Of a stretch of DNA of 64,000 nt, positions 1-64,000 are shown piece by piece; position 1 is the first letter of the stretch, and each line of letters starts with the position of its first letter. The notes below the pieces were generated by a model. It searched no databases, was not told the origin of the DNA, and was given only the letters and a program-made list of their open reading frames with translations. The position numbers were made by a program, and so were the translations under genes. Source of the DNA: Paraburkholderia sp. ZP32-5. Lineage in GTDB: Bacteria; Pseudomonadota; Gammaproteobacteria; Burkholderiales; Burkholderiaceae. The stretch spans positions 682,001-746,000 of the forward strand of contig NZ_JAJEJP010000001.1 in NCBI RefSeq assembly GCF_021390495.1, in the 5' to 3' direction.

Positions 1-236
1 AGCGTATCGGCCGAGCGGCCCGCGAGCGCCCGCGACGCAAGCGTGGCGACGTATTGCACGCTGATCGCGGCGCCCGCGAGCACCGCGCTATAGCCGAGAT
101 CGCCATGCACGTAGCCGGGCAGCACCGCGAGCGGAATGCCGATGGTCAGGTAGCAAACAAAGGTGAAAAAGACGACCGGAATGATCTGCAAGGTCGTCGC
201 AAATTCGCTGCGAACGGGCGCGGAGTCGGTGGACAT
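1..236 (-). CDS. YhhS-family MFS transporter, N-terminal part (cut by window edge)
   Basis: Only the first 78 codons lie in the window; the gene continues past position 1. It starts at the ATG whose complement is at 234-236. The visible protein has a short hydrophilic N-terminus, a first membrane helix near residues 18-40 ending in [20 protein letters not shown], and a second helix leading into [14 protein letters not shown]. That order closely follows E. coli YhhS ([18 protein letters not shown], then ATLLSRPHAGRYAD), an inner-membrane major-facilitator efflux-type transporter of the UPF0226 group. The substrate cannot be told from this fragment. It is divergent from the xanthine dehydrogenase operon and shares about 400 bp of upstream DNA with it. 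Family assignment is from recalled motif similarity, not a search. Confidence 0.8.
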
Positions 237-635
237 CGGGAAAACGAGACTTGAAATCGGCGGGAGTGCGTGATTGTCCCATGGAACCGATTCCCTTGCA
301 GGATTTGCTTAATTAATCGTCGGATTAAAGGCGGTTTTGTGGGCCTCGGCGCGCTTATAAAGGGTCGTTTTGGGGGTGTCTGGGGCTGCTTTGCACGCCT
401 CGCGGCCATGTTCGCCATGGTTTGTGATGGCTTTAATGCCATAAAAACTTGCAAAAGGCGGCAATATTTCCTTCTGAACATAAGCGCAACGCGGTGCATA
501 TCCCTGCCGATATCGCTCTACGGATATGTCCTGCATGCAATTGCCGCTATGGGTTGTGTTTATTGATGATGATAGTTTTCGAACCATCGACGCGGCACGT
601 CCGCGCGAACACAGAACAGACGAGAGCAATGAGAC
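237..635. other. Divergent intergenic region between the yhhS-like gene and xdhA
   Basis: This 399-bp spacer holds no credible gene. It should contain both divergent promoters. It is more AT-rich than its flanks in two stretches, around 303-330 and 540-600. The one clear symmetric element is the palindrome at 313-328, listed separately. No convincing -35/-10 pair was found for xdhA. Confidence 0.6.
313..328. promoter_or_regulatory. 16-bp palindrome, candidate operator
   Basis: TTAATC and GATTAA form perfect 6-bp arms around the 4-bp centre GTCG. It sits in AT-rich DNA 77 bp upstream of the yhhS-like start and about 310 bp upstream of xdhA. It could be an operator for a dimeric regulator of either gene. 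The regulator is unknown, and a chance palindrome of this size is possible. Confidence 0.35.
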
Positions 636-2153
636 ATGACTGAGCCGATTCGCTTCTATCACCGCAACGCGATCCGCGAAATCAAGGACGCGCCCGTCAC
701 CCGCACGGTGCTGCAGTATCTGCGCGAGGACGCGCATTGCACCGGCACCAAGGAAGGCTGCGCCGAAGGCGACTGCGGCGCGTGCACCGTGGTGATCGGC
801 GAGCCCAACGCGGCGGGCGGCGTCGATTTCAAGGCGGTCAACGCGTGCATCCAGTTTCTTCCGACGCTCGACGGCCGCGCGCTGTTCACCGTCGAAGACC
901 TGCGCCAGCCCGACGGCTCGCTGCATCCGGTGCAGCAGGCGATGGTGGATTGCCACGGCTCGCAATGCGGCTTCTGCACGCCGGGCTTCATCATGTCGAT
1001 GTGGGCGCTGTACGAAAAGCATGGCCACGAGCATGGCTGCGCGAACCGTACGGTGCCGTCGCGCGACACGATCAACAACGCGCTGACCGGCAACCTGTGC
1101 CGCTGCACCGGCTACCGGCCGATCGTCGAGGCGGCCGAGCAGATGTTCGAGGCGCCCGCGCCGCAAGCGCCGGTCGATGTGAAGGCGCTGGCGGCGTCGC
1201 TCGCATCGCTCGGGCGCAACGACACATTCCACTACGAACACGCGGGCCAGCGCTTTGCCGCGCCGCGCACGGTCGCGGCACTCGCGCAACTGAAGGAAGC
1301 CGAGCCGGCCGCGCGGATTCTGGCAGGCAGCACCGACATCGGCCTGTGGGTCACCAAGCAGATGCGCGAACTCGGCAACATCGTCTATGTCGGCCAGATC
1401 GCCGAGTTGCAAAAGCTCGTAACGAATGACGACTGGATCGAGATCGGCGCGGGCGTCAGCGTCGAGAAAGCCTACGCGGAGATCGCGAAGCAGTACCCGG
1501 AACTCACCGAGATGTGGCAGCGCTTTGCATCGCTGCCGATCCGCAATGCCGGCACGCTCGGCGGCAATATCGCCAACGGCTCGCCGATCGGCGATTCGAT
1601 GCCGGGGCTGATCGCGCTCGGCGCGCGCGTGATCGTGCGCGGTGGCGACATCGAGCGCGAGATGCCGCTCGAAGACCTGTACCTCGCGTATCAGAAGAAG
1701 GATATGGCCGAGCACGAGTTCGTCGTCGGCCTGAAGGTGCCGACGCGCAGCGGCGCGCGCGCGAATCTGCGCTTTCGCACCTACAAGTTGTCAAAGCGTT
1801 TCGATTCGGACATCTCGGCCGTGTGCGCGGCGTTCTCGTTTATCGCCGACGGCAACACGATTCGCGAGCCGCGCATTGCGTTCGGCGGCATGGCCGCGAC
1901 GCCGAAGCGCGCGCTGCATGCCGAAGCCGTGCTGCGCGACGCCGAATGGCACGAGGCGAGCGCGCAGGCCGCGATGCTCGCGCTCGGCAACGACTACGCG
2001 CCGCTGTCCGACATGCGCGCGACCAGCGACTACCGGCTCGAAAGCGCAAAGAACACGCTGTACCGCTTCTGGCTCGAAACGCGCCCGCACAACCCGCTGC
2101 CGAAAAATCTGCTCGACGTGCGCGCGGTCGAGCCGGCCGGCGCGAGCGTTTGA
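636..2153 (+). CDS. xdhA: Xanthine dehydrogenase small subunit (2Fe-2S / FAD)
   Basis: This is the electron-transfer subunit of the molybdenum enzyme that oxidises hypoxanthine to xanthine and urate in purine breakdown. It has 505 residues. The plant-type 2Fe-2S domain comes first, with Cys42, Cys47, Cys50 and Cys71 (GCAEGDCGAC region). The second 2Fe-2S helical domain follows, with CGFC and LCRCTGYRP near residues 110-160. The FAD-binding domain begins near residue 195, with LAGSTDIGLW and LGGNIANGSPIGD, and the CO-dehydrogenase flavoprotein C-terminal domain ends the protein. The order matches bacterial XdhA. It starts at ATG 636. xdhB follows after 37 bp, so the two are probably co-transcribed. 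Confidence 0.95.
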   Translation: MTEPIRFYHRNAIREIKDAPVTRTVLQYLREDAHCTGTKEGCAEGDCGACTVVIGEPNAAGGVDFKAVNACIQFLPTLDGRALFTVEDLRQPDGSLHPVQQAMVDCHGSQCGFCTPGFIMSMWALYEKHGHEHGCANRTVPSRDTINNALTGNLCRCTGYRPIVEAAEQMFEAPAPQAPVDVKALAASLASLGRNDTFHYEHAGQRFAAPRTVAALAQLKEAEPAARILAGSTDIGLWVTKQMRELGNIVYVGQIAELQKLVTNDDWIEIGAGVSVEKAYAEIAKQYPELTEMWQRFASLPIRNAGTLGGNIANGSPIGDSMPGLIALGARVIVRGGDIEREMPLEDLYLAYQKKDMAEHEFVVGLKVPTRSGARANLRFRTYKLSKRFDSDISAVCAAFSFIADGNTIREPRIAFGGMAATPKRALHAEAVLRDAEWHEASAQAAMLALGNDYAPLSDMRATSDYRLESAKNTLYRFWLETRPHNPLPKNLLDVRAVEPAGASV

Positions 2154-2190
2154 GCGCGGCACGGTCACAGAGCATACGGAGAACATCACA

Positions 2191-4560
2191 ATGAACCAGC
2201 AAGCCGAACCGTTCCTGAAAGAGCTTCAGGCGCTCGACGACTTCACCCAGGTGCACGTGTCGCGGCCGCACGAATCCGCGCATCTGCACGTGAGCGGCCG
2301 CGCGACCTACACCGACGACATCCCCGAGGTGGCCGGCACGCTGCACGCGGCGCTCGGTTTGTCGTCGAAGGCGCACGCGAAGATCGTGTCGATCTCGCTC
2401 GACAAGGTGCGCGCGACGCCTGGTGTAGTCGCGGTCTTTACCGCCGACGATATCCCCGGCGTCAACGACGTCGGCCCGATCATCCACGGCGACGATCCGA
2501 TTCTCGCCAATGGCGTCGTGCAATACATCGGTCAGCCGATGTTTATCGTGGTCGCGACGTCGCACGATGTCGCGCGTCTCGGCGCGCGGCGCGCCGAGGT
2601 GGTCTACGAGGAATTGCCCGCGGTGCTGACCGCGCAGCAGGCGCGCGCCGCGAACCAGTTCGTGCTGCCGCCGATGAAACTCGCGCGCGGCGATGCCGGC
2701 ACGAAGATCGCGCGCGCCGCGCATCGCGAGGCCGGCGAAATGCTGCTCGGTGGTCAGGAGCAGTTCTATCTGGAAGGGCAGATCTCGTACGCGGTGCCGA
2801 AGGACGACGACGGCATGCATGTGTACTGCTCGACCCAGCATCCGACCGAAATGCAGCATCTGGTTGCGCATGCATTGGGTGTGGCTTCGCATAACGTGCT
2901 GATCGAATGCCGGCGCATGGGCGGCGGCTTCGGCGGCAAGGAATCGCAATCGGCGCTGTTCGCGTGCTGCGCGGCGCTCGCCGCATGGAAGCTGCTGTGC
3001 CCGGTCAAGCTGCGTCCGGATCGCGACGACGACATGATGGTGACCGGCAAGCGCCACGACTTTCACTACACGTTCGAAGTGGGCTACGACGAGCAGGGCG
3101 TGATCGACGGCGTCGCGGTCGACATGACGTCGCGCTGCGGTTTTTCCGCCGATCTGTCCGGCCCGGTGATGACGCGCGCGCTGTGCCACTTCGACAACGC
3201 GTACTGGCTGTCGGATGTATCGATCGACGGCTTTTGCGGCAAGACCAACACGCAGTCGAATACCGCGTTTCGCGGCTTCGGTGGTCCGCAGGGTGCGTTC
3301 GCGATCGAGTACATCCTCGACAACGTCGCGCGCTCGGTCGGCATGGATTCGCTCGACGTGCGGCGCCGCAATCTATACGGCAAGACCGAGCGCAACCAGA
3401 CGCCGTATGGTCAGGTGGTCGAAGACAACGTGATTCACGAGCTGATCGACGAACTCGAAGCGACCAGCGACTATCGCGCGCGCCGCAAGGCAATCGACGA
3501 ATTCAACGCGAACAACGAGATCCTGAAGAAGGGGCTGGCGCTGACGCCGGTCAAGTTCGGCATCGCGTTCAACGTCACGCACTTCAATCAGGCCGGCGCG
3601 CTGGTGCATATCTACACCGATGGCTCGGTGCTCGTGAATCACGGCGGCACCGAAATGGGCCAGGGCTTGAACACGAAGGTCGCGCAGGTCGTCGCGCATG
3701 AGCTGGGTGTTGGCTTTAACCGCATCCGCGTGACCGCGACCGATACCAGCAAGGTTGCCAATACATCGGCGACGGCCGCATCGACCGGCTCCGATCTGAA
3801 CGGCAAGGCCGCGCAGGATGCCGCGCGGCAGTTGCGCGAACGGCTCGCCGCGTTTGCCGCCGAAAAGTTCGGCGACGGCCACGTGAATGCCGCCGATGTG
3901 CGCTTCGCGCACGATTGCGTGGTGGTCGGCGACGCGATCGTGCCGTTCGGCGAAGTGATCGCGAAGGCGTATCTCGCGCGCGTCCAGTTGTGGTCCGACG
4001 GCTTTTACGCGACGCCGAAGCTGTACTGGGATCAGTCGAAGCTGCAAGGCCGGCCGTTTTACTACTACTCGTATGGCGCGGCGGTATCGGAAGTCGTCAT
4101 CGATACGCTGACCGGCGAAATGCGCGTGCTGCGCGCGGATGCATTGCATGACGTGGGCGCGTCGCTGAATCCGGCGCTCGACGTCGGCCAGGTCGAAGGC
4201 GCGTTCATTCAGGGCATGGGCTGGCTCACCACGGAAGAGTTGTGGTGGAACGCGGGCGGCAAGCTGATGACGCACGCGCCGTCCACCTACAAGATCCCGA
4301 CCGTCAACGATGTGCCGCCGGTCTTCAACGTGAAGCTGTTCAAGAACCGCAACGCGGAGGACAGCATCCATCGTTCGAAGGCGACCGGCGAGCCGCCGCT
4401 GCTGCTGCCGTTCTCGGTGTTCTTCGCGGTGCGCGACGCGGTGTCAGCGGTGGGTGCTCACAAGGTCAATCCACCGCTCAATGCGCCGGCGACCAGCGAG
4501 GAAATTCTGAAGGCAGTCGGCGCGGTGCGCGCCGCGACGACGGCGGCACGGTGCGCGTGA
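2191..4560 (+). CDS. xdhB: Xanthine dehydrogenase large subunit (molybdopterin-binding)
   Basis: This 789-residue catalytic subunit carries the molybdenum cofactor. Motifs seen include MGGGFGGKESQS near residue 243, FRGFGGPQG, and GGTEMGQGLNTK, all of which contact the molybdopterin. The GEPPLLLPF segment places the catalytic base at Glu734. The open frame runs far upstream inside xdhA, but ATG 2191 gives the usual N-terminus of the family and lies just after xdhA, so longer starts were rejected. It pairs with xdhA upstream. A shortened xdhC, the factor that loads sulfurated cofactor, follows at 56 bp. Confidence 0.95.
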   Translation: MNQQAEPFLKELQALDDFTQVHVSRPHESAHLHVSGRATYTDDIPEVAGTLHAALGLSSKAHAKIVSISLDKVRATPGVVAVFTADDIPGVNDVGPIIHGDDPILANGVVQYIGQPMFIVVATSHDVARLGARRAEVVYEELPAVLTAQQARAANQFVLPPMKLARGDAGTKIARAAHREAGEMLLGGQEQFYLEGQISYAVPKDDDGMHVYCSTQHPTEMQHLVAHALGVASHNVLIECRRMGGGFGGKESQSALFACCAALAAWKLLCPVKLRPDRDDDMMVTGKRHDFHYTFEVGYDEQGVIDGVAVDMTSRCGFSADLSGPVMTRALCHFDNAYWLSDVSIDGFCGKTNTQSNTAFRGFGGPQGAFAIEYILDNVARSVGMDSLDVRRRNLYGKTERNQTPYGQVVEDNVIHELIDELEATSDYRARRKAIDEFNANNEILKKGLALTPVKFGIAFNVTHFNQAGALVHIYTDGSVLVNHGGTEMGQGLNTKVAQVVAHELGVGFNRIRVTATDTSKVANTSATAASTGSDLNGKAAQDAARQLRERLAAFAAEKFGDGHVNAADVRFAHDCVVVGDAIVPFGEVIAKAYLARVQLWSDGFYATPKLYWDQSKLQGRPFYYYSYGAAVSEVVIDTLTGEMRVLRADALHDVGASLNPALDVGQVEGAFIQGMGWLTTEELWWNAGGKLMTHAPSTYKIPTVNDVPPVFNVKLFKNRNAEDSIHRSKATGEPPLLLPFSVFFAVRDAVSAVGAHKVNPPLNAPATSEEILKAVGAVRAATTAARCA

Positions 4561-4615
4561 TGGTGTGGCTGACGGTGCGTTTGATGGTGCGCGAGCGGAC
4601 CCAACGGAGCGAAGC

Positions 4616-5275
4616 ATGGAAACACGCGTGAATGATTTTCTGAGCGGGATGGTCGCGATGAGCGATCGCTCAGCGGTTCGCATCGGCCGGCGCGGCGCGT
4701 TCGAACCGCCGCGCCCGGCGCCGATGCATATCGTGCTGTTCGGCGCGGGGCACGTCGGCCACGCGCTGATCGAATTGCTCGGCATGTTGCCGTGCGTGGT
4801 GCAGTGGGTCGACGAACGCGACGAACTGTTCCCCGACGAAACGCCGCCGAACGTGCAGGTCGAAGCGACCGACACGCCCGATGCGATCGTCGACGCGGCG
4901 CCGCCGGGCGCATGGTTTCTCGTGATGACGCACAACCACGCGCTCGATTTTTCGCTGGCCGCGCGCATCATGCGGCGACGCGATTTCAGCTACTTCGGCA
5001 TGATCGGCTCGAAGACCAAGCGCGTGAAATTCGAGCGGCGTTTGCTCGAACGCGGGGTCGACCTCGATCGGCTTGCGGAGATGACGTGTCCGATCGGCGT
5101 CGAGGGGATCGTCGACAAGGCGCCTTCGGCGATTGCGATTGCGGTGTGCGCTCAGTTGCTGCGGTTGAGGACGCAACAGGTTGCGGGCCGTGCGTTGGCC
5201 GGCGCGTCCGCGCGGCTTCACGTGCGTGATGTCGGACAGCACATCGATCAGCACGTGGTGCCGGCGAGCGCATAA
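4616..5275 (+). CDS. xdhC: XdhC-like molybdenum cofactor insertion protein, N-terminally shortened
   Basis: XdhC binds the molybdenum cofactor, promotes its sulfuration and passes it to XdhB. This frame has 219 residues. From residue 38 it matches the C-terminal Rossmann domain: HIVLFGAGHVGHALIELLG, then FLVMTHNHALDFSLAARIM, YFGMIGSKTKR and CPIGVEGIVDKAP. The usual N-terminal XdhC/CoxI domain, with the GTIGGGHLE and QCCGG signatures, is absent. Family members are typically 270-340 residues. Only 55 bp separate it from the xdhB stop, so the missing part is not encoded upstream in another frame. An alternative start at ATG 4565 adds 17 unrelated residues and was not preferred. The protein may be a deletion product or a natural short form. 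Identity of the C-terminal domain is secure; activity is uncertain. Confidence 0.8.
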   Translation: METRVNDFLSGMVAMSDRSAVRIGRRGAFEPPRPAPMHIVLFGAGHVGHALIELLGMLPCVVQWVDERDELFPDETPPNVQVEATDTPDAIVDAAPPGAWFLVMTHNHALDFSLAARIMRRRDFSYFGMIGSKTKRVKFERRLLERGVDLDRLAEMTCPIGVEGIVDKAPSAIAIAVCAQLLRLRTQQVAGRALAGASARLHVRDVGQHIDQHVVPASA

Positions 5276-5316
5276 AGTACACGGCACAAACAGACAGTTA
5301 GCTTGCGAGAGCGTTG

Positions 5317-5353
5317 GAGGGGACGGTGCTGGTGCGCCGATCCCCTCTTTTTT
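5317..5353 (+). terminator. Rho-independent terminator after xdhC
   Basis: GAGGGGA (5317-5323) pairs with TCCCCTC (5341-5347) across a 17-base loop and is followed by six T residues. It lies 42 bp after the xdhC stop, on the correct strand, and just before the convergent LysR gene ends. Confidence 0.65.
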
Positions 5354-5390
5354 CGCGGTGCAGAGTGCTTCGTTGCGCTTGCGGCGGTAT

Positions 5391-6341
5391 CTACCGCGCC
5401 TTCACCCGCGGCTTTTTCCGCGTGACCAGTTCATCCGACACGTCGGACATCAACGTGCGCAGCCAGCCGATATCGCTCGGCCGGTCCGGCTGCGGATGCC
5501 ACATCTGATAGCACTTGATGCGCGGAAACGCGATCGGCACATCGACGACCGCAAGCGGCAGCATGCTCGCGTAATGCAACGCGAAGCGGCGCGTGGTCGT
5601 AAAGATCAGATCCGATTGCAGCAGCGTCTGCGGCACCAGCCCGAAATACGGCAGCGTCGCGACGATGCGCCGTTGCGCCTGTGCGCGCGCGAAACCGGTA
5701 TCGATCGCGCCGCCGCGCGCGCCGCTATATGGCGCCGGCGCCAGATGCGGCGCGGCCAGATAGGCATCGCGCGTCATCGGCGTGCGCGCGAGCGGATGAT
5801 CGGCGCGCATCATGCACACGACGGTGTCGGCGAACAGATCGCTGCGCTCGAAACACGGATCGGGCTTCGGCCAGTTGCCGATCACGAGGTCGAGTTCGCC
5901 GGCGTCGAGCGCGGCCGCATGATCGAACAGCGGCCCGAGCGATTCGATTTCGAGCCGCGCATGCGGCGCCGCCTCGCGAAAACGCGCGATCACGGTCGGC
6001 ATGAAGAAATCGTTCAGATAGTCGGGCGCGGCGATACGGAATGTGCGGCGCGAGCGGCCCGCATCGAAATCGCCGTGCGGCGTCGCGACGAAATCGACAT
6101 CGCGCAATATGCGTTGCGCCGTTGCGAGCAGCGACTCGCCGTATTCGGTCGGCACCATGCCCGACTTGCCGCGTACCAGAATCGGATCGCCGAGCGTTTC
6201 GCGCAGCTTGCGCAGCGCGGTGCTGATCGCGGGCTGGGTCTGGTTCAGACGCAAGGCGGTCTGCGTGACGCTGCGCTCGACCAGCAGCGTGCGCAGCACG
6301 CGCACGAGCCAGATATCGAGGGAGGCGGCGATGTCGTCCAT
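5391..6341 (-). CDS. LysR-family transcriptional regulator
   Basis: This 316-residue LysR-type regulator has an N-terminal winged helix-turn-helix at residues 18-75 (AALRLNQTQPAIS-like recognition region, then LRETLGDPILVR). A periplasmic-binding-protein fold effector domain starts near residue 95 (RTFRIAAPDYLNDFF). The basic C-terminus TRKKPRVKAR is a small extension. Effector and targets are unknown. It is convergent with xdhC and upstream of no obvious divergent partner; the next gene in its own direction is a GST-like isomerase transcribed the same way from further upstream. Proximity suggests possible control of the xdh genes, but nothing in the sequence proves it. Confidence 0.9.
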   Translation of the reverse strand: MDDIAASLDIWLVRVLRTLLVERSVTQTALRLNQTQPAISTALRKLRETLGDPILVRGKSGMVPTEYGESLLATAQRILRDVDFVATPHGDFDAGRSRRTFRIAAPDYLNDFFMPTVIARFREAAPHARLEIESLGPLFDHAAALDAGELDLVIGNWPKPDPCFERSDLFADTVVCMMRADHPLARTPMTRDAYLAAPHLAPAPYSGARGGAIDTGFARAQAQRRIVATLPYFGLVPQTLLQSDLIFTTTRRFALHYASMLPLAVVDVPIAFPRIKCYQMWHPQPDRPSDIGWLRTLMSDVSDELVTRKKPRVKAR

Positions 6342-6529
6342 GATTGGGGCGCGGCGGCGCGAGCGGAATGTAGCGCTCGTCGCGCGGCGCGCGCGTGGGG
6401 TGCGAAGGTATAACCTTAGGCCCGTTTGCGCGCGAACGGCATAGCGCGCGCGGTATGGCGGGGATCAGCGCTGTACTGTGCCCAGGTGCGAATTCAGGCA
6501 TTCACGCGCGGATTCGCTGAAGCGCTCGC

Positions 6530-7180
6530 TCAGGCCGGCTTGTCCGCGAGGCCCCACGGCAGCGAACTGATCCGCTTCACTTCCCCCGATTCGAGCCAGT
6601 TCGGCGTGCGCGCGCAGTACAGCACCATCGGCAGCGCATCCTCGCCCCAGAACAGCTGATCGTTCAGACGGAAGGTCGGCACGCCATACACGCCGAGACT
6701 GATCGCATTGGCGGTGTTGCGCTGCAGTTGCGCTTTGACTTCTTCGCTTTTGATCAGCTCGGGGCCGTCCGGTTTGCCGACGCGCTCGCACAGCTCGGCA
6801 AACGCTTCGTCGCTCGACGGATCGCGCCCCTCGCGCCAGATGAAGCGGAAAATCTCGCGCACGAATTGCACGTCGCCGTTCGCAGCGGTCGCGAGCAGCA
6901 GCGGCTTCATCGAATCGAACGGATGTGCGGGCGGCATCTTGTAGCGGATGCCTAATTGCTCGGCGCGAAACAGCGCGTGCCGGTACATGAAGGTGCGCTT
7001 GGAGGGCACGCTGTACGCCGAGCGCTGACCCCAGTGGTGGTACAGCTCGTTGAGCACGACCGGCGTGAATCCGAAGTCGAAGCCGGGCCATTTGTCGTGC
7101 TGCTCGAGCAACAGGTAGGTGAACGGCGAGACGAAATCGTAAAACCACAGCGGCTGTTGGGCGTCGATGCCAACGGTCAT
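6530..7180 (-). CDS. 2-hydroxychromene-2-carboxylate isomerase-like (DsbA-fold, glutathione-type) protein
   Basis: This 216-residue protein has the kappa-class GST / HCCA-isomerase layout. The N-terminal YDFVSPFTYL holds the Ser-Pro-Phe site that replaces the CxxC of true DsbA proteins. The C-terminal GVYGVPTFRLNDQLFWGED is the usual cis-Pro and closing helix region. HCCA isomerases act in naphthalene degradation, but many Burkholderia paralogues have unknown substrates. No aromatic-degradation genes lie nearby, so only the fold and likely glutathione use are claimed. ATG 7180 is preceded by a GGAGAC ribosome-binding sequence. There is no signal peptide, so it is cytoplasmic. Confidence 0.8.
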   Translation of the reverse strand: MTVGIDAQQPLWFYDFVSPFTYLLLEQHDKWPGFDFGFTPVVLNELYHHWGQRSAYSVPSKRTFMYRHALFRAEQLGIRYKMPPAHPFDSMKPLLLATAANGDVQFVREIFRFIWREGRDPSSDEAFAELCERVGKPDGPELIKSEEVKAQLQRNTANAISLGVYGVPTFRLNDQLFWGEDALPMVLYCARTPNWLESGEVKRISSLPWGLADKPA

Positions 7181-7438
7181 AAATGTCTCCGGATTGCCTG
7201 TTCTGGAACTGCGCGGACGGTGCGTCCGCTATCTCGTCGAAATTGTAATGATCTTACGCGGTGCGGCCGGCGCTTGCACCGGTCGATATCCCCTGGTCGC
7301 GCGGGCTTGGTGGTGTTTCAGTACCTGCTTCATTACGTGTTTTTGTTGTCTGCGCTATTGCTCGCTGGGTTTGCATCCTTTGATGCGGTTTTAGTCCCGA
7401 TTTAGCGGCCAGCTTCGTCCCTTCGCTTTATTGCCGCT

Positions 7439-8977
7439 TTATTCCCGTTTGGCGCCGGTTTCAGCGGCTTCGTTCGTCGTGGAGGCGGTATCTCCGCCGC
7501 TCTGGCGCTCGCCGGAGGCCGGCGCTTTTGCAGAAGTTGCTGGCGGGCTTTGCCGCGCCGCTGCATCGCCGGCCTCGCGACCGTCATCCGCTTCGGCCGC
7601 CTCGTTCGCCTCCTCCAGCGGGCTCAGCGCGTCGCGGCCTTCGGTGAGCCGCCGCCGCACGAAGCCGATGTGCTCGCGCAGCACATAGAACTGGTCCGCG
7701 TACGCGAGCGGCATCTTCATCCCGTTGACCGAATCCTCGATCGCGTCGAGCCGCTCGATCAGCGACGTGCGCTCGGCCGCCGAGTGCTCGCTGAGCGCGC
7801 TGCGCTCGATTGCGATCAGCGAGCCGTACCAGCGGTAGATGCGCGACTTGACGCGCCATGCATACAACCCCGGCACGACGCGCAGCGCCGGCACCAGCAG
7901 CACGATCAGCGGCACGATCACCACCAGCATCCGGTCGGCGAGACTTGCGATCCAGAACGGCAGCGTGCGGTACAGGAAGCTCTTGCCGGACTTGTAGTAA
8001 CGCGCGGCGTCGTCGGAGAGCGGGAAGTCGTGCGCAATCGGCGCCGGAAATTCGCCGGCGCGCTGCATCACGGTCGCGCCGCCGTGCACCTCGCGCGCGG
8101 CTTCGATCAGCAGATCCGACAGCGCCGGGTGCAGCGAATTGCGCGCGACCAGCTCGGCGGTCGGCGCGACGATGCTGATCGATTCCGCCGGCAGGTTCTT
8201 GCCGAGGTCCAGGGCACCCATTGGCACCTTCAGCGCGGTCAGGTACGGAAAGCGCCGCGTATAGGCTTCGGCCTGCGTGAAATCGTAGAAGCGGATGTTC
8301 TGCGTGCGGTACAGCTTGCCCATCACCGCCGGCTGCGCCGAGTCGCCGGCGAGGAAGGCCGCGTCGATCTTGCCGTCGATCAGCGCGCTGGCCGCCTCTT
8401 CGCCCGACAGCGGCAACAGTTTGGTCGGGCCGCCCGGCACGATGCCATTGGCCTTCAGCAGCGCGAGCGCCAGTTCGCGCGTGCCGCTGCCCTCGGCGCC
8501 GATCGCGAGCCGCTGGCCCTTGAATTCGGACAGCCATTGAACCGGCGAGCCGTGATAGAAGACCGCGAGCGGCACGTAGGCGACGCTGCCGAGCGACATC
8601 AGGCCTTTGTCTTTCGCCACCGTGCCGGGCGCGATGCCGCTCTGCACGAAGCCGACATCGACGTTCGATTTCGAGTCGGACAGCCGGCTGAGATTGTCCT
8701 GCGAGCCTTGCGAGGCCAGCACGTTCACCGTAATGCGATTGCGCGCGAGGATCGTCTTGTACTTCTGCGCGGCGTTCCAGAAGGTGCTGCCCTCGGGGCC
8801 GGCGCTGATCGTCAGCGTGTTCGGCGGCGCGGGCTGGATCAGCCGCACGGCGGCCCAGATCGCGACGATGCCGAGCAGCACGAGCGGACCGAACGACACT
8901 GCCAGGTCGCGCCACGAGATCGCGACAAAGCGGGCGACGAGACGGGGAGGGCGGGAGCGGCCGGTAGCTGGCTTCAT
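7439..8977 (-). CDS. Membrane-anchored TAXI-family (NMT1-like) solute-binding protein
   Basis: This 512-residue protein starts at the ATG complementary to 8975-8977. The open frame extends 46 codons further, but that part is low-complexity and out of character. Residues about 24-44 form a membrane anchor. A TAXI/NMT1-like binding domain follows, with ISAGPEGSTFWNAAQKYK and AIGAEGSGTRELALALLKAN, up to about residue 320. A second membrane helix (RMLVVIVPLIVLLVPALRVV) comes near residue 340, then a helical cytoplasmic tail and a disordered Ala/Glu/Pro-rich end. TAXI proteins normally feed TRAP permeases, yet no DctQM-type permease lies nearby. It may be an orphan binding or sensing protein. The family is clear, the role is not. 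Confidence 0.8.
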   Translation of the reverse strand: MKPATGRSRPPRLVARFVAISWRDLAVSFGPLVLLGIVAIWAAVRLIQPAPPNTLTISAGPEGSTFWNAAQKYKTILARNRITVNVLASQGSQDNLSRLSDSKSNVDVGFVQSGIAPGTVAKDKGLMSLGSVAYVPLAVFYHGSPVQWLSEFKGQRLAIGAEGSGTRELALALLKANGIVPGGPTKLLPLSGEEAASALIDGKIDAAFLAGDSAQPAVMGKLYRTQNIRFYDFTQAEAYTRRFPYLTALKVPMGALDLGKNLPAESISIVAPTAELVARNSLHPALSDLLIEAAREVHGGATVMQRAGEFPAPIAHDFPLSDDAARYYKSGKSFLYRTLPFWIASLADRMLVVIVPLIVLLVPALRVVPGLYAWRVKSRIYRWYGSLIAIERSALSEHSAAERTSLIERLDAIEDSVNGMKMPLAYADQFYVLREHIGFVRRRLTEGRDALSPLEEANEAAEADDGREAGDAAARQSPPATSAKAPASGERQSGGDTASTTNEAAETGAKRE

Positions 8978-9604
8978 CGGATCATCTGATGGCGGCGGTC
9001 GAGTTGGTTCGAATGCGCCGGAAAGCGCGCGAGTGGACGGCTGGGCGTGTGATGGCGCGCCCGGGGTGGTGCAACGCGCTGCCGCGTATCGATGTGAACG
9101 GTCGGTCTTTGGCACGGCAGCGCATGTCGCGCCGATGGTACCTGAGATTCATACGTCGGCGAAACGCCCGGCATGCCGCTTCGCCGACAAACCCGTAACA
9201 AATGGTGAGCGCGATCGGAGCGGCGCTTGCGGCCGGCATGCTGCAATCGCTGCCGGCGCGCCACGCCGGTCTCTAAACCCTTTGCGCTTCTGTCGCGGCT
9301 AGATTAAATTGTGCATCGCTACCGCGAACCAACGTTTGCGCGGCGCGATCCGGCACGACAGACAAGAACCGGAGGCGTCGGCGAATTTCGCGGTCTGCTG
9401 GTTGCCGTGCCGCTCCGCGGTGCCGCCTTCAACAGGCGCATGACGGACAGTGAATCGCAGCCGGCTTCTGTCGCCTCTCGCATCCCGTGTCATAGCCGTA
9501 GCCGGTCATCGCTGCCGCGCGCGTTTGCGCCAGCGTGGCCGCATGTAGTCGTAACGAAACCGCTTGTATATGCGGTCCAATGTGAAACCAAGGAGAAGAG
9601 AGCT
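8978..9604. other. Intergenic region between the TAXI gene and the BON gene
   Basis: This 627-bp divergent spacer has no gene I can support. Several overlapping open frames on both strands are compositional shadows, with no ribosome-binding site or recognisable domain. The AAGGAGAAGAG ribosome-binding sequence of the BON gene lies at its right end (9590-9600). Confidence 0.5.
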
Positions 9605-9952
9605 ATGAAGACGGTCGGTATTCTGAAAACGCTGGGCTCGGTGGTGGCGATGGTGGTGGCGTGCAACGTGTACGCGCAGGCAAGCGGTCCGGCAACGGAT
9701 TCGACGTCGACCGCAGCCAGCGTCAAGGCCGGCAAGCGCGCGAACAATCAACTCGGCCGCAAGGTGCGCGCCGCGCTCACCAAGACGCAAGGTCTCGACG
9801 TGTCGAACATCGCCGTGCGCGCGCGTGCCGGCGCCGTGACGCTGACGGGCTCCGTGCCGAATCAGGACCAGATCGAAGCCGCCGGCACGGCCGCCAAGGG
9901 CGTCGCGGGCGTGACGTCGGTCAGCAACAAGCTCACCGTCGTGCAGCAGTAA
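9605..9952 (+). CDS. Small periplasmic BON-domain protein
   Basis: This 115-residue protein has a cleavable signal peptide (residues 1-25, ending VYAQA). A single BON domain covers about residues 48-113, with RAGAVTLTGSVPNQDQ and GVAGVTSVSNKL as the two characteristic strands. BON domains bind phospholipid or other envelope surfaces and occur in OsmY- and DolP-like proteins. The single-domain form is common and of poorly known role, often stress-related. ATG 9605 follows an excellent AAGGAGAAG site. It is a monocistronic unit ending in a strong terminator 90 bp downstream. Confidence 0.88.
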   Translation: MKTVGILKTLGSVVAMVVACNVYAQASGPATDSTSTAASVKAGKRANNQLGRKVRAALTKTQGLDVSNIAVRARAGAVTLTGSVPNQDQIEAAGTAAKGVAGVTSVSNKLTVVQQ

Positions 9953-10288
9953 GCAGCATATTGGTCGCGCGGCGCCGCAAGCGCCGTGCGGCAGCAGCGC
10001 GGCCCGTGTGGAGCGGGTTGCGCATGGCGGTAAAGGGGCTCCGGCATATCGCCGGAGCTTTTTTTTCGTCGCTGGGTTGTGGTGTCGTGTGCGGGTGCGG
10101 TTGGCCGGCTTCAGGCGCGAAATTTTTCCATTCTTTCGTCGCGGGACCTGCATGTCCGCCGCAAAAAATGCCGGCTGCCGCGCGGGCCACACCGTGTACT
10201 GATGCCGTCCGCATGGGTTGGTGCGCTGCGACACATTGCCGACGCGCTGGGAGGCGTACTGTAAAGGCAGGCAATGGGAGCAAGCGCC
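9953..10288. other. Intergenic region after the BON gene
   Basis: The 336-bp stretch holds the terminator at 10038-10066 and then the upstream region of the small gene at 10289. Apart from these I see no gene or symmetric element. Confidence 0.5.
10038..10066 (+). terminator. Rho-independent terminator after the BON gene
   Basis: Perfect 8-bp stem GCTCCGGC / GCCGGAGC, loop ATATC, then eight T residues. This is a textbook intrinsic terminator. Confidence 0.9.
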
Positions 10289-10537
10289 ATGGAAACCACA
10301 CTTTTCCGCTATATCGACCTGCCGATCGGCGACCGGGCGGCCTTTGAACTGGTGTGCGCGCGGCACGGTTTTACGCCGATCCATTTCGATATCAGCGCCA
10401 GCATGACGTCGGGAGAGCCCGAGCACGAACGCCTGGTCACGGTGCGCCGGGGCGGCTGGGCGCAGTCGTATCGTGACGGCCACGGACAGTGGATCCGGCA
10501 GTTCGAAGCGGATCTGACCTGCCGGTTCTTCAAATAG
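10289..10537 (+). CDS. Small hypothetical protein
   Basis: The frame encodes 82 residues beginning METTLFRYIDLP. I do not recognise the family. The protein is soluble and mixed in charge, with no signal peptide, membrane helix or Cys motif. An upstream in-frame ATG at 10274 would add five residues. ATG 10289 is preferred because GGGAG at 10276-10280 sits at proper ribosome-binding distance. The gene is flanked by an upstream terminator and a convergent TauE/SafE gene. Confidence 0.55.
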   Translation: METTLFRYIDLPIGDRAAFELVCARHGFTPIHFDISASMTSGEPEHERLVTVRRGGWAQSYRDGHGQWIRQFEADLTCRFFK

Positions 10538-10582
10538 ATCGCGTGAGGGCGGCGCGCATCAGCGCCGCTCGATGAGCCGCGC

Positions 10583-11371
10583 TCAGGCCAGCACCAGCCG
10601 CACGCCGACCAGCGTCAGCGTCGCGGCGAGCAGGTTGCGCAGCAGCGCGTCCGGCGCGCGCGACGACAGGTAGCTGCCGATCGCGATCCCCGGCAGCGAT
10701 CCCACCAGCAGCGACAGCAGCATCGACCAGTCGACCGAGCCGAGCAGCCAATGCCCGGCCCCGGCCAGCAGCGTCAGCGGCACCGCATGCGCGATGTCGG
10801 AGCCGACGATGCGCGTAGTCGGCAGCAGCGGATACAGCAGCAGCAACACCGTCACGCCGATCGCGCCCGCGCCCACCGACGTCAGCGACACCAGCACGCC
10901 GAGGATTGCACCGGTGAGCATCGTCAGCACAAGCGTGCGTCCCTGGCTCGGCGCGCGCAGCTTGCGGGCGCCGAGCGCCGCGAGTTGCGGACGGAACACC
11001 AGTGCGATCGCGGTGATCAGCAGCGCCGCGCCGAGCACGACCTGGATCAGCCGGCCGGTGCCCGGCGTGTCCATCCCATAGCGGTGCAGCAGGATCAGCG
11101 TGATCGTCGCCGCGGGCACGCTGCCGGCCGCGAGGCGCAGCGTGATCTGCCAGTCCACCGAACCCTTCAGCCCATGCACGAGCGTGCCGGTCGCCTTGGT
11201 GGCGGCCGCGTACAGCAGATCGGTGCCGACCGCGGTGGCCGGATGAACGTTGAACAGCAGGACGAGGATCGGCGTCATCAGCGAGCCGCCGCCGACGCCC
11301 GTCAGCCCGACCAGAAAGCCGACGAACAGGCCGGAGAAGGAGTACAGCAGATCGATGTGGGGTAGAGCCAT
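10583..11371 (-). CDS. TauE/SafE-family membrane transporter
   Basis: This 262-residue membrane protein has about eight hydrophobic helices. Two repeated halves each carry the family pattern: GLFVGFLVGLTGVGGGSLM at the N-terminus and GVLVSLTSVGAGAIGV in the middle. TauE/SafE proteins export sulfite, sulfoacetate or other organosulfur anions. No sulfonate-catabolism genes lie next to it, so the substrate is open. It starts at ATG 11371 without a strong ribosome-binding sequence. Confidence 0.9.
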   Translation of the reverse strand: MALPHIDLLYSFSGLFVGFLVGLTGVGGGSLMTPILVLLFNVHPATAVGTDLLYAAATKATGTLVHGLKGSVDWQITLRLAAGSVPAATITLILLHRYGMDTPGTGRLIQVVLGAALLITAIALVFRPQLAALGARKLRAPSQGRTLVLTMLTGAILGVLVSLTSVGAGAIGVTVLLLLYPLLPTTRIVGSDIAHAVPLTLLAGAGHWLLGSVDWSMLLSLLVGSLPGIAIGSYLSSRAPDALLRNLLAATLTLVGVRLVLA

Positions 11372-11773
11372 TGAACGGACAGCTGACGGATCGGAGGTGA
11401 ATGGGTTGGCCGGCGCGCGCAGGCCAGGGCGACGCGCGGCGGGGCGTGAAGAAAACAGAGCCGCCGCCGGCCGATAAATGGCCGCCGCGCGGACGCTGTA
11501 CGGCGCCCGCGCGAACGTCGTATGGACGCCCGGCGAGCGCCGCGGGCCATGCCGCAGCCGTGGATTGCACGGCTTGGCGCGGTCGCCGCCCGAACGGCGA
11601 AAGGCGCTATTGTCGCAAAACTGCCGCTGCTGCGTGCGCGACGCGCTCGGCGCGCGTGCGCGGGACAGGGCGAGGGGGCGACGGTGAGGAGGGTGAGGCA
11701 GCGCGCGAAGGCACGCGCGGCGCGCTTTTCGGTTCGCGCTTCGCGGCTCGCGAATTACGTTAAGGCGCCGCGC
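11372..11773. other. GC-rich intergenic region
   Basis: This 402-bp, very GC-rich stretch lies between the TauE/SafE start and the LysE stop. The open frames in it are out-of-frame shadows of high-GC sequence without ribosome-binding sites. I see no gene, terminator or repeat I would defend. Confidence 0.5.
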
Positions 11774-12409
11774 TCACAGCGCGCGCCGGATCTCGACGAC
11801 ACCGAACGCCGCGAGCGTCAGACCGACCACGCGGTCGATCGCGAGCCGCAGCTTGCTGCCGATCGCATGACGCGCGAGCGACACCACGGTCACGAGCAGA
11901 CACCACCACGCGATCGAGCCGGCGAACACGCCGCCGACCGTGGTCAGCGCGATGGCCGGCGAGAACGCGCCGCGCGGCGCGAGCGTCGTGAACAGCGCGG
12001 CGAACATGATGACGGTTTGCGGGTTGGTCAGCGTCAGCAGCAACGCGCTCGCATATGCGCGCAGCGCGCCGGCACTGCCGACCTGGGCGAGCTTGCCGTT
12101 GCCGTCGGCGCTCTCGGCGGGCGGCTTCTGCAGCAGCGTGCGCACGCCCAGATACAGCAGGAACAGGCCCGCGAGCAGATGCAGCGGACGGTCGTACGCC
12201 AGCATGAACTGCGAAATCCCGACGAGGCCGAGCGCCGCGATCAGCCCATAGGCCGCGTCGCCGCTTGCGATACCGAAGCCGATCGCGAGCCCGGCGCGCG
12301 GACCGCCGGTCAGCGTGCGGCGGATGCACAGCATGCCCATCGGACCGACTGGCGCGGCGATCGCAAGGCCGACGCCGGCGGCGGTGAAAAAGAGACTGGT
12401 GGTCGACAT
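11774..12409 (-). CDS. LysE/RhtB-family amino-acid exporter
   Basis: This 211-residue inner-membrane protein has six predicted helices. The N-terminal AAPVGPMGMLCIRRTLTGG is the LysE signature, followed by GFGIASGDAAYGLIAALGL and a central LTLTNPQTVIMFAALF. The family exports lysine, threonine, homoserine or related amino acids. The start at ATG 12409 gives the usual N-terminus; an upstream in-frame extension of about 100 codons runs through a perfect palindrome and is rejected. A large hairpin lies 30 bp upstream of the start, in the presumed leader. Confidence 0.9.
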   Translation of the reverse strand: MSTTSLFFTAAGVGLAIAAPVGPMGMLCIRRTLTGGPRAGLAIGFGIASGDAAYGLIAALGLVGISQFMLAYDRPLHLLAGLFLLYLGVRTLLQKPPAESADGNGKLAQVGSAGALRAYASALLLTLTNPQTVIMFAALFTTLAPRGAFSPAIALTTVGGVFAGSIAWWCLLVTVVSLARHAIGSKLRLAIDRVVGLTLAAFGVVEIRRAL

Positions 12410-12803
12410 GGAGTATTCCCGAACGGTTGGTCTGCCTGGTCTGGCTATGCTGGCGAAGCCGCCAGCATAGCCAGACAGAAAATCGCGGGCAAGGGTAATG
12501 CGTGACCGGCATGAGTAAAAAGACGCTTGCCGGCAATACCGAACTTCGTCGGCATTGCTCCGGTATCCATCGGCTGATGCACGGCTTCTTCGGTGTCGCG
12601 AATAACGCGCGCGGCGTTTATCATGCGCGCGGTATCTACGGACAGCGTATTTTTCGATCCCGCCATCGGGATGGCCCGCAATCTCGACATCCCCGCGCTG
12701 ACAGCGATAACGCAATACCCATCAGCGTATCGATTCATAGCGAGGTAGCGATCGACATGTTAGTCGTGTATTTGATCGATATAAGAAAGAACAGGAGAAA
12801 TGC
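12410..12803. other. Divergent region between lysE-like gene and porin
   Basis: A 394-bp spacer with no supported gene. It contains the 16-bp-arm inverted repeat at 12439-12476 near the lysE-like start and an AT-richer stretch at 12720-12790 that probably holds the porin promoter. An AGGAG ribosome-binding sequence at 12793-12797 serves the porin. Confidence 0.5.
12439..12476. promoter_or_regulatory. Perfect 16-bp inverted repeat in the lysE-like leader
   Basis: GTCTGGCTATGCTGGC (12439-12454) and its exact complement GCCAGCATAGCCAGAC (12461-12476) flank a 6-base loop. It ends 30 bp upstream of the LysE-family start. There is no T-run on either side, so a simple terminator is unlikely. It may be an operator for a dimeric regulator or an RNA hairpin in the 5' leader. 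Confidence 0.55.
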
Positions 12804-13922
12804 ATGCGATGGATTGCGCAGGGTATCGGTGGAGCTGCGCTGCTTTTAGCCGCCGGCGTTGCCGCGGCGGCGGATTCGAGCGTCACGTTGTACGGCGTCG
12901 CCGATAGCTTTATCCAGTACCTCGATAACGGTGGCGCGCATTCGGCTTCTGTGCGAAGCGGCGGGGCGACGGGATCGCTATTCGGATTGACGGGCACCGA
13001 AGATCTCGGTGGCGGGCTGAACGCGAAGTTCGATCTCGAAGGCGAGTTCAATATCAACAACGGCTCGCTTTACGCCAATACGACCGCGCTCTTTTATCGC
13101 CAGGCATGGATGGGCCTCATCGATGCAAAGCTCGGCTCACTGACCTTCGGACGCCAGTACGAACCGAGTTTCGTGATTGCCTATCCGGCCGATCCGTTTC
13201 GCCTGAATGAAAATCTTTCGTTGGCCTCCGCGAATGTTCTCGCGGTCGATCGCAATACGTTGTCGACGCAGTCCGATTCCGGCCGGGCCAACAACGCGAT
13301 CCTCTATCAATCGCCCGATCTGCGCGGCGTGCGGCTCTACGGCATGTACTCATTCTCGGGCACGGTGACCCAGCCGGTGCCGATGACCAACGGCAATGCG
13401 TTGGCTCTCGCGGCAAGCTATCGGGGCTACGGTCTTTATGCGGGGCTTGCCTATACCAACCAGCAGTCGGGTCAGGCCACGATCGCAGGTCTGCGAGGAC
13501 CGCTGGACCTGCTCGCCACCGAGCATTTCGTCGCCGCGCTGGCGTACCAGATCGGCATCACGAATCTGCAATTCATCTACACGTATGTGCGCGCCGACGA
13601 TGCTCCCGCGAAGTCGCTGGCTGCACTGGTCGGCACCGCGCATTCGTACGGGATGGTCCAACTGGGCGCGACGATCCAGGTGACACCGGCCGACGCGATC
13701 ATGCTCGCCGCGTCGCAGCGCGACGTGCGCGGCGCACACGACAATGCAGTGGGATTCGAAGTCGGTGCCGAGCATGCGTTGTCGCGGCGCACGAGTCTCT
13801 ACATGCGTGCCGGCTATATCAAGAACAATGGCGACTCGGTGGTCAGTTGGCCCGGTATCGTCGTCAGCGAGTTCGCGACGAAGCAGGTTCTCGCCGCGGT
13901 GGGGATGACGTATCGGTTCTGA
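12804..13922 (+). CDS. Gram-negative porin (Burkholderia OmpC-like type)
   Basis: This 372-residue outer-membrane porin has a signal peptide of about 23 residues (ending VAAAADS). The mature N-terminus SSVTLYGVADSFIQYLDNGG is the standard opening of Burkholderiales trimeric porins. It has alternating beta-strand patterns, the FGRQYEP region leading into loop 3, and a terminal Phe (GMTYRF) for BAM recognition. It allows general diffusion of small hydrophilic solutes. AGGAG precedes ATG 12804. It is probably monocistronic. No intrinsic terminator was recognised after it. Confidence 0.93.
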   Translation: MRWIAQGIGGAALLLAAGVAAAADSSVTLYGVADSFIQYLDNGGAHSASVRSGGATGSLFGLTGTEDLGGGLNAKFDLEGEFNINNGSLYANTTALFYRQAWMGLIDAKLGSLTFGRQYEPSFVIAYPADPFRLNENLSLASANVLAVDRNTLSTQSDSGRANNAILYQSPDLRGVRLYGMYSFSGTVTQPVPMTNGNALALAASYRGYGLYAGLAYTNQQSGQATIAGLRGPLDLLATEHFVAALAYQIGITNLQFIYTYVRADDAPAKSLAALVGTAHSYGMVQLGATIQVTPADAIMLAASQRDVRGAHDNAVGFEVGAEHALSRRTSLYMRAGYIKNNGDSVVSWPGIVVSEFATKQVLAAVGMTYRF

Positions 13923-14216
13923 TGAGCGTGAGGCGAGATCTCGCCGGTTGTCGGACAGTTCCCGGTGCGTTGCACGGACGAAGCCTGGCACACCTCAGGC
14001 ACGATGACACAAGATGTTTGGGCTATCATCGCGGTCGCGTTTCAAACGACGGCTGTCGTCCTCTCCGTATTTTCCGACCCGGACGCGTAAGCCATCGCAT
14101 CTTGAGGTCCGATATGGGTAGCGGGTTTTTTTCAACAGGGATAGCCGGTCCGATTCTGGGTGCCGTTGGGTTTTCCACTGTGCCGTCACGTTCTTTTCTC
14201 TACAGGGAAAAGAGCA

Positions 14217-16109
14217 ATGGATAACGAACCAGCGCGTCTCTTCACCACGACGCCCGCCCGCTACGTCGGGGCGATTTGCTGCGTGATCATCTCCTACGCT
14301 TGCGCCGCATGGCTGTCGCGGCACTTCGAATCGGCCGCCGCGTCGATGTTTCTGATTGCCATTGCGCTGAGTGCATGGCTCGGCGGTCTGGGTCCGGGTC
14401 TGTCGGCCGTCGCGCTGTCGCTTCTCGCGTTCGACTACAGCTTCGTGTCGCCACTGCACTCGCTGCACGTGGCTCGGATCGAACTGCCGCGCATGCTGAT
14501 GTTTTCGTTCACGGCCACGTCGATCGGTGGCCTCGGTGCATTGCAGAACCGCACCGCGCGTTCGCTTCGCGATGCACACCGTCGCCTCGCGCAGACGGTT
14601 GCGATGCTGACCAGCACGAACCAGGCGCTGCAGGCAGAGAACGTGCAACACCTGCGGGTTGCCGAACAGTTGCGGCTTAGCAAGGCGTTTCTCGCGGAGG
14701 GCCAGAAGATCAGTCAGACCGGCTGCTGGCGCTGGAACATCGGATTACGCACGCTCGTGTGGTCGGACGAGCACTATCGGATCTTCGGCTACCCGGTTGC
14801 CGCCACGCCTCCCGACATGGACGCAATCGGGGAGCGCATTCATCCGCAGGACCGGGACGACATGCGCAAGATGCTGGAACGGGCGATCGAAACCAACAGC
14901 GCATTCGAACACGAGTATCGGATCGTCCTTGCCGACGGCTCGATCCGCCATGTGCTCGGCACTGGCCGCCCGCTGTCGTACGAAGACGGACGCATTAGCG
15001 AATACATCGGCACGACGGTCGACGTTACCGCCCGCAAAAGAACCGAAGATCTGCTGCGCAAGAGCGAGAAAGCGTTTCGAACCCTGGCTGAGAACCTGCC
15101 GGACAGTGTGGTTCGATACAACCTCGAGTGCGAACGGATTTACGTGAATCCGGCCTTCGAACGCAACTTCGGTATTTCCGCGTCGCAAGCGCTGAACGTC
15201 CGGCTCGAGATCGCCTGGGCGTCCGACAATTCCGTCGACGAGTTCAAGCAGATCGTCCGGCGCGTGTTGAAGACCGGGACACCGGGCGAGGCATTCGGGG
15301 CCTGGTCGTTGCCCGGCGGCGAGAGCAAATACTACGCTGTGCGCATCACGGCGGAACGCGACGGCAACGGCGAGATCGTCAGCGCGCTGGCCATCAGCCG
15401 CGACATCTCGGAGGCGAGAAAAGCCAACATGCGCGTCGAGGAGTCGCGCCGCCTGATCCGGCAACTGGCGGGCCGCAGCGAAGCGGCGCGTGAGGAAGAG
15501 CGCAAGCATATGGCGCGGGAACTGCACGACGGCCTTGCGCAAGCGCTTCTCGCGCTGAAGTTGCAAGTGAACGTACTGGGCCTTGAATTCGGCGCAAATA
15601 TCCCGGCGCTCAAGGCCCGCGCGGACGCGATCGTTTCTCATGTCGACTGCGCGATCAGGGTGGTACGCAACGCGATCACCAGCCTGCGGCCGGTCGCGCT
15701 CGACCTTGGCGTGCTGTCGGCGCTCGAGTGGCTGGTGGACGAATTCGTCGCCGACACGGGTATCCGGTGCCGGTTCTGGACCGATCTGTCGACCATCGCG
15801 CTGCGTGAAGCCGACACGACCGCGCTGTTCCGCATCGCGCAGGAGGCCTTGCGCAACATCGTCCGGCACTCGGGCGCGACGCACGCGAACGTGCTGCTCA
15901 AGCGCGAGAACGACGGCTGCATGCTCGAAATCAACGACAACGGCGTGGGCTTCGACGCGACGAAAACGAAGCCCCAGTCGTTCGGCCTCGTGGGCATCCG
16001 CGAGCGTGTGTTGATGTTTGCCGGCACGTTCGAGCTGTTCACGTCGCCCGGTACGGGAACGACCGTCCGCATTCGCATTCCCGCAACCGTATCGTCCGAG
16101 ACATCATGA
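14217..16109 (+). CDS. PAS-domain sensor histidine kinase (NarX/DegS class)
   Basis: The protein has 630 residues from ATG 14217, preceded by GGGAAAAGAG. Residues about 15-115 hold four closely packed membrane helices of the KdpD-like (DUF4118) type. A short coiled coil follows, then two PAS domains (about 155-275, with a PAC segment GRISEYIGTTVDVTARKR, and 285-400). The HisKA_3 dimerisation domain has its phosphorylated His437 in ARELHDGLAQALLAL. A HATPase domain ends the protein (LEINDNGVGFD, then FGLVGIRERVLMFAG). It should sense a membrane or redox-type signal and phosphorylate the regulator whose gene overlaps its stop by four bases. The ligand is unknown. Confidence 0.92.
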   Translation: MDNEPARLFTTTPARYVGAICCVIISYACAAWLSRHFESAAASMFLIAIALSAWLGGLGPGLSAVALSLLAFDYSFVSPLHSLHVARIELPRMLMFSFTATSIGGLGALQNRTARSLRDAHRRLAQTVAMLTSTNQALQAENVQHLRVAEQLRLSKAFLAEGQKISQTGCWRWNIGLRTLVWSDEHYRIFGYPVAATPPDMDAIGERIHPQDRDDMRKMLERAIETNSAFEHEYRIVLADGSIRHVLGTGRPLSYEDGRISEYIGTTVDVTARKRTEDLLRKSEKAFRTLAENLPDSVVRYNLECERIYVNPAFERNFGISASQALNVRLEIAWASDNSVDEFKQIVRRVLKTGTPGEAFGAWSLPGGESKYYAVRITAERDGNGEIVSALAISRDISEARKANMRVEESRRLIRQLAGRSEAAREEERKHMARELHDGLAQALLALKLQVNVLGLEFGANIPALKARADAIVSHVDCAIRVVRNAITSLRPVALDLGVLSALEWLVDEFVADTGIRCRFWTDLSTIALREADTTALFRIAQEALRNIVRHSGATHANVLLKRENDGCMLEINDNGVGFDATKTKPQSFGLVGIRERVLMFAGTFELFTSPGTGTTVRIRIPATVSSETS

Positions 16110-16738
16110 TCCGCATTCTTATCGCGGATGATCACGCGATCATGCGTGAAGGCCTCAAACAGCTATTCGCACTGGAGCCGGGTATCGAAGTCGTCGCGGA
16201 AGCGGCGAATGGCGCCGACGTGCTCGCCGCGCTGCGCGAAACGCCGATCGATCTGCTGCTGCTCGACATGTCCATGTCGGGTATCAGCGGTGTCGATCTG
16301 ATCGCGCATAGCAGAGCCCACCGGCCGGCTTTGCCGATCCTCGTGCTGAGCATGCACAGTGAAATCCATTTCGTGCGCTATACGCTGAAGGCCGGCGCGG
16401 CCGGCTATCTGACCAAGGACAATGATCCGCAAACGTTGCTTGCCGCGATCCGCAGGGTCGCGGCAGGTGGCCGCTTCATCGACCCGCTGCTCGCCGAGCA
16501 CATGGTCTTCGATGCCGTCGAACCGCGCGAGGGCCTGCCTCACGAGCGCCTGTCCGCGCGCGAGTTCGCGATCTTCCGGCTGCTTGCGCGCGGGCGCAGC
16601 GTCAACGAGATCGCCGCCGAGTTCGCGATCAGCAATAAAACGGTCAGCACGCACAAGGCCCGGCTGATGGACAAGTTGAACTGCCGCAACAATGCGCAGC
16701 TCGTGCGCTACGCGGTGTCGCACCGACTGATCGATTGA
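16106..16738 (+). CDS. NarL/FixJ-type response regulator
   Basis: This 210-residue regulator overlaps the kinase gene by ATGA, which indicates translational coupling. The receiver domain shows ADDHAIMREGL, the phosphorylation site Asp54 in LLLLDMSMSGISG, and LTKDNDPQTLL. A LuxR-type helix-turn-helix covers residues 146-205 (LSAREFAIFRLLARGRSVNE, then ISNKTVSTHKARLMDKL). It is the cognate partner of the upstream kinase. Targets are unknown. The chemoreceptor just downstream is a candidate by position only. Confidence 0.93.
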   Translation: MIRILIADDHAIMREGLKQLFALEPGIEVVAEAANGADVLAALRETPIDLLLLDMSMSGISGVDLIAHSRAHRPALPILVLSMHSEIHFVRYTLKAGAAGYLTKDNDPQTLLAAIRRVAAGGRFIDPLLAEHMVFDAVEPREGLPHERLSAREFAIFRLLARGRSVNEIAAEFAISNKTVSTHKARLMDKLNCRNNAQLVRYAVSHRLID

Positions 16739-16922
16739 TCCTTCCGGGCATTCTTGACGACGGGCGATCGGATCGGCGGGGTCGGCATCGGTGGACACCG
16801 GTGTCAGGAATGCCCTACATCAGAATCGGCGCCGGCTGATTTTCAGTTGCTCGCTCTACATGGATAGTCGTGTGTTCGCGATCGGCCGGGCCCGGTCATG
16901 GTCGATCGCCGCAGTGGAACAG

Positions 16923-18512
16923 ATGACTTGCATCCAGAAGAAAAAAAGGGCGGTGATTGGCGTGACGATTATCAAGAATATGGCCTTGACTCTGGCAGCC
17001 GCGCTACTGGCGTTGCTCTTTGTCACCGGCTACGGTTTCCGGCAATTGACCCGCGCCGAAGCACGCTACGCGTACGTCGAATCCAATACGATCCCCGCGC
17101 TGATCGATCTCGCCGAAGCGACCTCGCAGATGTCCGAACTGCGTGCCGCCACGCTGTCGCGCGTGATGACCTCGAATCCACAAATGCGTGAGCAGAGAGA
17201 TGCACGCATCGCCGACGCGCATCGGCACCTTGATGAAATCCTCGCCCGTTATGCGCGCGATCATGTTCTCGACGACAGGGACCGCACGCTGCTGGCAGCC
17301 GACAACGCGAATCTCACCGAATACCGCCGGGTCCAGGCGGCGTTCATCGAACAGGCGTCCGGCGCGCTCGACGAAAGTCAACGAGAGGCCGCGCTGCAGC
17401 CGCTGACGCCCGCGACCGCGGCGGTCACTAAAGGCCTGAAGGATCAGACCGACTACAACATCGCGCAGGCGCTCGCGCTCGGCGCGCAGGGCGAGCGTGC
17501 CGCCACCGCGTCGCTATGGACGCTCACGCTGACCGCCGCGGCCGTGTTCGTCCTGACCGGCGTGCTCGCGTTCCGTCTGTTCGAACGGGTCCGCCGGGGC
17601 TTGAGCAGCTTGCAGCAGACGCTGGATGCGGTCAGCCATTCGCTCGATCTGTCGCTGCGCGCACCGGTGACTCGCCGCGACGAGATCGGCCGCACTGCGG
17701 AGGCATTCAATCAGCTGGTCGGACGGGTGAACGCGGTGCTGCACACGGTGCGTCAATCGAGCGATTCGGTGCAGGTCGCGGCGACGCAGATCGCCGCGGG
17801 CAATGCCGATCTTTCGGCGCGCACCGAAGAGCAGGCGGCATCGCTCGAAGAGACGGCCTCGAGCATGGAGCAGCTGACGAGCGCGGTTCAGCGCAACGCG
17901 GATAGCGCGAAGCAGGTGAGCACGCTGACGGGCGACGCGGCGCGGCTCGCGCACAACGGACATGAAGTGGTCGTGCGGGTGGTCGACACAATGAACGAAA
18001 TCGATCAGAGTTCCGGCCGCATTGCGCAGATCACCGGCATCATCGAAGGTATTGCGTTTCAGACCAACATCCTCGCGCTGAACGCGGCGGTGGAAGCCGC
18101 GCGCGCCGGCGAGCAGGGACGCGGCTTTGCCGTCGTGGCCGGCGAAGTCCGCAGCCTCGCGCAAAAGGCATCGAGCGCGGCCAAGGAGATCAAGGACCTG
18201 ATTTCCCAGTCGGTGCAGAAGATTCACGCGGGCTCGTCTCTCGCCACCGAAGCGGGCGATGCGATTTCGCACGTCACGGCCGCGGTCGGTCGGGTCGCCG
18301 GCGTAATCGACGAAATCGCGCTCGCATCCGAAGAACAGAGCCGCGGCATCGAGCAGATCAACCGGGCCATCATTCAGATGGACGAGGTCACGCAGCGCAA
18401 TGCCGCACTGGTAGAAGAGGCTGCCGCCGCCGCGCGTTCGCTCGAGGATCAGGGCACCGAGCTCGATACGGCAGTGCGGGCGTTCCAGCTCGACGCGCAG
18501 GCCTCGATATAA
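16923..18512 (+). CDS. Methyl-accepting chemotaxis protein
   Basis: The chemoreceptor is about 529 residues long if ATG 16923 is used. A GTG at 16953, ten codons on and preceded by AAGAAAAAAAGGGC, is an equally good start. Longer starts add a non-matching N-terminus. A first membrane helix (ALTLAAALLALLFVTGYGF) is followed by a periplasmic four-helix-bundle domain (about residues 40-190) and a second helix (LWTLTLTAAAVFVLTGVLAF). A HAMP domain comes next, then the signalling domain with the conserved hairpin tip EGIAFQTNILALNAAVEAAR near residues 375-395. Glu/Gln-Ala methylation helices flank the tip. It is transcribed after the two-component pair but separated from it by about 180 bp. Confidence 0.93.
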   Translation: MTCIQKKKRAVIGVTIIKNMALTLAAALLALLFVTGYGFRQLTRAEARYAYVESNTIPALIDLAEATSQMSELRAATLSRVMTSNPQMREQRDARIADAHRHLDEILARYARDHVLDDRDRTLLAADNANLTEYRRVQAAFIEQASGALDESQREAALQPLTPATAAVTKGLKDQTDYNIAQALALGAQGERAATASLWTLTLTAAAVFVLTGVLAFRLFERVRRGLSSLQQTLDAVSHSLDLSLRAPVTRRDEIGRTAEAFNQLVGRVNAVLHTVRQSSDSVQVAATQIAAGNADLSARTEEQAASLEETASSMEQLTSAVQRNADSAKQVSTLTGDAARLAHNGHEVVVRVVDTMNEIDQSSGRIAQITGIIEGIAFQTNILALNAAVEAARAGEQGRGFAVVAGEVRSLAQKASSAAKEIKDLISQSVQKIHAGSSLATEAGDAISHVTAAVGRVAGVIDEIALASEEQSRGIEQINRAIIQMDEVTQRNAALVEEAAAAARSLEDQGTELDTAVRAFQLDAQASI

Positions 18513-18527
18513 GCGCTCCCGGCTTCG

Positions 18528-18677
18528 CTAGGGATCCCGATGAATCTCGTCGTTACGCGCGAGCCGGCCCGATACGTTCGCGAGCAATAGCGCGAACACC
18601 ACCACGCCGATCGTCACGAACAGGAGCGCGCCGATCATCGCGGCTAATATCAGCACGGTCCAGACGAGGCCATTCAT
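18528..18677 (-). CDS. Small single-helix membrane protein
   Basis: The frame encodes 49 residues. Residues 4-34 form one long hydrophobic helix (VWTVLILAAMIGALLFVTIG and onward), and the tail GRLARNDEIHRDP is charged. I do not recognise a family. Similar short helical proteins are common and under-annotated. The gene is convergent with the chemoreceptor, its stop lying 15 bp from that gene's stop. The ribosome-binding site is weak, so the call rests on composition and a plausible topology. Confidence 0.4.
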   Translation of the reverse strand: MNGLVWTVLILAAMIGALLFVTIGVVVFALLLANVSGRLARNDEIHRDP

Positions 18678-18970
18678 CTCTATGCGACTCCAGCATGTCG
18701 TAACGCATGCTAGTCCTCGCGGCGGCGATTTTATGTACGTTGCCCGCCGTAGTTCTGTCCGCGTGCGTCGAACTCTCCGCACATTGCGCCACCGCATGGC
18801 GCAATGTGCGGGGTGATGCCTGTGTATCGCGATGGCTTTCGCGAACCTGCCGGTGCCACACGCATATATTGATGCAATCGCCGGTATGCCGGCCGACCAG
18901 GCGATAACGGCCCACATTCGTCTTTCATCGCAGCTGTTGCGGAAATGGCATAGCACGGATACGCCACGCG

Positions 18971-19012
18971 CTGGCGGAATCGAACCGGGTCGCCTCAGAC
19001 ACAATCCGCCAG
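18971..19012. repeat. Inverted repeat with long loop
   Basis: CTGGCGGA (18971-18978) and TCCGCCAG (19005-19012) are perfect 8-bp arms with a 26-base loop. Outer CCAC (18964-18967) and GTGG (19012-19015) can extend pairing with a small bulge. The loop contains a TCGAACC string that superficially resembles a tRNA T-loop read on the other strand. Confidence 0.35.
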
Positions 19013-19049
19013 TGGTCCATCTATTGCGGTGCCGTCAGAGCTTTCAATT

Positions 19050-19077
19050 ATTAATGTTTCAGAATTGAAACATTAAT
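19050..19077. promoter_or_regulatory. 28-bp palindrome, candidate operator
   Basis: ATTAATGTTTCA (19050-19061) and TGAAACATTAAT (19066-19077) are perfect 12-bp arms around GAAT. It lies 540 bp upstream of the GlxA-type regulator in AT-rich DNA. A long, perfect AT-rich dyad is typical of an operator. There is only a weak T-run after it (CGTCGTTTTAATT), so termination is a second possibility. Confidence 0.5.
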
Positions 19078-19390
19078 CGTCGTTTTAATTTGCAAATATA
19101 AAATAACAATCAACGAATTAATCCTTTGGATCCGTAAAGCGTTTATATTGGATCAATGGATAGATGATTGCGTGCCGTGATTCATTCCGGCGGCGAAACT
19201 GGCCGCACCGGCGTTGGCGGCTAGCGGCAGGGCAGCAATGACGGGCTGACTCAGCAAGGCCCATCTCACGCAAGAATCCACTTTAAACACGCACATTCAC
19301 GCACGGATCCACGGGGCACATTGCGAGTGGCCCGCAGTGTGCGCTGCCGTACCTACCCATTTTTTAAGCTGCATTAACATTCGCCGGAAT

Positions 19391-19408
19391 GCACATTCAA
19401 TGATGTGC
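19391..19408. promoter_or_regulatory. 18-bp inverted repeat
   Basis: GCACAT (19391-19396) and ATGTGC (19403-19408) flank TCAATG. It lies 213 bp upstream of the GlxA-type regulator start and could be an operator or a chance dyad. Confidence 0.3.
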
Positions 19409-19620
19409 CGAATTGGCTATTTAATCGATTGATAGGGCAGTTGTTCCGGCATTGGTCCGAATTTCACTGCGAGGTCATGTAGGCATCGCGCCAATATGTC
19501 TGCACTTTCGGTCATGGCGGCTAAATGCTGGATATGCGCTGGCTATGATGCACTGCACAGAGTGCGCGCCCCCTGTGGCCGTAAAAGGTGAAGGTAGTCC
19601 GTTTCTTCGAGAGGATGACT

Positions 19621-20760
19621 ATGACCTGCGCGAGTCTCGAATCCGCCATGCTGCGCTGGGTGCATGCGCCGAACAAGGGCGTGCGCCGCATCGCGATCCT
19701 GATGTTCAACGACTGCTCGCTGCAGGGCGCGGGTGTGATCGCCGAAGTCTTCCAGGCGGCCAATGAACTGACCACCGCGAGTTCGGGTGCATGGCTGTAC
19801 GACGTGTCTTTCCTTTCCGCCGACGGCGGCATGATCACGTCGTCGTCCGGTTTGCGCGTGTGGACCGACGGGCTCGACGCGCGTCATTACGGCGGCTTCG
19901 ATGCGCTGTATGTCGCGGGCGGCAGAGGAGCGGCAGCGGCCGCGAACGATGAGCGGCTGATCGCATGGCTGCGCCGCGTGCGCCGTAACACCGCGATGAT
20001 CCGGCCGGTCGGCGAAGGCCGCGCGTTGCTCGATGCCGCCTATGTGCCGGGCGGCGCGCCAGGCAGCGAGGTGCGGCCGTTCGCCGGTGCTGTGAATGGC
20101 GATGACCACGCGAATGGGATGAACGGCACGAATGGTGCGAATGGTGCAAATGGCACCGGCGGCACCGGCACCGTGCACGGTGCGAACGGCACAAGCGGTA
20201 TGAACGGCGCAAACGGCGCAAACGGCGCAGCTGCGCTGAACGGCGCGCCTGCATCCGAGCACGGCGTGGTCGAGGTAAGCGACCGGCTCGAATCGATGCG
20301 CAGCGCGCTCGCGATGATCAAGCGCGATCTGGGCAACGCAACCGCGCGCATGGCAGCCGAGAGGCTGCTGTCCGATTCGTGCACGAACCTCGCGTCGCTG
20401 CTCGGCGAAGACGGCGGCATGAGCCCCGGCGACAAGGTGCGCGCGGCCGCGCGCTGGCTGCAGGAAAACTGCCAGCAGCCGATTTCGATTGCCGACGCCG
20501 CGCAGGTCGCGGCGATGAGCGAGCGCAACTTTCTGCGCCGCTTCAAGATGGAAATGGGCATTACGCCATCGAGTTTTCTGCTGCACGAGCGTCTCGCGGT
20601 CACGTGCAGCCTGTTGACCGAATCCGAATTGCCGGTCGACAAGATTGCCCGCCGCACCGGCATGGGCAACGGCGACCGCCTTGCGAAAGTGTTCCGCAAG
20701 CGCATGAGGATTTCCCCCACCGAATTCAGGATTCAAAGCCGCCGGATGACCGGCGGCTAG
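19621..20760 (+). CDS. GlxA/AraC-type transcriptional regulator of the exopolysaccharide locus
   Basis: This 379-residue regulator has an N-terminal DJ-1/PfpI-like ligand domain (about residues 20-150, starting RRIAILMFNDCSLQGAGVIA). Its C-terminal AraC helix-turn-helix covers about residues 275-370 (ARWLQENCQQPISIADAAQV, MSERNFLRRFKMEMG, and ARRTGMGNGDRLAKVFRKR). Between them, residues about 158-210 form a low-complexity linker made of repeated Asn-Gly-Ala/Thr units, encoded by near-identical 9-bp repeats. The linker interrupts the region where the second half of the ligand domain would normally be. ATG 19621 is spaced correctly from GAGAGG. It is encoded directly upstream of manC in the same direction and is a likely local regulator. 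Confidence 0.82.
   Translation: MTCASLESAMLRWVHAPNKGVRRIAILMFNDCSLQGAGVIAEVFQAANELTTASSGAWLYDVSFLSADGGMITSSSGLRVWTDGLDARHYGGFDALYVAGGRGAAAAANDERLIAWLRRVRRNTAMIRPVGEGRALLDAAYVPGGAPGSEVRPFAGAVNGDDHANGMNGTNGANGANGTGGTGTVHGANGTSGMNGANGANGAAALNGAPASEHGVVEVSDRLESMRSALAMIKRDLGNATARMAAERLLSDSCTNLASLLGEDGGMSPGDKVRAAARWLQENCQQPISIADAAQVAAMSERNFLRRFKMEMGITPSSFLLHERLAVTCSLLTESELPVDKIARRTGMGNGDRLAKVFRKRMRISPTEFRIQSRRMTGG
20109..20245 (+). repeat. In-frame 9-bp repeats coding Asn-Gly-Ala units
   Basis: Units of the form AAYGGYGCN recur about a dozen times with interruptions (ACC, ATG, GTGCAC). All stay in frame and encode the Asn-Gly-rich linker of the GlxA-type regulator. Such an array is prone to slip-strand length change without breaking the frame. 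Confidence 0.7.
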
Positions 20761-20775
20761 CGACGACGGGATCAA

Positions 20776-20810
20776 CCCGGCGGCGCGCGATCGCCGCCGC
20801 GCCGGGACCG
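20776..20810 (+). terminator. Possible GC-rich hairpin between regulator and manC
   Basis: CCCGGCG (20776-20782) pairs with CGCCGGG (20800-20806), with further internal GC pairing, and is followed by ACCG and then TTTT. It lies 16 bp after the regulator stop. It may partly separate regulator transcription from manC. The T-run is short and displaced, so this is tentative. Confidence 0.35.
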
Positions 20811-20842
20811 TTTTCTAATTCGAGAAAGATAAGGACGCGCCA

Positions 20843-22441
20843 ATGTTGACGCACGGATCTGTGAACGCCGCAAATATCGACCCGAGCGGAGCGAGCGCTG
20901 GGGCGGCGGGTGCCGCTTGCACGCGCATCGTTCCGGTGATTCTCGCGGGCGGTTCGGGCACGCGCCTGTGGCCCGTATCGCGCGAGAATTTTCCGAAGCA
21001 GCTGATCGACGTGGTCGGTTCCGACTCGCTGCTGCAAGCGACCGCGCGGCGGCTCGACGGCTTTCCTTCCGGCTGGAGCGTAGATGCGTCGCCGATCGTC
21101 GTCTGCGGCGATGAACATCGCTTCGTGATTGCCGAACAGCTTCATGAAAACGGCGTCGATGCGCGTCTGATCGTCGAACCGGCGCGGCGCGATACCGCCC
21201 CCGCGCTGACGCTTGCGGCTTCGCTCGCGCGTGCCGATGCAGCCGGCGGCGACGCGGTGCTGATCGTGATGCCCGCCGATCACGCGATCGCCGACGTGCC
21301 CGCTTTGCAGCGCGCGCTTGCCTGCGCGGCGCGCCATGCGCAAGCCGGCGCGATCGCAACGCTCGGCGTGCCGCCGACGCGGCCCGATACCGGCTTCGGC
21401 TATATCCGCATCGGCGCGGCGCTGCCCGACGGCGGTCATGCGATCGATGGCTTCGTCGAGAAGCCTGCCGCGGAAATCGCCGCGCAATACGTAGCGGCCG
21501 GCACGTACTGGTGGAACAGCGGCATCTTCATCGTGCGCGCGAGTGTGTGGCTCGATACGCTCGCGCGCTTGCGTCCCGACATGCGCGCACCGTGCGAAAG
21601 CGCGTTTGCCGGCGGCAGCAAGGACGGCGCGGTATTTCGTCCGGCAACCGAAGCGTTTGTCCAGGTGCCCGCCGATTCGATCGACTACGCGGTGATGGAG
21701 CGTCTGACCGACTCACCGGCCGGCGCTGCGCAACGCGATGGCGCGAGCACTGACGGCCAGACGAGCGGCGAGGCGGGCGGCGGGGTGAATGGTATTCCGC
21801 CCGGCGTCGTGGTGCCGCTCGAAGCCGGCTGGTCCGACCTCGGCTCGTGGGATGCCGTCTGGGCCGCGATGGAAAAAGACTCGAGCGGCAACGCTGGACG
21901 CGGGCGCGTGACCTTCGAAGGCGCGGTGTCGTGCTACGCGCATTCGGAAGGGCGGCTCGTCGCCTGTGTCGGCACCGCGAACGTGGTCGTCGTGGAAACC
22001 GCCGACGCGGTGCTGGTGGTCGACCGCTCGCACGTGCAGGACGTCAAGGGGCTCGTGTCACGCATCAAGGCGCAGAACGCGCCCGAGGCCGACGCGCATC
22101 GCAAGGTACGGCGCCCGTGGGGCTTCTACGATTCGATCGATCACGGCGAGCGCTTCCAGGTCAAGCGTATCGTCGTCACGCCGGGCGCGAAGCTGTCGCT
22201 GCAACTGCATCATCACCGCGCCGAGCACTGGGTCGTGGTGCGCGGCACTGCGCTCGTCACGCGCGGCGAAGAACAGTTTCTGCTGAGCGAAAACGAATCG
22301 ACGTTTATCCCGCTCGGCACGCGTCACCGGCTCGAAAACCCGGGCAAGGTGCCGCTCGAAATCATCGAAGTCCAGTCCGGCACGTATCTCGGTGAGGACG
22401 ACATCGTGAGGTTCAACGACAACTACGGCCGCTGCCCGTAA
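20843..22441 (+). CDS. manC: Mannose-1-phosphate guanylyltransferase / mannose-6-phosphate isomerase
   Basis: This 532-residue bifunctional enzyme makes mannose-6-phosphate and GDP-mannose for exopolysaccharide. Residues about 30-330 form the nucleotidyltransferase, with [19 protein letters not shown] near 35-53, PADHAI, and FVEKPAAEIAA. The C-terminal cupin-type isomerase has RPWGFYDSIDHGERFQVKRI and LSLQLHHHRAEHWVVV. Slightly longer than the usual 470-480 residues, it has an N-terminal tail of about 30 residues and a Gly/Asp-rich insert near 295-310. AAGGA precedes ATG 20843. The equivalent gene in the cepacian cluster is bceA. It heads the operon with the initiating transferase downstream. 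Confidence 0.93.
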   Translation: MLTHGSVNAANIDPSGASAGAAGAACTRIVPVILAGGSGTRLWPVSRENFPKQLIDVVGSDSLLQATARRLDGFPSGWSVDASPIVVCGDEHRFVIAEQLHENGVDARLIVEPARRDTAPALTLAASLARADAAGGDAVLIVMPADHAIADVPALQRALACAARHAQAGAIATLGVPPTRPDTGFGYIRIGAALPDGGHAIDGFVEKPAAEIAAQYVAAGTYWWNSGIFIVRASVWLDTLARLRPDMRAPCESAFAGGSKDGAVFRPATEAFVQVPADSIDYAVMERLTDSPAGAAQRDGASTDGQTSGEAGGGVNGIPPGVVVPLEAGWSDLGSWDAVWAAMEKDSSGNAGRGRVTFEGAVSCYAHSEGRLVACVGTANVVVVETADAVLVVDRSHVQDVKGLVSRIKAQNAPEADAHRKVRRPWGFYDSIDHGERFQVKRIVVTPGAKLSLQLHHHRAEHWVVVRGTALVTRGEEQFLLSENESTFIPLGTRHRLENPGKVPLEIIEVQSGTYLGEDDIVRFNDNYGRCP

Positions 22442-22497
22442 GCGGCACTTCCACGCCTTTATTTGCGAACAGGAACCGCGGGAAAGAGGTAAGCAAA

Positions 22498-23883
22498 ATG
22501 CGCAAGTTTCAGGATCTGCTCGCGCGGATTTTCGATGTGCTACTGGTGCTGCTAGGCGCGACTGTCGCGTCGCAGATCCGCTTCGACTATCTGGGCCAGT
22601 CCGGTTTTTACTGGGTGCTGGTGATGTTTTCGGCCGCGTTCGCGCTGGCCATCTTTCCCGCGTTCGGCGTGTACGAATCGTGGCGCGGCCGCTCGAAACT
22701 CGCGCTCGCCGGGCAGGTGTCGCTCGCATGGCTGATCGTGCAGGCCTGCGCGCTGGTGCTGATGTACTCGCTGCATCGCAGTGATTTCGTGTCGCGCCTG
22801 TGGTTCTCGTACTGGACCGCGGTGACGGGCGGCATGTTGATCGCGTACCGGCTGATTACCCATGCGGTGCTCGCTCGCGCGCGCGGTGCCGGCATGAACC
22901 TGCATCAGGTCGCGATCGTCGGCAGCGGCTCGCAGTGCGACGCGATCATTCGCCGTATCGAAGCGACGCCGACCGCCGGCTTTCGCGCGACTGCCGTGTA
23001 CAACACGAAGTCCGAGCTGTCCGGCGTCGCGGATCCGCGCGTGCCGGTGTTCGACAGTGTCGACGCATTCGCCGAATACATCCGCACTAATGATGTGCAC
23101 GAGCTGTGGCTGATGCTGTCGCTGTCGGAAGAGCCGCTGATCTGCTCGCTGATCGGCGAGTTCCGCGACGATCTCGTCAACATCCGCTTCATGCCGGACG
23201 TACGCAGCCATGCGCTCTTCGAAGGCAGCGGCGTGGTCGATCTGCTCGGCGTGCCGGCGATCAATCTGGTGGCGTCGCCGCTGTCGGCGAATGCGATGCT
23301 GAAAAAGGAAATCTTCGATCGCCTGTTTGCGGCAACCGCGCTGTGTGCACTCGCGCCGCTGCTGCTCGCGATCTCGATTGCGGTGAAGCTTTCTTCGCGC
23401 GGTCCGGTGCTGTTCAAACAGAAGCGCAAGGGCGCGGACGGTCGTGTGTTCACGATCTACAAGTTCCGCTCGATGCGCGTGCATACCGAAGCGAAGGGCA
23501 CGTTGAGCCAGGCGACGCGCAACGACAAGCGCGTGACGAAAGTCGGCGCGTTCCTGCGTCGCACGAGTCTCGACGAGCTGCCGCAATTCTTCAACGTGTT
23601 GCGTGGCGACATGTCGGTCGTAGGACCGCGTCCCCATGCGCTCGAGCACGACGACCTCTATCAGAAAGTGGTCGCGGGCTATATCAATCGCTACCGGATC
23701 AAGCCGGGTATTACGGGTTGGGCGCAAATCAACGGCTTTCGTGGCGAGACCGACCGCATCGAGAAGATGGAGCGGCGCGTCGAACATGATCTGTATTACC
23801 TGGGTCACTGGTCGTTCGCACTCGACATGCGGATCATCGGCGCGACGATTGTCGCCGGACTGGTACATCGAAACGCTTACTAA
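22498..23883 (+). CDS. Undecaprenyl-phosphate glucose phosphotransferase (WcaJ/BceB type)
   Basis: This 461-residue membrane enzyme moves a hexose-1-phosphate (usually glucose) onto undecaprenyl phosphate, the first step of repeat-unit assembly. Four to five N-terminal helices come first, then a CoA-binding-like Rossmann domain (about 140-250). A further helix near 280-300 precedes the catalytic domain. That domain shows KFRSMR, RRTSLDELPQFFNVLRGDMS, VGPRPHA and KPGITGWAQINGFRGET, which are diagnostic of polyisoprenyl-phosphate hexose-1-phosphate transferases. AGAGGT precedes ATG 22498. It is in an operon with manC (56 bp) and wza (43 bp). Confidence 0.92.
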   Translation: MRKFQDLLARIFDVLLVLLGATVASQIRFDYLGQSGFYWVLVMFSAAFALAIFPAFGVYESWRGRSKLALAGQVSLAWLIVQACALVLMYSLHRSDFVSRLWFSYWTAVTGGMLIAYRLITHAVLARARGAGMNLHQVAIVGSGSQCDAIIRRIEATPTAGFRATAVYNTKSELSGVADPRVPVFDSVDAFAEYIRTNDVHELWLMLSLSEEPLICSLIGEFRDDLVNIRFMPDVRSHALFEGSGVVDLLGVPAINLVASPLSANAMLKKEIFDRLFAATALCALAPLLLAISIAVKLSSRGPVLFKQKRKGADGRVFTIYKFRSMRVHTEAKGTLSQATRNDKRVTKVGAFLRRTSLDELPQFFNVLRGDMSVVGPRPHALEHDDLYQKVVAGYINRYRIKPGITGWAQINGFRGETDRIEKMERRVEHDLYYLGHWSFALDMRIIGATIVAGLVHRNAY

Positions 23884-23926
23884 GACATGTAGGTAAAAAC
23901 GCCTCGGGGCGCTAGGAGGAAATATT

Positions 23927-25066
23927 ATGAGCTCGCTTGGTTTTCGCACGGGAAGTCTCGTGGTTTTCGCTAGTGCGGCGCTGCTCTCCGGATGCGGAAG
24001 CGTGCCGGGACAACGAATGATCGTGCCGGCTTCGATTCAGGACACGGGTGGGGAATTCAGTACCGAAGCTGCGCAGCAGAAGCAGATTCAGATCACCGAC
24101 ATCAACCTCGCGCTGGTCAAGAAGCTGAAGGCCGACCAGGATGGCATGGCGCTGCCGCAGGACATCTCGGCGCTGTTCGGCAAGCCGGCCCCGTATCGGG
24201 TCGGCCCCGGCGACGTGCTGCAGATTGTCGTGTGGGATCACCCGGAACTCGCCGCCGCGCTCGGGCAGCCGACGCAGACCTCGCGTCCGTCGGATGCGAT
24301 CCCGGGCTTCCTGATCGACGACAGCGGCAACGTGCAGTTTCCGTATGCCGGCAATCTGCACGTCGCGGGCCAGGACGTCGGCACGATTCAGCGCGAACTG
24401 CTGCGGCGTCTGAGCAAGGTCTATCAGAAGCCCGAAGTGACGGTGCGGGTCGCGTCGTTCCGCAACGCGCAGGTGATGATCGACGGCGAAGTGCGCACGC
24501 CCGGCAGCCAGTCGGTGACCGACGTGCCGATGTCGCTCACCAATGCGATCGGCCTGAGCGGCGGCTTCACGACGACCGCGGACCGCAGCCGCGTCGATCT
24601 GATCCGCAACAGCCAGACGTATGCGCTGAACTTTGACGAGCTGATCAAGCACGGCCACAATCCGGCGGATATCTATCTGCAGCCGGGCGATCTGGTGCGG
24701 GTGCCGGCGCGCGAGGACAGCGGCGTCTACGTGATGGGCGAAGTCAACAAGCCGGCCACGGTGCTGCCGTTGCGTAACGGCTCGTTGACGCTGTCGCAGG
24801 CGATCTCCGATGGCGGCAGCTTCGACTCGAACACGGCCGCGGCGCAGCAGCTGTTCGTGATCCGCGGCTCGACCAGCGACTCGCCGCAGATCTATCACCT
24901 CGACGCGACGTCGCCGGTGGCGATGCTGCTCGCGAACCAGTTCGAGCTGCAGCCGAAGGACATCGTGTACGTCGGCCAGGGTGGTCTGGTCCGCTTCAAC
25001 CGTGTGTTGAACCTGCTGTTGCCGGCGATCAACGCGGCTGTGACGGGAGTCGTCGTTTCGAAGTGA
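23927..25066 (+). CDS. Wza-type outer-membrane polysaccharide export lipoprotein
   Basis: The protein has 379 residues. A lipoprotein signal peptide ends in LLSGC with lipidated Cys23. The polysaccharide-export (PES) domain follows (RVGPGDVLQIVVWDHPEL and DDSGNVQFPYAGNLHVAGQD), with two SLBB-like domains (QVMIDGEVRTPGSQSV and VYVMGEVNKPATVLPLRNG). A C-terminal amphipathic helix (LNLLLPAINAAVTGVVVSK) would line the outer-membrane pore. It forms the octameric export channel with the Wzc kinase encoded next. TAGGAGGA gives it one of the best ribosome-binding sites in the window. The cepacian counterpart is BceE. Confidence 0.93.
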   Translation: MSSLGFRTGSLVVFASAALLSGCGSVPGQRMIVPASIQDTGGEFSTEAAQQKQIQITDINLALVKKLKADQDGMALPQDISALFGKPAPYRVGPGDVLQIVVWDHPELAAALGQPTQTSRPSDAIPGFLIDDSGNVQFPYAGNLHVAGQDVGTIQRELLRRLSKVYQKPEVTVRVASFRNAQVMIDGEVRTPGSQSVTDVPMSLTNAIGLSGGFTTTADRSRVDLIRNSQTYALNFDELIKHGHNPADIYLQPGDLVRVPAREDSGVYVMGEVNKPATVLPLRNGSLTLSQAISDGGSFDSNTAAAQQLFVIRGSTSDSPQIYHLDATSPVAMLLANQFELQPKDIVYVGQGGLVRFNRVLNLLLPAINAAVTGVVVSK

Positions 25067-25117
25067 CGTCCGCGGTACACGTAACCTGATTTGCCAGGCC
25101 TTGTCGGGGTGAACAAT

Positions 25118-27385
25118 ATGGCGATTAACTATGACGACCGCTACGAAAGGCGCTATGACAACCGCTTTGACAACGGTTACGTGGATGTGTCGAGAGCGGG
25201 AGGGTTGCGTGTCGCGGACTATCTGCGCGCGATCGTGCGCGGCCGGCGCACGATCATCGCGATCACGTTGATCGCGCTTGCGCTCGGTGGCGCGTACGCG
25301 TTTCTCGCGCCGCCCGTGTATCGCGCGGATGTGCTGTTTCACGTCGAGGACAAGACGGCCAATGCGAGCAGGGCCGTCGGCGGCGCGTTGCCGGCCGCCG
25401 ACGGGTCCGATTCGAAGCCGTCGACGGCCGCGCAGATCGAATTGCTGAAATCGCGGCTCGTCGTCGAGGAAGCGGTGCGCACGCTGCACCTCGACATCAC
25501 GGCGACGCCGCGTTATCTGCCGGTCATCGGCGCGAGGCTCGCCAGTCTCGCGAACGGGCATTGGGGATTCAGGCTGCCGTCGTTCCTCAAGGTGCGGGGC
25601 TTCGCGTGGGGTGACGAGAGTATCGCGGTGTCGCGTTTCGATACCGCGAAGCAACTGTACGACGCAAAGTTCACGCTGGTGGCGGGCGCCAACAACACCT
25701 TCATGCTGCGCGATCCGAACGGCAACGCGATCCTGTCGGGCCGGGTCGGCGAGACGGTGCAAACCGATACCGCCGATGGCCCGATCGCGTTGCACGTCGA
25801 CCGGCTGGTCGGCGCGCCCGGTTCGCGTTTCACGCTCGCGCGCGCGTCGACGCTCGGCACGGTCGATCATCTGCAGAACACGGTGGTCGTAGAGGAGACC
25901 GCGCCGCAATCCGGTGTGATCCGCGTGAGTCTCGAAGGCGGCGATGCCGGGTTGGTCGCGGCGGTCGTCAACAACATGGCGCAGCAGTTCGTGCGTCAGG
26001 ACATCGCGAGCCAGTCGACCGAAACGCAGCACACGCTCGCGTTCCTCGAACAGCAACTGCCCGGTCTGCGCCAGCAACTCGACGACGCGGAGCAGCGCTA
26101 CAGCAAGTTCCGTAACGAACACGGCACCGTCGACATCGGCGAGGAAAACCGGCTGATGCTGCAGCAGGCCGCCGACAACAAGGCGCGGCTGCTCGATCTG
26201 CAACAGCAACGCATGGTGCTGTTGCAGCGCTTCACCGCGAGCTATCCGTCGGTCGCCGCGCTCGATGCGCAGATCGCCGCGTTGCAAAACGCGCAGGCCA
26301 CCTCGAAGCGCAGCGTGACGGTCGCGCCCGACATCGAGCAGACCGCGCAGCGGCTCAAGCAGGATCTGCAGGTCAAGACCGAGCAGTACAACAATCTGAT
26401 GAATAACGTGCAGCAACTGCGCGTGACGCAGGCGGGGCAGGTGGGCGGCGTGCGGCTCGTCGACCTCGCCGAGCCGCCGGACGATCCGGTGCGGCCGCGG
26501 CGGATGCTCGCGGTCCTGATCGCGTTTGGCGGTGGTCTCGGGCTCGGCATCGTGCTGGTGTTGCTCAAGCGCGCGCTGTGCGGCGGCGTCGAGCGGCCCG
26601 ACGACCTCGAAGCAATCCTCGGTGTGCCGGTGTTCGCGGCGGTGCCGCGCAGCCAGACGCAGTTGCGTCTGCAGAATAGCGTCGAGCATCGGCGGCGCGG
26701 GCAGCACGTGCTCGCGCATCAGGCGCCCGGCGATCTCGCGGTGGAGGGCGTGCGCAACCTGCGCACGTCGCTGCAGCTATCGCTCGATCATGCGACCAAC
26801 AACGTCGTGATGATCACCGGCTCGCGGCCCGATGCCGGCAAGTCGTTTCTGTCGGTGAATCTGTCGGCGCTGGTCGCATCGGCGCAAAAACGGGTGCTGA
26901 TCATCGACGGCGACATGCGACGCGGGGACGTGCATTCGCATTTCGGTATCTCCCATCAACCGGGTTTGTCTGATGTTTTGAATGGCGGCGATCCGTACGC
27001 GATGATCCAGCGCGACGTGCTGCCCGGTCTGGACGTGCTGGCCAAGGGTTCGCTGCCCACGCATCCGGCCGAGCTGCTGATGAGCAAACGCTTCGAAATG
27101 TTGCTTGACGAACTGAAGCCGCGGTACGACCTGGTTATTGTCGATACACCGCCGGTGTTGGCGGTGACCGACTCGACGCTGATCGGCAGATACGCAGGCA
27201 CCACGCTGCTGGTGGTGCGGCACGGCCGCCAACCGCTGCATGAGATCGTCGAGACGGCGAAACGCTTGCGCAATGGTGGCGTGGCAATGCGCGGCGTACT
27301 GCTGACCGATGTGCCGCAAGAAGCTGCGTTTCTGGGTTCCGGATATCAGGGCGGCTATTACGGCTACGACAGCATTGCCGGTTGA
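25118..27385 (+). CDS. Wzc-type polysaccharide co-polymerase / BY-kinase
   Basis: This 755-residue inner-membrane protein starts at ATG 25118; a TTG nine codons upstream is not needed. A Wzz domain with two membrane helices (about 55-75 and 455-475) brackets a periplasmic coiled coil. The tyrosine-kinase domain has Walker A SRPDAGKSFLS with Lys575, Walker A' VLIIDGDMRRG and Walker B YDLVIVDTPPV. The C-terminus GSGYQGGYYGYDSIAG is the autophosphorylated Tyr cluster. It controls chain length and export with Wza. No Wzb-type phosphatase gene, normally adjacent, is present in the locus. The cepacian counterpart is BceF. Confidence 0.93.
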   Translation: MAINYDDRYERRYDNRFDNGYVDVSRAGGLRVADYLRAIVRGRRTIIAITLIALALGGAYAFLAPPVYRADVLFHVEDKTANASRAVGGALPAADGSDSKPSTAAQIELLKSRLVVEEAVRTLHLDITATPRYLPVIGARLASLANGHWGFRLPSFLKVRGFAWGDESIAVSRFDTAKQLYDAKFTLVAGANNTFMLRDPNGNAILSGRVGETVQTDTADGPIALHVDRLVGAPGSRFTLARASTLGTVDHLQNTVVVEETAPQSGVIRVSLEGGDAGLVAAVVNNMAQQFVRQDIASQSTETQHTLAFLEQQLPGLRQQLDDAEQRYSKFRNEHGTVDIGEENRLMLQQAADNKARLLDLQQQRMVLLQRFTASYPSVAALDAQIAALQNAQATSKRSVTVAPDIEQTAQRLKQDLQVKTEQYNNLMNNVQQLRVTQAGQVGGVRLVDLAEPPDDPVRPRRMLAVLIAFGGGLGLGIVLVLLKRALCGGVERPDDLEAILGVPVFAAVPRSQTQLRLQNSVEHRRRGQHVLAHQAPGDLAVEGVRNLRTSLQLSLDHATNNVVMITGSRPDAGKSFLSVNLSALVASAQKRVLIIDGDMRRGDVHSHFGISHQPGLSDVLNGGDPYAMIQRDVLPGLDVLAKGSLPTHPAELLMSKRFEMLLDELKPRYDLVIVDTPPVLAVTDSTLIGRYAGTTLLVVRHGRQPLHEIVETAKRLRNGGVAMRGVLLTDVPQEAAFLGSGYQGGYYGYDSIAG

Positions 27386-27498
27386 ACGCGCGGTTTCCGA
27401 TGCAATGACGGACCGTGCGGCGGCTGTGTGCGCATCGAGTTCAGACGAAACCAGGGGTTCGTACAAGCATCGCGAAACATTAATCGGGAGAAGTTTCC

Positions 27499-28617
27499 AT
27501 GAAACGCAAGGTTGCGCTGATCACCGGGATTACTGGACAGGACGGCTCATACCTGGCTGAGTTGCTGCTCGCCAAGGACTACATCGTACATGGCATCAAA
27601 CGCAGGGTGTCGCTGTTCAATACGGATCGGATCGATCACCTGTACCGCGATCCGCACGAACCGGAACAACGGCTCTTTCTGCACCACGCCGATCTGACCG
27701 ACTCGACCAGTCTGCTGCGCGTGATCCAGCGCGTCGAGCCGGACGAAATCTATAACCTCGCGGCGCAGAGCCATGTGGCGGTGTCGTTCGAGGAGCCGGA
27801 ATACACGGCTAATGCCGACGGTCTCGGCACCTTGCGTCTGCTCGAAGCGATCCGGATTCTCGACATGCAGCAGAAGACGCGCTTTTACCAGGCGTCCACG
27901 TCGGAACTCTACGGGCTCGTGCAGCAGGTGCCGCAAAGCGAGAGCACGCCGTTCTATCCGCGCAGCCCGTATGCGGTCGCGAAGCTGTTCGCTTACTGGA
28001 CCACGGTCAACTATCGCGAGGCCTATGGGTTCTTCGCGTGCAACGGGATTCTGTTCAATCACGAATCGCCGGTGCGCGGCGAGACCTTCGTCACGCGCAA
28101 GATTACGCGCGCGATCGCGCGCATCGCGGTGGGTACGCAGAAGATGCTGTATCTCGGCAATCTGTCGGCATTGCGCGACTGGGGCCACGCTCGCGATTAC
28201 GTGGAAATGCAATGGATGATGCTGCAACAGGATCAGCCCGAAGACTTCGTGATCGCGACCGGCGAGCAATACAGCGTGCGTCAGTTCGTGCAGGATGCGG
28301 CTGCCGAGCTGGGCATCACGGTGCGCTTCGAGGGCACCGGCGTGGATGAAGTCGGCATCGTCGAAAAGGTCGAGGGGCGGGAGATCAGGGTGTCGCCCGG
28401 CGATGTGATCGTGCGGGTCGATCCGCGCTATTTCCGTCCGGCGGAAGTCGAAACGCTGCTCGGCGATCCGTCGAAGGCGCACGCGCGGCTGGGCTGGAAA
28501 CCGACGACGACGTTCGATCAGCTGGTCAAGGAAATGGTGCGTTCGGACTATCAGATTGCACGTCGCGATGCGCTTGTTACGTTGGCGGGGTTTACTGCGC
28601 TGGAGCATCACGAGTAA
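27499..28617 (+). CDS. gmd: GDP-mannose 4,6-dehydratase
   Basis: This 372-residue SDR-family enzyme converts GDP-D-mannose to GDP-4-keto-6-deoxy-D-mannose. The cofactor motif is [16 protein letters not shown] at residues 9-24. The active site has STSELYG and the Tyr158-xxx-Lys162 pair in [32 protein letters not shown] is a strong Gmd signature. GGGAGAAG precedes ATG 27499. It follows wzc by 113 bp and uses GDP-mannose made by ManC of the same locus. The next enzyme, a GDP-6-deoxy-4-keto-mannose reductase, is not here but at 60837. The locus ends after gmd at a strong terminator. Confidence 0.93.
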
Positions 28618-29172
28618 GGGTGGCGGGTTAAGTCGCTGCGGCTTTGGAGAGTGGCGAGTCTCTGCGATGTGTTCGTGGCTCCTGGCTTTGCGGGTTTTTT
28701 GTTTTGCGGTTTTGTGATGGGCTAACTTGATGCGTGTCGTTTTGCGCGTCGTCTCGCGCCCGTAGCAGTAGCTTGCCGGCTACTGCTACGGGCGTGTGTT
28801 TTTTCGCGGGTGAAGTTGTGGCATTCGAGCCGCCGATGCGAAGCAGGCCGGGGGCTCGATTTGTGCATCAACGCGTATCGCGAGGAAGGATCGCTCGTTG
28901 CTGCAATTCGATCGCTCTGTTTTCAATCTGTCGGTATTTGCCGTGCGATGCGGTGCGATGCGGTGCCGTTGGCTTGGATATCGCGCTGGGGCGTTGATAC
29001 GTGTGGCGCGTTGGCTTGTGTATTGCGCCTCGCGCTTGGTCATATCGCTAGCGGATGATCGGGTGGTGGCGGAGCAGGTGAGTTACTACCGTTGCAGCGA
29101 GCCGCGACTACGGCGCTTGGTTGTCGCGTGACGTATATCTTCGCGCTCCGCCGGACGCGTGCTGGCATCAGA
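28618..29172. other. Intergenic region after gmd
   Basis: The 555-bp stretch holds the terminator at 28758-28804 and then unassigned DNA. A short GATGCGGTGC-type repetition occurs near 28945-28970. No gene is supported; small open frames lack ribosome-binding sites and domains. Confidence 0.5.
28758..28804 (+). terminator. Strong rho-independent terminator ending the exopolysaccharide locus
   Basis: GCCCGTAGCAGTAG (28758-28771) pairs perfectly with CTACTGCTACGGGC (28780-28793) over an 8-base loop. GTGTG and six T residues follow. It lies 140 bp after the gmd stop. Confidence 0.88.
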
Positions 29173-31005
29173 TTAGTGATGCGTGCTCACATAACGCATC
29201 GCGGGCAATGGGCCTGTCACGGAGTCCGCTTGCGGCTCGATTTGCAGTTCGGATTCGCGCATCGCGTTCGTTGCCAGACGCCGTGCCGCCTTGCTGCTGG
29301 AATCGATCTGTAGCGCGATGCCGGCGTCGCGCGACGTACAGGCAAGGTGCCCGATGGAGCCGCAGCTGCGCGCGAGGCTCAGCAGCGCATCGCGTTGCTG
29401 TTCTAGCGTATGTACCGTGGCGCGCAGACGGCGTGCCTCACGGTTGTCGGGCTGCGCGGCGATGGCCGCGGCGAGGTGCGCTTTCGCCGCCGACAAATTG
29501 TTCGCTTTCATACTGGCACGCGCCGCTCTCAGAGACTGCGCCGCTTCGGCGCGCTGTTTGTCTTCCGCGCTGATCGGCTGAGGGGCAGCAGCGCGTACAG
29601 GAGCCGGTGTTGCAGATGCGATGCGGTGTTGCGTGGGCAGCGTAGCGGCCTGTGGTGTAGTCGACGGCGCGATCGGTGCCGAGGCCGATGCTGTAGTTGG
29701 CGCAGGCCGGGCCGATGCGAGGTTTTGCGCGACGACGACGGGGCGTTGTTGTGTGGTGGCGCTTGATCGGCTATCGACGTGCAATTTTCCTCCCGCGCTG
29801 GTCGGCTGAGCGGCAGCAACGTGCGTGGAATCGGGCGCTGCCGACACGATGCGGCGTTGCTCAAGTGGCGCTGCAGCTGGTGCCGTGACAGGTGCAGGCG
29901 CGGCCGACGCAAACTTCTGCGCGGTGACGGCAGGCTGCTGTTGCGCGATGGCGTTCGGCCGCACATCGACGTGCGATTTTCCCCCTGCGCTGGTCGGCTG
30001 AGCGGCAGCGACGCGAGCGGAGTCAGGCAGTGCCGGCGCGACCTTGTGCTGCTCGGCAGGCAATGTAGCTGATGGTGTGGCCGGCGCAGGCCGCAGCGAC
30101 GCAGCGTTCTGCGCGACGACGCTCGGCTGCTGCTGCGCAATGGCGCTTGGCTGTACATCGACGTGCGATTTTTCCCCTGCGCTAGTCGGCTGAGTGGCAG
30201 CAACGCGAGCGGAGTCAGTGAGTGCCGGCGTGACCTTGTGCTGCTCGGCAGGCGACGTAGCCGACGGTGTAGCCGGCGCAGCTCGGACCGAAGCAGCGTT
30301 CTGCGCGACGACAGTCGGCTGCTGCTGCGCGACGGCGCCAGGCCGTACATCGACGCGCGATTTCTCCTCCGCACTAGTCGGCTGAGCGGCAGCGGCGACG
30401 TGCGCGGAATCAGGCAGTGCCGGCGCGACCTTGTCCTGCTCGGCCGGCAACGCAGCCGGTGGTGTGGCCGGCACAGTCCGAACCGACGCAGCGTTCTGCG
30501 CGACGACGCCCGGCTGCTGCTGCGCGACAGCGCCAGGCCGTACATCGACATGCGATTTTTCCGCCGCGCCAGTTCCCCCCGCATCTGCAACCGCACCAGC
30601 CGGCTTGCCATTCTGCGCGGACACATCGCGCGCAGCCCCCGCCGACGCCGCCCTGCGCCAATCATCGCCGTGGATGCAGACCAGATACACAGCCGAACTC
30701 ACCGCCAGCACCGACGCCGCCATCACGATGCGGCGGCGCGAACGCTTTTGGGTTTTCGCGGCCAACTCGGCTTCGTCGATCGAATCGTACGGATAGACCA
30801 GCGTGTCCGGCGACGGCTGCCAGAATCTGCGTTGCGTACCCGGCCGCGTGACATACAAACCCGGCATCTGGGCGGCTTGCGCAGCCGACCCGTCCAGCCC
30901 GAGCGAATGACACGCGATACACGGAGAGAAGCGGCCCTTGATAGGCGCGCCGCAGTTCTCGCAGCGGCGGGGCTCGGGCTGATTGACAGTCGGATAGTTG
31001 GACAT
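29173..31005 (-). CDS. Zinc-ribbon membrane protein with 64-residue tandem repeats
   Basis: The protein has 610 residues. A zinc ribbon at the N-terminus has Cys15, Cys18, Cys29 and Cys32 (CENCGAPI, SPCIAC). A basic patch (KRSRRR) and one membrane helix (about 93-112) follow. Residues about 149-480 are five tandem copies of a 64-65-residue Ala/Pro/Gln/Val-rich unit with core HVDVRPGAVAQQQP, then VVAQNAASV and HVAAAQPTSA. The fifth copy has diverged. The end (about 485-610) is a helical, TPR-like segment (AEAAQSLRAARASMKANNLS, AAKAHLAAAIAAQPDNREAR). The likely topology is a cytoplasmic zinc ribbon and a periplasmic repeat stalk carrying TPRs. I know of no named family with this order. The gene runs opposite to the exopolysaccharide locus. 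Confidence 0.75.
   Translation of the reverse strand: MSNYPTVNQPEPRRCENCGAPIKGRFSPCIACHSLGLDGSAAQAAQMPGLYVTRPGTQRRFWQPSPDTLVYPYDSIDEAELAAKTQKRSRRRIVMAASVLAVSSAVYLVCIHGDDWRRAASAGAARDVSAQNGKPAGAVADAGGTGAAEKSHVDVRPGAVAQQQPGVVAQNAASVRTVPATPPAALPAEQDKVAPALPDSAHVAAAAQPTSAEEKSRVDVRPGAVAQQQPTVVAQNAASVRAAPATPSATSPAEQHKVTPALTDSARVAATQPTSAGEKSHVDVQPSAIAQQQPSVVAQNAASLRPAPATPSATLPAEQHKVAPALPDSARVAAAQPTSAGGKSHVDVRPNAIAQQQPAVTAQKFASAAPAPVTAPAAAPLEQRRIVSAAPDSTHVAAAQPTSAGGKLHVDSRSSATTQQRPVVVAQNLASARPAPTTASASAPIAPSTTPQAATLPTQHRIASATPAPVRAAAPQPISAEDKQRAEAAQSLRAARASMKANNLSAAKAHLAAAIAAQPDNREARRLRATVHTLEQQRDALLSLARSCGSIGHLACTSRDAGIALQIDSSSKAARRLATNAMRESELQIEPQADSVTGPLPAMRYVSTHH
29781..30560 (-). repeat. Tandem 192-bp coding repeats
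   Basis: Matching landmarks (the strand-complement of the KSHVDV codons) occur at about 29781, 29973, 30165, 30357 and 30552. The spacing is therefore 192, 192, 192 and 195 bp. The repeats are in frame and form the stalk of the zinc-ribbon protein. The middle copies are the most alike, as expected for expansion by unequal crossing-over. Confidence 0.85.
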
Positions 31006-31084
31006 GGCCGGTCGCTCTCGGGCGTTCTATGACGACGCCTCGGTCAAGGGAACAGATAACGGCAACGAGATTCGCAAGCGTGAA

Positions 31085-31705
31085 CTACTGAACGACGTAC
31101 CCGCGCGCCTGCATGCATGCGCCGTAGGCGGCCCAATAGCGCGTCATCGGCGGCTCGGGCGCGGGCAGCGGCGGCAGTTTGACGTCCGATGCCGCGCTCG
31201 CCTGCAACGATGCGCTCGCTGCATCCGATGCGCCGAGGGGCGCGCTCGCGCCGGCAGCCATCGTCGGCGAGGCTGCCGAAGCGCCCGCCGCGGCGGTGGC
31301 CGCGCCGCGCGAACCGTCGGCACCCGTCACCGCGCCGCTCGCCGGCTTCGCCGCCGACGCCCCAAGGGGGCCGGCCGCGATTGCCGCGAGCGCCTCGCTG
31401 GCGGCGTCCGGCATGCTCGCGGCATAGGGCAGCGGCGTGGCGGAGAACGAACTCGGCGGCAGCGGCGGCTTGGCCGGCGCGCCGGTCGACGAGCCTTTTG
31501 CCGCCGGCGCCGGGCGCGGCGGGATCTGCGGCTCGCGCACGATATTGACCTTGCTGACGCGGCTCGCTTCCGCGTAGCACAGCGCCGTGTCGACGCCGCG
31601 TTCGTAGGGGCTCTGACTGCGGATCGGGTAAGTGAGCGGTTGCCACGCGAACGCGGCACTGCTCGTTACCAGCAGCGTCAGTACGGTATATGTTCTAAAT
31701 GCCAT
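31085..31705 (-). CDS. Exported Ala/Pro-rich hypothetical protein
   Basis: This 206-residue protein has a signal peptide (about 1-20, ending SAAFA). A short ordered part with ERGVDTALCYAEASRV is followed by a long Ala/Ser/Pro/Gly-rich, probably disordered middle. The conserved-looking end MTRYWAAYGACMQARGYVV resembles the short YxACMxARGY tail seen in many Burkholderia exported proteins. One Cys near each end could form a disulfide. GGGAG precedes the start at 31705. It lies 79 bp upstream of the zinc-ribbon gene start's other side and in the same orientation, so the two may be co-transcribed (this gene first). Function unknown. Confidence 0.65.
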   Translation of the reverse strand: MAFRTYTVLTLLVTSSAAFAWQPLTYPIRSQSPYERGVDTALCYAEASRVSKVNIVREPQIPPRPAPAAKGSSTGAPAKPPLPPSSFSATPLPYAASMPDAASEALAAIAAGPLGASAAKPASGAVTGADGSRGAATAAAGASAASPTMAAGASAPLGASDAASASLQASAASDVKLPPLPAPEPPMTRYWAAYGACMQARGYVVQ

Positions 31706-32057
31706 CGCAGTCACTCCCGCAGCGATGTTTCGCCGTTTGTTAGTGTTGTCCGCGTGGACTTTCGATGTATGTCTGTTTGTCCACATGCCGCGCGCCCGGT
31801 TCGAGCGTCGCGTCCGGTCCTTCGTCGAGCCGAAGCACTTCGCGGTGCACGGTGCTCGACGTCGCTGTCCGGCAATGCGTGGCCGGGCAGGCTATCGAAT
31901 GCTGCTTTTACGAGCGTAGCACCGGGGACCGGCGATGCAACGCGCCGCATAACGGGCGAAAACGCCATCGTGCTGTCTATTGAGGACATCGCGTCGGCGC
32001 GGCGCGGGAGCGCGGGACAATTCACTGGGCGCAATGCCAGACCGTCAGGAGTCGAAG
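31706..32057. other. Divergent intergenic region
   Basis: A 352-bp spacer between two oppositely directed small exported-protein genes. It is expected to hold both promoters. I see no clear palindrome or gene; CAGGAG at 32046-32051 is the ribosome-binding site of the right-hand gene. Confidence 0.45.
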
Positions 32058-32453
32058 ATGAAAAAGTTGCCGTATTGCCGCCGTCCGTTATGCATAGCAG
32101 TATTTTTGTCGCTGCCGTTGCTCGTCATGCCGCTGACCGGTCACGCGAGCGAGGAGAGCGCGAACCTGAAGATCGAAGCGGCCGGCGAGCGCGCAAGCTT
32201 CGCGCAGGCGTTTTGCGCGGTGCCGCCCGAGCGCATCGATGCGTACAAAGCTCAACTCAGACAAAGATTGACCGAAGCGACTCATTTCGATCAGCACTGG
32301 GATACCGGCTGGCGTCGCGGGCAAAGCAATGATCGGCAGATGAGCGCGCTGCGCGAGCGCGACCCGGCGGAGTTCGAGTCGCGCATCAAGGTCAATTGCG
32401 AGCGGTTGAAGTGGATGGCGCGCAATGCGTTGCGTGCGCCGGGGGAGAAGTGA
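32058..32453 (+). CDS. Small exported hypothetical protein
   Basis: This 131-residue protein has a signal peptide (about 1-31: a basic MKKLPYCRR start, hydrophobic core, then TGHASEE). The mature part is helical, with two Cys residues (FCAVPPERID and VNCERLKWM) that could pair, and a WDTGWRRGQ segment. The pattern resembles small periplasmic proteins of unknown function in Burkholderiaceae. CAGGAG lies at good distance from ATG 32058. It precedes the SIR2-like gene by 220 bp, and no functional link is evident. Confidence 0.65.
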   Translation: MKKLPYCRRPLCIAVFLSLPLLVMPLTGHASEESANLKIEAAGERASFAQAFCAVPPERIDAYKAQLRQRLTEATHFDQHWDTGWRRGQSNDRQMSALRERDPAEFESRIKVNCERLKWMARNALRAPGEK

Positions 32454-32673
32454 CGGGGCGCAAATCGATCCGCGCGATTAAAGCTTGAAGTCGTTGCTAT
32501 GCCCAATGGATAGCGCACGCGAGTGTTGGCGCCGCTTCGATCGAAATCCCTTCTGCGGATCTACAGGACGCTTGCGGGATGCCGATAAAGAAGAGTCAGT
32601 TTCCGGTAGCTCATCGTTAAATTTCCTCGCGCGTAGAACAGCGCCGCTAACAGCAAACACGACAGAAGACGAC

Positions 32674-34542
32674 ATGACCGCGGAACAACTCAGTGAATGG
32701 ATCGAACGGTCCAACGACATCAATTTTCGGTTGCTGCAGACTCAGGCGCGCTCATCGCTCGGTCTCGTTCCTTTTATAGGAGCGGGGGTATCGCGCGCCT
32801 ATGGATTCAAAGACTGGAAAAGTATTCTGCGTGCCGCCGCGCCGCCCTACGCGATCGGGGCAGTCGATGCGGCGCTCAGCGCGAACGATTACGAAGGCGC
32901 CGCCGAACATCTGCTCGAAAAACTCGGCGCGGATGGATTTCAAAGCATGGTGACGGCGCTGTCGGGCGATCAGCAGCTCGCGGGGTTTGACGTTCTCACC
33001 GGACCGGCCACGTTGCTGCCGTTGATTGCGGAAGGTCTGGTCGTTACAACCAACTTCGATGGCGTGCTCGAGCGGGTGTTCGACGAAGCCGGCGCATCAT
33101 TCGAGTCCGTGATTTCGGGACCTCGGCCTGATCTGACGATCGTGGCGCTGCAGGAAAACCGGCACGCGCTGATCAAGCTTCACGGCGATTGGCGGGACCG
33201 CGTCGGCAGGACCTTTGCGAAGTCGGACTACGACGCTAACTACGGCACGGCTCAACCGGGCAAAAAACGTGAGTTGCTGGATGGTCTTGAGCGGTTGTTG
33301 TTTTCCAGCAGGTCGATGTTATTTCTCGGCGCAAGTCTGAACGCGGATCGGACCGTGGAAATGCTGAAAGAGGTGCACAACGCCTACGCCGGCATTCGGC
33401 ACTTCGCGATTTTGAGCGCACCCAGCGAGGACAACCTGGAGACTCGCGAAGCTCAACTGCGAGATTGCGGAGTACTGCCGTTGTGGTACCAGGTCGATCA
33501 CGATGGGGACCATAACCGTCAGGTCGACAAACTGCTGCGAGAAATTATCGAGCGGATGTCGGTCAGGAATGTCGAGTTGCCGAAGCCTGCTGCGGCGGGT
33601 GCCACGACGGCTCCGACGTCGGCTGCCGTAAAGCCGGTGCCATTCACGCAACCGCAGCGCACGTCGGTCGCCGAGAACCTTGATGTCCATTTCGAGAGAC
33701 TGGTTGGCGACATTGAAAGAGGCGCGGTGACATTCTTTCTTGGCTCGGCGATCCACACGCCGACCCGATTGATGGCCAACGAGTTTTATAAGAGATTGGC
33801 GATTCTGTTCGATTGCACCGCGCTCGACACCGACAATTTCGCGGTAGCGCAATTTATCGCCGACCGGCATGGCCGAGACACACTCGACGCGCAGATCTGC
33901 CGATTCTTCGAGCAAACCGATTTGATGCCTCGCGTGACGCACGAGGTGTTTGCGAACTGGAACCTCTATAACGCGAAGCGCGGCAAGCCGCTGCCATATC
34001 CGACCGTCATCACGACAAACTACGACGACATTCTTGAGCAGACGCTCAGTGCGTCGAATGTTCCTTATCACCTGTTCTCTTACCAGGCGACGGGTGCTCA
34101 TAAAGGGCTGTTTTATCACCGCACGCCGGGCGGCGAATTGCGTGTTATCGAGCGCCCCAAGAATGTCACGGCGCTTGAAGAGCCCGGCTTTATCGTTGTG
34201 AAATTGAACGGAGGGATGGATTTCCGCAATCAGATCCCGACGACTTTCGTGACGACGAGGCTCGACTACTGGGATCTTGCCGCACGCATCCCTCAGGTCT
34301 TGCCGGCAATCGTCAGGAAGCAGCTTTCTTCCAGTCGATTGCTATTTCTTGGGCACGGTCTCGCCGCGCAGGATGTCGAGGCACTCGTGCGGTATACCCA
34401 CCTGGGCCGGCCCGAGGCAAAGTCCTGGGCAGTTACGCTCAAAAGCGATCATCACGCGTATTGGCTGCAGTGCGGGGTCGAAATTCTGCAATATGACGTC
34501 AACGAATATGTCGGCGAACTGGGTGCCCGTTTACTTGGGTGA
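32674..34542 (+). CDS. Tandem SIR2-like domain protein
   Basis: This 622-residue cytoplasmic protein contains two SIR2-like (NAD-binding) domains in one chain. Domain 1 (about 28-295) has PFIGAGVS at 33-40, TTNFD at 125-129, KLHGD at 168-172 with the expected catalytic His170, and MLFLGASLNADRT. Domain 2 (about 348-620) repeats the order with FFLGSAIH at 354-361, TTNYDD at 447-452, KLNGG at 510-514 and LLFLGHGLAAQDV. Here Asn512 stands where His is expected and the GAG loop is altered, so this copy is probably inactive. A Pro/Ala/Thr-rich linker joins them. Bacterial SIR2-like proteins often deplete NAD as anti-phage effectors. No helicase, Argonaute or TIR partner is adjacent. ATG 32674 gives the shortest full domain; the longer frame from 32485 is low-quality. 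Function is inferred only. Confidence 0.75.
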   Translation: MTAEQLSEWIERSNDINFRLLQTQARSSLGLVPFIGAGVSRAYGFKDWKSILRAAAPPYAIGAVDAALSANDYEGAAEHLLEKLGADGFQSMVTALSGDQQLAGFDVLTGPATLLPLIAEGLVVTTNFDGVLERVFDEAGASFESVISGPRPDLTIVALQENRHALIKLHGDWRDRVGRTFAKSDYDANYGTAQPGKKRELLDGLERLLFSSRSMLFLGASLNADRTVEMLKEVHNAYAGIRHFAILSAPSEDNLETREAQLRDCGVLPLWYQVDHDGDHNRQVDKLLREIIERMSVRNVELPKPAAAGATTAPTSAAVKPVPFTQPQRTSVAENLDVHFERLVGDIERGAVTFFLGSAIHTPTRLMANEFYKRLAILFDCTALDTDNFAVAQFIADRHGRDTLDAQICRFFEQTDLMPRVTHEVFANWNLYNAKRGKPLPYPTVITTNYDDILEQTLSASNVPYHLFSYQATGAHKGLFYHRTPGGELRVIERPKNVTALEEPGFIVVKLNGGMDFRNQIPTTFVTTRLDYWDLAARIPQVLPAIVRKQLSSSRLLFLGHGLAAQDVEALVRYTHLGRPEAKSWAVTLKSDHHAYWLQCGVEILQYDVNEYVGELGARLLG

Positions 34543-35263
34543 ATGTTGCGGCACTCGAAATTGCCCGTCATTTCCACAGGCGACCCGACGCGAGCCGGTC
34601 TGGATATTTCCAGTCGACGCGTCGGGCGCGGTCTCCAATGCGGTTTGCTGGGCGCTTGCATGCGGCCGCGTTCAATGCACAACGGCCACTCCATCCCGCC
34701 AATTCGGATTGACCGTACACGACGTTAGAGTGCCATGTCGCTCAAGGTCAGCAGCATCCCGGCGAAGTAATTGACTCCAATCGATTTGCCGTTTCGCAAT
34801 TCCCGCCATTGATGTCTGAAAACAGTAGCCGCTTGCCGCGAAATGCCTCGCGCGTCACTTCCACCAACGTATAAGCGCGTGCGAATGCGGGGCGCATAAC
34901 GTCCCTGCAAGTGTTCGGTTCCGCACGGAGCACGCCCGTTTCTGCGTTTGCAGAACCGATGGGGCGGACCTATACCACATTGGCGCGCAAGCGGAAGCTC
35001 ATCGAGGCGACGTTGTGCGAACGGGAAAGATGGTCGCCGAACGCCTATCGCCCCGCGAGATGTGAACTTCCAGGATTTTCCGAATAGATTCGAAATGCGA
35101 ATCTATGAAAAGACAATGAGTGGCGAACAAGCGCCATATCGTTGGTATTTATCTGGTTACAGCTTCATCGCCATGAATTGAGTGCGATGCCACCTCGCAT
35201 GCGCAGGAAGCGCTTTGCGTAGCTAGTCGAAGGAAGAGATCCCGATTCTCGAAGGAGCCTAAG
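34543..35263. other. Intergenic region between the SIR2-like gene and the DyP gene
   Basis: A 721-bp stretch without a gene I can support. One frame on the + strand stays open from about 34826 to 35063 and has coding-like third positions but no start codon or ribosome-binding site near its beginning; it may be a gene remnant. GAAGGAG at 35251-35257 serves the DyP gene. Confidence 0.45.
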
Positions 35264-36799
35264 ATGAGCAACCTGGCAAACAACTTGCACCTGATACAAG
35301 GGAACATATTCGGCGGATTCAATAAGGACTTTCAGGATTTTATCTTTCTGAAGTTCAAGTCGGCTTCTGCGGGGCGGGCGTGGATTGCGCGGCTCGCATC
35401 GGATGACTTCGATCCTGGCGTCGCCGGAAGCAACAGCGCGGAAGTGCTCAATTTCAACGGTCAATTCAAGGCTCTGCTGGCGCAGGGCCTCGAGCCGGAA
35501 AAATATCTTGCCGCATCCTGGGCGAACGTTGGGCTGACATTCGCTGGTCTCAAAGCACTCGGCATCAAGTCCGCCGACCTGGATCTCTTCCCGGAAGAAT
35601 TCAAGGAGGGTATGGCAGCACGGGCCGACTTGCTTGGCGACCGCGACTCCAGCGCGCCCGACAAGTGGAATGTGCCTTTCAAGAATCTCGACGACGTGCA
35701 TGCGTTGCTTATTGTCGCGGCCGATTCCGATGCCTTGCTAAAAGCGCGAGTCGATGCGATTAAAGACGACAGCACTTTTGCACCGGGCGTGGATATTCTT
35801 GGCGTGGTATGCGGACGGGCACGTCTCGGCGAGGCCAGCGGTCACGAACACTTCGGCTTCAAGGATGGTGTATCGCAGCCGGGAATACGAGGCGTGACGC
35901 CACCGAGCGACCCCATCGGCAACCCAAACCAGGGGCAGCCGGGTCAAGACTTGCTCTGGCCCGGGGAATTCGTGCTGGGATATCCGACGCAAATCGATCA
36001 TGCCGATCCCAACGTTGACGGTCCCAATCCGAACGCCGGCCCACTTAGTGTTGCGAAGCCGGCCTGGACGTCAAACGGTTCATACCTTGTTTTCCGACGA
36101 CTCGAGCAGGACGTGCCGAACTTCGAAAGTCACGTACGCGAGTTGGCACTTGCCAATAACATTTCAGCCGAACTAATGGGAGCGAGACTGGTGGGGCGCT
36201 ACAAGAGCGGATGCCCACTCGAAATGCGCAGCTTCGCACCCGATCTCGCCACCGGGTCCGGGGGCGATCCTGGCCTTGCCAACCCGCAACTCACCGACAA
36301 TGACAACTTCAACAACAACTTCGAGTTCGGTGAGGACGCGGACGGAGAAATTTGTCCACTTGCCGCGCACATTCGCAAGGCTTATCCGCGCGATGAGCAG
36401 ACGACGAGCAAGGCCGCGGACAGCGAAAGTATCACGCAGACCCACAGGATTTTGCGGCGCGGCATCGCGTATGGAGGTTCGATCGGAGATAAGGTCAACG
36501 GAAAGGTGAGCGACCCCCGTGGGCTGGTGTTCGTTTGTTATCAGCGAAGCATCAAGGATCAGTTCGAGTTCATCCAGACACATTGGGTCAACGAAGAGAC
36601 TTTCCCTCTATTTCCGTCGAGCCGCCCCACACCTGGTGTCGATCCGATCATTGCTCAAAATGCTAAAGGTTCGTTTCAGGTAGGAAAAAGCGCGGCTGCG
36701 ATAACCGTGAAGCACTTCGTCAGAACCGACGGCGGTGCTTATTTCCTTGCTCCGTCAATCGCTGCATTGCAAGACATCGGCGCGGGCAAACATAGCTGA
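35264..36799 (+). CDS. DyP-type heme peroxidase
   Basis: This 511-residue protein is a long-form dye-decolorising peroxidase. The GFKDGVSQPGIRG segment at 198-210 holds the family GxxDG motif with catalytic Asp201. The probable heme-proximal His369 lies in LAAHIRKAYPR. The distal Arg is in HRILRRGIAYGG (residues 394-405). It uses H2O2 to oxidise substrates through a buried heme. The length matches class C/D (fungal-like) DyPs rather than short EfeB types. There is no Tat or Sec signal (it starts MSNLANNLHLIQG), so it is predicted to be cytoplasmic. GAAGGAG precedes ATG 35264. The GH13-oxidase fusion follows by 134 bp on the same strand and would supply H2O2. Confidence 0.93.
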   Translation: MSNLANNLHLIQGNIFGGFNKDFQDFIFLKFKSASAGRAWIARLASDDFDPGVAGSNSAEVLNFNGQFKALLAQGLEPEKYLAASWANVGLTFAGLKALGIKSADLDLFPEEFKEGMAARADLLGDRDSSAPDKWNVPFKNLDDVHALLIVAADSDALLKARVDAIKDDSTFAPGVDILGVVCGRARLGEASGHEHFGFKDGVSQPGIRGVTPPSDPIGNPNQGQPGQDLLWPGEFVLGYPTQIDHADPNVDGPNPNAGPLSVAKPAWTSNGSYLVFRRLEQDVPNFESHVRELALANNISAELMGARLVGRYKSGCPLEMRSFAPDLATGSGGDPGLANPQLTDNDNFNNNFEFGEDADGEICPLAAHIRKAYPRDEQTTSKAADSESITQTHRILRRGIAYGGSIGDKVNGKVSDPRGLVFVCYQRSIKDQFEFIQTHWVNEETFPLFPSSRPTPGVDPIIAQNAKGSFQVGKSAAAITVKHFVRTDGGAYFLAPSIAALQDIGAGKHS

Positions 36800-36933
36800 T
36801 TAACCTGCTGTCCGGGATGGGGTCGCGTGGCCGCTCTTTCCTGGCTTCGACCTGCCCGTGAATACTTGACGGTGCGCTGAGAGAGAAATATTCGAGACAT
36901 TTGTTTCGGATACCGATTGGTAGGGGTCGTCAG

Positions 36934-39900
36934 ATGGGCGTACTTCTGCAGGGCTTTTTCAAGTTGCCGCCGAACCGTGCGTTGCCGTCGCCAGCGGATG
37001 GCAGTCAAAGGACCTGGTGGTGGGACCGATTGGCCGCGGAGGCTCACGACCTGGGCCTTGCCGGCTTCACTGCTGTCTGGCTGCCGCCCGTGCTCAAGAC
37101 GGCATCGGGGGCCAACCAGGGCGCGGATGGCTACGGTGCATTTGACGACTACGACATCGGCTCCAGGCGGCAAAAGGGATCGGTGCAGACGCGCTACGGA
37201 TCACGCGAGCAGTTGCAACGCTGCGTCGCTGTTCTGCGTGCCAACGGACTCGATGTGTACCTGGACATGGTGGAACATCAAAGATCAGGCGACACGACGC
37301 CTTTCGTGTTTCGCTATCCCGGGGCAGACGGTTCGCCGAATCGCGGACGCTTCCCAAAGGATCCGTCCAATTTCGTTGGAGCACACGCGCCTCAGGTGCC
37401 TCGCGACCCCAACCTCGGCGGACCGGTCGCCGATGATTTTCCGTTCGGACGCGAACTGGCGCCGATCAACGCGAAACCGTCGCGCTATGTTTTCAACAAT
37501 CTCATCGCTGCCGCTGACTGGATGACGCGCGCACTCGACGCGCAGGGTTATCGGATCGACGACGTGAAAGGGCTTTCGACAGACTTTCTGCTCCCGTTTC
37601 TGAATAGCAAAGCGATGGCGGGAAAGTTCGCTGTCGGAGAATTCTTCGATGGGAACCGTGCGCTGATCAACCAGTGGATATTCAATCCAAAAGGGATGGC
37701 GGGGCGCCCGAGCGCGTTCGACTTTCCATTGAAGTTCCTGCTCAATGGCATGTGCAACAATCCCGGTCGCTTCAACATGGCCGACCTCGATCATGCGGGG
37801 CTGGCCGGCATCTCGCCGATGAACGCGGTCACGTTCGTCGAGAACCACGATACGGACCTCCAGAGCGCGCAGAAGATCGTCGCGAACAAGATGTTGGCCT
37901 ATGCCTACATCCTGACCTCGGAGGGGTATCCGTGCGTGTTCTACAAGGACTACAGCACCAGCCCCGAATGCTACGGGCTCAAGCCGCAAATCGATAACCT
38001 CATCTGGATCCACGAGGTGTTGGCCGCTGGCACGACGGTGCAGAGATGGAAGGACTTCGATGTCTTTGCCTATGAAAGAAAGGGCGGTCCGCATCTCCTG
38101 GTGGCGCTGAACAACGATCCCGGCGGCATGCGAACGATCCGGGTGGACACCGGGTTCGGTTCCAACGTCCTGTTGCACGACTACACGGGACATGGGGCTG
38201 ACCTGATGACGGACGAGACCGGCGCGGTGACGGTGAGCGTGCCCGTGAACTCGAACGGATTGGGATACGTCTGCTATAGCCGCAGTGGTCAGGATAGGGC
38301 GTTGGCCCCGGCATCGCATGGCGTGAGCCAGGATTTCGAAGGTGCGGCCGACCTCGACATCCTGCCTTGCAGGAACGGCACGACAGTCGACGCAGGCAGG
38401 ATATGGTGTGCGCAAGGCTCGCCCGTCACGGCGACATTGACGCTCGATCGTTCGGGTTGGAACGCTTCGTCCAGAGTAAGCCTGGAGCTGCTGGCTCCCG
38501 ACAACATTCAAAAGGAAACGATCACGCTGACGAGCGCGAATGCGCCGACGCTGACAACGACTGCGGGCAAGGAAGGTTTTTACACGCTTCGAGTGACCGC
38601 GGCTGGGTTGCCTGCGTCGAACGCGGATCACCAGTACAAGGTCTCGGCCAGCTTTAAGGCCCCCTTGAAACTGGGACTGGAGACGACCGCTCCCGAGCCC
38701 GATCCGGCCAGACTGGGACGTTGGTCGACGCCGATCGACCTTAAAAACGTCGCGATCCACGCGCATCTGCTGCCGACGGGCAAAATTCTTTACTGGGGCC
38801 GTCGAAAAGAGTTCGGCTCCGATGTCTTTGCCACGCTCAACGACCACGTCTCCCAAACCTACTTATGGGATCCGGAAACCGGGACCAGCACCGAGACGAA
38901 GAACCAGCCGACATTGAAAGACGGCACCACCGTCAACCTGTTCTGCTCCGGTCACACGTTCCTCGCGGACGGAAGATTGATGGTCGCGGGAGGGCATCTG
39001 TTCGACAGCCAGGGCGTCAACCAGAGCTGCATCTATGATCCCGCGACGGATCTGTGGACAGCCGAAGAACCGATGAACAACGGCCGGTGGTACCCCTCTG
39101 CCGTGACGCTGCCCGACGGCGGAGCGCTGGTGTTGTCCGGGTCCTTTGCATCAGGTCCGTTGCAACCGCCACCGAACAATACCGTCGTCAACCCAACGCC
39201 GCAGGTCTGGCGAGGGACCGGATGGCAATCGCTGCACGACTTCGATGATGGGTTGACGCTGTTTCCGCGGCTCCACATCGAGCCAAAGCAGGGACATGTT
39301 TTCATGTCGGGCGCACAAGGAGAAAGTTTCTTTCTGGATACGAGCGGTGGAGGCGCCTGGATACGTGGCCCGTCTCGCGCGCTGGGTCTTCGGGATTACG
39401 CACCATCAGTGATGTACGACACGGGCAAGGTGATTTACATCGGTGGCGGTCTTGACGCCGGTACGAACCTGCCCGCGAGCGGTGCCGAAACGATAGATCT
39501 GGGTTCCCCGAATCCGGCGTGGCACCCAACCTCACCAATGCATTTTCGGCGGCGCCAGCACAACGCGACGATCCTTCCGAACGGCACCGTGCTTGTCACC
39601 GGTGGAACCCAAGGGCCGAACTTCAACGATGTGGATATCGGTTCCCCGATCCACGCGGCGGAAATCTGGGATCCGGCAACCGGAACGTGGACCATCATGG
39701 CGGAAGAAGCGGTTGATCGTTGCTATCACTCGACCGCGGTGCTGCTTCCCGACGGACGCGTATTCAGTGCCGGCGGTGGCGAATACGCTCCCGAAAACAA
39801 CGTGGCAAATCCGGCGAAGGACACGCACTCGAACGCGCAACTATTCTCTCCGCCGTACATGTTTCGTCAGCGTCCGACTTTCTCGGGCGCGCCGGACGAG

Positions 39901-40791
39901 ATCTTCTATGGCGACGCAGTCACGCTGCAAGTTGCAAACGCAATCACAATCACGACAATAACCTTGATACGGCTTGCGTCGGTCACGCACTCATGCGATC
40001 AGAACCAGCGGTTAAGCAAGCTCACCTTCGAAAAGGGCGCCGCTACGTTGAAGGTCACGGCACCAGCGAACCCAAACGTCTGTCCGCCGGGTCACTACAT
40101 GTTGTTCGTGGTGGACGCCGAAGGAACGCCTTCCGTGGGCCATATTGTGCGCATCGCAGCGCGTCAGGCCGCGCCGGCGGCGTTCGTGCCGAGGGGCGTC
40201 GTTTTCAACGAAGCGCGGCCCGGTCCCGTCGAAAAAGACGTGGAGACGCGTCGAACGGCGACAACGCCGCTCGTCACCGTGGGGATCACGCCGACCTGCC
40301 TGTATGGACTGGCGGGTTGCTGGGGCGGCGCGAAGGGCGCGTTGCGCCGGCTGACAGGAGTCGAAAGCGTTCTCGAGGAGGCCAATGCCTATACGTCGAC
40401 TGCTTCGGTCTTCCTGAAGGATGACAGACTGCCGGATCTCGACATCTGGCGCCAGGAATTTGGGCGCATCGCCAATGCATCGTACTCATTGCGCGGGATC
40501 GAGATGAGCCTGAGCGGCACGATCGAGGAGAAAGATGGATTGCTGATATTGCTCGGCAATCAAACAAGGCCAACGGTCTGGCTGGCACCGCTCGAGGCCA
40601 GCGCTAAAGTGCAATGGAATTTCGCTACGAAATCAAACTGGCCGCTGGAACCGGACGAAGCAACCGCCTACGAGAGACTGAGACAGCTTCTGAGTGACCC
40701 GATGCGCGAAGGCGCGTCGGTAACGGTCACCGGTGCGTTGTTGAAGCATGAACATGGATTCTTCGTCGAAGTTAGAACCTTCACTGTCTGA
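36934..40791 (+). CDS. GH13 alpha-amylase / AA5 copper radical oxidase fusion with HMA-like C-terminus
   Basis: The giant protein has 1285 residues from ATG 36934 (AGGGG upstream); a TTG 11 codons earlier was rejected. Residues 1-450 are a GH13 barrel with GYRIDDVKG (nucleophile Asp209), VGEFFDG (acid/base Glu236) and FVENHDTD (Asp306), followed by the amylase beta-domain. Residues about 465-580 are a beta-sandwich. Residues about 590-1078 are a galactose/glyoxal-oxidase-like Kelch propeller plus C-terminal Ig-like domain. All AA5 copper and radical positions appear: Cys671 (NLFCSGHTF), Tyr720 (GRWYPSAVTLPDGG), Tyr931-His932 (RCYHSTAVLLPDG) and His1019 (VTHSCDQNQR). Residues about 1112-1285 hold TCLYGLAGCWGG and ALRRLTGVESVL, reminiscent of heavy-metal-associated folds. 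No signal peptide is seen. It follows the DyP gene. Confidence 0.88.
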   Translation: MGVLLQGFFKLPPNRALPSPADGSQRTWWWDRLAAEAHDLGLAGFTAVWLPPVLKTASGANQGADGYGAFDDYDIGSRRQKGSVQTRYGSREQLQRCVAVLRANGLDVYLDMVEHQRSGDTTPFVFRYPGADGSPNRGRFPKDPSNFVGAHAPQVPRDPNLGGPVADDFPFGRELAPINAKPSRYVFNNLIAAADWMTRALDAQGYRIDDVKGLSTDFLLPFLNSKAMAGKFAVGEFFDGNRALINQWIFNPKGMAGRPSAFDFPLKFLLNGMCNNPGRFNMADLDHAGLAGISPMNAVTFVENHDTDLQSAQKIVANKMLAYAYILTSEGYPCVFYKDYSTSPECYGLKPQIDNLIWIHEVLAAGTTVQRWKDFDVFAYERKGGPHLLVALNNDPGGMRTIRVDTGFGSNVLLHDYTGHGADLMTDETGAVTVSVPVNSNGLGYVCYSRSGQDRALAPASHGVSQDFEGAADLDILPCRNGTTVDAGRIWCAQGSPVTATLTLDRSGWNASSRVSLELLAPDNIQKETITLTSANAPTLTTTAGKEGFYTLRVTAAGLPASNADHQYKVSASFKAPLKLGLETTAPEPDPARLGRWSTPIDLKNVAIHAHLLPTGKILYWGRRKEFGSDVFATLNDHVSQTYLWDPETGTSTETKNQPTLKDGTTVNLFCSGHTFLADGRLMVAGGHLFDSQGVNQSCIYDPATDLWTAEEPMNNGRWYPSAVTLPDGGALVLSGSFASGPLQPPPNNTVVNPTPQVWRGTGWQSLHDFDDGLTLFPRLHIEPKQGHVFMSGAQGESFFLDTSGGGAWIRGPSRALGLRDYAPSVMYDTGKVIYIGGGLDAGTNLPASGAETIDLGSPNPAWHPTSPMHFRRRQHNATILPNGTVLVTGGTQGPNFNDVDIGSPIHAAEIWDPATGTWTIMAEEAVDRCYHSTAVLLPDGRVFSAGGGEYAPENNVANPAKDTHSNAQLFSPPYMFRQRPTFSGAPDEIFYGDAVTLQVANAITITTITLIRLASVTHSCDQNQRLSKLTFEKGAATLKVTAPANPNVCPPGHYMLFVVDAEGTPSVGHIVRIAARQAAPAAFVPRGVVFNEARPGPVEKDVETRRTATTPLVTVGITPTCLYGLAGCWGGAKGALRRLTGVESVLEEANAYTSTASVFLKDDRLPDLDIWRQEFGRIANASYSLRGIEMSLSGTIEEKDGLLILLGNQTRPTVWLAPLEASAKVQWNFATKSNWPLEPDEATAYERLRQLLSDPMREGASVTVTGALLKHEHGFFVEVRTFTV

Positions 40792-41113
40792 ACCATGGTC
40801 TCGACGCGTCGATTGTCAGCGATGCGGAAGACAAGTCCGAACACGAAGGCTCAGCATCATCGTGTCCGCTGACGACGAATACGCACCATATGTGCGCTTC
40901 CCCACGTACGCGACGATGCGTCGGCTTTCTTCTAGCGAATGAACAATATGCTTGAGGACGGGCTTCTAACGGAGACGCCACGGATGTCACCCGTTACAGC
41001 CCGGTCCAGATCCTGGACGGAAAACACGTGCCCAGACGCTCGGGCTTGCGCGGTTCCGGGCGGCGCTGCGAGCTATTGGCAAGTAATCCGCGCCCACGCT
41101 GAAAGAGGGATGT
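40792..41113. other. Intergenic region before the TpsA gene
   Basis: A 322-bp spacer with no supported gene. GAGGG at 41105-41109 serves the TpsA start. No clear terminator for the fusion gene was found. Confidence 0.45.
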
Positions 41114-43564
41114 ATGACACGTTCAGGACGATCTCCGCTTGCGCGATGCATAACGCATCGTCAGAAATCAGCCGGACGCATCTGGCTCGTGATCGGCATT
41201 TCATTCGCAGAACTCTACCTGACGCACACCGCGTGCGCGGCGGGCGTCCTACCCAACGGCGGCCGGTATGTCGCCGGCACCGGCACGATAGCGGGCACGA
41301 GCAACGGACTCGTGATCACACAACCCGGTTCGACACACGGTGTGATCGACTGGAACAGCTTCTCGATCGGCGCGAACAACAGCGTCACGTTCAATAACGG
41401 CAATGGCGCGACGCTGAACCGGGTGACGGGTGGTTCGCCCTCCGCGATCCTCGGCAGGCTCAGCGCAACGGGCAGCCTGTATGTGATCAATCCGCAGGGC
41501 GTCGTCGTGGGGCCATCCGGAACGGTGACGACGGGCGGACGCTTCGTAGCATCCACGCTGGACGCAAGCGACAGCGCGTTCATGAACGGCGGCGCGCTTG
41601 TTCTGTCGGGCAATTCGGACGCGAGCGTGATCAACCTCGGCAAGATCAGTTCGACCGGCGGCGACATCTTCCTGATCGCGCGACACGCCGTGACCAACGC
41701 CGGCACTATCACAGCGCCGAACGGCACGGCCGAACTGGCCGTCGGCGAACAGGTGCTGTTGCAGGACTCGGCCAGCAGCAAACAGGTGCTCGTGCAGACC
41801 GGTAGCCAGGGTACGGTTCTCAACAGCGGAAGCATCGCGGCCGCGCAGATCAGCCTGCAGGGCGCCGATGGCAACGTGTTTGCGCTCGCCGGCGGTGGCA
41901 CGCGCATCCGCGCGACGGGCACGGCGAATCGCGACGGCCATGTGTGGCTCGTCGCCGACGGCGGCCGTGTCGAGCAGTCGGGCGTGATCACGGCCACCAA
42001 CGCAAACGGCAGCGGTGGAACGGTCGACACCGACGCGGCGCGCATGGCGTTCGGCGCCACGGCAGCCGTGCATGCGGGCGAATGGAATCTCTCGACGCCC
42101 AGCTTCACGATCGACCAATCCGCTGCACGCGCACTGGGCGGCAGCCTGAATTCAGGCACTTCCGTCCATGTGGCCACGACAGGCACGACAGGCGCGACGG
42201 GCGACATCGACGTCGCATCGAAACTGAACTGGAGCGGTCCCGCTTCGCTGACGCTCGCCGCGTACCGCGACGTGTCGATCAGGAGCGGTGCGACGATCGC
42301 GAACCAGGGCGCGGGCAATCTCAGCTTGCGCGCCGACGCAACCGGCATCGACAACGGCGGCGGCATCACCAACAAAGGCACGCTCGACTGGTCGAAGAGC
42401 ACCGGTGCGCTGAGTGCTTTCTACGACATGAACGGCACATACGTTGCCGGTACCCAACTGAGCAATCCGGCATGGATGCCCGCCGCATTCAGCGGCCTCG
42501 TTACGCAGATCACCCCGTACAGGCTTGTGAACTCGCTGACCGATCTGTCGAATGTCGCCAACGATCTCAACGGTAACTACGCGCTCGGCAGGAACATCGA
42601 TGCGAGCGCGACGAGCAGCAGCCCCTTCGCTCCAATCGGCAACGTTAGCGCACCGTTCACGGGGCAGTTCGACGGACAAGGCAATACGATCACCTCGCTC
42701 ACGCTGGGCGGGTTTCTGATTTACGGCGGGGACGAACCGCCACAGCCACTAGTGGGCATGTTCGGTGCAATCGGTACCCAGGGTGTCGTACGCAACCTCG
42801 GCATTTCGGGCACGGCGAATTCGACTAACGTGAGTGGGCTTATCGGATACCCGAGCTTCTATATGGGCATACTTGCCGGCCTGAACAACGGTACTGTCCT
42901 GCGCGTGAACACGGCCGGTACGGTGGCGACCCTGAATCCCAGCTCGGGGCTTCCGATCGACTTTTCGTCAGCCGGTGGGCTCGTGGGCGTCAACGCCGGC
43001 TCGATCCTGCGTTCTTCGAGCAGCGCCGCCGTCAGCTCGGGGGGGGCTTGGGTCGGTGGTCTGGTGGGCGAGAATGACGGCCTGATCAGCCAGTCGTTCG
43101 CCACGGGTCCTGTCGTGTCGTCGGGTTACAACGCCAAGGGCGGTGGTGGCCTCGCCGGCTCCAACACTGGCACGATCAGCCAGTCTTATGCAACCGGCTC
43201 TACGACGTTTCCGGGCTGCCGCTCCAGTCAATGCGGGGGGGCCGGCCTCGTCGCTTATAACTCGGGAACAATCACCCAGTCATTCGCAACCGGTCCGGTG
43301 AACCAGCCGGTGTTTTATGGACCGATCGGCATCGCGCGGTCCAATGTAGGCACGATTGCGAACGATGTGTACTGGAACACCGACACCACGGGCGCCACAA
43401 TCGGCGTCGTGTACGGTACGCCGATTCCCGCGGCGAACGGGCTGACCACCGCTCAGATGAGCACGCCGACGTCTTTCGTCGGGTATGACTTCAGCTCGAC
43501 GGGCGTGTGGGCGATGCCTGCCGGCGCGACGCATCCGGTGCTGCGCTGGCAACTGACGCAATAA
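41114..43564 (+). CDS. TpsA-type filamentous haemagglutinin-like exoprotein with GLUG repeats
   Basis: This 816-residue exoprotein has a signal peptide of about 43 residues (ending HTACAAGVLP). The TPS secretion domain follows: TQPGSTHGVIDWNSFSIGAN, then LYVINPQGVVVGPSG, the NPxG motif recognised by the TpsB pore. The body is a predicted beta-helix. Near residues 480-760 it carries several GLUG-type repeats (GLVGENDGLISQSFATGPVV, GLAGSNTGTISQSYATGS, NSGTITQSFATGPV). GLUG repeats occur in bacterial surface and IgA-protease-like proteins. It is likely a secreted adhesin or biofilm protein. It is short for an FHA-type adhesin and has no C-terminal toxin. The cognate transporter gene lies convergently downstream, which is unusual. 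Confidence 0.88.
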   Translation: MTRSGRSPLARCITHRQKSAGRIWLVIGISFAELYLTHTACAAGVLPNGGRYVAGTGTIAGTSNGLVITQPGSTHGVIDWNSFSIGANNSVTFNNGNGATLNRVTGGSPSAILGRLSATGSLYVINPQGVVVGPSGTVTTGGRFVASTLDASDSAFMNGGALVLSGNSDASVINLGKISSTGGDIFLIARHAVTNAGTITAPNGTAELAVGEQVLLQDSASSKQVLVQTGSQGTVLNSGSIAAAQISLQGADGNVFALAGGGTRIRATGTANRDGHVWLVADGGRVEQSGVITATNANGSGGTVDTDAARMAFGATAAVHAGEWNLSTPSFTIDQSAARALGGSLNSGTSVHVATTGTTGATGDIDVASKLNWSGPASLTLAAYRDVSIRSGATIANQGAGNLSLRADATGIDNGGGITNKGTLDWSKSTGALSAFYDMNGTYVAGTQLSNPAWMPAAFSGLVTQITPYRLVNSLTDLSNVANDLNGNYALGRNIDASATSSSPFAPIGNVSAPFTGQFDGQGNTITSLTLGGFLIYGGDEPPQPLVGMFGAIGTQGVVRNLGISGTANSTNVSGLIGYPSFYMGILAGLNNGTVLRVNTAGTVATLNPSSGLPIDFSSAGGLVGVNAGSILRSSSSAAVSSGGAWVGGLVGENDGLISQSFATGPVVSSGYNAKGGGGLAGSNTGTISQSYATGSTTFPGCRSSQCGGAGLVAYNSGTITQSFATGPVNQPVFYGPIGIARSNVGTIANDVYWNTDTTGATIGVVYGTPIPAANGLTTAQMSTPTSFVGYDFSSTGVWAMPAGATHPVLRWQLTQ

Positions 43565-43643
43565 CCACGCGCGGAGTCAGTCAGTCGGGCTGCTTTCCGA
43601 TAGGCCGCTAGGTGTCCGCGGCCAGACGTCGACAACCGACGCT

Positions 43644-45401
43644 TCACGTTCCGATCGACACATATAACAGCACGATCGGCGCCTTCGAGCCATTTGGCGT
43701 CGCCGGGCGTAACGGTGCGCCATACGTGCAGCGCAAATCCACGAACCGTGACCATTGGAAACGCACGCCCGCACCGACGCCCGCGAGCAGACCGGGGTTA
43801 TTTTCCGCTGGCTGGTCGATCGTGTTCCATAGCCGGCCGGCGTCGAAAAACACGAAGGGCTGCACAGCCGCATTGCTCGCGCCGAGCGGGATCGCAGGCG
43901 TGCGCACCTCCGTCTGAATGTTCCAGCCGCGATCGCCCTGCGTGACATAGGGTTCGTAGCCTCGCACGCTGGACTCCCCGCCAAGCCCCATCTCCTCGCT
44001 CGGCAATAACGTGTTCGGAGTCCACTGAAACGTTCCGTTCGCGATCAGCGTGAAGCCGGCGCCAAGCGCGGTGGCGCGGGACGCCGTCAACTGCATATAA
44101 ATGTACCGGGCCGTCGCGCCCTGCCGCGCGGCATTGAATGCCGCGTCCTGGTTGCTGCCGTCCAGTCCGCCCGGACTGGCGACGAGTGTCGCCGCGGCGT
44201 GCGCGGTGCCGGCCTCGGTCGGCTTGCTGATGTCGTAAGCCAGCACGAACTGGTGGATGTGCGTATTCGAGTTGAAGACCTGCGAGCCGCCGAATTCCAG
44301 ATCGTTGTTGCTGCGCTTGAAGTCGTATCCGATCTGGATCAACTGTGCCGTGTCCGTGATGGTCGGCAAACGCAAGTCGTAGCGAAAGCTCAACTGCGCG
44401 GAAATGCCCGTTTGCCCATACGCGTCGGGCAAGCGTGGCGTGCTTTGCGCGTAGACGCCGAACAACTCGATGCTGTCGAGCCATGGCAGTGGCGCTGTGT
44501 AGTTCAGCGCGTGCGCGGTGAAGCGGGCGCGGTTGGGGCGGCCTTCGATATCCGGATTGCCGCTGAAGAAATCGTTGCTGGCCGTGAATTGATAGGCGAT
44601 CTGCTGATCGAGACCAAACAGGTTGCCGTAGCCTACGCCTGCAAAAAAACGATCGCGGCCGAGATCCGGCACACCTTGATTGTCGTAACCCGCGCTGACC
44701 CGAAGCGGCAGACGGTCTTCGGTTTGCAACACGACGTCGGTGGTGCCCGCCGCATCGCCGGGCGTGAAAACAGCATCGACCCGTCGATAAGGGTTCGCGT
44801 TCAGCACGGCGAGCCCCTTCGACACCGACGCTTGCGGGATCGGTGCGCCGGGCTCGAGCGGCATTTCACGTTCCAGCAGACTGTTCGAAAAGTGGGTGTT
44901 GCCGCTTGCATGAACCCGACCCAGCCTGAATTCGGCAATGGCGATATGCACGACGCCCGAACTGACGTCCTGTTCCGGCACGTAGACGTCGACGAGCGGC
45001 TTTCCCGCCGCCCGGTAGTGCGCGACCACCGCGCGGCGTATTTCGGCGAGGCGACCGAACGTCAGCGGCTTGCCGAGGCCCGTCGCGAAGCTCTGCAGGA
45101 AGGCGTCGTCGAGTACTGGCAGTCCTCGCGCGATGATGGGTGCGGCCGGCGTCGGCGATGAAGGCATCGACGCGCCGGCGGGTTCGAAGACGAGCCCGGC
45201 CAGCCGGTCGACCGCGATCCGTGCGGACTCGATCTGCGTTTCTGATGACGATGGTGACGATGCGCTTCGCGGTACCGGTGGCGCGGGTTGCGGTGCCAGG
45301 TCACGCCATGCCTGCGCCGCTGCCGGTGAGGGATGCATGATGACAGCGATGCACGCCGCGATTATCAGAAAACCCGTGCAGTCGGTCGATCGCGGTTTCA
45401 T
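43644..45401 (-). CDS. TpsB-type (ShlB/FhaC) outer-membrane transporter
   Basis: This 585-residue partner transporter has a signal peptide (about 1-29, ending SPAAAQA). Two POTRA domains follow (about 75-150 with GKPLVDVYVPEQDVSSGVVH, and 155-225 with RLGRVHASGNTHFSNSLLER). The rest is a 16-strand barrel. FxxG-type and MGLGGESSVRGYEPYVTQGD segments near residue 480 contain the conserved VRGY of loop 6, which reaches into the pore. The last residues YVSIGT are not the usual terminal aromatic. It exports a TpsA protein, most simply the one encoded opposite it, whose stop is 80 bp away. It has its own promoter, since the two genes are convergent. Confidence 0.9.
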   Translation of the reverse strand: MKPRSTDCTGFLIIAACIAVIMHPSPAAAQAWRDLAPQPAPPVPRSASSPSSSETQIESARIAVDRLAGLVFEPAGASMPSSPTPAAPIIARGLPVLDDAFLQSFATGLGKPLTFGRLAEIRRAVVAHYRAAGKPLVDVYVPEQDVSSGVVHIAIAEFRLGRVHASGNTHFSNSLLEREMPLEPGAPIPQASVSKGLAVLNANPYRRVDAVFTPGDAAGTTDVVLQTEDRLPLRVSAGYDNQGVPDLGRDRFFAGVGYGNLFGLDQQIAYQFTASNDFFSGNPDIEGRPNRARFTAHALNYTAPLPWLDSIELFGVYAQSTPRLPDAYGQTGISAQLSFRYDLRLPTITDTAQLIQIGYDFKRSNNDLEFGGSQVFNSNTHIHQFVLAYDISKPTEAGTAHAAATLVASPGGLDGSNQDAAFNAARQGATARYIYMQLTASRATALGAGFTLIANGTFQWTPNTLLPSEEMGLGGESSVRGYEPYVTQGDRGWNIQTEVRTPAIPLGASNAAVQPFVFFDAGRLWNTIDQPAENNPGLLAGVGAGVRFQWSRFVDLRCTYGAPLRPATPNGSKAPIVLLYVSIGT

Positions 45402-46028
45402 CGAAATAGCCAGGTCGAGGACCCGTATCCGTGAAATGCCAACTTGCGGGAATCCAACTTGCGGGAATCCAACTCCGCATTGCGTTGGTTGAAATGAGCC
45501 GGGCAGAACGTGGTGATCTGTTGACAGGGATGCAATTCAACTTGCGTCGTCACGAAGTGAGTCCCGGTAAATGCGGTCAATGCATAGCCGCGGGACCGCT
45601 GTCTGACGTTTCCCCGGACATGCAAAGTACGCCAGTTATCGATCGATCAGCAATGTGTCTGCTGGGTGCTTCAGGATTATCTCGCCGCGCATATTCCTGA
45701 CTTTTGCCGGGAGTATCGCTTCGCGCCCGCGACATCAGGTAGCGCGGCGGCACGATCAGTGCGCCAGATCTGTATGCGGCGGATACTCGCCAAAACCGAA
45801 GTGCTGATGATCTGATGATATTTGCTGGGCGCCAGTTGATCTGTTGGCTTTGGCACTGAGTTGCTGAGCGGCTGAGTCAGTCACGCCCGCCCCAATATCC
45901 GCTCCCGAACATAGGCGGTCGTTTCCTTTGCAGCAATATCTCCAGGTCATCTTCGCCTCGTGACCGGGCTGTAAAAGCGAAGCTCTATAATCGGTTCAGC
46001 AGCAGCCAACCCTTCTGACCGGATATGC
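45402..46028. other. Intergenic region upstream of the TpsB gene
   Basis: A 627-bp stretch without a supported gene. It contains the 15-bp tandem repeat at 45439-45477 and an AT-richer part near 45790-45850. The right end leads into a small gene at 46029. Confidence 0.45.
45439..45477. repeat. 15-bp direct repeat, two and a half copies
   Basis: CCAACTTGCGGGAAT occurs at 45439-45453 and again at 45454-45468, followed by CCAACTCCG. It lies 40-75 bp upstream of the TpsB start. It could be an iterated protein-binding site or simple slippage. Confidence 0.6.
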
Positions 46029-46292
46029 ATGATGACCACCCTGTCGATCCAGATGATCGCGCTCACTCCGTGCGACGACGCTGCAATCTGCTTCTCGGCG
46101 TACGCCTTTGGCTGGGGCTACCGCGCTTTCCGTCTACCGCATGAAGTAGTCTGCGAACAGCTAGGGGCACGCGATAGCAGTGAGCATCAGATCCAGCTCG
46201 CTTTCCAGTTAGGCAAACAGCGAGTCCTGGGCGCGATCGAACAGTACGGGCTGTCCTTGTATTCGGGCGAGCGCATTTCGCTGTCCCTTTGA
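46029..46292 (+). CDS. Small hypothetical protein
   Basis: The frame encodes 87 residues starting MMTTLSIQMIALTPCDDAAI. I do not recognise it with certainty; size and a pattern of short beta-strands then a helix (HQIQLAFQLGKQRVLGAIEQ) vaguely recall DUF1488-like small proteins. There is no signal peptide. It stands alone between the TpsB upstream region and groES. The ribosome-binding site is poor, and an ATG at 46025 in another frame precedes the chosen start. Confidence 0.45.
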   Translation: MMTTLSIQMIALTPCDDAAICFSAYAFGWGYRAFRLPHEVVCEQLGARDSSEHQIQLAFQLGKQRVLGAIEQYGLSLYSGERISLSL

Positions 46293-46601
46293 TTCACCCA
46301 CAGTCGGCGGACCGAATCGTCGAGAGCACGCGTCTGCGCCCAGGCTCGGGGATTTCCCTGGGACGGCTTCAGTCACGCCGACGCGCTCAAGCCAGCGTCG
46401 CACGCTTCTGCCGAGCATGGAGCGGAGCAGTGGGCTTGTCCTGCGACGCGATGATAAATGACTGTTTTTACTGAGAAAAAGTTTGCGATTTCCGGTTTCG
46501 ATACCGCGCGAAGTTTCCGGCTTAAGTAAACAGGCTGCCCGGTTAAGCGAATCTCGGCAGCGGATTTCGACATCGACACGCCATTGCCTCATCCCCCACT
46601 T

Positions 46602-46631
46602 CTTGAATTTGTCACCACCCGTCCATATAAT
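46602..46631 (+). promoter_or_regulatory. groESL promoter with overlapping housekeeping and heat-shock signatures
   Basis: A housekeeping-type promoter is TTGAAT (46603-46608), a 17-bp spacer, and TATAAT (46626-46631). A heat-shock sigma-32 type reading overlaps it, with CTTGAA (46602-46607) and CCATATAA (46623-46630). The -10 box abuts the CIRCE operator. Confidence 0.75.
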
Positions 46632-46657
46632 TAGCACTCGCTGCACGAGAGTGCTAA
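46631..46657 (+). promoter_or_regulatory. CIRCE operator (HrcA-binding site)
   Basis: TTAGCACTC (46631-46639), nine bases, then GAGTGCTAA (46649-46657): an exact match to the CIRCE consensus. HrcA bound here would block transcription start; GroEL in turn keeps HrcA active, giving feedback. It lies 72 bp before the groES start. Confidence 0.97.
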
Positions 46658-46729
46658 CAACATCGCCGGCTGGCCCAGCCAGCCGGGTTTTCCCAGCGTT
46701 CTTCAGTCTCAATCAAGAGAGGAGTATGT

Positions 46730-47020
46730 ATGAACCTTCGTCCTTTGCATGATCGCGTGATCGTCAAGCGTCTGGATCAAGAAACCAAGACCGCGTCGGG
46801 CATCGTGATCCCCGAAGCCGCGGCAGAAAAGCCGGATCAGGGCGAAATCCTCGCAGTCGGCCCGGGCAAGCGTGACGACAAGGGTGCGGCTATTGCGCTC
46901 GACGTGAAAGTCGGCGACCGCGTTCTGTTCGGCAAGTACGCAGGCCAGACCGTCAAGGTCGACGGCAACGAACTGCTCGTGATGCGCGAAGAAGACATCA
47001 TGGCCGTGGTGCAGAAGTAA
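46730..47020 (+). CDS. groS: Co-chaperonin GroES
   Basis: GroES (96 residues) caps the GroEL cavity as a heptamer during ATP-driven folding. It begins [20 protein letters not shown]. The mobile loop is [13 protein letters not shown], which contacts Gro[22 protein letters not shown] is the standard core. AGAGGAG precedes ATG 46730. It is transcribed with groEL from the CIRCE-controlled promoter; the genes are 54 bp apart. Confidence 0.99.
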
Positions 47021-47071
47021 GCGCAACGCCGCTACTTTTCCCGGTCATATCCAAAGAATTCAAGGAGTTAG

Positions 47072-48715
<1,644 letters not shown>

Positions 48716-48810
48716 TTCCGCTCGGGTCTCGTGGTTCAGCCTCGTGGCTGGATCACACGATGAGGCCCGGTTGGATGTCCATCAGGGGAGTGCGCCGCAA
48801 CGCGCGCTTC

Positions 48811-48852
48811 CCAAAAGAAAAAACCCGCTTACAAGCGGGTTTTTTCTTTTGG
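48811..48852. terminator. Bidirectional terminator between groEL and cysC
   Basis: An inverted repeat with 20-bp arms (48811-48830 and 48833-48852) has a GC-rich core CCCGCTT / AAGCGGG. A-rich outer flanks become T-runs on both strands. It can end groEL transcripts on the + strand and the cysC operon on the - strand. Confidence 0.93.
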
Positions 48853-48873
48853 GGCCGATGATTCGAGAGCCAG

Positions 48874-49512
48874 TCAGTCGCCCGCTTCGTGAGTGGCGCG
48901 GTGCGCAGTGGTATCGAGACATTTGTCGCGCAGATAGCTGAAGATTTTCGCAACGCTTTCGGCGGGGCTCAACGTTCCGGTGTCGACGTGAAGCTCGGGA
49001 GCGCTCGGCGCTTCGTAGGGCGCCGACACACCGGTAAACGAACTGATTTCGCCCGTTCTCGCTTTCGCGTACAGCCCTTTCGGATCGCGGCTTGCGCAGG
49101 TGGCAAGCGACGCGGCCAGATAGGTCTCGATGAATTTGTCGTGGCCGATGATCTCGCGCGCCATCGCCCGGTCTTCGCGTATCGGCGAGATCAGCGCGGT
49201 GATCACGATCAGGCCGGCGTCGTTCATCAATTGCGCGACGTGCGCGACGCGGCGGATGTTTTCGCGCCGGTCTTCAGGTGCGAAACCGAGGTCGCTGGCA
49301 AGGCCGTGGCGGATGTTGTCGCCGTCGAGCACGTAGCACGCGTGGCCGAGCGCGATCAGTTGCTCCTCGAGCGCGAACGCGAGCGTCGATTTGCCGGAGC
49401 CAGACAGGCCGGTCAGCCAGATCGTGGCCGGCTTATGGTGAAACATGCGCATGCGATCCTGCACGGCGATCGTGCCGTGAAAGCGTTGCAGGAAGTTGGG
49501 CGGCTCTTTCAT
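48874..49512 (-). CDS. cysC: Adenylylsulfate (APS) kinase
   Basis: This 212-residue enzyme phosphorylates adenylylsulfate to PAPS, the universal sulfate donor. The P-loop is GLSGSGKST at residues 35-43. DGDNIRHGL binds APS, ALISPIREDR holds the family Ser, and YAKARTGEISSFTGVSAPYE follows. An N-terminal tail of about 28 residues precedes the core. AGGAG precedes the start at 49512; a longer in-frame extension overlaps the upstream gene and was rejected. It is a stand-alone kinase, not fused to a sulfurylase. The sulfotransferase gene ends 28 bp upstream, so the pair forms one operon in which this enzyme provides the sulfate donor. Confidence 0.93.
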   Translation of the reverse strand: MKEPPNFLQRFHGTIAVQDRMRMFHHKPATIWLTGLSGSGKSTLAFALEEQLIALGHACYVLDGDNIRHGLASDLGFAPEDRRENIRRVAHVAQLMNDAGLIVITALISPIREDRAMAREIIGHDKFIETYLAASLATCASRDPKGLYAKARTGEISSFTGVSAPYEAPSAPELHVDTGTLSPAESVAKIFSYLRDKCLDTTAHRATHEAGD

Positions 49513-49540
49513 GGGTGGATTCTCCTGACTCTCCTGACGC

Positions 49541-50752
49541 TTATTCACAATGCCAACCTTGCCGCCAGGCGCCGGCATTGTGCAGGCTTTCCGTGGAATT
49601 GGCGATCGCAACGTGAAAGCCCTCCGGAATGCCTTCGGGCAGCGGAATCGAAAATCCGCTGTTCGACGTAGGATAACCGGCGCCGGCGACATCCGGGCGA
49701 TGCTCGCCGCTCCAGCCGGTCGCGACGGTCTGCGCGCCGACCCGGACCTCGAGCGCGACGCGTTGCTCGGGCCGGCTGAGATTGACGGCCCAGCCGTACA
49801 CGACGCCGTTTTGTATCGTGTCGACGAAACCATCGAACAGGTCGACCGGCGGACACCGCTGGCTTTGCGCGAATTCCAGATAGGTGTCGATCGGCGCGAG
49901 ATCGAAGCGGTCGATTACCTCGTGGACTTTCGTGAGGAAAGAGCCATCGAAGCCGAAAACCGGCGAAGTATAGACATGCGGATTATCGAGCTTATTTATT
50001 TCCGCCTGAATGACCTGAACCAGTTCAAGTGCATTTGAAAACACACTGCCGGTTTGCTCGGAATAGCTTTCGACTATGCGGGTTGCGTCATTGAAGATTT
50101 GGTAATCGAAACTGTTGTCGTCGATAAACCTTTGCTTCGCCGCTTCGCTCAGATGACTCTTTCCTTTCGGCGAGCCATTGGTCCTGTTGGTTTCGAAATA
50201 GAACGGTAATTTAAAGCCGTTCGTGCCGCAAAGCCGCAGCAGAAATTCGCTCATGTTCTCGCAAACGCCGACTGTGCCAATCTGCTCATGCAGATGAGTT
50301 TGCGCAATCGCGAGACTCGCTTCATTCACCGTGGCTTCGCCGCTCAGCATCTGGACGAACAGATTCCTGCCGCCGAGCGATTCGCCGACCCATTCGTCGA
50401 GCGACAGTACCCCTTGCTGCGCGAGCGCTTCGGGCGTCGACACGCTGACGCCCCGGTTGACTTCACCATTCTTGCCGCTCGCGGCATACCAGTAGTGCGA
50501 GATCTGACGCGCGAGCGGATCGCGCACCATCGTGCAATAGCTGAGCGGATGTTTGAGCGTGCGATGAATGCCGTATGGCTGATGCCCGCCGCCAACGCGG
50601 GTGGCCAGCAGCTTCGCGCGGCAGTGTTCCCAGCCAGCCTGATCCCAGACGAAGCTGATGAATTGGTCTTTACCTTTATTCAAATCAAAGAACGAAATAA
50701 CGGTCGAACCGCCGCATTTCGGTAGATGGATGAAGAAAACAGGAAAAGACAT
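49541..50752 (-). CDS. PAPS-dependent sulfotransferase with C-terminal accessory domain
   Basis: The protein has 403 residues. The N-terminal FFIHLPKCGGSTVISFF holds the 5'-phosphosulfate loop. MVRDPLARQISHYW near residue 75 is the 3'-phosphate site. Both are typical of carbohydrate sulfotransferases of the heparan/chondroitin class. From about residue 315 a small beta-sandwich (VYGWAVNLSRPEQRVALEVR, then GFSIPLPEGI) resembles an accessory domain often attached to bacterial glycosyl- and sulfotransferases. The enzyme most likely sulfates a surface glycan. The acceptor is unknown. It is the first gene of the operon with cysC. There is no signal peptide, so it acts in the cytoplasm on lipid-linked or nucleotide-linked glycan. 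Confidence 0.85.
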   Translation of the reverse strand: MSFPVFFIHLPKCGGSTVISFFDLNKGKDQFISFVWDQAGWEHCRAKLLATRVGGGHQPYGIHRTLKHPLSYCTMVRDPLARQISHYWYAASGKNGEVNRGVSVSTPEALAQQGVLSLDEWVGESLGGRNLFVQMLSGEATVNEASLAIAQTHLHEQIGTVGVCENMSEFLLRLCGTNGFKLPFYFETNRTNGSPKGKSHLSEAAKQRFIDDNSFDYQIFNDATRIVESYSEQTGSVFSNALELVQVIQAEINKLDNPHVYTSPVFGFDGSFLTKVHEVIDRFDLAPIDTYLEFAQSQRCPPVDLFDGFVDTIQNGVVYGWAVNLSRPEQRVALEVRVGAQTVATGWSGEHRPDVAGAGYPTSNSGFSIPLPEGIPEGFHVAIANSTESLHNAGAWRQGWHCE

Positions 50753-51077
50753 ATGGGGTCATATGACAGTTTTGTGATTCGTAAAGTCTAGCCTGATGGG
50801 GGCGGCATCGTTGTAACGTTTAATTACGCCATACAACATCCGGTTACGCGATTCAAGATGAATTTTATGTTGTCATGCGAAATAGAATTAATAAACTACT
50901 TGCCCCATAAGGGACTCGTTGCAGCATTAACCGTATTAATCGATGCCAATCGATGCAATTCGGATTTAATGCGTGGAAAAATTTCCGGCTATCGCAAAAG
51001 ACAGGTTCCAGAAACGGAAAAACCCGCGTAAATGCGGGTTTCCGGTATCGACTGGCCGCGTAACGCGGCTCGGGACT
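50753..51077. other. AT-rich region upstream of the sulfotransferase operon
   Basis: A 325-bp region that is clearly AT-rich from 50760 to 50990. ACAACAT (about 50827) and ATGTTGT (about 50870) form a loose dyad. It should hold the sulfotransferase promoter and the thiD terminator. No gene is supported. Confidence 0.5.
51014..51043 (-). terminator. Terminator after thiD
   Basis: AACCCGC (51021-51027) pairs with GCGGGTT (51034-51040) over a 6-base loop. Read on the minus strand the stem is followed by a run of five T residues. It lies just beyond the thiD stop. Confidence 0.65.
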
Positions 51078-51941
51078 TTAGTGCCGCGCTTCGCCCGGGG
51101 CCGCGCCCTGACCGGGAGCGGGCGGCGTTTCTTCGTCCTCGCTGCTGCGCGCCCAGAAGAAGCGGTCGGGCATATAGGCGCCCATGCCGGGCCGAAATGC
51201 ATTGCGGATCGCCTGGTACAGATATTCCTGCCCTTCGCGCACCGCTTCCGCGGGTTCCTGACCATTGGCCAGCAAGGCGGCGATCGCCGAGCCGAGCGTG
51301 TCGGTGATGCCCGACAGCCGCTGGCTGCCACGGTCCCACATGTCCTGGCGCAACTGGCCATCTTCGCTGAACAGCGTATTGACGAGCCGGTGCGTGCCCG
51401 TCTCCGTCGACAAGATGTACTCGCAACCCTGCGACAGCAGGTGCGAGATCGCCGCGTCGAGACTCGGCGCTTCGGCGTCGCCATCAGGCTGCGCCAGCGC
51501 GAGCAACGTGGATGAATCGGCGACCAGCAGCGTGGTTTGCGGCGCGAGCAGATCGGCGATCGCTTCGCGCAGTTCGTCGGCGGCCAGCACGTGCTCGTCG
51601 TCGAGCGTGAAGTCGGGGGCGAGAATCAGCGGGACGTCGTCGTAATCGGCGACCACTTCCGCGATCGCGCTCACCACTTCCGCGCGCGTGCACGCGCCGA
51701 CTTTGAACGCGGCGACCGGCATGTCTTCGAGCAGCATGCGCGCCTGGGTCGCGACGACTTCCGGATCGAGCCCGGTGACTTCATCGCAGTTGGCCGAGTC
51801 GCGCACGGTGTAGCCGGTGAGCACGGAGACGCCGTGGCAGCCCATGCTGGCAAGAGTCATCAGGTCGGCTTGCAGGCCGGAGCCGCCAGTGGGATCGGAA
51901 AGGCCGAAGGTGAGGACGATCGGAGGCGTGTCGCTGGGCAT
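51078..51941 (-). CDS. thiD: Hydroxymethylpyrimidine / phosphomethylpyrimidine kinase
   Basis: This 287-residue ribokinase-fold enzyme phosphorylates HMP and HMP-phosphate in thiamine synthesis and salvage. FGLSDPTGGSGLQADLMTL is the substrate-binding start (the family usually has AGSDSSGGAGIQAD). GCHGVSVLTGYTVRDSA follows, then GSAIAALLANGQ near 228-240, the position of the usual GTGC..SAIAA catalytic loop. Here that loop reads ITDTLGSAIAALL, with Thr-Leu-Gly-Ser in place of GTGCT. The C-terminal tail after residue 255 is disordered. The start at 51941 gives the expected N-terminus. It is divergent from rubredoxin. Confidence 0.85.
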   Translation of the reverse strand: MPSDTPPIVLTFGLSDPTGGSGLQADLMTLASMGCHGVSVLTGYTVRDSANCDEVTGLDPEVVATQARMLLEDMPVAAFKVGACTRAEVVSAIAEVVADYDDVPLILAPDFTLDDEHVLAADELREAIADLLAPQTTLLVADSSTLLALAQPDGDAEAPSLDAAISHLLSQGCEYILSTETGTHRLVNTLFSEDGQLRQDMWDRGSQRLSGITDTLGSAIAALLANGQEPAEAVREGQEYLYQAIRNAFRPGMGAYMPDRFFWARSSEDEETPPAPGQGAAPGEARH

Positions 51942-52285
51942 GAAATGGATAGAAGGAAGCGGGATTTCTGGCGCGCACTGCGCGAATTGGCTCAATTATG
52001 CGGCCTAAACCTCGCTGGAGGCCGTTTTTTCGCACGCCCCGGCCCGCGACGGCACGAGCACACCACGTCGCCGCGAGGAGCCCACGGATCGATCGCCGGG
52101 ACGTCGGCAGCATCGCGCGGCGTTAGGCCGCAACGGCTGCCGGGCCGCTCCCAGCCGCTTGCCGACGAGCCCGCCAGCAGGCCGGCGCACGCTACGATTG
52201 CGCGTTTCCGATTGCTAGGCATGGGGGCGGCAACACGGTACCATCATGGCTCCCGTTTCCACGGACTCAACGACGCGACACAAGA
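51942..52285. other. Divergent region between thiD and rubredoxin
   Basis: A 344-bp spacer with no gene and no dyad I would defend. It should carry both promoters. Confidence 0.45.
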
Positions 52286-52456
52286 ATGGAATATCAAAGC
52301 TGGATGTGCCTGATTTGCGGCTGGATTTACGACGAGGAAGCCGGCCTGCCGGACGAAGGCATTTTGCCGGGCACGCGCTGGGAAGACGTGCCCATCAACT
52401 GGACCTGTCCGGAGTGCGGGGCGCGCAAGGAAGATTTCGAGATGGTCCAGATCTGA
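52286..52456 (+). CDS. rubA: Rubredoxin
   Basis: This 56-residue electron carrier has one iron bound by Cys8, Cys11, Cys41 and Cys44 (MCLICGWIYDE and WTCPECGARKEDFE). The conserved GWIYDEEAGLPDEGILPGTR core is typical. It passes electrons in oxidative-stress or alkane-hydroxylase chains; the true partner is not evident here. It is too short for most automated cut-offs. In related Burkholderiales this gene stands just before the Pil-Chp type IV pilus control genes. Here it is followed by 500 bp of non-coding DNA and the FimL-like gene. Confidence 0.95.
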   Translation: MEYQSWMCLICGWIYDEEAGLPDEGILPGTRWEDVPINWTCPECGARKEDFEMVQI

Positions 52457-52957
52457 AGTCTGGCAAGCGGTCGGTAACGGGCGGCTAGTTTTTCCGAGGG
52501 CTTGTCTGCTGGATCGTTCCGGTGCTTGCCTGCATCGGCGGCTCGATGGTCGGGGCACGGCGCCGGAAGTAGGTCACACCGGCTTGCGCGGCACGGCGTC
52601 TGCTAGCAGCGCGAAAGCGTCTCGTGCGAGGTTGCTTCGAGCATCATCGCTTGCCGGGAGGCGGCACACTCAAGCGAGCCCACCGACACAGTCTCTCAAA
52701 GGCTGGTCTCGCAAGGGCCGATCCGGCAGGGCGTGCCGAAGAGATCGTTCACGACAAGGCGCGGTGCCAGTCCGCCGCGCAACTGCTTGATCCGCCGGCA
52801 CGCCCGGCATTCAGTCTCACCGCGTCGGCACGCCATATTGCCGCGCGCGTTGTGTCGCAACAGTAGTCTGTCATTGTTCTGTCGCCGGTTCGCACGTTGC
52901 CGTGGAACTCTGCATACGGCGCGAAGCGACGACCCGCCAGCTTCATGTTGCCTGCCC
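52457..52957. other. Intergenic region where pilG/pilH-type genes might be expected
   Basis: A 501-bp stretch after rubredoxin. Short open frames occur on both strands but none shows a receiver domain, ribosome-binding site or other recognisable feature. I see no intact gene. Confidence 0.45.
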
Positions 52958-54379
52958 ATGAGCACTCGATCCACTGCACCCGTTTCCTTCGACGCCCTGC
53001 CCAATCCGCGCGGCGGTGCGGTCCGTCCCGCGGAACTCGCGCTTGCCGAGGCAACGCTCGCGTTCGAGCAGCGCCGCGAAACTGGCGCGGCGCTGTTGCG
53101 CGCATCGCACGCGCTGCGTACGGCCGGGTGGCTCAGCGCGCAGCGTTTCGCCGACGCGCTCGTACGTCTGTCGCCGCTCGCAAGCGGCGAGCCGGGCGAG
53201 GCGGAAGGCGCGCGGCCGGTATTCGGCGCGGCGCTGGGCGATTTCCGCGCGGCGCTCGAGCGTCACAATCTGCGCGAGCTGTGCTGCTCGCCGGCGCTGT
53301 TCAATCACTACAGCGCGTTGTGCGCGCAACTGGCCGAGCACATGTCGGGTTCCACGGTCGCATTCGAAGACCTCGCATTGTGCTCACGGCCGGTGCCGCC
53401 GACTTCGCTGCACGCACAATCCGCCGATCAGCTCGCGCATCTGCGGGCACGCTACGAGCGCGCGCTGTTGCCGGTGCTGCGCTCGCAGGCCGGTACCGGC
53501 AGCGCGGTCGCGCTCGCGGTCACCAATGCCGCGCTCGATGAACTCGACACCGTTTTCGCCGAACTCGCCGGTCCCGATCCCTATGACTTCTGGCGGCTCG
53601 CGCGGGCCTGTGCGAAAGCGCTGCGCACCGGCGGCCACGCGCTTCGCGAAACCGACGCGCGGCGTTTCTATGCGCGCTGCAACCTCGCGCTCGCCGATCA
53701 CGCGCGCGGTATCGAGCGGGCGCCGCGCTCGCTGGTGCGCGCGACGCTCGCGCTGTTGTGGCGCGACTACGCGTTGTTCGGCGCGGCCGCGGAAGATGCC
53801 GAGCAGGTCGAGCTGCTGCACGACTACGGGCTGACCGTCGACTGGCACGTCGCCGGCTCGCAGCCGTCGGAAATGCTGTGGGAGGCGGGCGCGCGCGACG
53901 CGCAGTCGTCTGGCGGCGGCCTCAGCACGCTGACTCGCGATCTCGGCGTGCTGACCGTCAACGCGCATGCGTACGAAGATTTCCTGCAGACCGCCGACGC
54001 GTCGATCGAGGCGCTTGCCGCGCACGCCCGCGCGGCGAATCAACCGGAAAAAGCCGATCCGAGCGAGGCGCTGCAGGCGGGCGACGCCGCCTACCGGCTC
54101 GGCGCGGCGGCCTGCGCGCTCGGCCTCGGCCATGTGGCGCTGCTCGCCGATGCGCTCGGGCTGGCGTGGCGGCGGCGCGCGCATGCCGGGGTCTCGACGC
54201 CGGCGGTGCGCGCTCACGTGATCGTCAGCGCGCCGGCGGCGGATACGCTCGAACAGGCGGCCGAAGCATTGCGCGCGACGCTGCACAAAGTCGCCGCGGG
54301 TGTCGGGCCGGCCGCCGCCAGCCACACGCAGGCGGCCCTCGCCGCGCTTACGCACGCGATCGAGCAGGGCAGCGCGTGA
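52958..54379 (+). CDS. FimL/ChpA-N-terminal-like helical protein
   Basis: This 473-residue protein is almost all helical and Ala/Leu/Arg-rich, with no signal peptide. The first region, with FEQRRETGAALLRASHALRT and LSAQRFADALVRLSPLA, resembles the degenerate phosphotransfer-like start of ChpA/PilL and of FimL. These act with the Pil-Chp system to tune cAMP and twitching motility in Pseudomonas. No active phosphotransfer His motif, kinase domain or receiver is present. Its position between rubredoxin and yqgE supports the idea, because Pil-Chp genes occupy this site in relatives such as Ralstonia. ATG 52958 gives a clean N-terminus; the upstream extension is spurious. The assignment is moderate. 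Confidence 0.6.
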   Translation: MSTRSTAPVSFDALPNPRGGAVRPAELALAEATLAFEQRRETGAALLRASHALRTAGWLSAQRFADALVRLSPLASGEPGEAEGARPVFGAALGDFRAALERHNLRELCCSPALFNHYSALCAQLAEHMSGSTVAFEDLALCSRPVPPTSLHAQSADQLAHLRARYERALLPVLRSQAGTGSAVALAVTNAALDELDTVFAELAGPDPYDFWRLARACAKALRTGGHALRETDARRFYARCNLALADHARGIERAPRSLVRATLALLWRDYALFGAAAEDAEQVELLHDYGLTVDWHVAGSQPSEMLWEAGARDAQSSGGGLSTLTRDLGVLTVNAHAYEDFLQTADASIEALAAHARAANQPEKADPSEALQAGDAAYRLGAAACALGLGHVALLADALGLAWRRRAHAGVSTPAVRAHVIVSAPAADTLEQAAEALRATLHKVAAGVGPAAASHTQAALAALTHAIEQGSA

Positions 54380-54749
54380 AGCGGGCAACGCGTCATCGCG
54401 TTGCTTTGATTCATATCGTTCCAGATGACGCGGCCAGCTCCGTCACGAATTCATCACGATAAGACACAATCGCGCCGTTTATTGCACGAGCTGCACGATC
54501 CGTGCGACCCGCACTGCCTACGGCACGCATGCCGCTCCGCCCTGCCGCGCACCGCCTGATCGCCGCATGACGCGGCCGTCGCGCGTGATAGAGTGCAACT
54601 TGATCCGGCGTCGATGGCGCGCGGCGCATTTGGCCAACCCGGTGGCCGAACGCGGTCGCCAACCCGGTAGCCAAACGCGATGGCGAAACGCAGCGTGGCG
54701 CCACGCTCAAAGCCCGCCATCCCGCATCGTCTTTGCTAAAATCCCAACT
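54380..54749. other. Intergenic region before yqgE
   Basis: A 370-bp spacer without a gene. TTGCTAAAAT near 54733-54742 is AT-rich just before the yqgE start and may be part of a promoter. Nothing else stands out. Confidence 0.45.
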
Positions 54750-55328
54750 ATGTCCAAGAGTTCCGATCGCATCAATCTGACCAACCAGTTCCTGATCGCC
54801 ATGCCCAACATGGCGGATCCGACGTTTTCAGGAACGGTGGTCTACCTTTGCGATCACAGTGAGCGCGGCGCGCTCGGCCTCGTGATCAACCGGCCGACCG
54901 ATATCGACCTGCAAGCGCTCTTCAATCGCATCGATCTGAAGCTCGAGATCGAACCCCTCCTTCATGTTCCCGTGTACTTCGGCGGCCCGGTACAAACCGA
55001 GCGCGGTTTCGTGCTGCACGATCCGAAAGGCGGCAGCGCGTATACGTCGTCGATGTCGGTGCCCGGCGGGCTCGAAATGACCACCTCGAAAGACGTGCTC
55101 GAAGCGGTCGCGAGCGGCACCGGCCCGGAACGTTTCCTGCTCACGCTCGGCCACGCAGGCTGGGGTGCCGGCCAGCTCGAGGACGAAATCTCGAAGAACG
55201 GCTGGCTGACGGTCGAGGCCGATCCGAAGATCGTCTTCGACGTACCCGCCGAAGAGCGTCTCGAAGCGGCGCTCGCGCTGCTCGGCATTTCGCTGTCGAT
55301 GCTGTCGGGCGAGGCTGGGCACGCATGA
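54750..55328 (+). CDS. yqgE: YqgE family protein (UPF0301)
   Basis: This 192-residue protein of a widespread but uncharacterised family begins [39 protein letters not shown] and [15 protein letters not shown] are the family hallmarks. Its stop overlaps the ruvX start by four bases, and this yqgE-ruvX pairing is conserved across proteobacteria. Function is unknown. ATG 54750 gives the standard N-terminus; a longer frame upstream is not supported. Confidence 0.95.
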
Positions 55329-55765
55329 GCCTGCCCGCCGGACGTGAGGCGACGCTGCTTGCGTTCGACTATGGCAAAAAACGCATCGGCGTGGCGGTCG
55401 GCAATTCGCTGACGCGTCGCGCGCAGCCGCTCGTCATCGTGCAGAACCTCAGCAAGGATTACTGCTTCGACGCGGTCGGCAAGCTGATCACCGAATGGAA
55501 GCCCGACGCGCTGGTGGTCGGCCTGCCGATGCATCCGGACGGCGCCCCGCACGAACGCACCCAGCTCGCGAAGCGCTTCGGCAATCAGCTGAACGGCCGC
55601 TTCAGGCTACCGGTCACATGGGTCGACGAGCGCTACTCGTCGGTCGAGGCCGAGGCACAAATTCGCGAAGGCAACGGCCGCGCCGACATGCTCGACGCCG
55701 AGGCCGCCCGCATCATCCTCCAGCAATATCTAGACGGACTTTCCGACGATCATGAGTTCCATTGA
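55325..55765 (+). CDS. ruvX: RuvX/YqgF RNase H-fold nuclease
   Basis: This 146-residue putative Holliday-junction resolvase acts in pre-16S rRNA processing in E. coli. [18 protein letters not shown] holds the first catalytic Asp. [16 protein letters not shown] and [13 protein letters not shown] carry further conserved acidic and Ser residues. It overlaps yqgE by ATGA and pyrR by 14 bp, so it is translationally linked in the yqgE-ruvX-pyrR run. Confidence 0.95.
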
Positions 55766-56291
55766 CGCCGAAGCGCTTTATCGCGCGTTGCTCGACCAGA
55801 TTCGCGCGGCGTATGGCGACCGGCTCGCCGCTACGCCAGGTAGTGCCGATGCGGTGGTGCTGGCCGGTATCCATAGCGGCGGCGCATGGCTCGCCGAGCG
55901 GCTCGCGCGCGATCTGAAGCTGCCGAGCTTCGGCGTGGTCAACGTCGCATTGCATCGGGACGACTACGCGAAGAAGGGGCTGCACGCGCAGGCCAGCCCG
56001 ACCTCGCTGCCGTTCGCGGTCGACGGCAGCCGCATCGTGCTGGTCGACGACGTGCTGTACACCGGCCGCACGATCCGCGCGGCGCTCAACGAGCTGTACG
56101 ACTATGGCCGGCCGGCGTCGGTCGAACTCGCGGTGCTCGCCGATCGCGGCGGGCGCGAGCTGCCAGTGGCGGCGCGCTTCGTCGGCGGCACGGTGGATGT
56201 GCCCACGAACGCGACGCTCGTGCTGGCGCGTGAAGACGGTAGCGCCGGCGCTCAGCGGTTTTCTTTTCACACTGAAGCGCGCGTCGATTGA
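55752..56291 (+). CDS. pyrR: PyrR bifunctional regulator / uracil phosphoribosyltransferase
   Basis: This 179-residue type I phosphoribosyltransferase has the PRPP-binding loop [20 protein letters not shown] near residues 95-115. [19 protein letters not shown] lies near 36-54. In Gram-positive bacteria PyrR binds pyr mRNA. In many proteobacteria it sits with pyrB and pyrC but its regulatory role is less clear. I see no clear anti-terminator/terminator pair in the 145 bp between pyrR and pyrB. The gene overlaps ruvX. Confidence 0.93.
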
Positions 56292-56436
56292 AAGTCGCGC
56301 GCCGCCCGCACGTTATCGGTGCGGTCAGCACGCAGGCTCCCGCGAAGTCGTTTCGGATCGTCGTCACCCGCATCGCCGCGCGGCCCTGCGCCGCGACACC
56401 GATCAAGTTGAAGCCCGTATTTGAAGCAGGTACACC

Positions 56437-57462
56437 ATGAACACCGCCACCCAGGCTCCGCAGAATTCCTCCGCTAGCGCGTCCGAGCGCTTCCGCTACG
56501 GCTTCCTGAAGGGCAACCCGCAGCTCACGAAAAACGGCGAGCTCAAGCATCTGTTGTCGATCGACGGCCTGCCGAAGGCCATCGTCAATCACATTCTCGA
56601 TACCGCCGATCAGTTCGTCAGCGTGACCGATCGCGAGGTGAAGAAGGTGCCGCTGTTGCGCGGCAAATCGGTATTCAACCTGTTCTTCGAAAACTCGACG
56701 CGCACCCGCACCACGTTCGAAATCGCCGCGACGCGCCTGTCAGCCGACGTGCTGAATCTGAACATCAACGCGTCGTCGACGAGCAAGGGCGAATCGCTGC
56801 TCGACACGATCAACAATCTGTCGGCGATGCACGCGGACCTGTTCGTCGTGCGCCATGCATCGAGCGGCGCGCCGTACCTGATCGCGCAGCACTGTGCGCC
56901 GCACGTGCACGTGATCAATGCCGGCGATGGCCGGCACGCGCATCCGACTCAGGGTCTGCTCGACATGTACACGATCCGCCACTACAAGAAGGACTTCACG
57001 AAGCTGCGCGTGGCGATCGTCGGCGACATCCTGCATTCGCGCGTCGCGCGCTCGGACATTCATGCGTTGACCACGCTCGGCGTGCCCGAAGTGCGCGCGA
57101 TCGGTCCGCGCACGCTGCTGCCCGGCGGCCTCGAACAGATGGGCGTGCGCGTGTATCACAACCTCGACGAAGGGCTGAAGGACGTCGACGTGATCATCAT
57201 GCTGCGTCTGCAGAACGAGCGCATGAGCGGCGCGCTGCTGCCGTCGGCGCAGGAGTACTTCAAGAGCTGGGGCCTGACGCCCGAGCGTCTCGCGCTCGCG
57301 GCGCCCGATGCGATCGTGATGCACCCCGGTCCGATGAACCGTGGCGTCGAGATCGACTCGCAGGTCGCGGACGGTCCGCAATCGGTGATCCTGAATCAGG
57401 TGACGTTCGGCATCGCGGTGCGCATGGCCGTGATGGGAATCGTCGCGGGCAATCACGACTAA
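56437..57462 (+). CDS. pyrB: Aspartate carbamoyltransferase catalytic subunit
   Basis: This 341-residue enzyme joins carbamoyl phosphate and aspartate in pyrimidine synthesis. [19 protein letters not shown] is the carbamoyl-phosphate loop, and [12 protein letters not shown] and LHSRVARSD are also conserved. The final [20 protein letters not shown] is the usual C-terminal signature. The N-terminal extension of about 30 residues is typical of class A transcarbamoylases, which form dodecamers with a dihydroorotase or dihydroorotase-like partner. That partner gene follows 58 bp downstream. Confidence 0.96.
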
Positions 57463-57520
57463 GCAACCACCACGCAACGACTGATCAATAGCTGGACCAC
57501 GGGTTTAACAAAGGCAGCGC

Positions 57521-58801
57521 ATGAAGATTCATATTCAAGGCGGCACGCTGATCGATCCGGTAGCGGGCACCGAACAGCAGCAGGACATTTTTATCGACGC
57601 GGGCAAGATCGCCGCGCTCGGCGGCGCGCCGGCCGGTTTCCAGGCGGAACGCACGATCGATGCGCGCGGCCTCACGGTCGCGCCCGGTCTCGTCGACCTG
57701 TGCGCGCGTCTGCGCGAGCCGGGCTACGAGCACAAGGCGACGCTCGAGTCCGAAATGGCCGCCGCGCTGGCGGGCGGCGTGACGAGTCTCGTCTGTCCGC
57801 CGGACACCGATCCGACGCTCGATGAACCCGGCCTCGTCGAAATGCTGAAGTTTCGCGCGCGCAATCTGAACCAGGCGCACGTGTATCCGTTGGGTGCGCT
57901 GACAGTCGGCCTGAAGGGCCAGGTGATCACCGAAATGGTCCAGCTGACCGAGGCGGGTTGCGTCGGTTTTTCGCAGGCCGACTCGCCGATCGTCGACACC
58001 CAAGTGCTGATGCGCGCGCTGCAGTACGCGAAAACGTATGGCTATACCACGTGGCTGCGTCCGGTCGATGCGTACCTCGGCAAGAGCGGCGTGGCCGCGA
58101 GCGGCGCGCTGGCGTCGCGGCTCGGTCTGTCGGGCGTGCCGGTCTCCGCTGAAACGATCGCGCTGCATACGATCTTCGAACTGGTGCGCGTGACGGGCGC
58201 GCGCGTGCATCTGTCGCACGTGTCGTCGGCGGCGGGCATCGCGCTCGTGCGCGCCGCAAAGGCCGAGGGCCTGCCGGTGTCGTGCGACGTGACCGTCAAC
58301 CACGTGCATCTGATCGACCTCGATATCGGCTACTTCGACGCGCAGTTCCGGCTCGATCCGCCGCTGCGTCAGCAGCGCGATCGCGAAGCGATTCGCGCGG
58401 GTCTCGTCGACGGCACGATCGACGCGATCTGCTCGGCCCACACGCCGGTCGACGACGACGAAAAGCTGCTGCCGTTCGACGAAGCGACGCCGGGCGCGAC
58501 GGGCCTCGAGCTGTTCCTGTCGCTAACGATCAAATGGGCCGACGAAGCAGGTGTGCCGCTCGCTACCGCGCTGAACCGCATCACCGCGTCGCCGGCACGC
58601 GTGCTCGGCCTCGAAACGGCCGGCCGCATCGCGCCCGGCGAGGCAGCCGACCTGTGCGTGTTCGACCGCAACGCGCACTGGCACGTCGAGCCGCGCGCGC
58701 TGAAGAGTCAGGGGCACAACACGCCGTTCCTCGGCTATGAACTGCCGGCGCGCGTGCGGGCGACCGTCGTGTCCGGTCGGCTCGCATACGAAGCGCGCTG
58801 A
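57521..58801 (+). CDS. pyrC': Dihydroorotase-like protein PyrC' (probably non-catalytic)
   Basis: The protein has 426 residues of the dihydroorotase fold. The metal site that should read DxHxH near residue 59 reads DLCARLREPG, with Cys61 and Arg63 in place of the two His. The same DLCARLREPG occurs in the Pseudomonas PyrC' (PyrX) protein. That protein is catalytically inactive and serves as a scaffold for aspartate transcarbamoylase. The remaining fold is intact (SAHTPVDDDEK, LPFDEATPGATGLELFLSLT). It follows pyrB and probably assembles with it. An active dihydroorotase should be encoded elsewhere. Many annotations call it PyrC. Confidence 0.88.
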   Translation: MKIHIQGGTLIDPVAGTEQQQDIFIDAGKIAALGGAPAGFQAERTIDARGLTVAPGLVDLCARLREPGYEHKATLESEMAAALAGGVTSLVCPPDTDPTLDEPGLVEMLKFRARNLNQAHVYPLGALTVGLKGQVITEMVQLTEAGCVGFSQADSPIVDTQVLMRALQYAKTYGYTTWLRPVDAYLGKSGVAASGALASRLGLSGVPVSAETIALHTIFELVRVTGARVHLSHVSSAAGIALVRAAKAEGLPVSCDVTVNHVHLIDLDIGYFDAQFRLDPPLRQQRDREAIRAGLVDGTIDAICSAHTPVDDDEKLLPFDEATPGATGLELFLSLTIKWADEAGVPLATALNRITASPARVLGLETAGRIAPGEAADLCVFDRNAHWHVEPRALKSQGHNTPFLGYELPARVRATVVSGRLAYEAR

Positions 58802-58839
58802 GCGGTATCGTTAGGGTCCAGTCAAGGAAAGCCACGGTC

Positions 58840-59694
58840 ATGAAGCTCGCGTTACGCAAGATTCGTCTCATCGCGCATCTGCTGCACGGCATGTGGACCG
58901 TCGCGACGCGCTTCCCGAACGCGAGCGCCGACCGGCGTCACGCGCTCAATCGCGCATGGTCGCTGAAGATGCTGCGGCTGTGCGGCATGCGGCTCGTCGT
59001 GCATAACGACGCAGCGCGGCTCGATCGCGGCGCGCTGGTGGTCGCCAATCACATTTCGTGGATCGACATCTACGTGATCAATGCGTGGCGGCCCACGCCG
59101 TTCGTATCGAAAGCGGAGATCCGGCAGTGGCCGGTGGTCGGCTGGCTCGCGCAGCAACTGGATACCGTGTTTATCCAGCGCGAAAAGCGCAGCGACGCGA
59201 AGCGGATCATGCACGAGCTGTCGGAGCGGTTGAGCGCGGGCGAGCTGATGTGCGTGTTTCCGGAAGGCACGACGTCGAACGGGCTCACGCTGCTGCCGTT
59301 TCACGCGAATATGTTCCAGGCCGCGGTATCGGCCGGCGTGCCGGTGCAGCCGGTGTGCCTGATGTATGAAGACGCCGAGGGCCGGCAGTCGACCGCGCCC
59401 GCGTATATCGACGACCTGTCGCTATCCGATTCGCTCGATATGCTGTTACGCGGCGCTCCGCTGACCGCGCACGTGTACGTCGGCGAGCCGCTTGCGCCTG
59501 GTGCCGATCGGCGCACGCTGGCCGCACAAGCGCAGGACATGGTCGGCGCCGCGTTGCGGGAGATGCAGCACGGCACCGCGAAAACAGGCGAAGCTGTATG
59601 GCAGGAGCCTGAGGAGTCGGAGCAGCCCGTATCGTCCGACGAGCCGGCCGGCAAGCTGATCGCGCCGGTTGACGGTTCGAGTCATTCGGCCTGA
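58840..59694 (+). CDS. plsC: 1-acyl-sn-glycerol-3-phosphate acyltransferase
   Basis: The protein has 284 residues of the PlsC family, which acylates lysophosphatidic acid in phospholipid synthesis. VVANHISWIDIYVIN holds the catalytic HxxxxD motif. CVFPEGTTSNG is the glycerol-phosphate-binding EGTxS motif, and VQPVCLMYED follows. The last 60 residues are acidic and low-complexity (QEPEESEQPVSSDEP). It is an inner-membrane-associated enzyme. It is 38 bp after pyrC' and likely transcribed with it. Confidence 0.93.
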   Translation: MKLALRKIRLIAHLLHGMWTVATRFPNASADRRHALNRAWSLKMLRLCGMRLVVHNDAARLDRGALVVANHISWIDIYVINAWRPTPFVSKAEIRQWPVVGWLAQQLDTVFIQREKRSDAKRIMHELSERLSAGELMCVFPEGTTSNGLTLLPFHANMFQAAVSAGVPVQPVCLMYEDAEGRQSTAPAYIDDLSLSDSLDMLLRGAPLTAHVYVGEPLAPGADRRTLAAQAQDMVGAALREMQHGTAKTGEAVWQEPEESEQPVSSDEPAGKLIAPVDGSSHSA

Positions 59695-59786
59695 CGGCCA
59701 TCGCAAGATGGCCCCGGCGTCGCTTGATGCGACGCTATCCGTTTTGGTAAGCGGCGGCTTATTCGAACGAGCCTGGCTGCGTGCGC

Positions 59787-60659
59787 CTAGTTGCCGCCGT
59801 TTTCCACCCGGCACGATTCGCAATCCACCTGCGTCAGCGTGCGTTCCGCGGGATTCTGCGCGAGCCGCACAGCGGATAGCTGTTCGCCCCATACGCAACC
59901 CGAGTCGAGACCGATCAGGTTGTCGCGCAAGGTCAGACCGAGCGCGGCCCAATGGCCGAACACGACGGTCACGTGCTCGGTTTGGCGCGACGGCACGTCG
60001 AACCACGGCATGCAGCCGCGCGGCGCCGAACTGAGCGTGCCGCTGCTGCTGAAATCCATCGTGCCGTCCGCCGTACAGAAGCGGATTCGCGTCAACGCGC
60101 TGCAGGTCACGCGCAGCCGGTCGATGCCCTTCAGGTCGGGCGTCCAGCGATTCGGCTGGTTGCCGTACAGGCCCGCCAGCGTTTCCTTCCAGTTCGGCGC
60201 GCGCAGTGCGCGCTGCAGCTCTTCGGCGAGTTCCATCGTCAGCGCCGCGTCCCATTGCGGCAGCACGCCGGCATGCACCATCAGCATGCCGTTTTCGAAG
60301 TGCGCAAGCGGACGGTGACGGATCCAGTCGAGCAGATCGGCGGCATCGGGGGCGGCGAGGATATCGTCGATCGTGTCGCCCCTTTTCGATTTGCGAATTC
60401 CCGCCGACACCGACAACAGATGCAGATCGTGATTGCCCAGCACCGGCACCGCGCGTTCGCCGAGTGCGATGACGTCGCGCAACGTGGCCAGCGATTCGGC
60501 GCCTCGGTTGATCAGATCGCCCGCGAACCACAGCGGCGTTCCGTCCGGCGGCGCGGCCTTTGCCAGCAGTTGCTGGAAGGGCTTGCGGCAACCTTGCAGG
60601 TCGCCGAACGCGAGGGGCACGGAAGAAGACGGGGCGCTGGGAGCGGAGGAGGGGATCAT
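59787..60659 (-). CDS. apaH: Symmetrical bis(5'-nucleosyl)-tetraphosphatase
   Basis: This 290-residue enzyme hydrolyses Ap4A to two ADP and also acts in mRNA cap removal in E. coli. The calcineurin-like phosphoesterase motifs are FGDLQGC, AGDLINRG and VLGNHDLHLL, with HAGVLP and VFGHWAALG later. All metal ligands appear present. In Burkholderia the apaH gene marks one border of the O-antigen (rml/wbi) cluster, and rmd and rmlB do follow on the opposite strand. Confidence 0.95.
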   Translation of the reverse strand: MIPSSAPSAPSSSVPLAFGDLQGCRKPFQQLLAKAAPPDGTPLWFAGDLINRGAESLATLRDVIALGERAVPVLGNHDLHLLSVSAGIRKSKRGDTIDDILAAPDAADLLDWIRHRPLAHFENGMLMVHAGVLPQWDAALTMELAEELQRALRAPNWKETLAGLYGNQPNRWTPDLKGIDRLRVTCSALTRIRFCTADGTMDFSSSGTLSSAPRGCMPWFDVPSRQTEHVTVVFGHWAALGLTLRDNLIGLDSGCVWGEQLSAVRLAQNPAERTLTQVDCESCRVENGGN

Positions 60660-60836
60660 CTGATGAATCGAGTGGTTCGTAATTCGCGGTAAGAGACAGA
60701 GGTCGGCGTTCTGCGGTGCAACAAGCTAGCCTGACATAATATAGGTTTTGAAGTACCGATATCGTTGAAGGCCCCGGAGCTGGCGCGAGCACGTATGCCT
60801 GGCGATATTGCGCTACAAACAGGAGAGCAGGAAAGC

Positions 60837-61748
60837 ATGCCGTTTTCTCAGGCCACGCGACCCGTTCGCACACTCGTTACCGGTGCGAGCGGTTTCACTG
60901 GCCGCTATCTGGTCGAGAGATTGCTCGCCCGCGGCCACGCCGTCATCGAGACGGTCGGCGAGCGCGACGAGCCGGAAACATCCACGCGGCTGTGGCTCGA
61001 CGTCACGTCGCCGGATGCGTGCCAGCGGGTCATCGAGCGCACGCAGCCCGATTACATCGTGCATCTGGCGGCTATCAGCTTCGTCGGGCATCAGGATCCT
61101 CTGGATTTCTATCGCGTGAACGTGATGGGCACGCTGAATCTGCTGGAAGCCTGCGCACACGTCGGCCACACGCCGCGCAAGCTGCTGATTGCAAGCAGCG
61201 CGAACGTTTACGGCAACGTGGCCAGCGACGCGATCGACGAAACCTTTCCGCTTCATCCGGTCAATCACTACGCGGCCAGCAAAGCGGCGATGGAAACGAT
61301 GGTGCGCACCTGGTTCGACCGCCTGCCGATCCTGATCGCGCGGCCGTTCAACTACACCGGCCGTGGGCAGACTTCGAACTTTCTCGTGCCGAAGATCGTC
61401 GAGCATTTTGCGCGCCGCGAGCCGTCGATCGAACTGGGCAATATCGACGTGGCGCGCGATTTTTCCGACGTGCGCTACGTGGCGAGCGTGTACGAAGCGT
61501 TGCTCGACGCCGAGGCTGAAGCCGAGACCGTCAACGTCTGCACGGGCACGCCCTATACGCTGCGCGACATTCTGTCGACGGCGAGCGAGTTGACCGGGCA
61601 CGAACTGGACATCCGCGCGAATCCCGCCTTCGTCCGGCAAACCGACGTGAAGACGCTCATCGGATCGCCGGCCAAATTGCGCGCAATGGTGCCGGCCGTG
61701 GAGTCCATTCCGTTTATCGAGACCTTGCGCTGGATGCTCGCCGCCTGA
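60837..61748 (+). CDS. rmd: GDP-6-deoxy-4-keto-mannose reductase (GDP-D-rhamnose synthesis)
   Basis: This 303-residue extended SDR enzyme has the cofactor motif TGASGFTGRYLVERLL. The active site shows SSANVYGN and the Tyr145-xxx-Lys149 pair in NHYAASKAAME. ARPFNYTGRGQTSNFLVPKI is close to Rmd/Tld reductases, which reduce GDP-4-keto-6-deoxymannose to GDP-D-rhamnose or GDP-talose. The substrate is that made by Gmd, encoded at 27499. AGGAG precedes ATG 60837; longer starts use TTG and are not needed. The gene lies just inside the O-antigen region, ahead of rmlB. A sugar-epimerase of different specificity is possible. Confidence 0.8.
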   Translation: MPFSQATRPVRTLVTGASGFTGRYLVERLLARGHAVIETVGERDEPETSTRLWLDVTSPDACQRVIERTQPDYIVHLAAISFVGHQDPLDFYRVNVMGTLNLLEACAHVGHTPRKLLIASSANVYGNVASDAIDETFPLHPVNHYAASKAAMETMVRTWFDRLPILIARPFNYTGRGQTSNFLVPKIVEHFARREPSIELGNIDVARDFSDVRYVASVYEALLDAEAEAETVNVCTGTPYTLRDILSTASELTGHELDIRANPAFVRQTDVKTLIGSPAKLRAMVPAVESIPFIETLRWMLAA

Positions 61749-62151
61749 GTGGCGGTGCGCTGGCTGCGTCGGCTTCCCATTTATCGCTCGTCCCTTGTTG
61801 TACGCATACGTCTGCTCATAGGCGCATATGCGTGACGGCTTTCTTTTCGTTATCCGTTGTAAGGCGTCCGCCAACCTGTCGCCAGCCGCGTCCGCTAACC
61901 TGGCGGAAAGTGACCAGAAAACGCTATCCAGCTGGGTCGATACGAAACTTGTCTAGCTGTTTCAAGTTGTTAGGGTTCTCGTTTTTAACCCGGGCCGCTT
62001 TATAATTGTGCCTTTCATAGAATTGGTGTCCGAGTGTCTGCCGATTGTACGCAGCAGCGCGACGGCCGCCAACGGAAGCGGACACTACCACGCGGGGAGC
62101 GCGGACCGGCAGAGTCACTGCGGCCCGTCACTTATATCTAGAAGGGAATTT
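61749..62151. other. Upstream region of rmlB
   Basis: A 403-bp spacer with no gene. It contains TATAAT at 62001-62006 as a likely -10 box; no good -35 is seen at the right distance. This would give a leader of about 140 bases. ACGCATA (about 61802) and TATGCGT (about 61827) form a weak dyad near the left end. AGAAGGGA at 62140-62147 serves rmlB. Confidence 0.5.
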
Positions 62152-63213
62152 ATGATCCTGGTAACGGGCGGTGCCGGCTTTATCGGCGCCAATTTCGTGC
62201 TCGACTGGCTCGATGCATCGGACGAAGCGGTGCTCAACGTGGACAAGCTGACCTACGCGGGCAATCTGGGCACGCTTAAGTCGCTCCAGGGCAATCCCAA
62301 CCACATCTTCGCGCGCGTCGACATTTGCGACCGCGCCGCGCTCGATGCGCTGTTCGCCGAGCACAAGCCGCGCGCCGTTCTGCATTTCGCCGCCGAAAGC
62401 CATGTGGATCGCTCGATTCACGGTCCGGCCGATTTCGTGCAGACCAACGTCGTCGGCACCTTCACGCTGCTCGAAGCCACCCGCAGCTACTGGAACACGC
62501 TGGGCGAAGCCGAGCGCGCCGCGTTCCGATTCCTGCACGTATCGACCGACGAAGTGTTCGGCTCGCTGTCCGCAACCGATCCGCAATTCTCCGAAACTAC
62601 GCCATACGCGCCGAATAGCCCTTATTCGGCGACCAAGGCGGGTTCCGACCACCTCGTGCGCGCCTACCATCACACGTACGGCTTGCCGGTGCTCACCACC
62701 AACTGCTCGAACAACTACGGTCCGTACCAGTTCCCCGAAAAGCTGATTCCGCTGATGATCGCCAACGCGCTCAACGGCAAGCCGCTGCCGGTGTACGGCG
62801 ACGGTCAGAACGTGCGCGACTGGCTGTATGTCGGCGATCACTGCAGCGCGATTCGCGAAGTGCTCGCGCGCGGCACGCCGGGCGAGACGTACAACGTCGG
62901 CGGCTGGAACGAGAAGAAGAATCTCGAGGTCGTGCACACGCTGTGCGATCTGCTCGACCAGCAACGGTCGAAATCGGCCGGCTCGTATCGCGACCAGATC
63001 ACCTACGTGAAGGATCGCCCCGGCCACGACCGCCGCTACGCGATCGATGCCCGCAAGCTCGAGCGCGAACTCGGCTGGAAGCCGGCGGAAACGTTCGAAA
63101 CCGGTCTGGCGAAGACGGTTCAGTGGTACCTGGACAACCAGCAATGGGTTGACGAAGTCGCTTCGGGCGAATACCGGAAGTGGGTTGAGACCAACTACGC
63201 GCAACGCGCATAA
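62152..63213 (+). CDS. rmlB: dTDP-glucose 4,6-dehydratase
   Basis: This 353-residue enzyme is the second step to dTDP-L-rhamnose. [19 protein letters not shown] binds [18 protein letters not shown] and the Tyr158-xxx-Lys162 pair in [13 protein letters not shown] form the active site. [20 protein letters not shown] is the family signature. ATG 62152 is preceded by AGAAGGGA; the longer open frame upstream starts with unrelated residues. It is followed 10 bp later by rmlA, so an rmlBA(CD) operon begins here. Confidence 0.97.
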
Positions 63214-63223
63214 AGGCACGGCA

Positions 63224-64000
63224 ATGGCGCGCAAAGGCATCATTCTCGCGGGCGGCTCCGGCACCCGCCTGTATCCGATCACGCATGTCGTCTCCAAGCA
63301 GTTGCTGCCGGTCTACGACAAGCCGATGATCTACTACCCGCTGTCCACGCTGATGGTGGCGGGCATTCGCGACGTGCTGATCATCTCCACGCCGCAAGAT
63401 ACGCCGCGCTTCGAGGCGATGCTCGGCGACGGCAGCCAGTGGGGGATGAACATCCAGTACGCGGTGCAGCCGTCGCCGGACGGGCTCGCGCAGGCGTTCA
63501 TCATCGGCCGCGAGTTCGTGAACAACGATCCGTCGGCGCTGATTCTCGGCGACAACATTTTCTACGGCCACGATCTGGCGAAGCAGCTTGAACATGCCAA
63601 TCGTCAGCCGGACGGCGCCACCGTGTTCGCGTATCACGTGCACGATCCCGAGCGCTATGGCGTGGTCGAATTCGATAAGGACTTCCGCGCGCTGTCGATC
63701 GAGGAAAAGCCGGCGAAACCGCGCTCGAACTACGCGGTGACGGGTCTTTACTTCTACGACAAGCAGGTTTGCGATATCGCCGCGGACATCAAGCCGTCGC
63801 CGCGCGGCGAGCTCGAAATCACCGACGTCAATTCGCGCTACCTCGCGAACTCGGCGCTGAACGTCGAGATCATGGGCCGCGGTTATGCGTGGCTCGACAC
63901 CGGCACGCACGATTCGCTGATCGAAGCCGCGACCTTCATCGCGACGCTGCAGAAGCGCCAGGGTCTGGTGGTTGCGTGTCCGGAAGAGATCGCGTATCGG
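63224..64000 (+). CDS. rmlA: Glucose-1-phosphate thymidylyltransferase (cut by window edge)
   Basis: The first 259 codons of the gene lie in the window; the frame is open to the last base. The N-terminus [20 protein letters not shown] is the nucleotide-binding signature. [48 protein letters not shown] and [17 protein letters not shown] follow in order. It makes dTDP-glucose, the substrate of RmlB. It starts 10 bp after rmlB. The full protein is usually about 290-300 residues, so some 35 residues are missing. Confidence 0.97.

Follow-up and report, generated by a model that had tools for sequence, protein, structure and literature searches.

A single open reading frame in the window (the whole stretch of 64,000 nucleotides that was analysed) encodes a protein of 1285 residues in which an alpha-amylase-like domain of family GH13 is joined to a copper radical oxidase domain of family AA5. 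Judging from its sequence, there is about an even chance that this fusion is a conserved, alpha-glucan-directed copper radical oxidase that lacks a signal peptide, makes H2O2 and is paired with a peroxidase. It is a member of a large, apparently unstudied family. The features of the locus are as follows:

32485..34542, + strand: SIR2-like protein, upstream of the fusion
35264..36799, + strand: DyP-type peroxidase (TIGR01413), 511 amino acids, without a signal peptide by eye
36934..40791, + strand: fusion protein, GH13 - beta-sandwich - AA5 - C-terminal domain (CTD), 1285 amino acids, without a signal peptide
36934..38280, + strand: GH13 alpha-amylase-like domain, residues 1-449, from alignment to solved alpha-amylases
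37264..37290, + strand: GH13 region I, DMVEHQRSG replacing DxVxNH
37558, 37639 and 37849, + strand: GH13 residues Asp209, Glu236 and Asp306
38281..38688, + strand: beta-sandwich (Ig-like) domain, residues 450-585
38707..40161, + strand: AA5 copper-radical-oxidase domain (galactose/glyoxal-oxidase-like), residues 592-1076
38944, 39091, 39724 and 39988, + strand: AA5 residues Cys671, Tyr720, Tyr931-His932 and His1019
39145, + strand: AA5 residue Phe738, occupying the Trp290 position of galactose oxidase
40249..40788, + strand: unnamed CTD, residues 1106-1285
40297 and 40318, + strand: invariant Cys1122 and Cys1129 of the CTD

The preliminary description had proposed one protein with both enzyme domains, and this was confirmed: the layout is common to 114 relatives among the matches listed. 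The frame from 36934 to 40791 has no internal stops and its start codon agrees with the MGVLLQ start of relatives. The architecture GH13-AA5-CTD is regarded as conserved because its catalytic positions align with those of solved enzymes and are invariant in the 114 listed fusions. An initial scan of named genomes gave no relatives; a later scan using an alignment found them, with five complete or nearly complete fusion loci in four phyla, all in metagenome-assembled genomes (MAGs). Keyword searches of the literature, within the text that they returned, yielded no characterised GH13-AA5 fusion or printed account of one; the preliminary description likewise knew of no characterised enzyme built in this way.

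The triad Asp209, Glu236 and Asp306, earlier read as catalytic, does align with solved alpha-amylases and is accompanied by nearby conserved Arg and His residues. Together with Arg207, His305, Lys212 and Tyr67 it is invariant in all 114 listed fusions, and GH13 is the best-conserved part of the protein. The region I Asn-His pair (Asp-x-Val-x-Asn-His in GH13) is kept in none of these 114: the Asn position is His in 112, while the following His position is Gln in 78, including the window's fusion (His-Gln, in DMVEHQ), and His in 36. Such a changed region I may lead to weak hydrolysis. A match to NCBIfam PRK09441.1-3, an alpha-amylase equivalog, spans residues 2-449 with 276 bits, below the curated 516; residues 126-185 were left unaligned in the three alignments shown to solved alpha-amylases, and the predicted structure, inspected for a (beta/alpha)8 barrel, has low pLDDT across much of residues 1-354. 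Structure searches with the GH13 part and with the CTD gave lists filled with AA5 and other propellers, and are therefore silent on the folds of both. The beta-sandwich also occurs in unfused GH13 relatives.

The AA5 part consists of a Kelch propeller and a galactose-oxidase-like early-set domain. All five copper-site positions claimed earlier are present and align with solved galactose oxidase (the crosslink pair Cys671 and Tyr720, the axial Tyr931, and His932 and His1019), and they are invariant in the 114 fusions and in 85 unfused AA5-CTD proteins among the matches listed. Phe738 stands where galactose oxidase has Trp290, stacked on the crosslink, and in this the protein departs from the galactose-oxidase substrate type; this position is Phe in 97 of the 114 listed fusions, and Phe (46) or Tyr (24) in most of the 85 listed unfused proteins. 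Galactose-type sugars may therefore be poor substrates. The score against the GlxA equivalog NF052501 was 237 bits, short of the curated 800.

The N-terminal part of the CTD is predicted to have elements in the order beta-alpha-beta-beta-alpha-beta. Six of six CTDs tried had no Pfam match at E <= 10 with filters on, PF00403 (HMA) included. Comparison with HMA, a metal-binding domain, by hhalign gave a probability of 7-8.5% (P 0.004-0.005) that none of 150 column shuffles equalled; the CTD lacks the CxxC motif of HMA, Cys1122 and Cys1129 being seven apart and only Cys1129 aligning with the HMA pair. Membership of HMA was thus not established. A search for free-standing CTD genes gave 23 matches, of which 15 lie on contigs shorter than 3 kb and are therefore probably pieces of AA5-CTD genes; the other eight, on longer contigs, may include true free-standing genes.

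On a 144-row AA5 tree, proteins with the CTD form one clade. Signal peptides, called by a simple rule and then judged by eye, were seen in none of the 114 fusions and two of the 85 unfused AA5-CTD proteins among the matches listed, and in 27 of 30 determinable AA5 rows without a CTD. By these predictions the lack of a signal peptide characterises the AA5-CTD clade within this sample; the absence reported earlier stands, and its oddity as a feature of a single protein does not. The fusion begins at the point where secreted GH13 relatives are cleaved. A signal peptide overlooked 5' of the ATG was rejected, as the frame opens just 24 codons earlier with no hydrophobic stretch, and so was export via the downstream two-partner pair (41114-45401), no TPS domain having been found in the fusion. 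As the clade is almost throughout without a Sec- or Tat-like signal, the window's fusion would work in the cytosol, or leave it through lysis or some other path. An H2O2-making copper oxidase in the cytosol would be unusual.

Eighty-five AA5-CTD proteins among the matches listed have no GH13 domain, and 16 changes of the fusion label were counted across a 121-row AA5 tree; tandem action is therefore not obligatory. The earlier proposal is supported in part: one protein does carry both enzyme domains, while cleavage or transfer of a glucan by GH13 and oxidation of what it releases are putative, and the unfused proteins and label changes speak against a strict tandem. Other N-terminal modules on AA5-CTD comprise one of about 140 residues, an FG-GAP-like one and, in one protein, an alpha/beta-hydrolase. 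Of 72,556 plasmid records, 95 gave partial matches to the fusion, none of them covering 80% of it. At 1e-100, no AA5-CTD was found in 249 genomes of the order of Bradyrhizobium, nor in 240 genomes of the phylum of locus L021 except that locus's own. Horizontal transfer is the probable source of both the fusion gene and the DyP gene.

The DyP gene lies 134 bases upstream of the fusion on the same strand, and its product matches TIGR01413 with 126 bits, above the cut-off of 100.5. It is likely to be the partner of the fusion; the association of the SIR2-like gene is unproven. DyP as a fixed partner of such fusions was rejected, as none was found in the sequence on either side of the fusion at five other loci; distant DyP matches occur in two of eight genomes searched. 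A peroxidase or selected redox gene was nearby at nine of 12 signal-less and none of ten signal-bearing loci of the same GH13 family, in a post hoc count made after the loci had been seen; its query genes were chosen at loci of the AA5-CTD or signal-less kind, a choice that biases the count towards them. The count omits L033, L035 and L046, whose starts are broken or cut; L040, which bears a signal but is truncated and for which no neighbour of this kind was found; L042-L045, which are distant and lack the sandwich; L058, which is short; L048, which has no GH13; and L049, the same gene as L041. At the signal-bearing locus L025, a flavin/halogenase-like match was left unscored as redox. Two of the three signal-less misses, L020 and L022, have short flanks. 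L037, which is cut inside GH13, is a possible fusion. An animal-type haem peroxidase adjoins at L019, L023, L029, L041 and L048. L021 carries a LodA-like gene, below Pfam's cut-off, with relatives at L023 and L037; it also carries nSTAND-WD40 and, like L038, CHAT-SIR2.

On the preferred reading, the GH13 domain would bind an alpha-glucan (glycogen, starch or maltodextrin) and probably still slowly cut or rearrange it. The AA5 domain would mature by copper-dependent crosslinking of Cys671 and Tyr720 and oxidise a primary alcohol or an aldehyde, perhaps one carried by the glucan or its fragments, reducing O2 to H2O2. The adjoining DyP peroxidase would keep the oxidase active as a radical, use the H2O2, or both. 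The fusion protein would act in the cytosol, or exit through lysis or some other path; the CTD may aid copper supply at that site.

Possible, at a lower probability than this reading, is that GH13 serves as an alpha-glucan-binding address and no longer as a working hydrolase, being one among a number of interchangeable N-terminal parts carried by a general AA5-CTD oxidase that acts on some other alcohol or aldehyde. The loss of the region I pair throughout the listed fusions, the unfused and otherwise fused AA5-CTD proteins and the 16 label changes are consistent with this, but the seven invariant residues, the 36 fusions that retain the region I His and the position of GH13 as the best-conserved part argue against it. 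An improbable alternative is a signal-less H2O2-producing set for conflict with other cells or phage, in which oxidases (AA5, perhaps LodA-like) and peroxidases are released together. It would suit the haem peroxidase, LodA-like, CHAT-SIR2 and nSTAND-WD40 neighbours and the SIR2 gene of the window; however, the window's SIR2 protein has no match to the CHAT-SIR2 proteins at a threshold of 1e-5, L021 is a near-duplicate of L038, and the gene set varies by locus. A LodA-family oxidase described in the literature has a Tat signal (available text of PMC3948610), which counts against this alternative and lends signal-less export no support. Accidental read-through or assembly fusion of neighbouring genes, conceivable in that both halves exist separately, has a negligible probability and is ruled out by the 114 listed fusion relatives; the five loci in MAGs of four phyla and the uninterrupted frame also speak against it.

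Beyond the glucan-directed oxidase favoured here, a broader proposal is put forward tentatively: the clade may be a large undescribed group of copper radical oxidases, cytosolic or released by a non-classical path, whose own metallochaperone-like CTD replaces the extracytoplasmic copper delivery of GlxA. In its GH13 branch the oxidase would be joined to an alpha-glucan enzyme with a cleanly lost signal peptide, giving oxidative intracellular processing of alpha-glucan (glycogen) with a peroxidase partner. The clade raises the question of how and where the Cys-Tyr cofactor is built without an export signal, and of what the bacterium gains. A protein of the GH13 branch would by itself be a natural supplier of both oxidised glucans and H2O2.

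The closest known systems are the AA5 oxidases, namely fungal galactose, alcohol and glyoxal oxidases and bacterial GlxA (PDB 9g43, 1gof, 5c86, 9n3u and 4unm), from which the fusion differs in having no signal peptide or membrane anchor, in its CTD and GH13 domains and in Phe at the Trp290 position. Its GH13 domain shares the triad, by alignment, with PRK09441-type bacterial alpha-amylases (PDB 2die and 1w9x, of CAZy subfamily GH13_5), and departs from them in its score below the cut-off, altered region I, missing signal peptide and unaligned residues 126-185. An AA5 alcohol oxidase of Burkholderia pseudomallei, reportedly the subject of a 2023 paper by Mazurkewich in FEBS Lett, is said to be fused to an inactive CE3 domain; it likewise combines AA5 with another carbohydrate-active domain in the Burkholderiaceae, the partner being CE3 and not GH13. 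In the parts available of the cited literature, copper radical oxidases are secreted or outward-facing; GlxA, which has a signal and an anchor (PMC11022532), receives its copper there. The Perox-AlcOx pair of Colletotrichum has a haem peroxidase gene beside that of a copper radical oxidase, a class of enzyme requiring peroxidase for maximum in vitro activity (as given in excerpts of PMC9770985); its peroxidase is of fungal class II and both proteins are secreted, whereas the peroxidase here is a DyP and neither protein has a signal peptide. In Streptomyces, a DyP peroxidase, DtpA, is functionally tied to the AA5 oxidase GlxA (accessible portion of PMC4736821). That system, as described there, is extracytoplasmic, its DyP being exported by Tat and its copper supplied by Sco, unlike the signal-less pair of the window.

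The fusion is encoded in one frame, and its ATG start agrees with the start of its relatives:

36934-40791, + strand: fusion of GH13, beta-sandwich, AA5 and C-terminal domain (CTD), 1285 residues, no stop inside the frame

Over residues 2-449 the NCBIfam model for alpha-amylase, PRK09441.1-3, scores 276 bits; as the cut-off is 516, the GH13 domain is not a member by the curated rule. Residues 592-1076 match galactose-oxidase-type families, and the top PDB sequence matches of this AA5 part (galactose/glyoxal-oxidase-like copper radical oxidase) are GlxA and galactose oxidases. The beta-sandwich sits between these two domains, and the AA5 domain is followed by a CTD of approximately 180 residues, for which no Pfam match at E <= 10 was obtained in the six members tried. 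The preliminary description of a single protein with GH13 preceding a galactose/glyoxal-oxidase-like domain was confirmed by the uninterrupted frame and the matches to both family types.

The catalytic and copper-site residues that it had named also hold. HMMER alignments place Asp209, Glu236 and Asp306 at the triad positions of solved alpha-amylases, and Cys671, Tyr720, Tyr931, His932 and His1019 at the copper-site residues of one solved galactose oxidase. Of the 237 listed relatives, 114 are fusions with a complete N-terminus, 85 are AA5-CTD proteins that lack GH13, 37 are fragments and one lacks the CTD. The triad is unvaried in all 114 listed fusions, as are Arg207, Lys212, His305 and Tyr67, while neither the five AA5 positions nor the two CTD cysteines vary in these fusions or in the 85 listed AA5-CTD proteins. 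Phe738 occupies the place of galactose oxidase Trp290; this residue is Phe in 97/114 listed fusions, and Phe (46/85) or Tyr (24/85) in the listed unfused proteins. Colletotrichum alcohol oxidases carry Phe here likewise, and galactose is thus not the substrate that one would first expect.

Region I of the GH13 domain reads DMVEHQ in place of DxVxNH. Among the 114 listed fusions the Asn place holds His in 112 and Asn in two, the following position is occupied by Gln in 78 and by His in 36, and the Asn-His pair is absent from all. The aligners set a gap here in one of two ways, so His115 could replace the lost His. Asn-His is retained in 11/11 signal-bearing GH13 relatives in which the motif was read; among signal-less unfused GH13 proteins it is retained at locus L029 and gone at L023, L039, L047 and L058, and the pattern gave no match at L041. 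The GH13 domain may still cut alpha-glucan: its triad is perfect and it is the best-conserved part of the fusion, but region I is altered.

The preliminary description considered the missing signal peptide odd. Its absence was confirmed; the oddity of one protein was not, as the trait marks the CTD-bearing AA5 clade as sampled. In unfused GH13-sandwich proteins of Armatimonadetes, Tumebacillus and Planctomycetaceae the signal peptide is directly followed by GVLLQ, by GVLMQ or by a closely similar sequence, and the fusion begins M-GVLLQ; the signal has therefore been cleanly lost. Some unfused GH13 relatives (L023, L029, L039, L041, L047) are also signal-less. Protein signals were called by a simple hydrophobicity rule and then by eye: the rule flags 2/114 listed fusions (both within the GH13 start itself) and 7/85 listed unfused AA5-CTD proteins (five via a later stretch), and by eye 0/114 and 2/85 (P0145, P0198) are signal-like, the start sites of metagenomic proteins being predictions. 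On DNA, in a more lenient test trying all upstream starts, 0/4 CTD entries pass versus 27/30 determinable entries without CTD (26/29, as L069 and L086 are one gene), with eight open and five short entries set aside and with uneven sampling, since most CTD proteins were recovered with a CTD-bearing query and most of the remainder come from one class. CTD presence forms one split on a FastTree of 144 AA5 domains, so the signal-less state represents one historical event since kept, not many.

The relative search scored 7996 candidates, of which 2518 fell below 1e-10; the best 120 of these show 55-86% identity (sources jgi, ena, lgn and ncbi; several labelled MAGs). Scanning named genomes yielded 29 loci. 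Full fusions occur in MAGs of Acidobacteriaceae (L019), Chitinophagia (L020) and Verrucomicrobiota (L021, L038), and one truncated by the contig end in an Acetobacteraceae MAG (L022); the remaining loci carry GH13 with no AA5 in frame, most with the sandwich. The architecture, for which a search of other genomes had been proposed, is thus present both there and among the listed relatives. The fusion was found in 1/24 genomes of the window's genus, 1/299 of its family (a second genome has an unfused GH13 relative, L049, identical to Caballeronia gene L041, which points to Burkholderiaceae as this family) and 1/398 of its phylum; the class of L019 has it in 1/399, plus one AA5-CTD gene. This rarity, and the GC of the SIR2-DyP-fusion block (0.57-0.61 versus 0.63 for the window), suggest horizontal acquisition. 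The DyP gene is likewise rare (1/40 relatives at 1e-40). A stretch resembling the GH13 part is found on a plasmid of 6.8 kb (NZ_CP111003.1, 3681-5078) whose recorded host, E. coli, is an odd one for it. AA5-CTD proteins P0169 and P0205 carry the labels of lichen-fungus MAGs (Bogoriella and Bathelium), owing to bacterial contamination or transfer. In the class that contains L019, genomes G835 and G839 (L069, L071, L086, L087) each hold five galactose-oxidase-type matches, some of them tandemly arranged.

On the GH13 tree, one clade holds 29/30 fusions plus two very long, unsure unfused entries, and the remaining fusion (P0025) groups with an unfused Bradyrhizobium protein. On the AA5 tree (query, every fourth fusion, 85 unfused and six outgroup proteins) fused and unfused proteins intermix, with 16 changes, at least six required by well-supported branches. 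We read this as a single old fusion whose GH13 half has repeatedly been lost or exchanged. In some proteins AA5-CTD is preceded by something else at the N-terminus, either a module some 140 residues long or FG-GAP-like repeats, and in P0121 alone an alpha/beta-hydrolase. The unnamed module (residues 1-140) recurs in P0158, P0170, P0193 and others.

An interval of 134 bases separates the end of the DyP peroxidase gene from the fusion downstream on the same strand, and no + strand terminator-like site was reported in this interval (weak evidence). Elsewhere, animal-type haem peroxidase genes adjoin the fusion (L019), an AA5-CTD gene (L048) and signal-less GH13 genes (L023, L029, L041); they are scarce in the window's kin (2/31 genomes, none in its own). 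A LodA-like gene under the Pfam cut-off lies at L021, with relatives at L023 and L037, and PQQ-like proteins, recognised by eye and with no Pfam match in the part concerned, at L019, L023, L029, L039, L041 and L047. Within this GH13 family, at least one such peroxidase or redox gene occurs at 9/12 signal-less versus 0/10 signal-bearing loci (Fisher 0.0005; 0.002 with near copies merged; 0.04 for peroxidase alone, 5/12 signal-less loci), P values that are too good, because the count was post hoc, its query genes had been picked at signal-less or AA5-CTD loci, and the two groups differ in taxonomy. Two PQQ-like genes adjoin signal-less GH13 genes (L029 11708-13438, L047 5903-7813); the L029 protein begins at what resembles the N-terminus of L047 after processing, which may be a second clean signal loss.

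The SIR2-like protein (32485-34542) matches anti-phage SIR2 families (LmuA 1e-19, ThsA 8e-16); CHAT-SIR2_2 proteins adjoining the fusion in L021 and L038 are not closely similar to it. Genes for nSTAND1-WD40, CHAT-SIR2_2 and C25-peptidase-like proteins, typical of conflict systems, lie near the fusion or AA5-CTD genes (L021 1256-5050, 5059-7104; L048 10694-12238). Downstream is a convergent two-partner secretion pair, an exoprotein with TPS domain (41114-43564, +) and a ShlB-type transporter (43644-45401, -).

Keyword listings from open-licence PMC texts showed no printed account of a GH13-AA5 fusion and, in line with the preliminary description, no characterised enzyme of this architecture. 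The word "oxidase" is absent from the two thirds searched of a review of prokaryotic alpha-glucan enzymes (PMC11046441), and the closest precedent in print is an AA5-CE3 fusion listed among the references of PMC11267884. What is new is the arrangement, conserved and signal-less, for which no description was found: enzymes of two known families are joined in one protein, which also carries an unnamed domain at its C-terminus.

The simplest reading places the action of the fusion in the cytosol. The GH13 domain would supply alpha-glucan. In Colletotrichum, peroxidase and copper radical oxidase genes lie head to head, and copper radical oxidases reach maximum activity in vitro only with peroxidase (PMC9770985); in Streptomyces, GlxA maturation requires a DyP (PMC4736821). 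On these precedents for a peroxidase beside a copper radical oxidase, as in the DyP-fusion pair here, we think that the AA5 domain functions as an oxidase producing H2O2, and that the DyP may keep it active or act after it.
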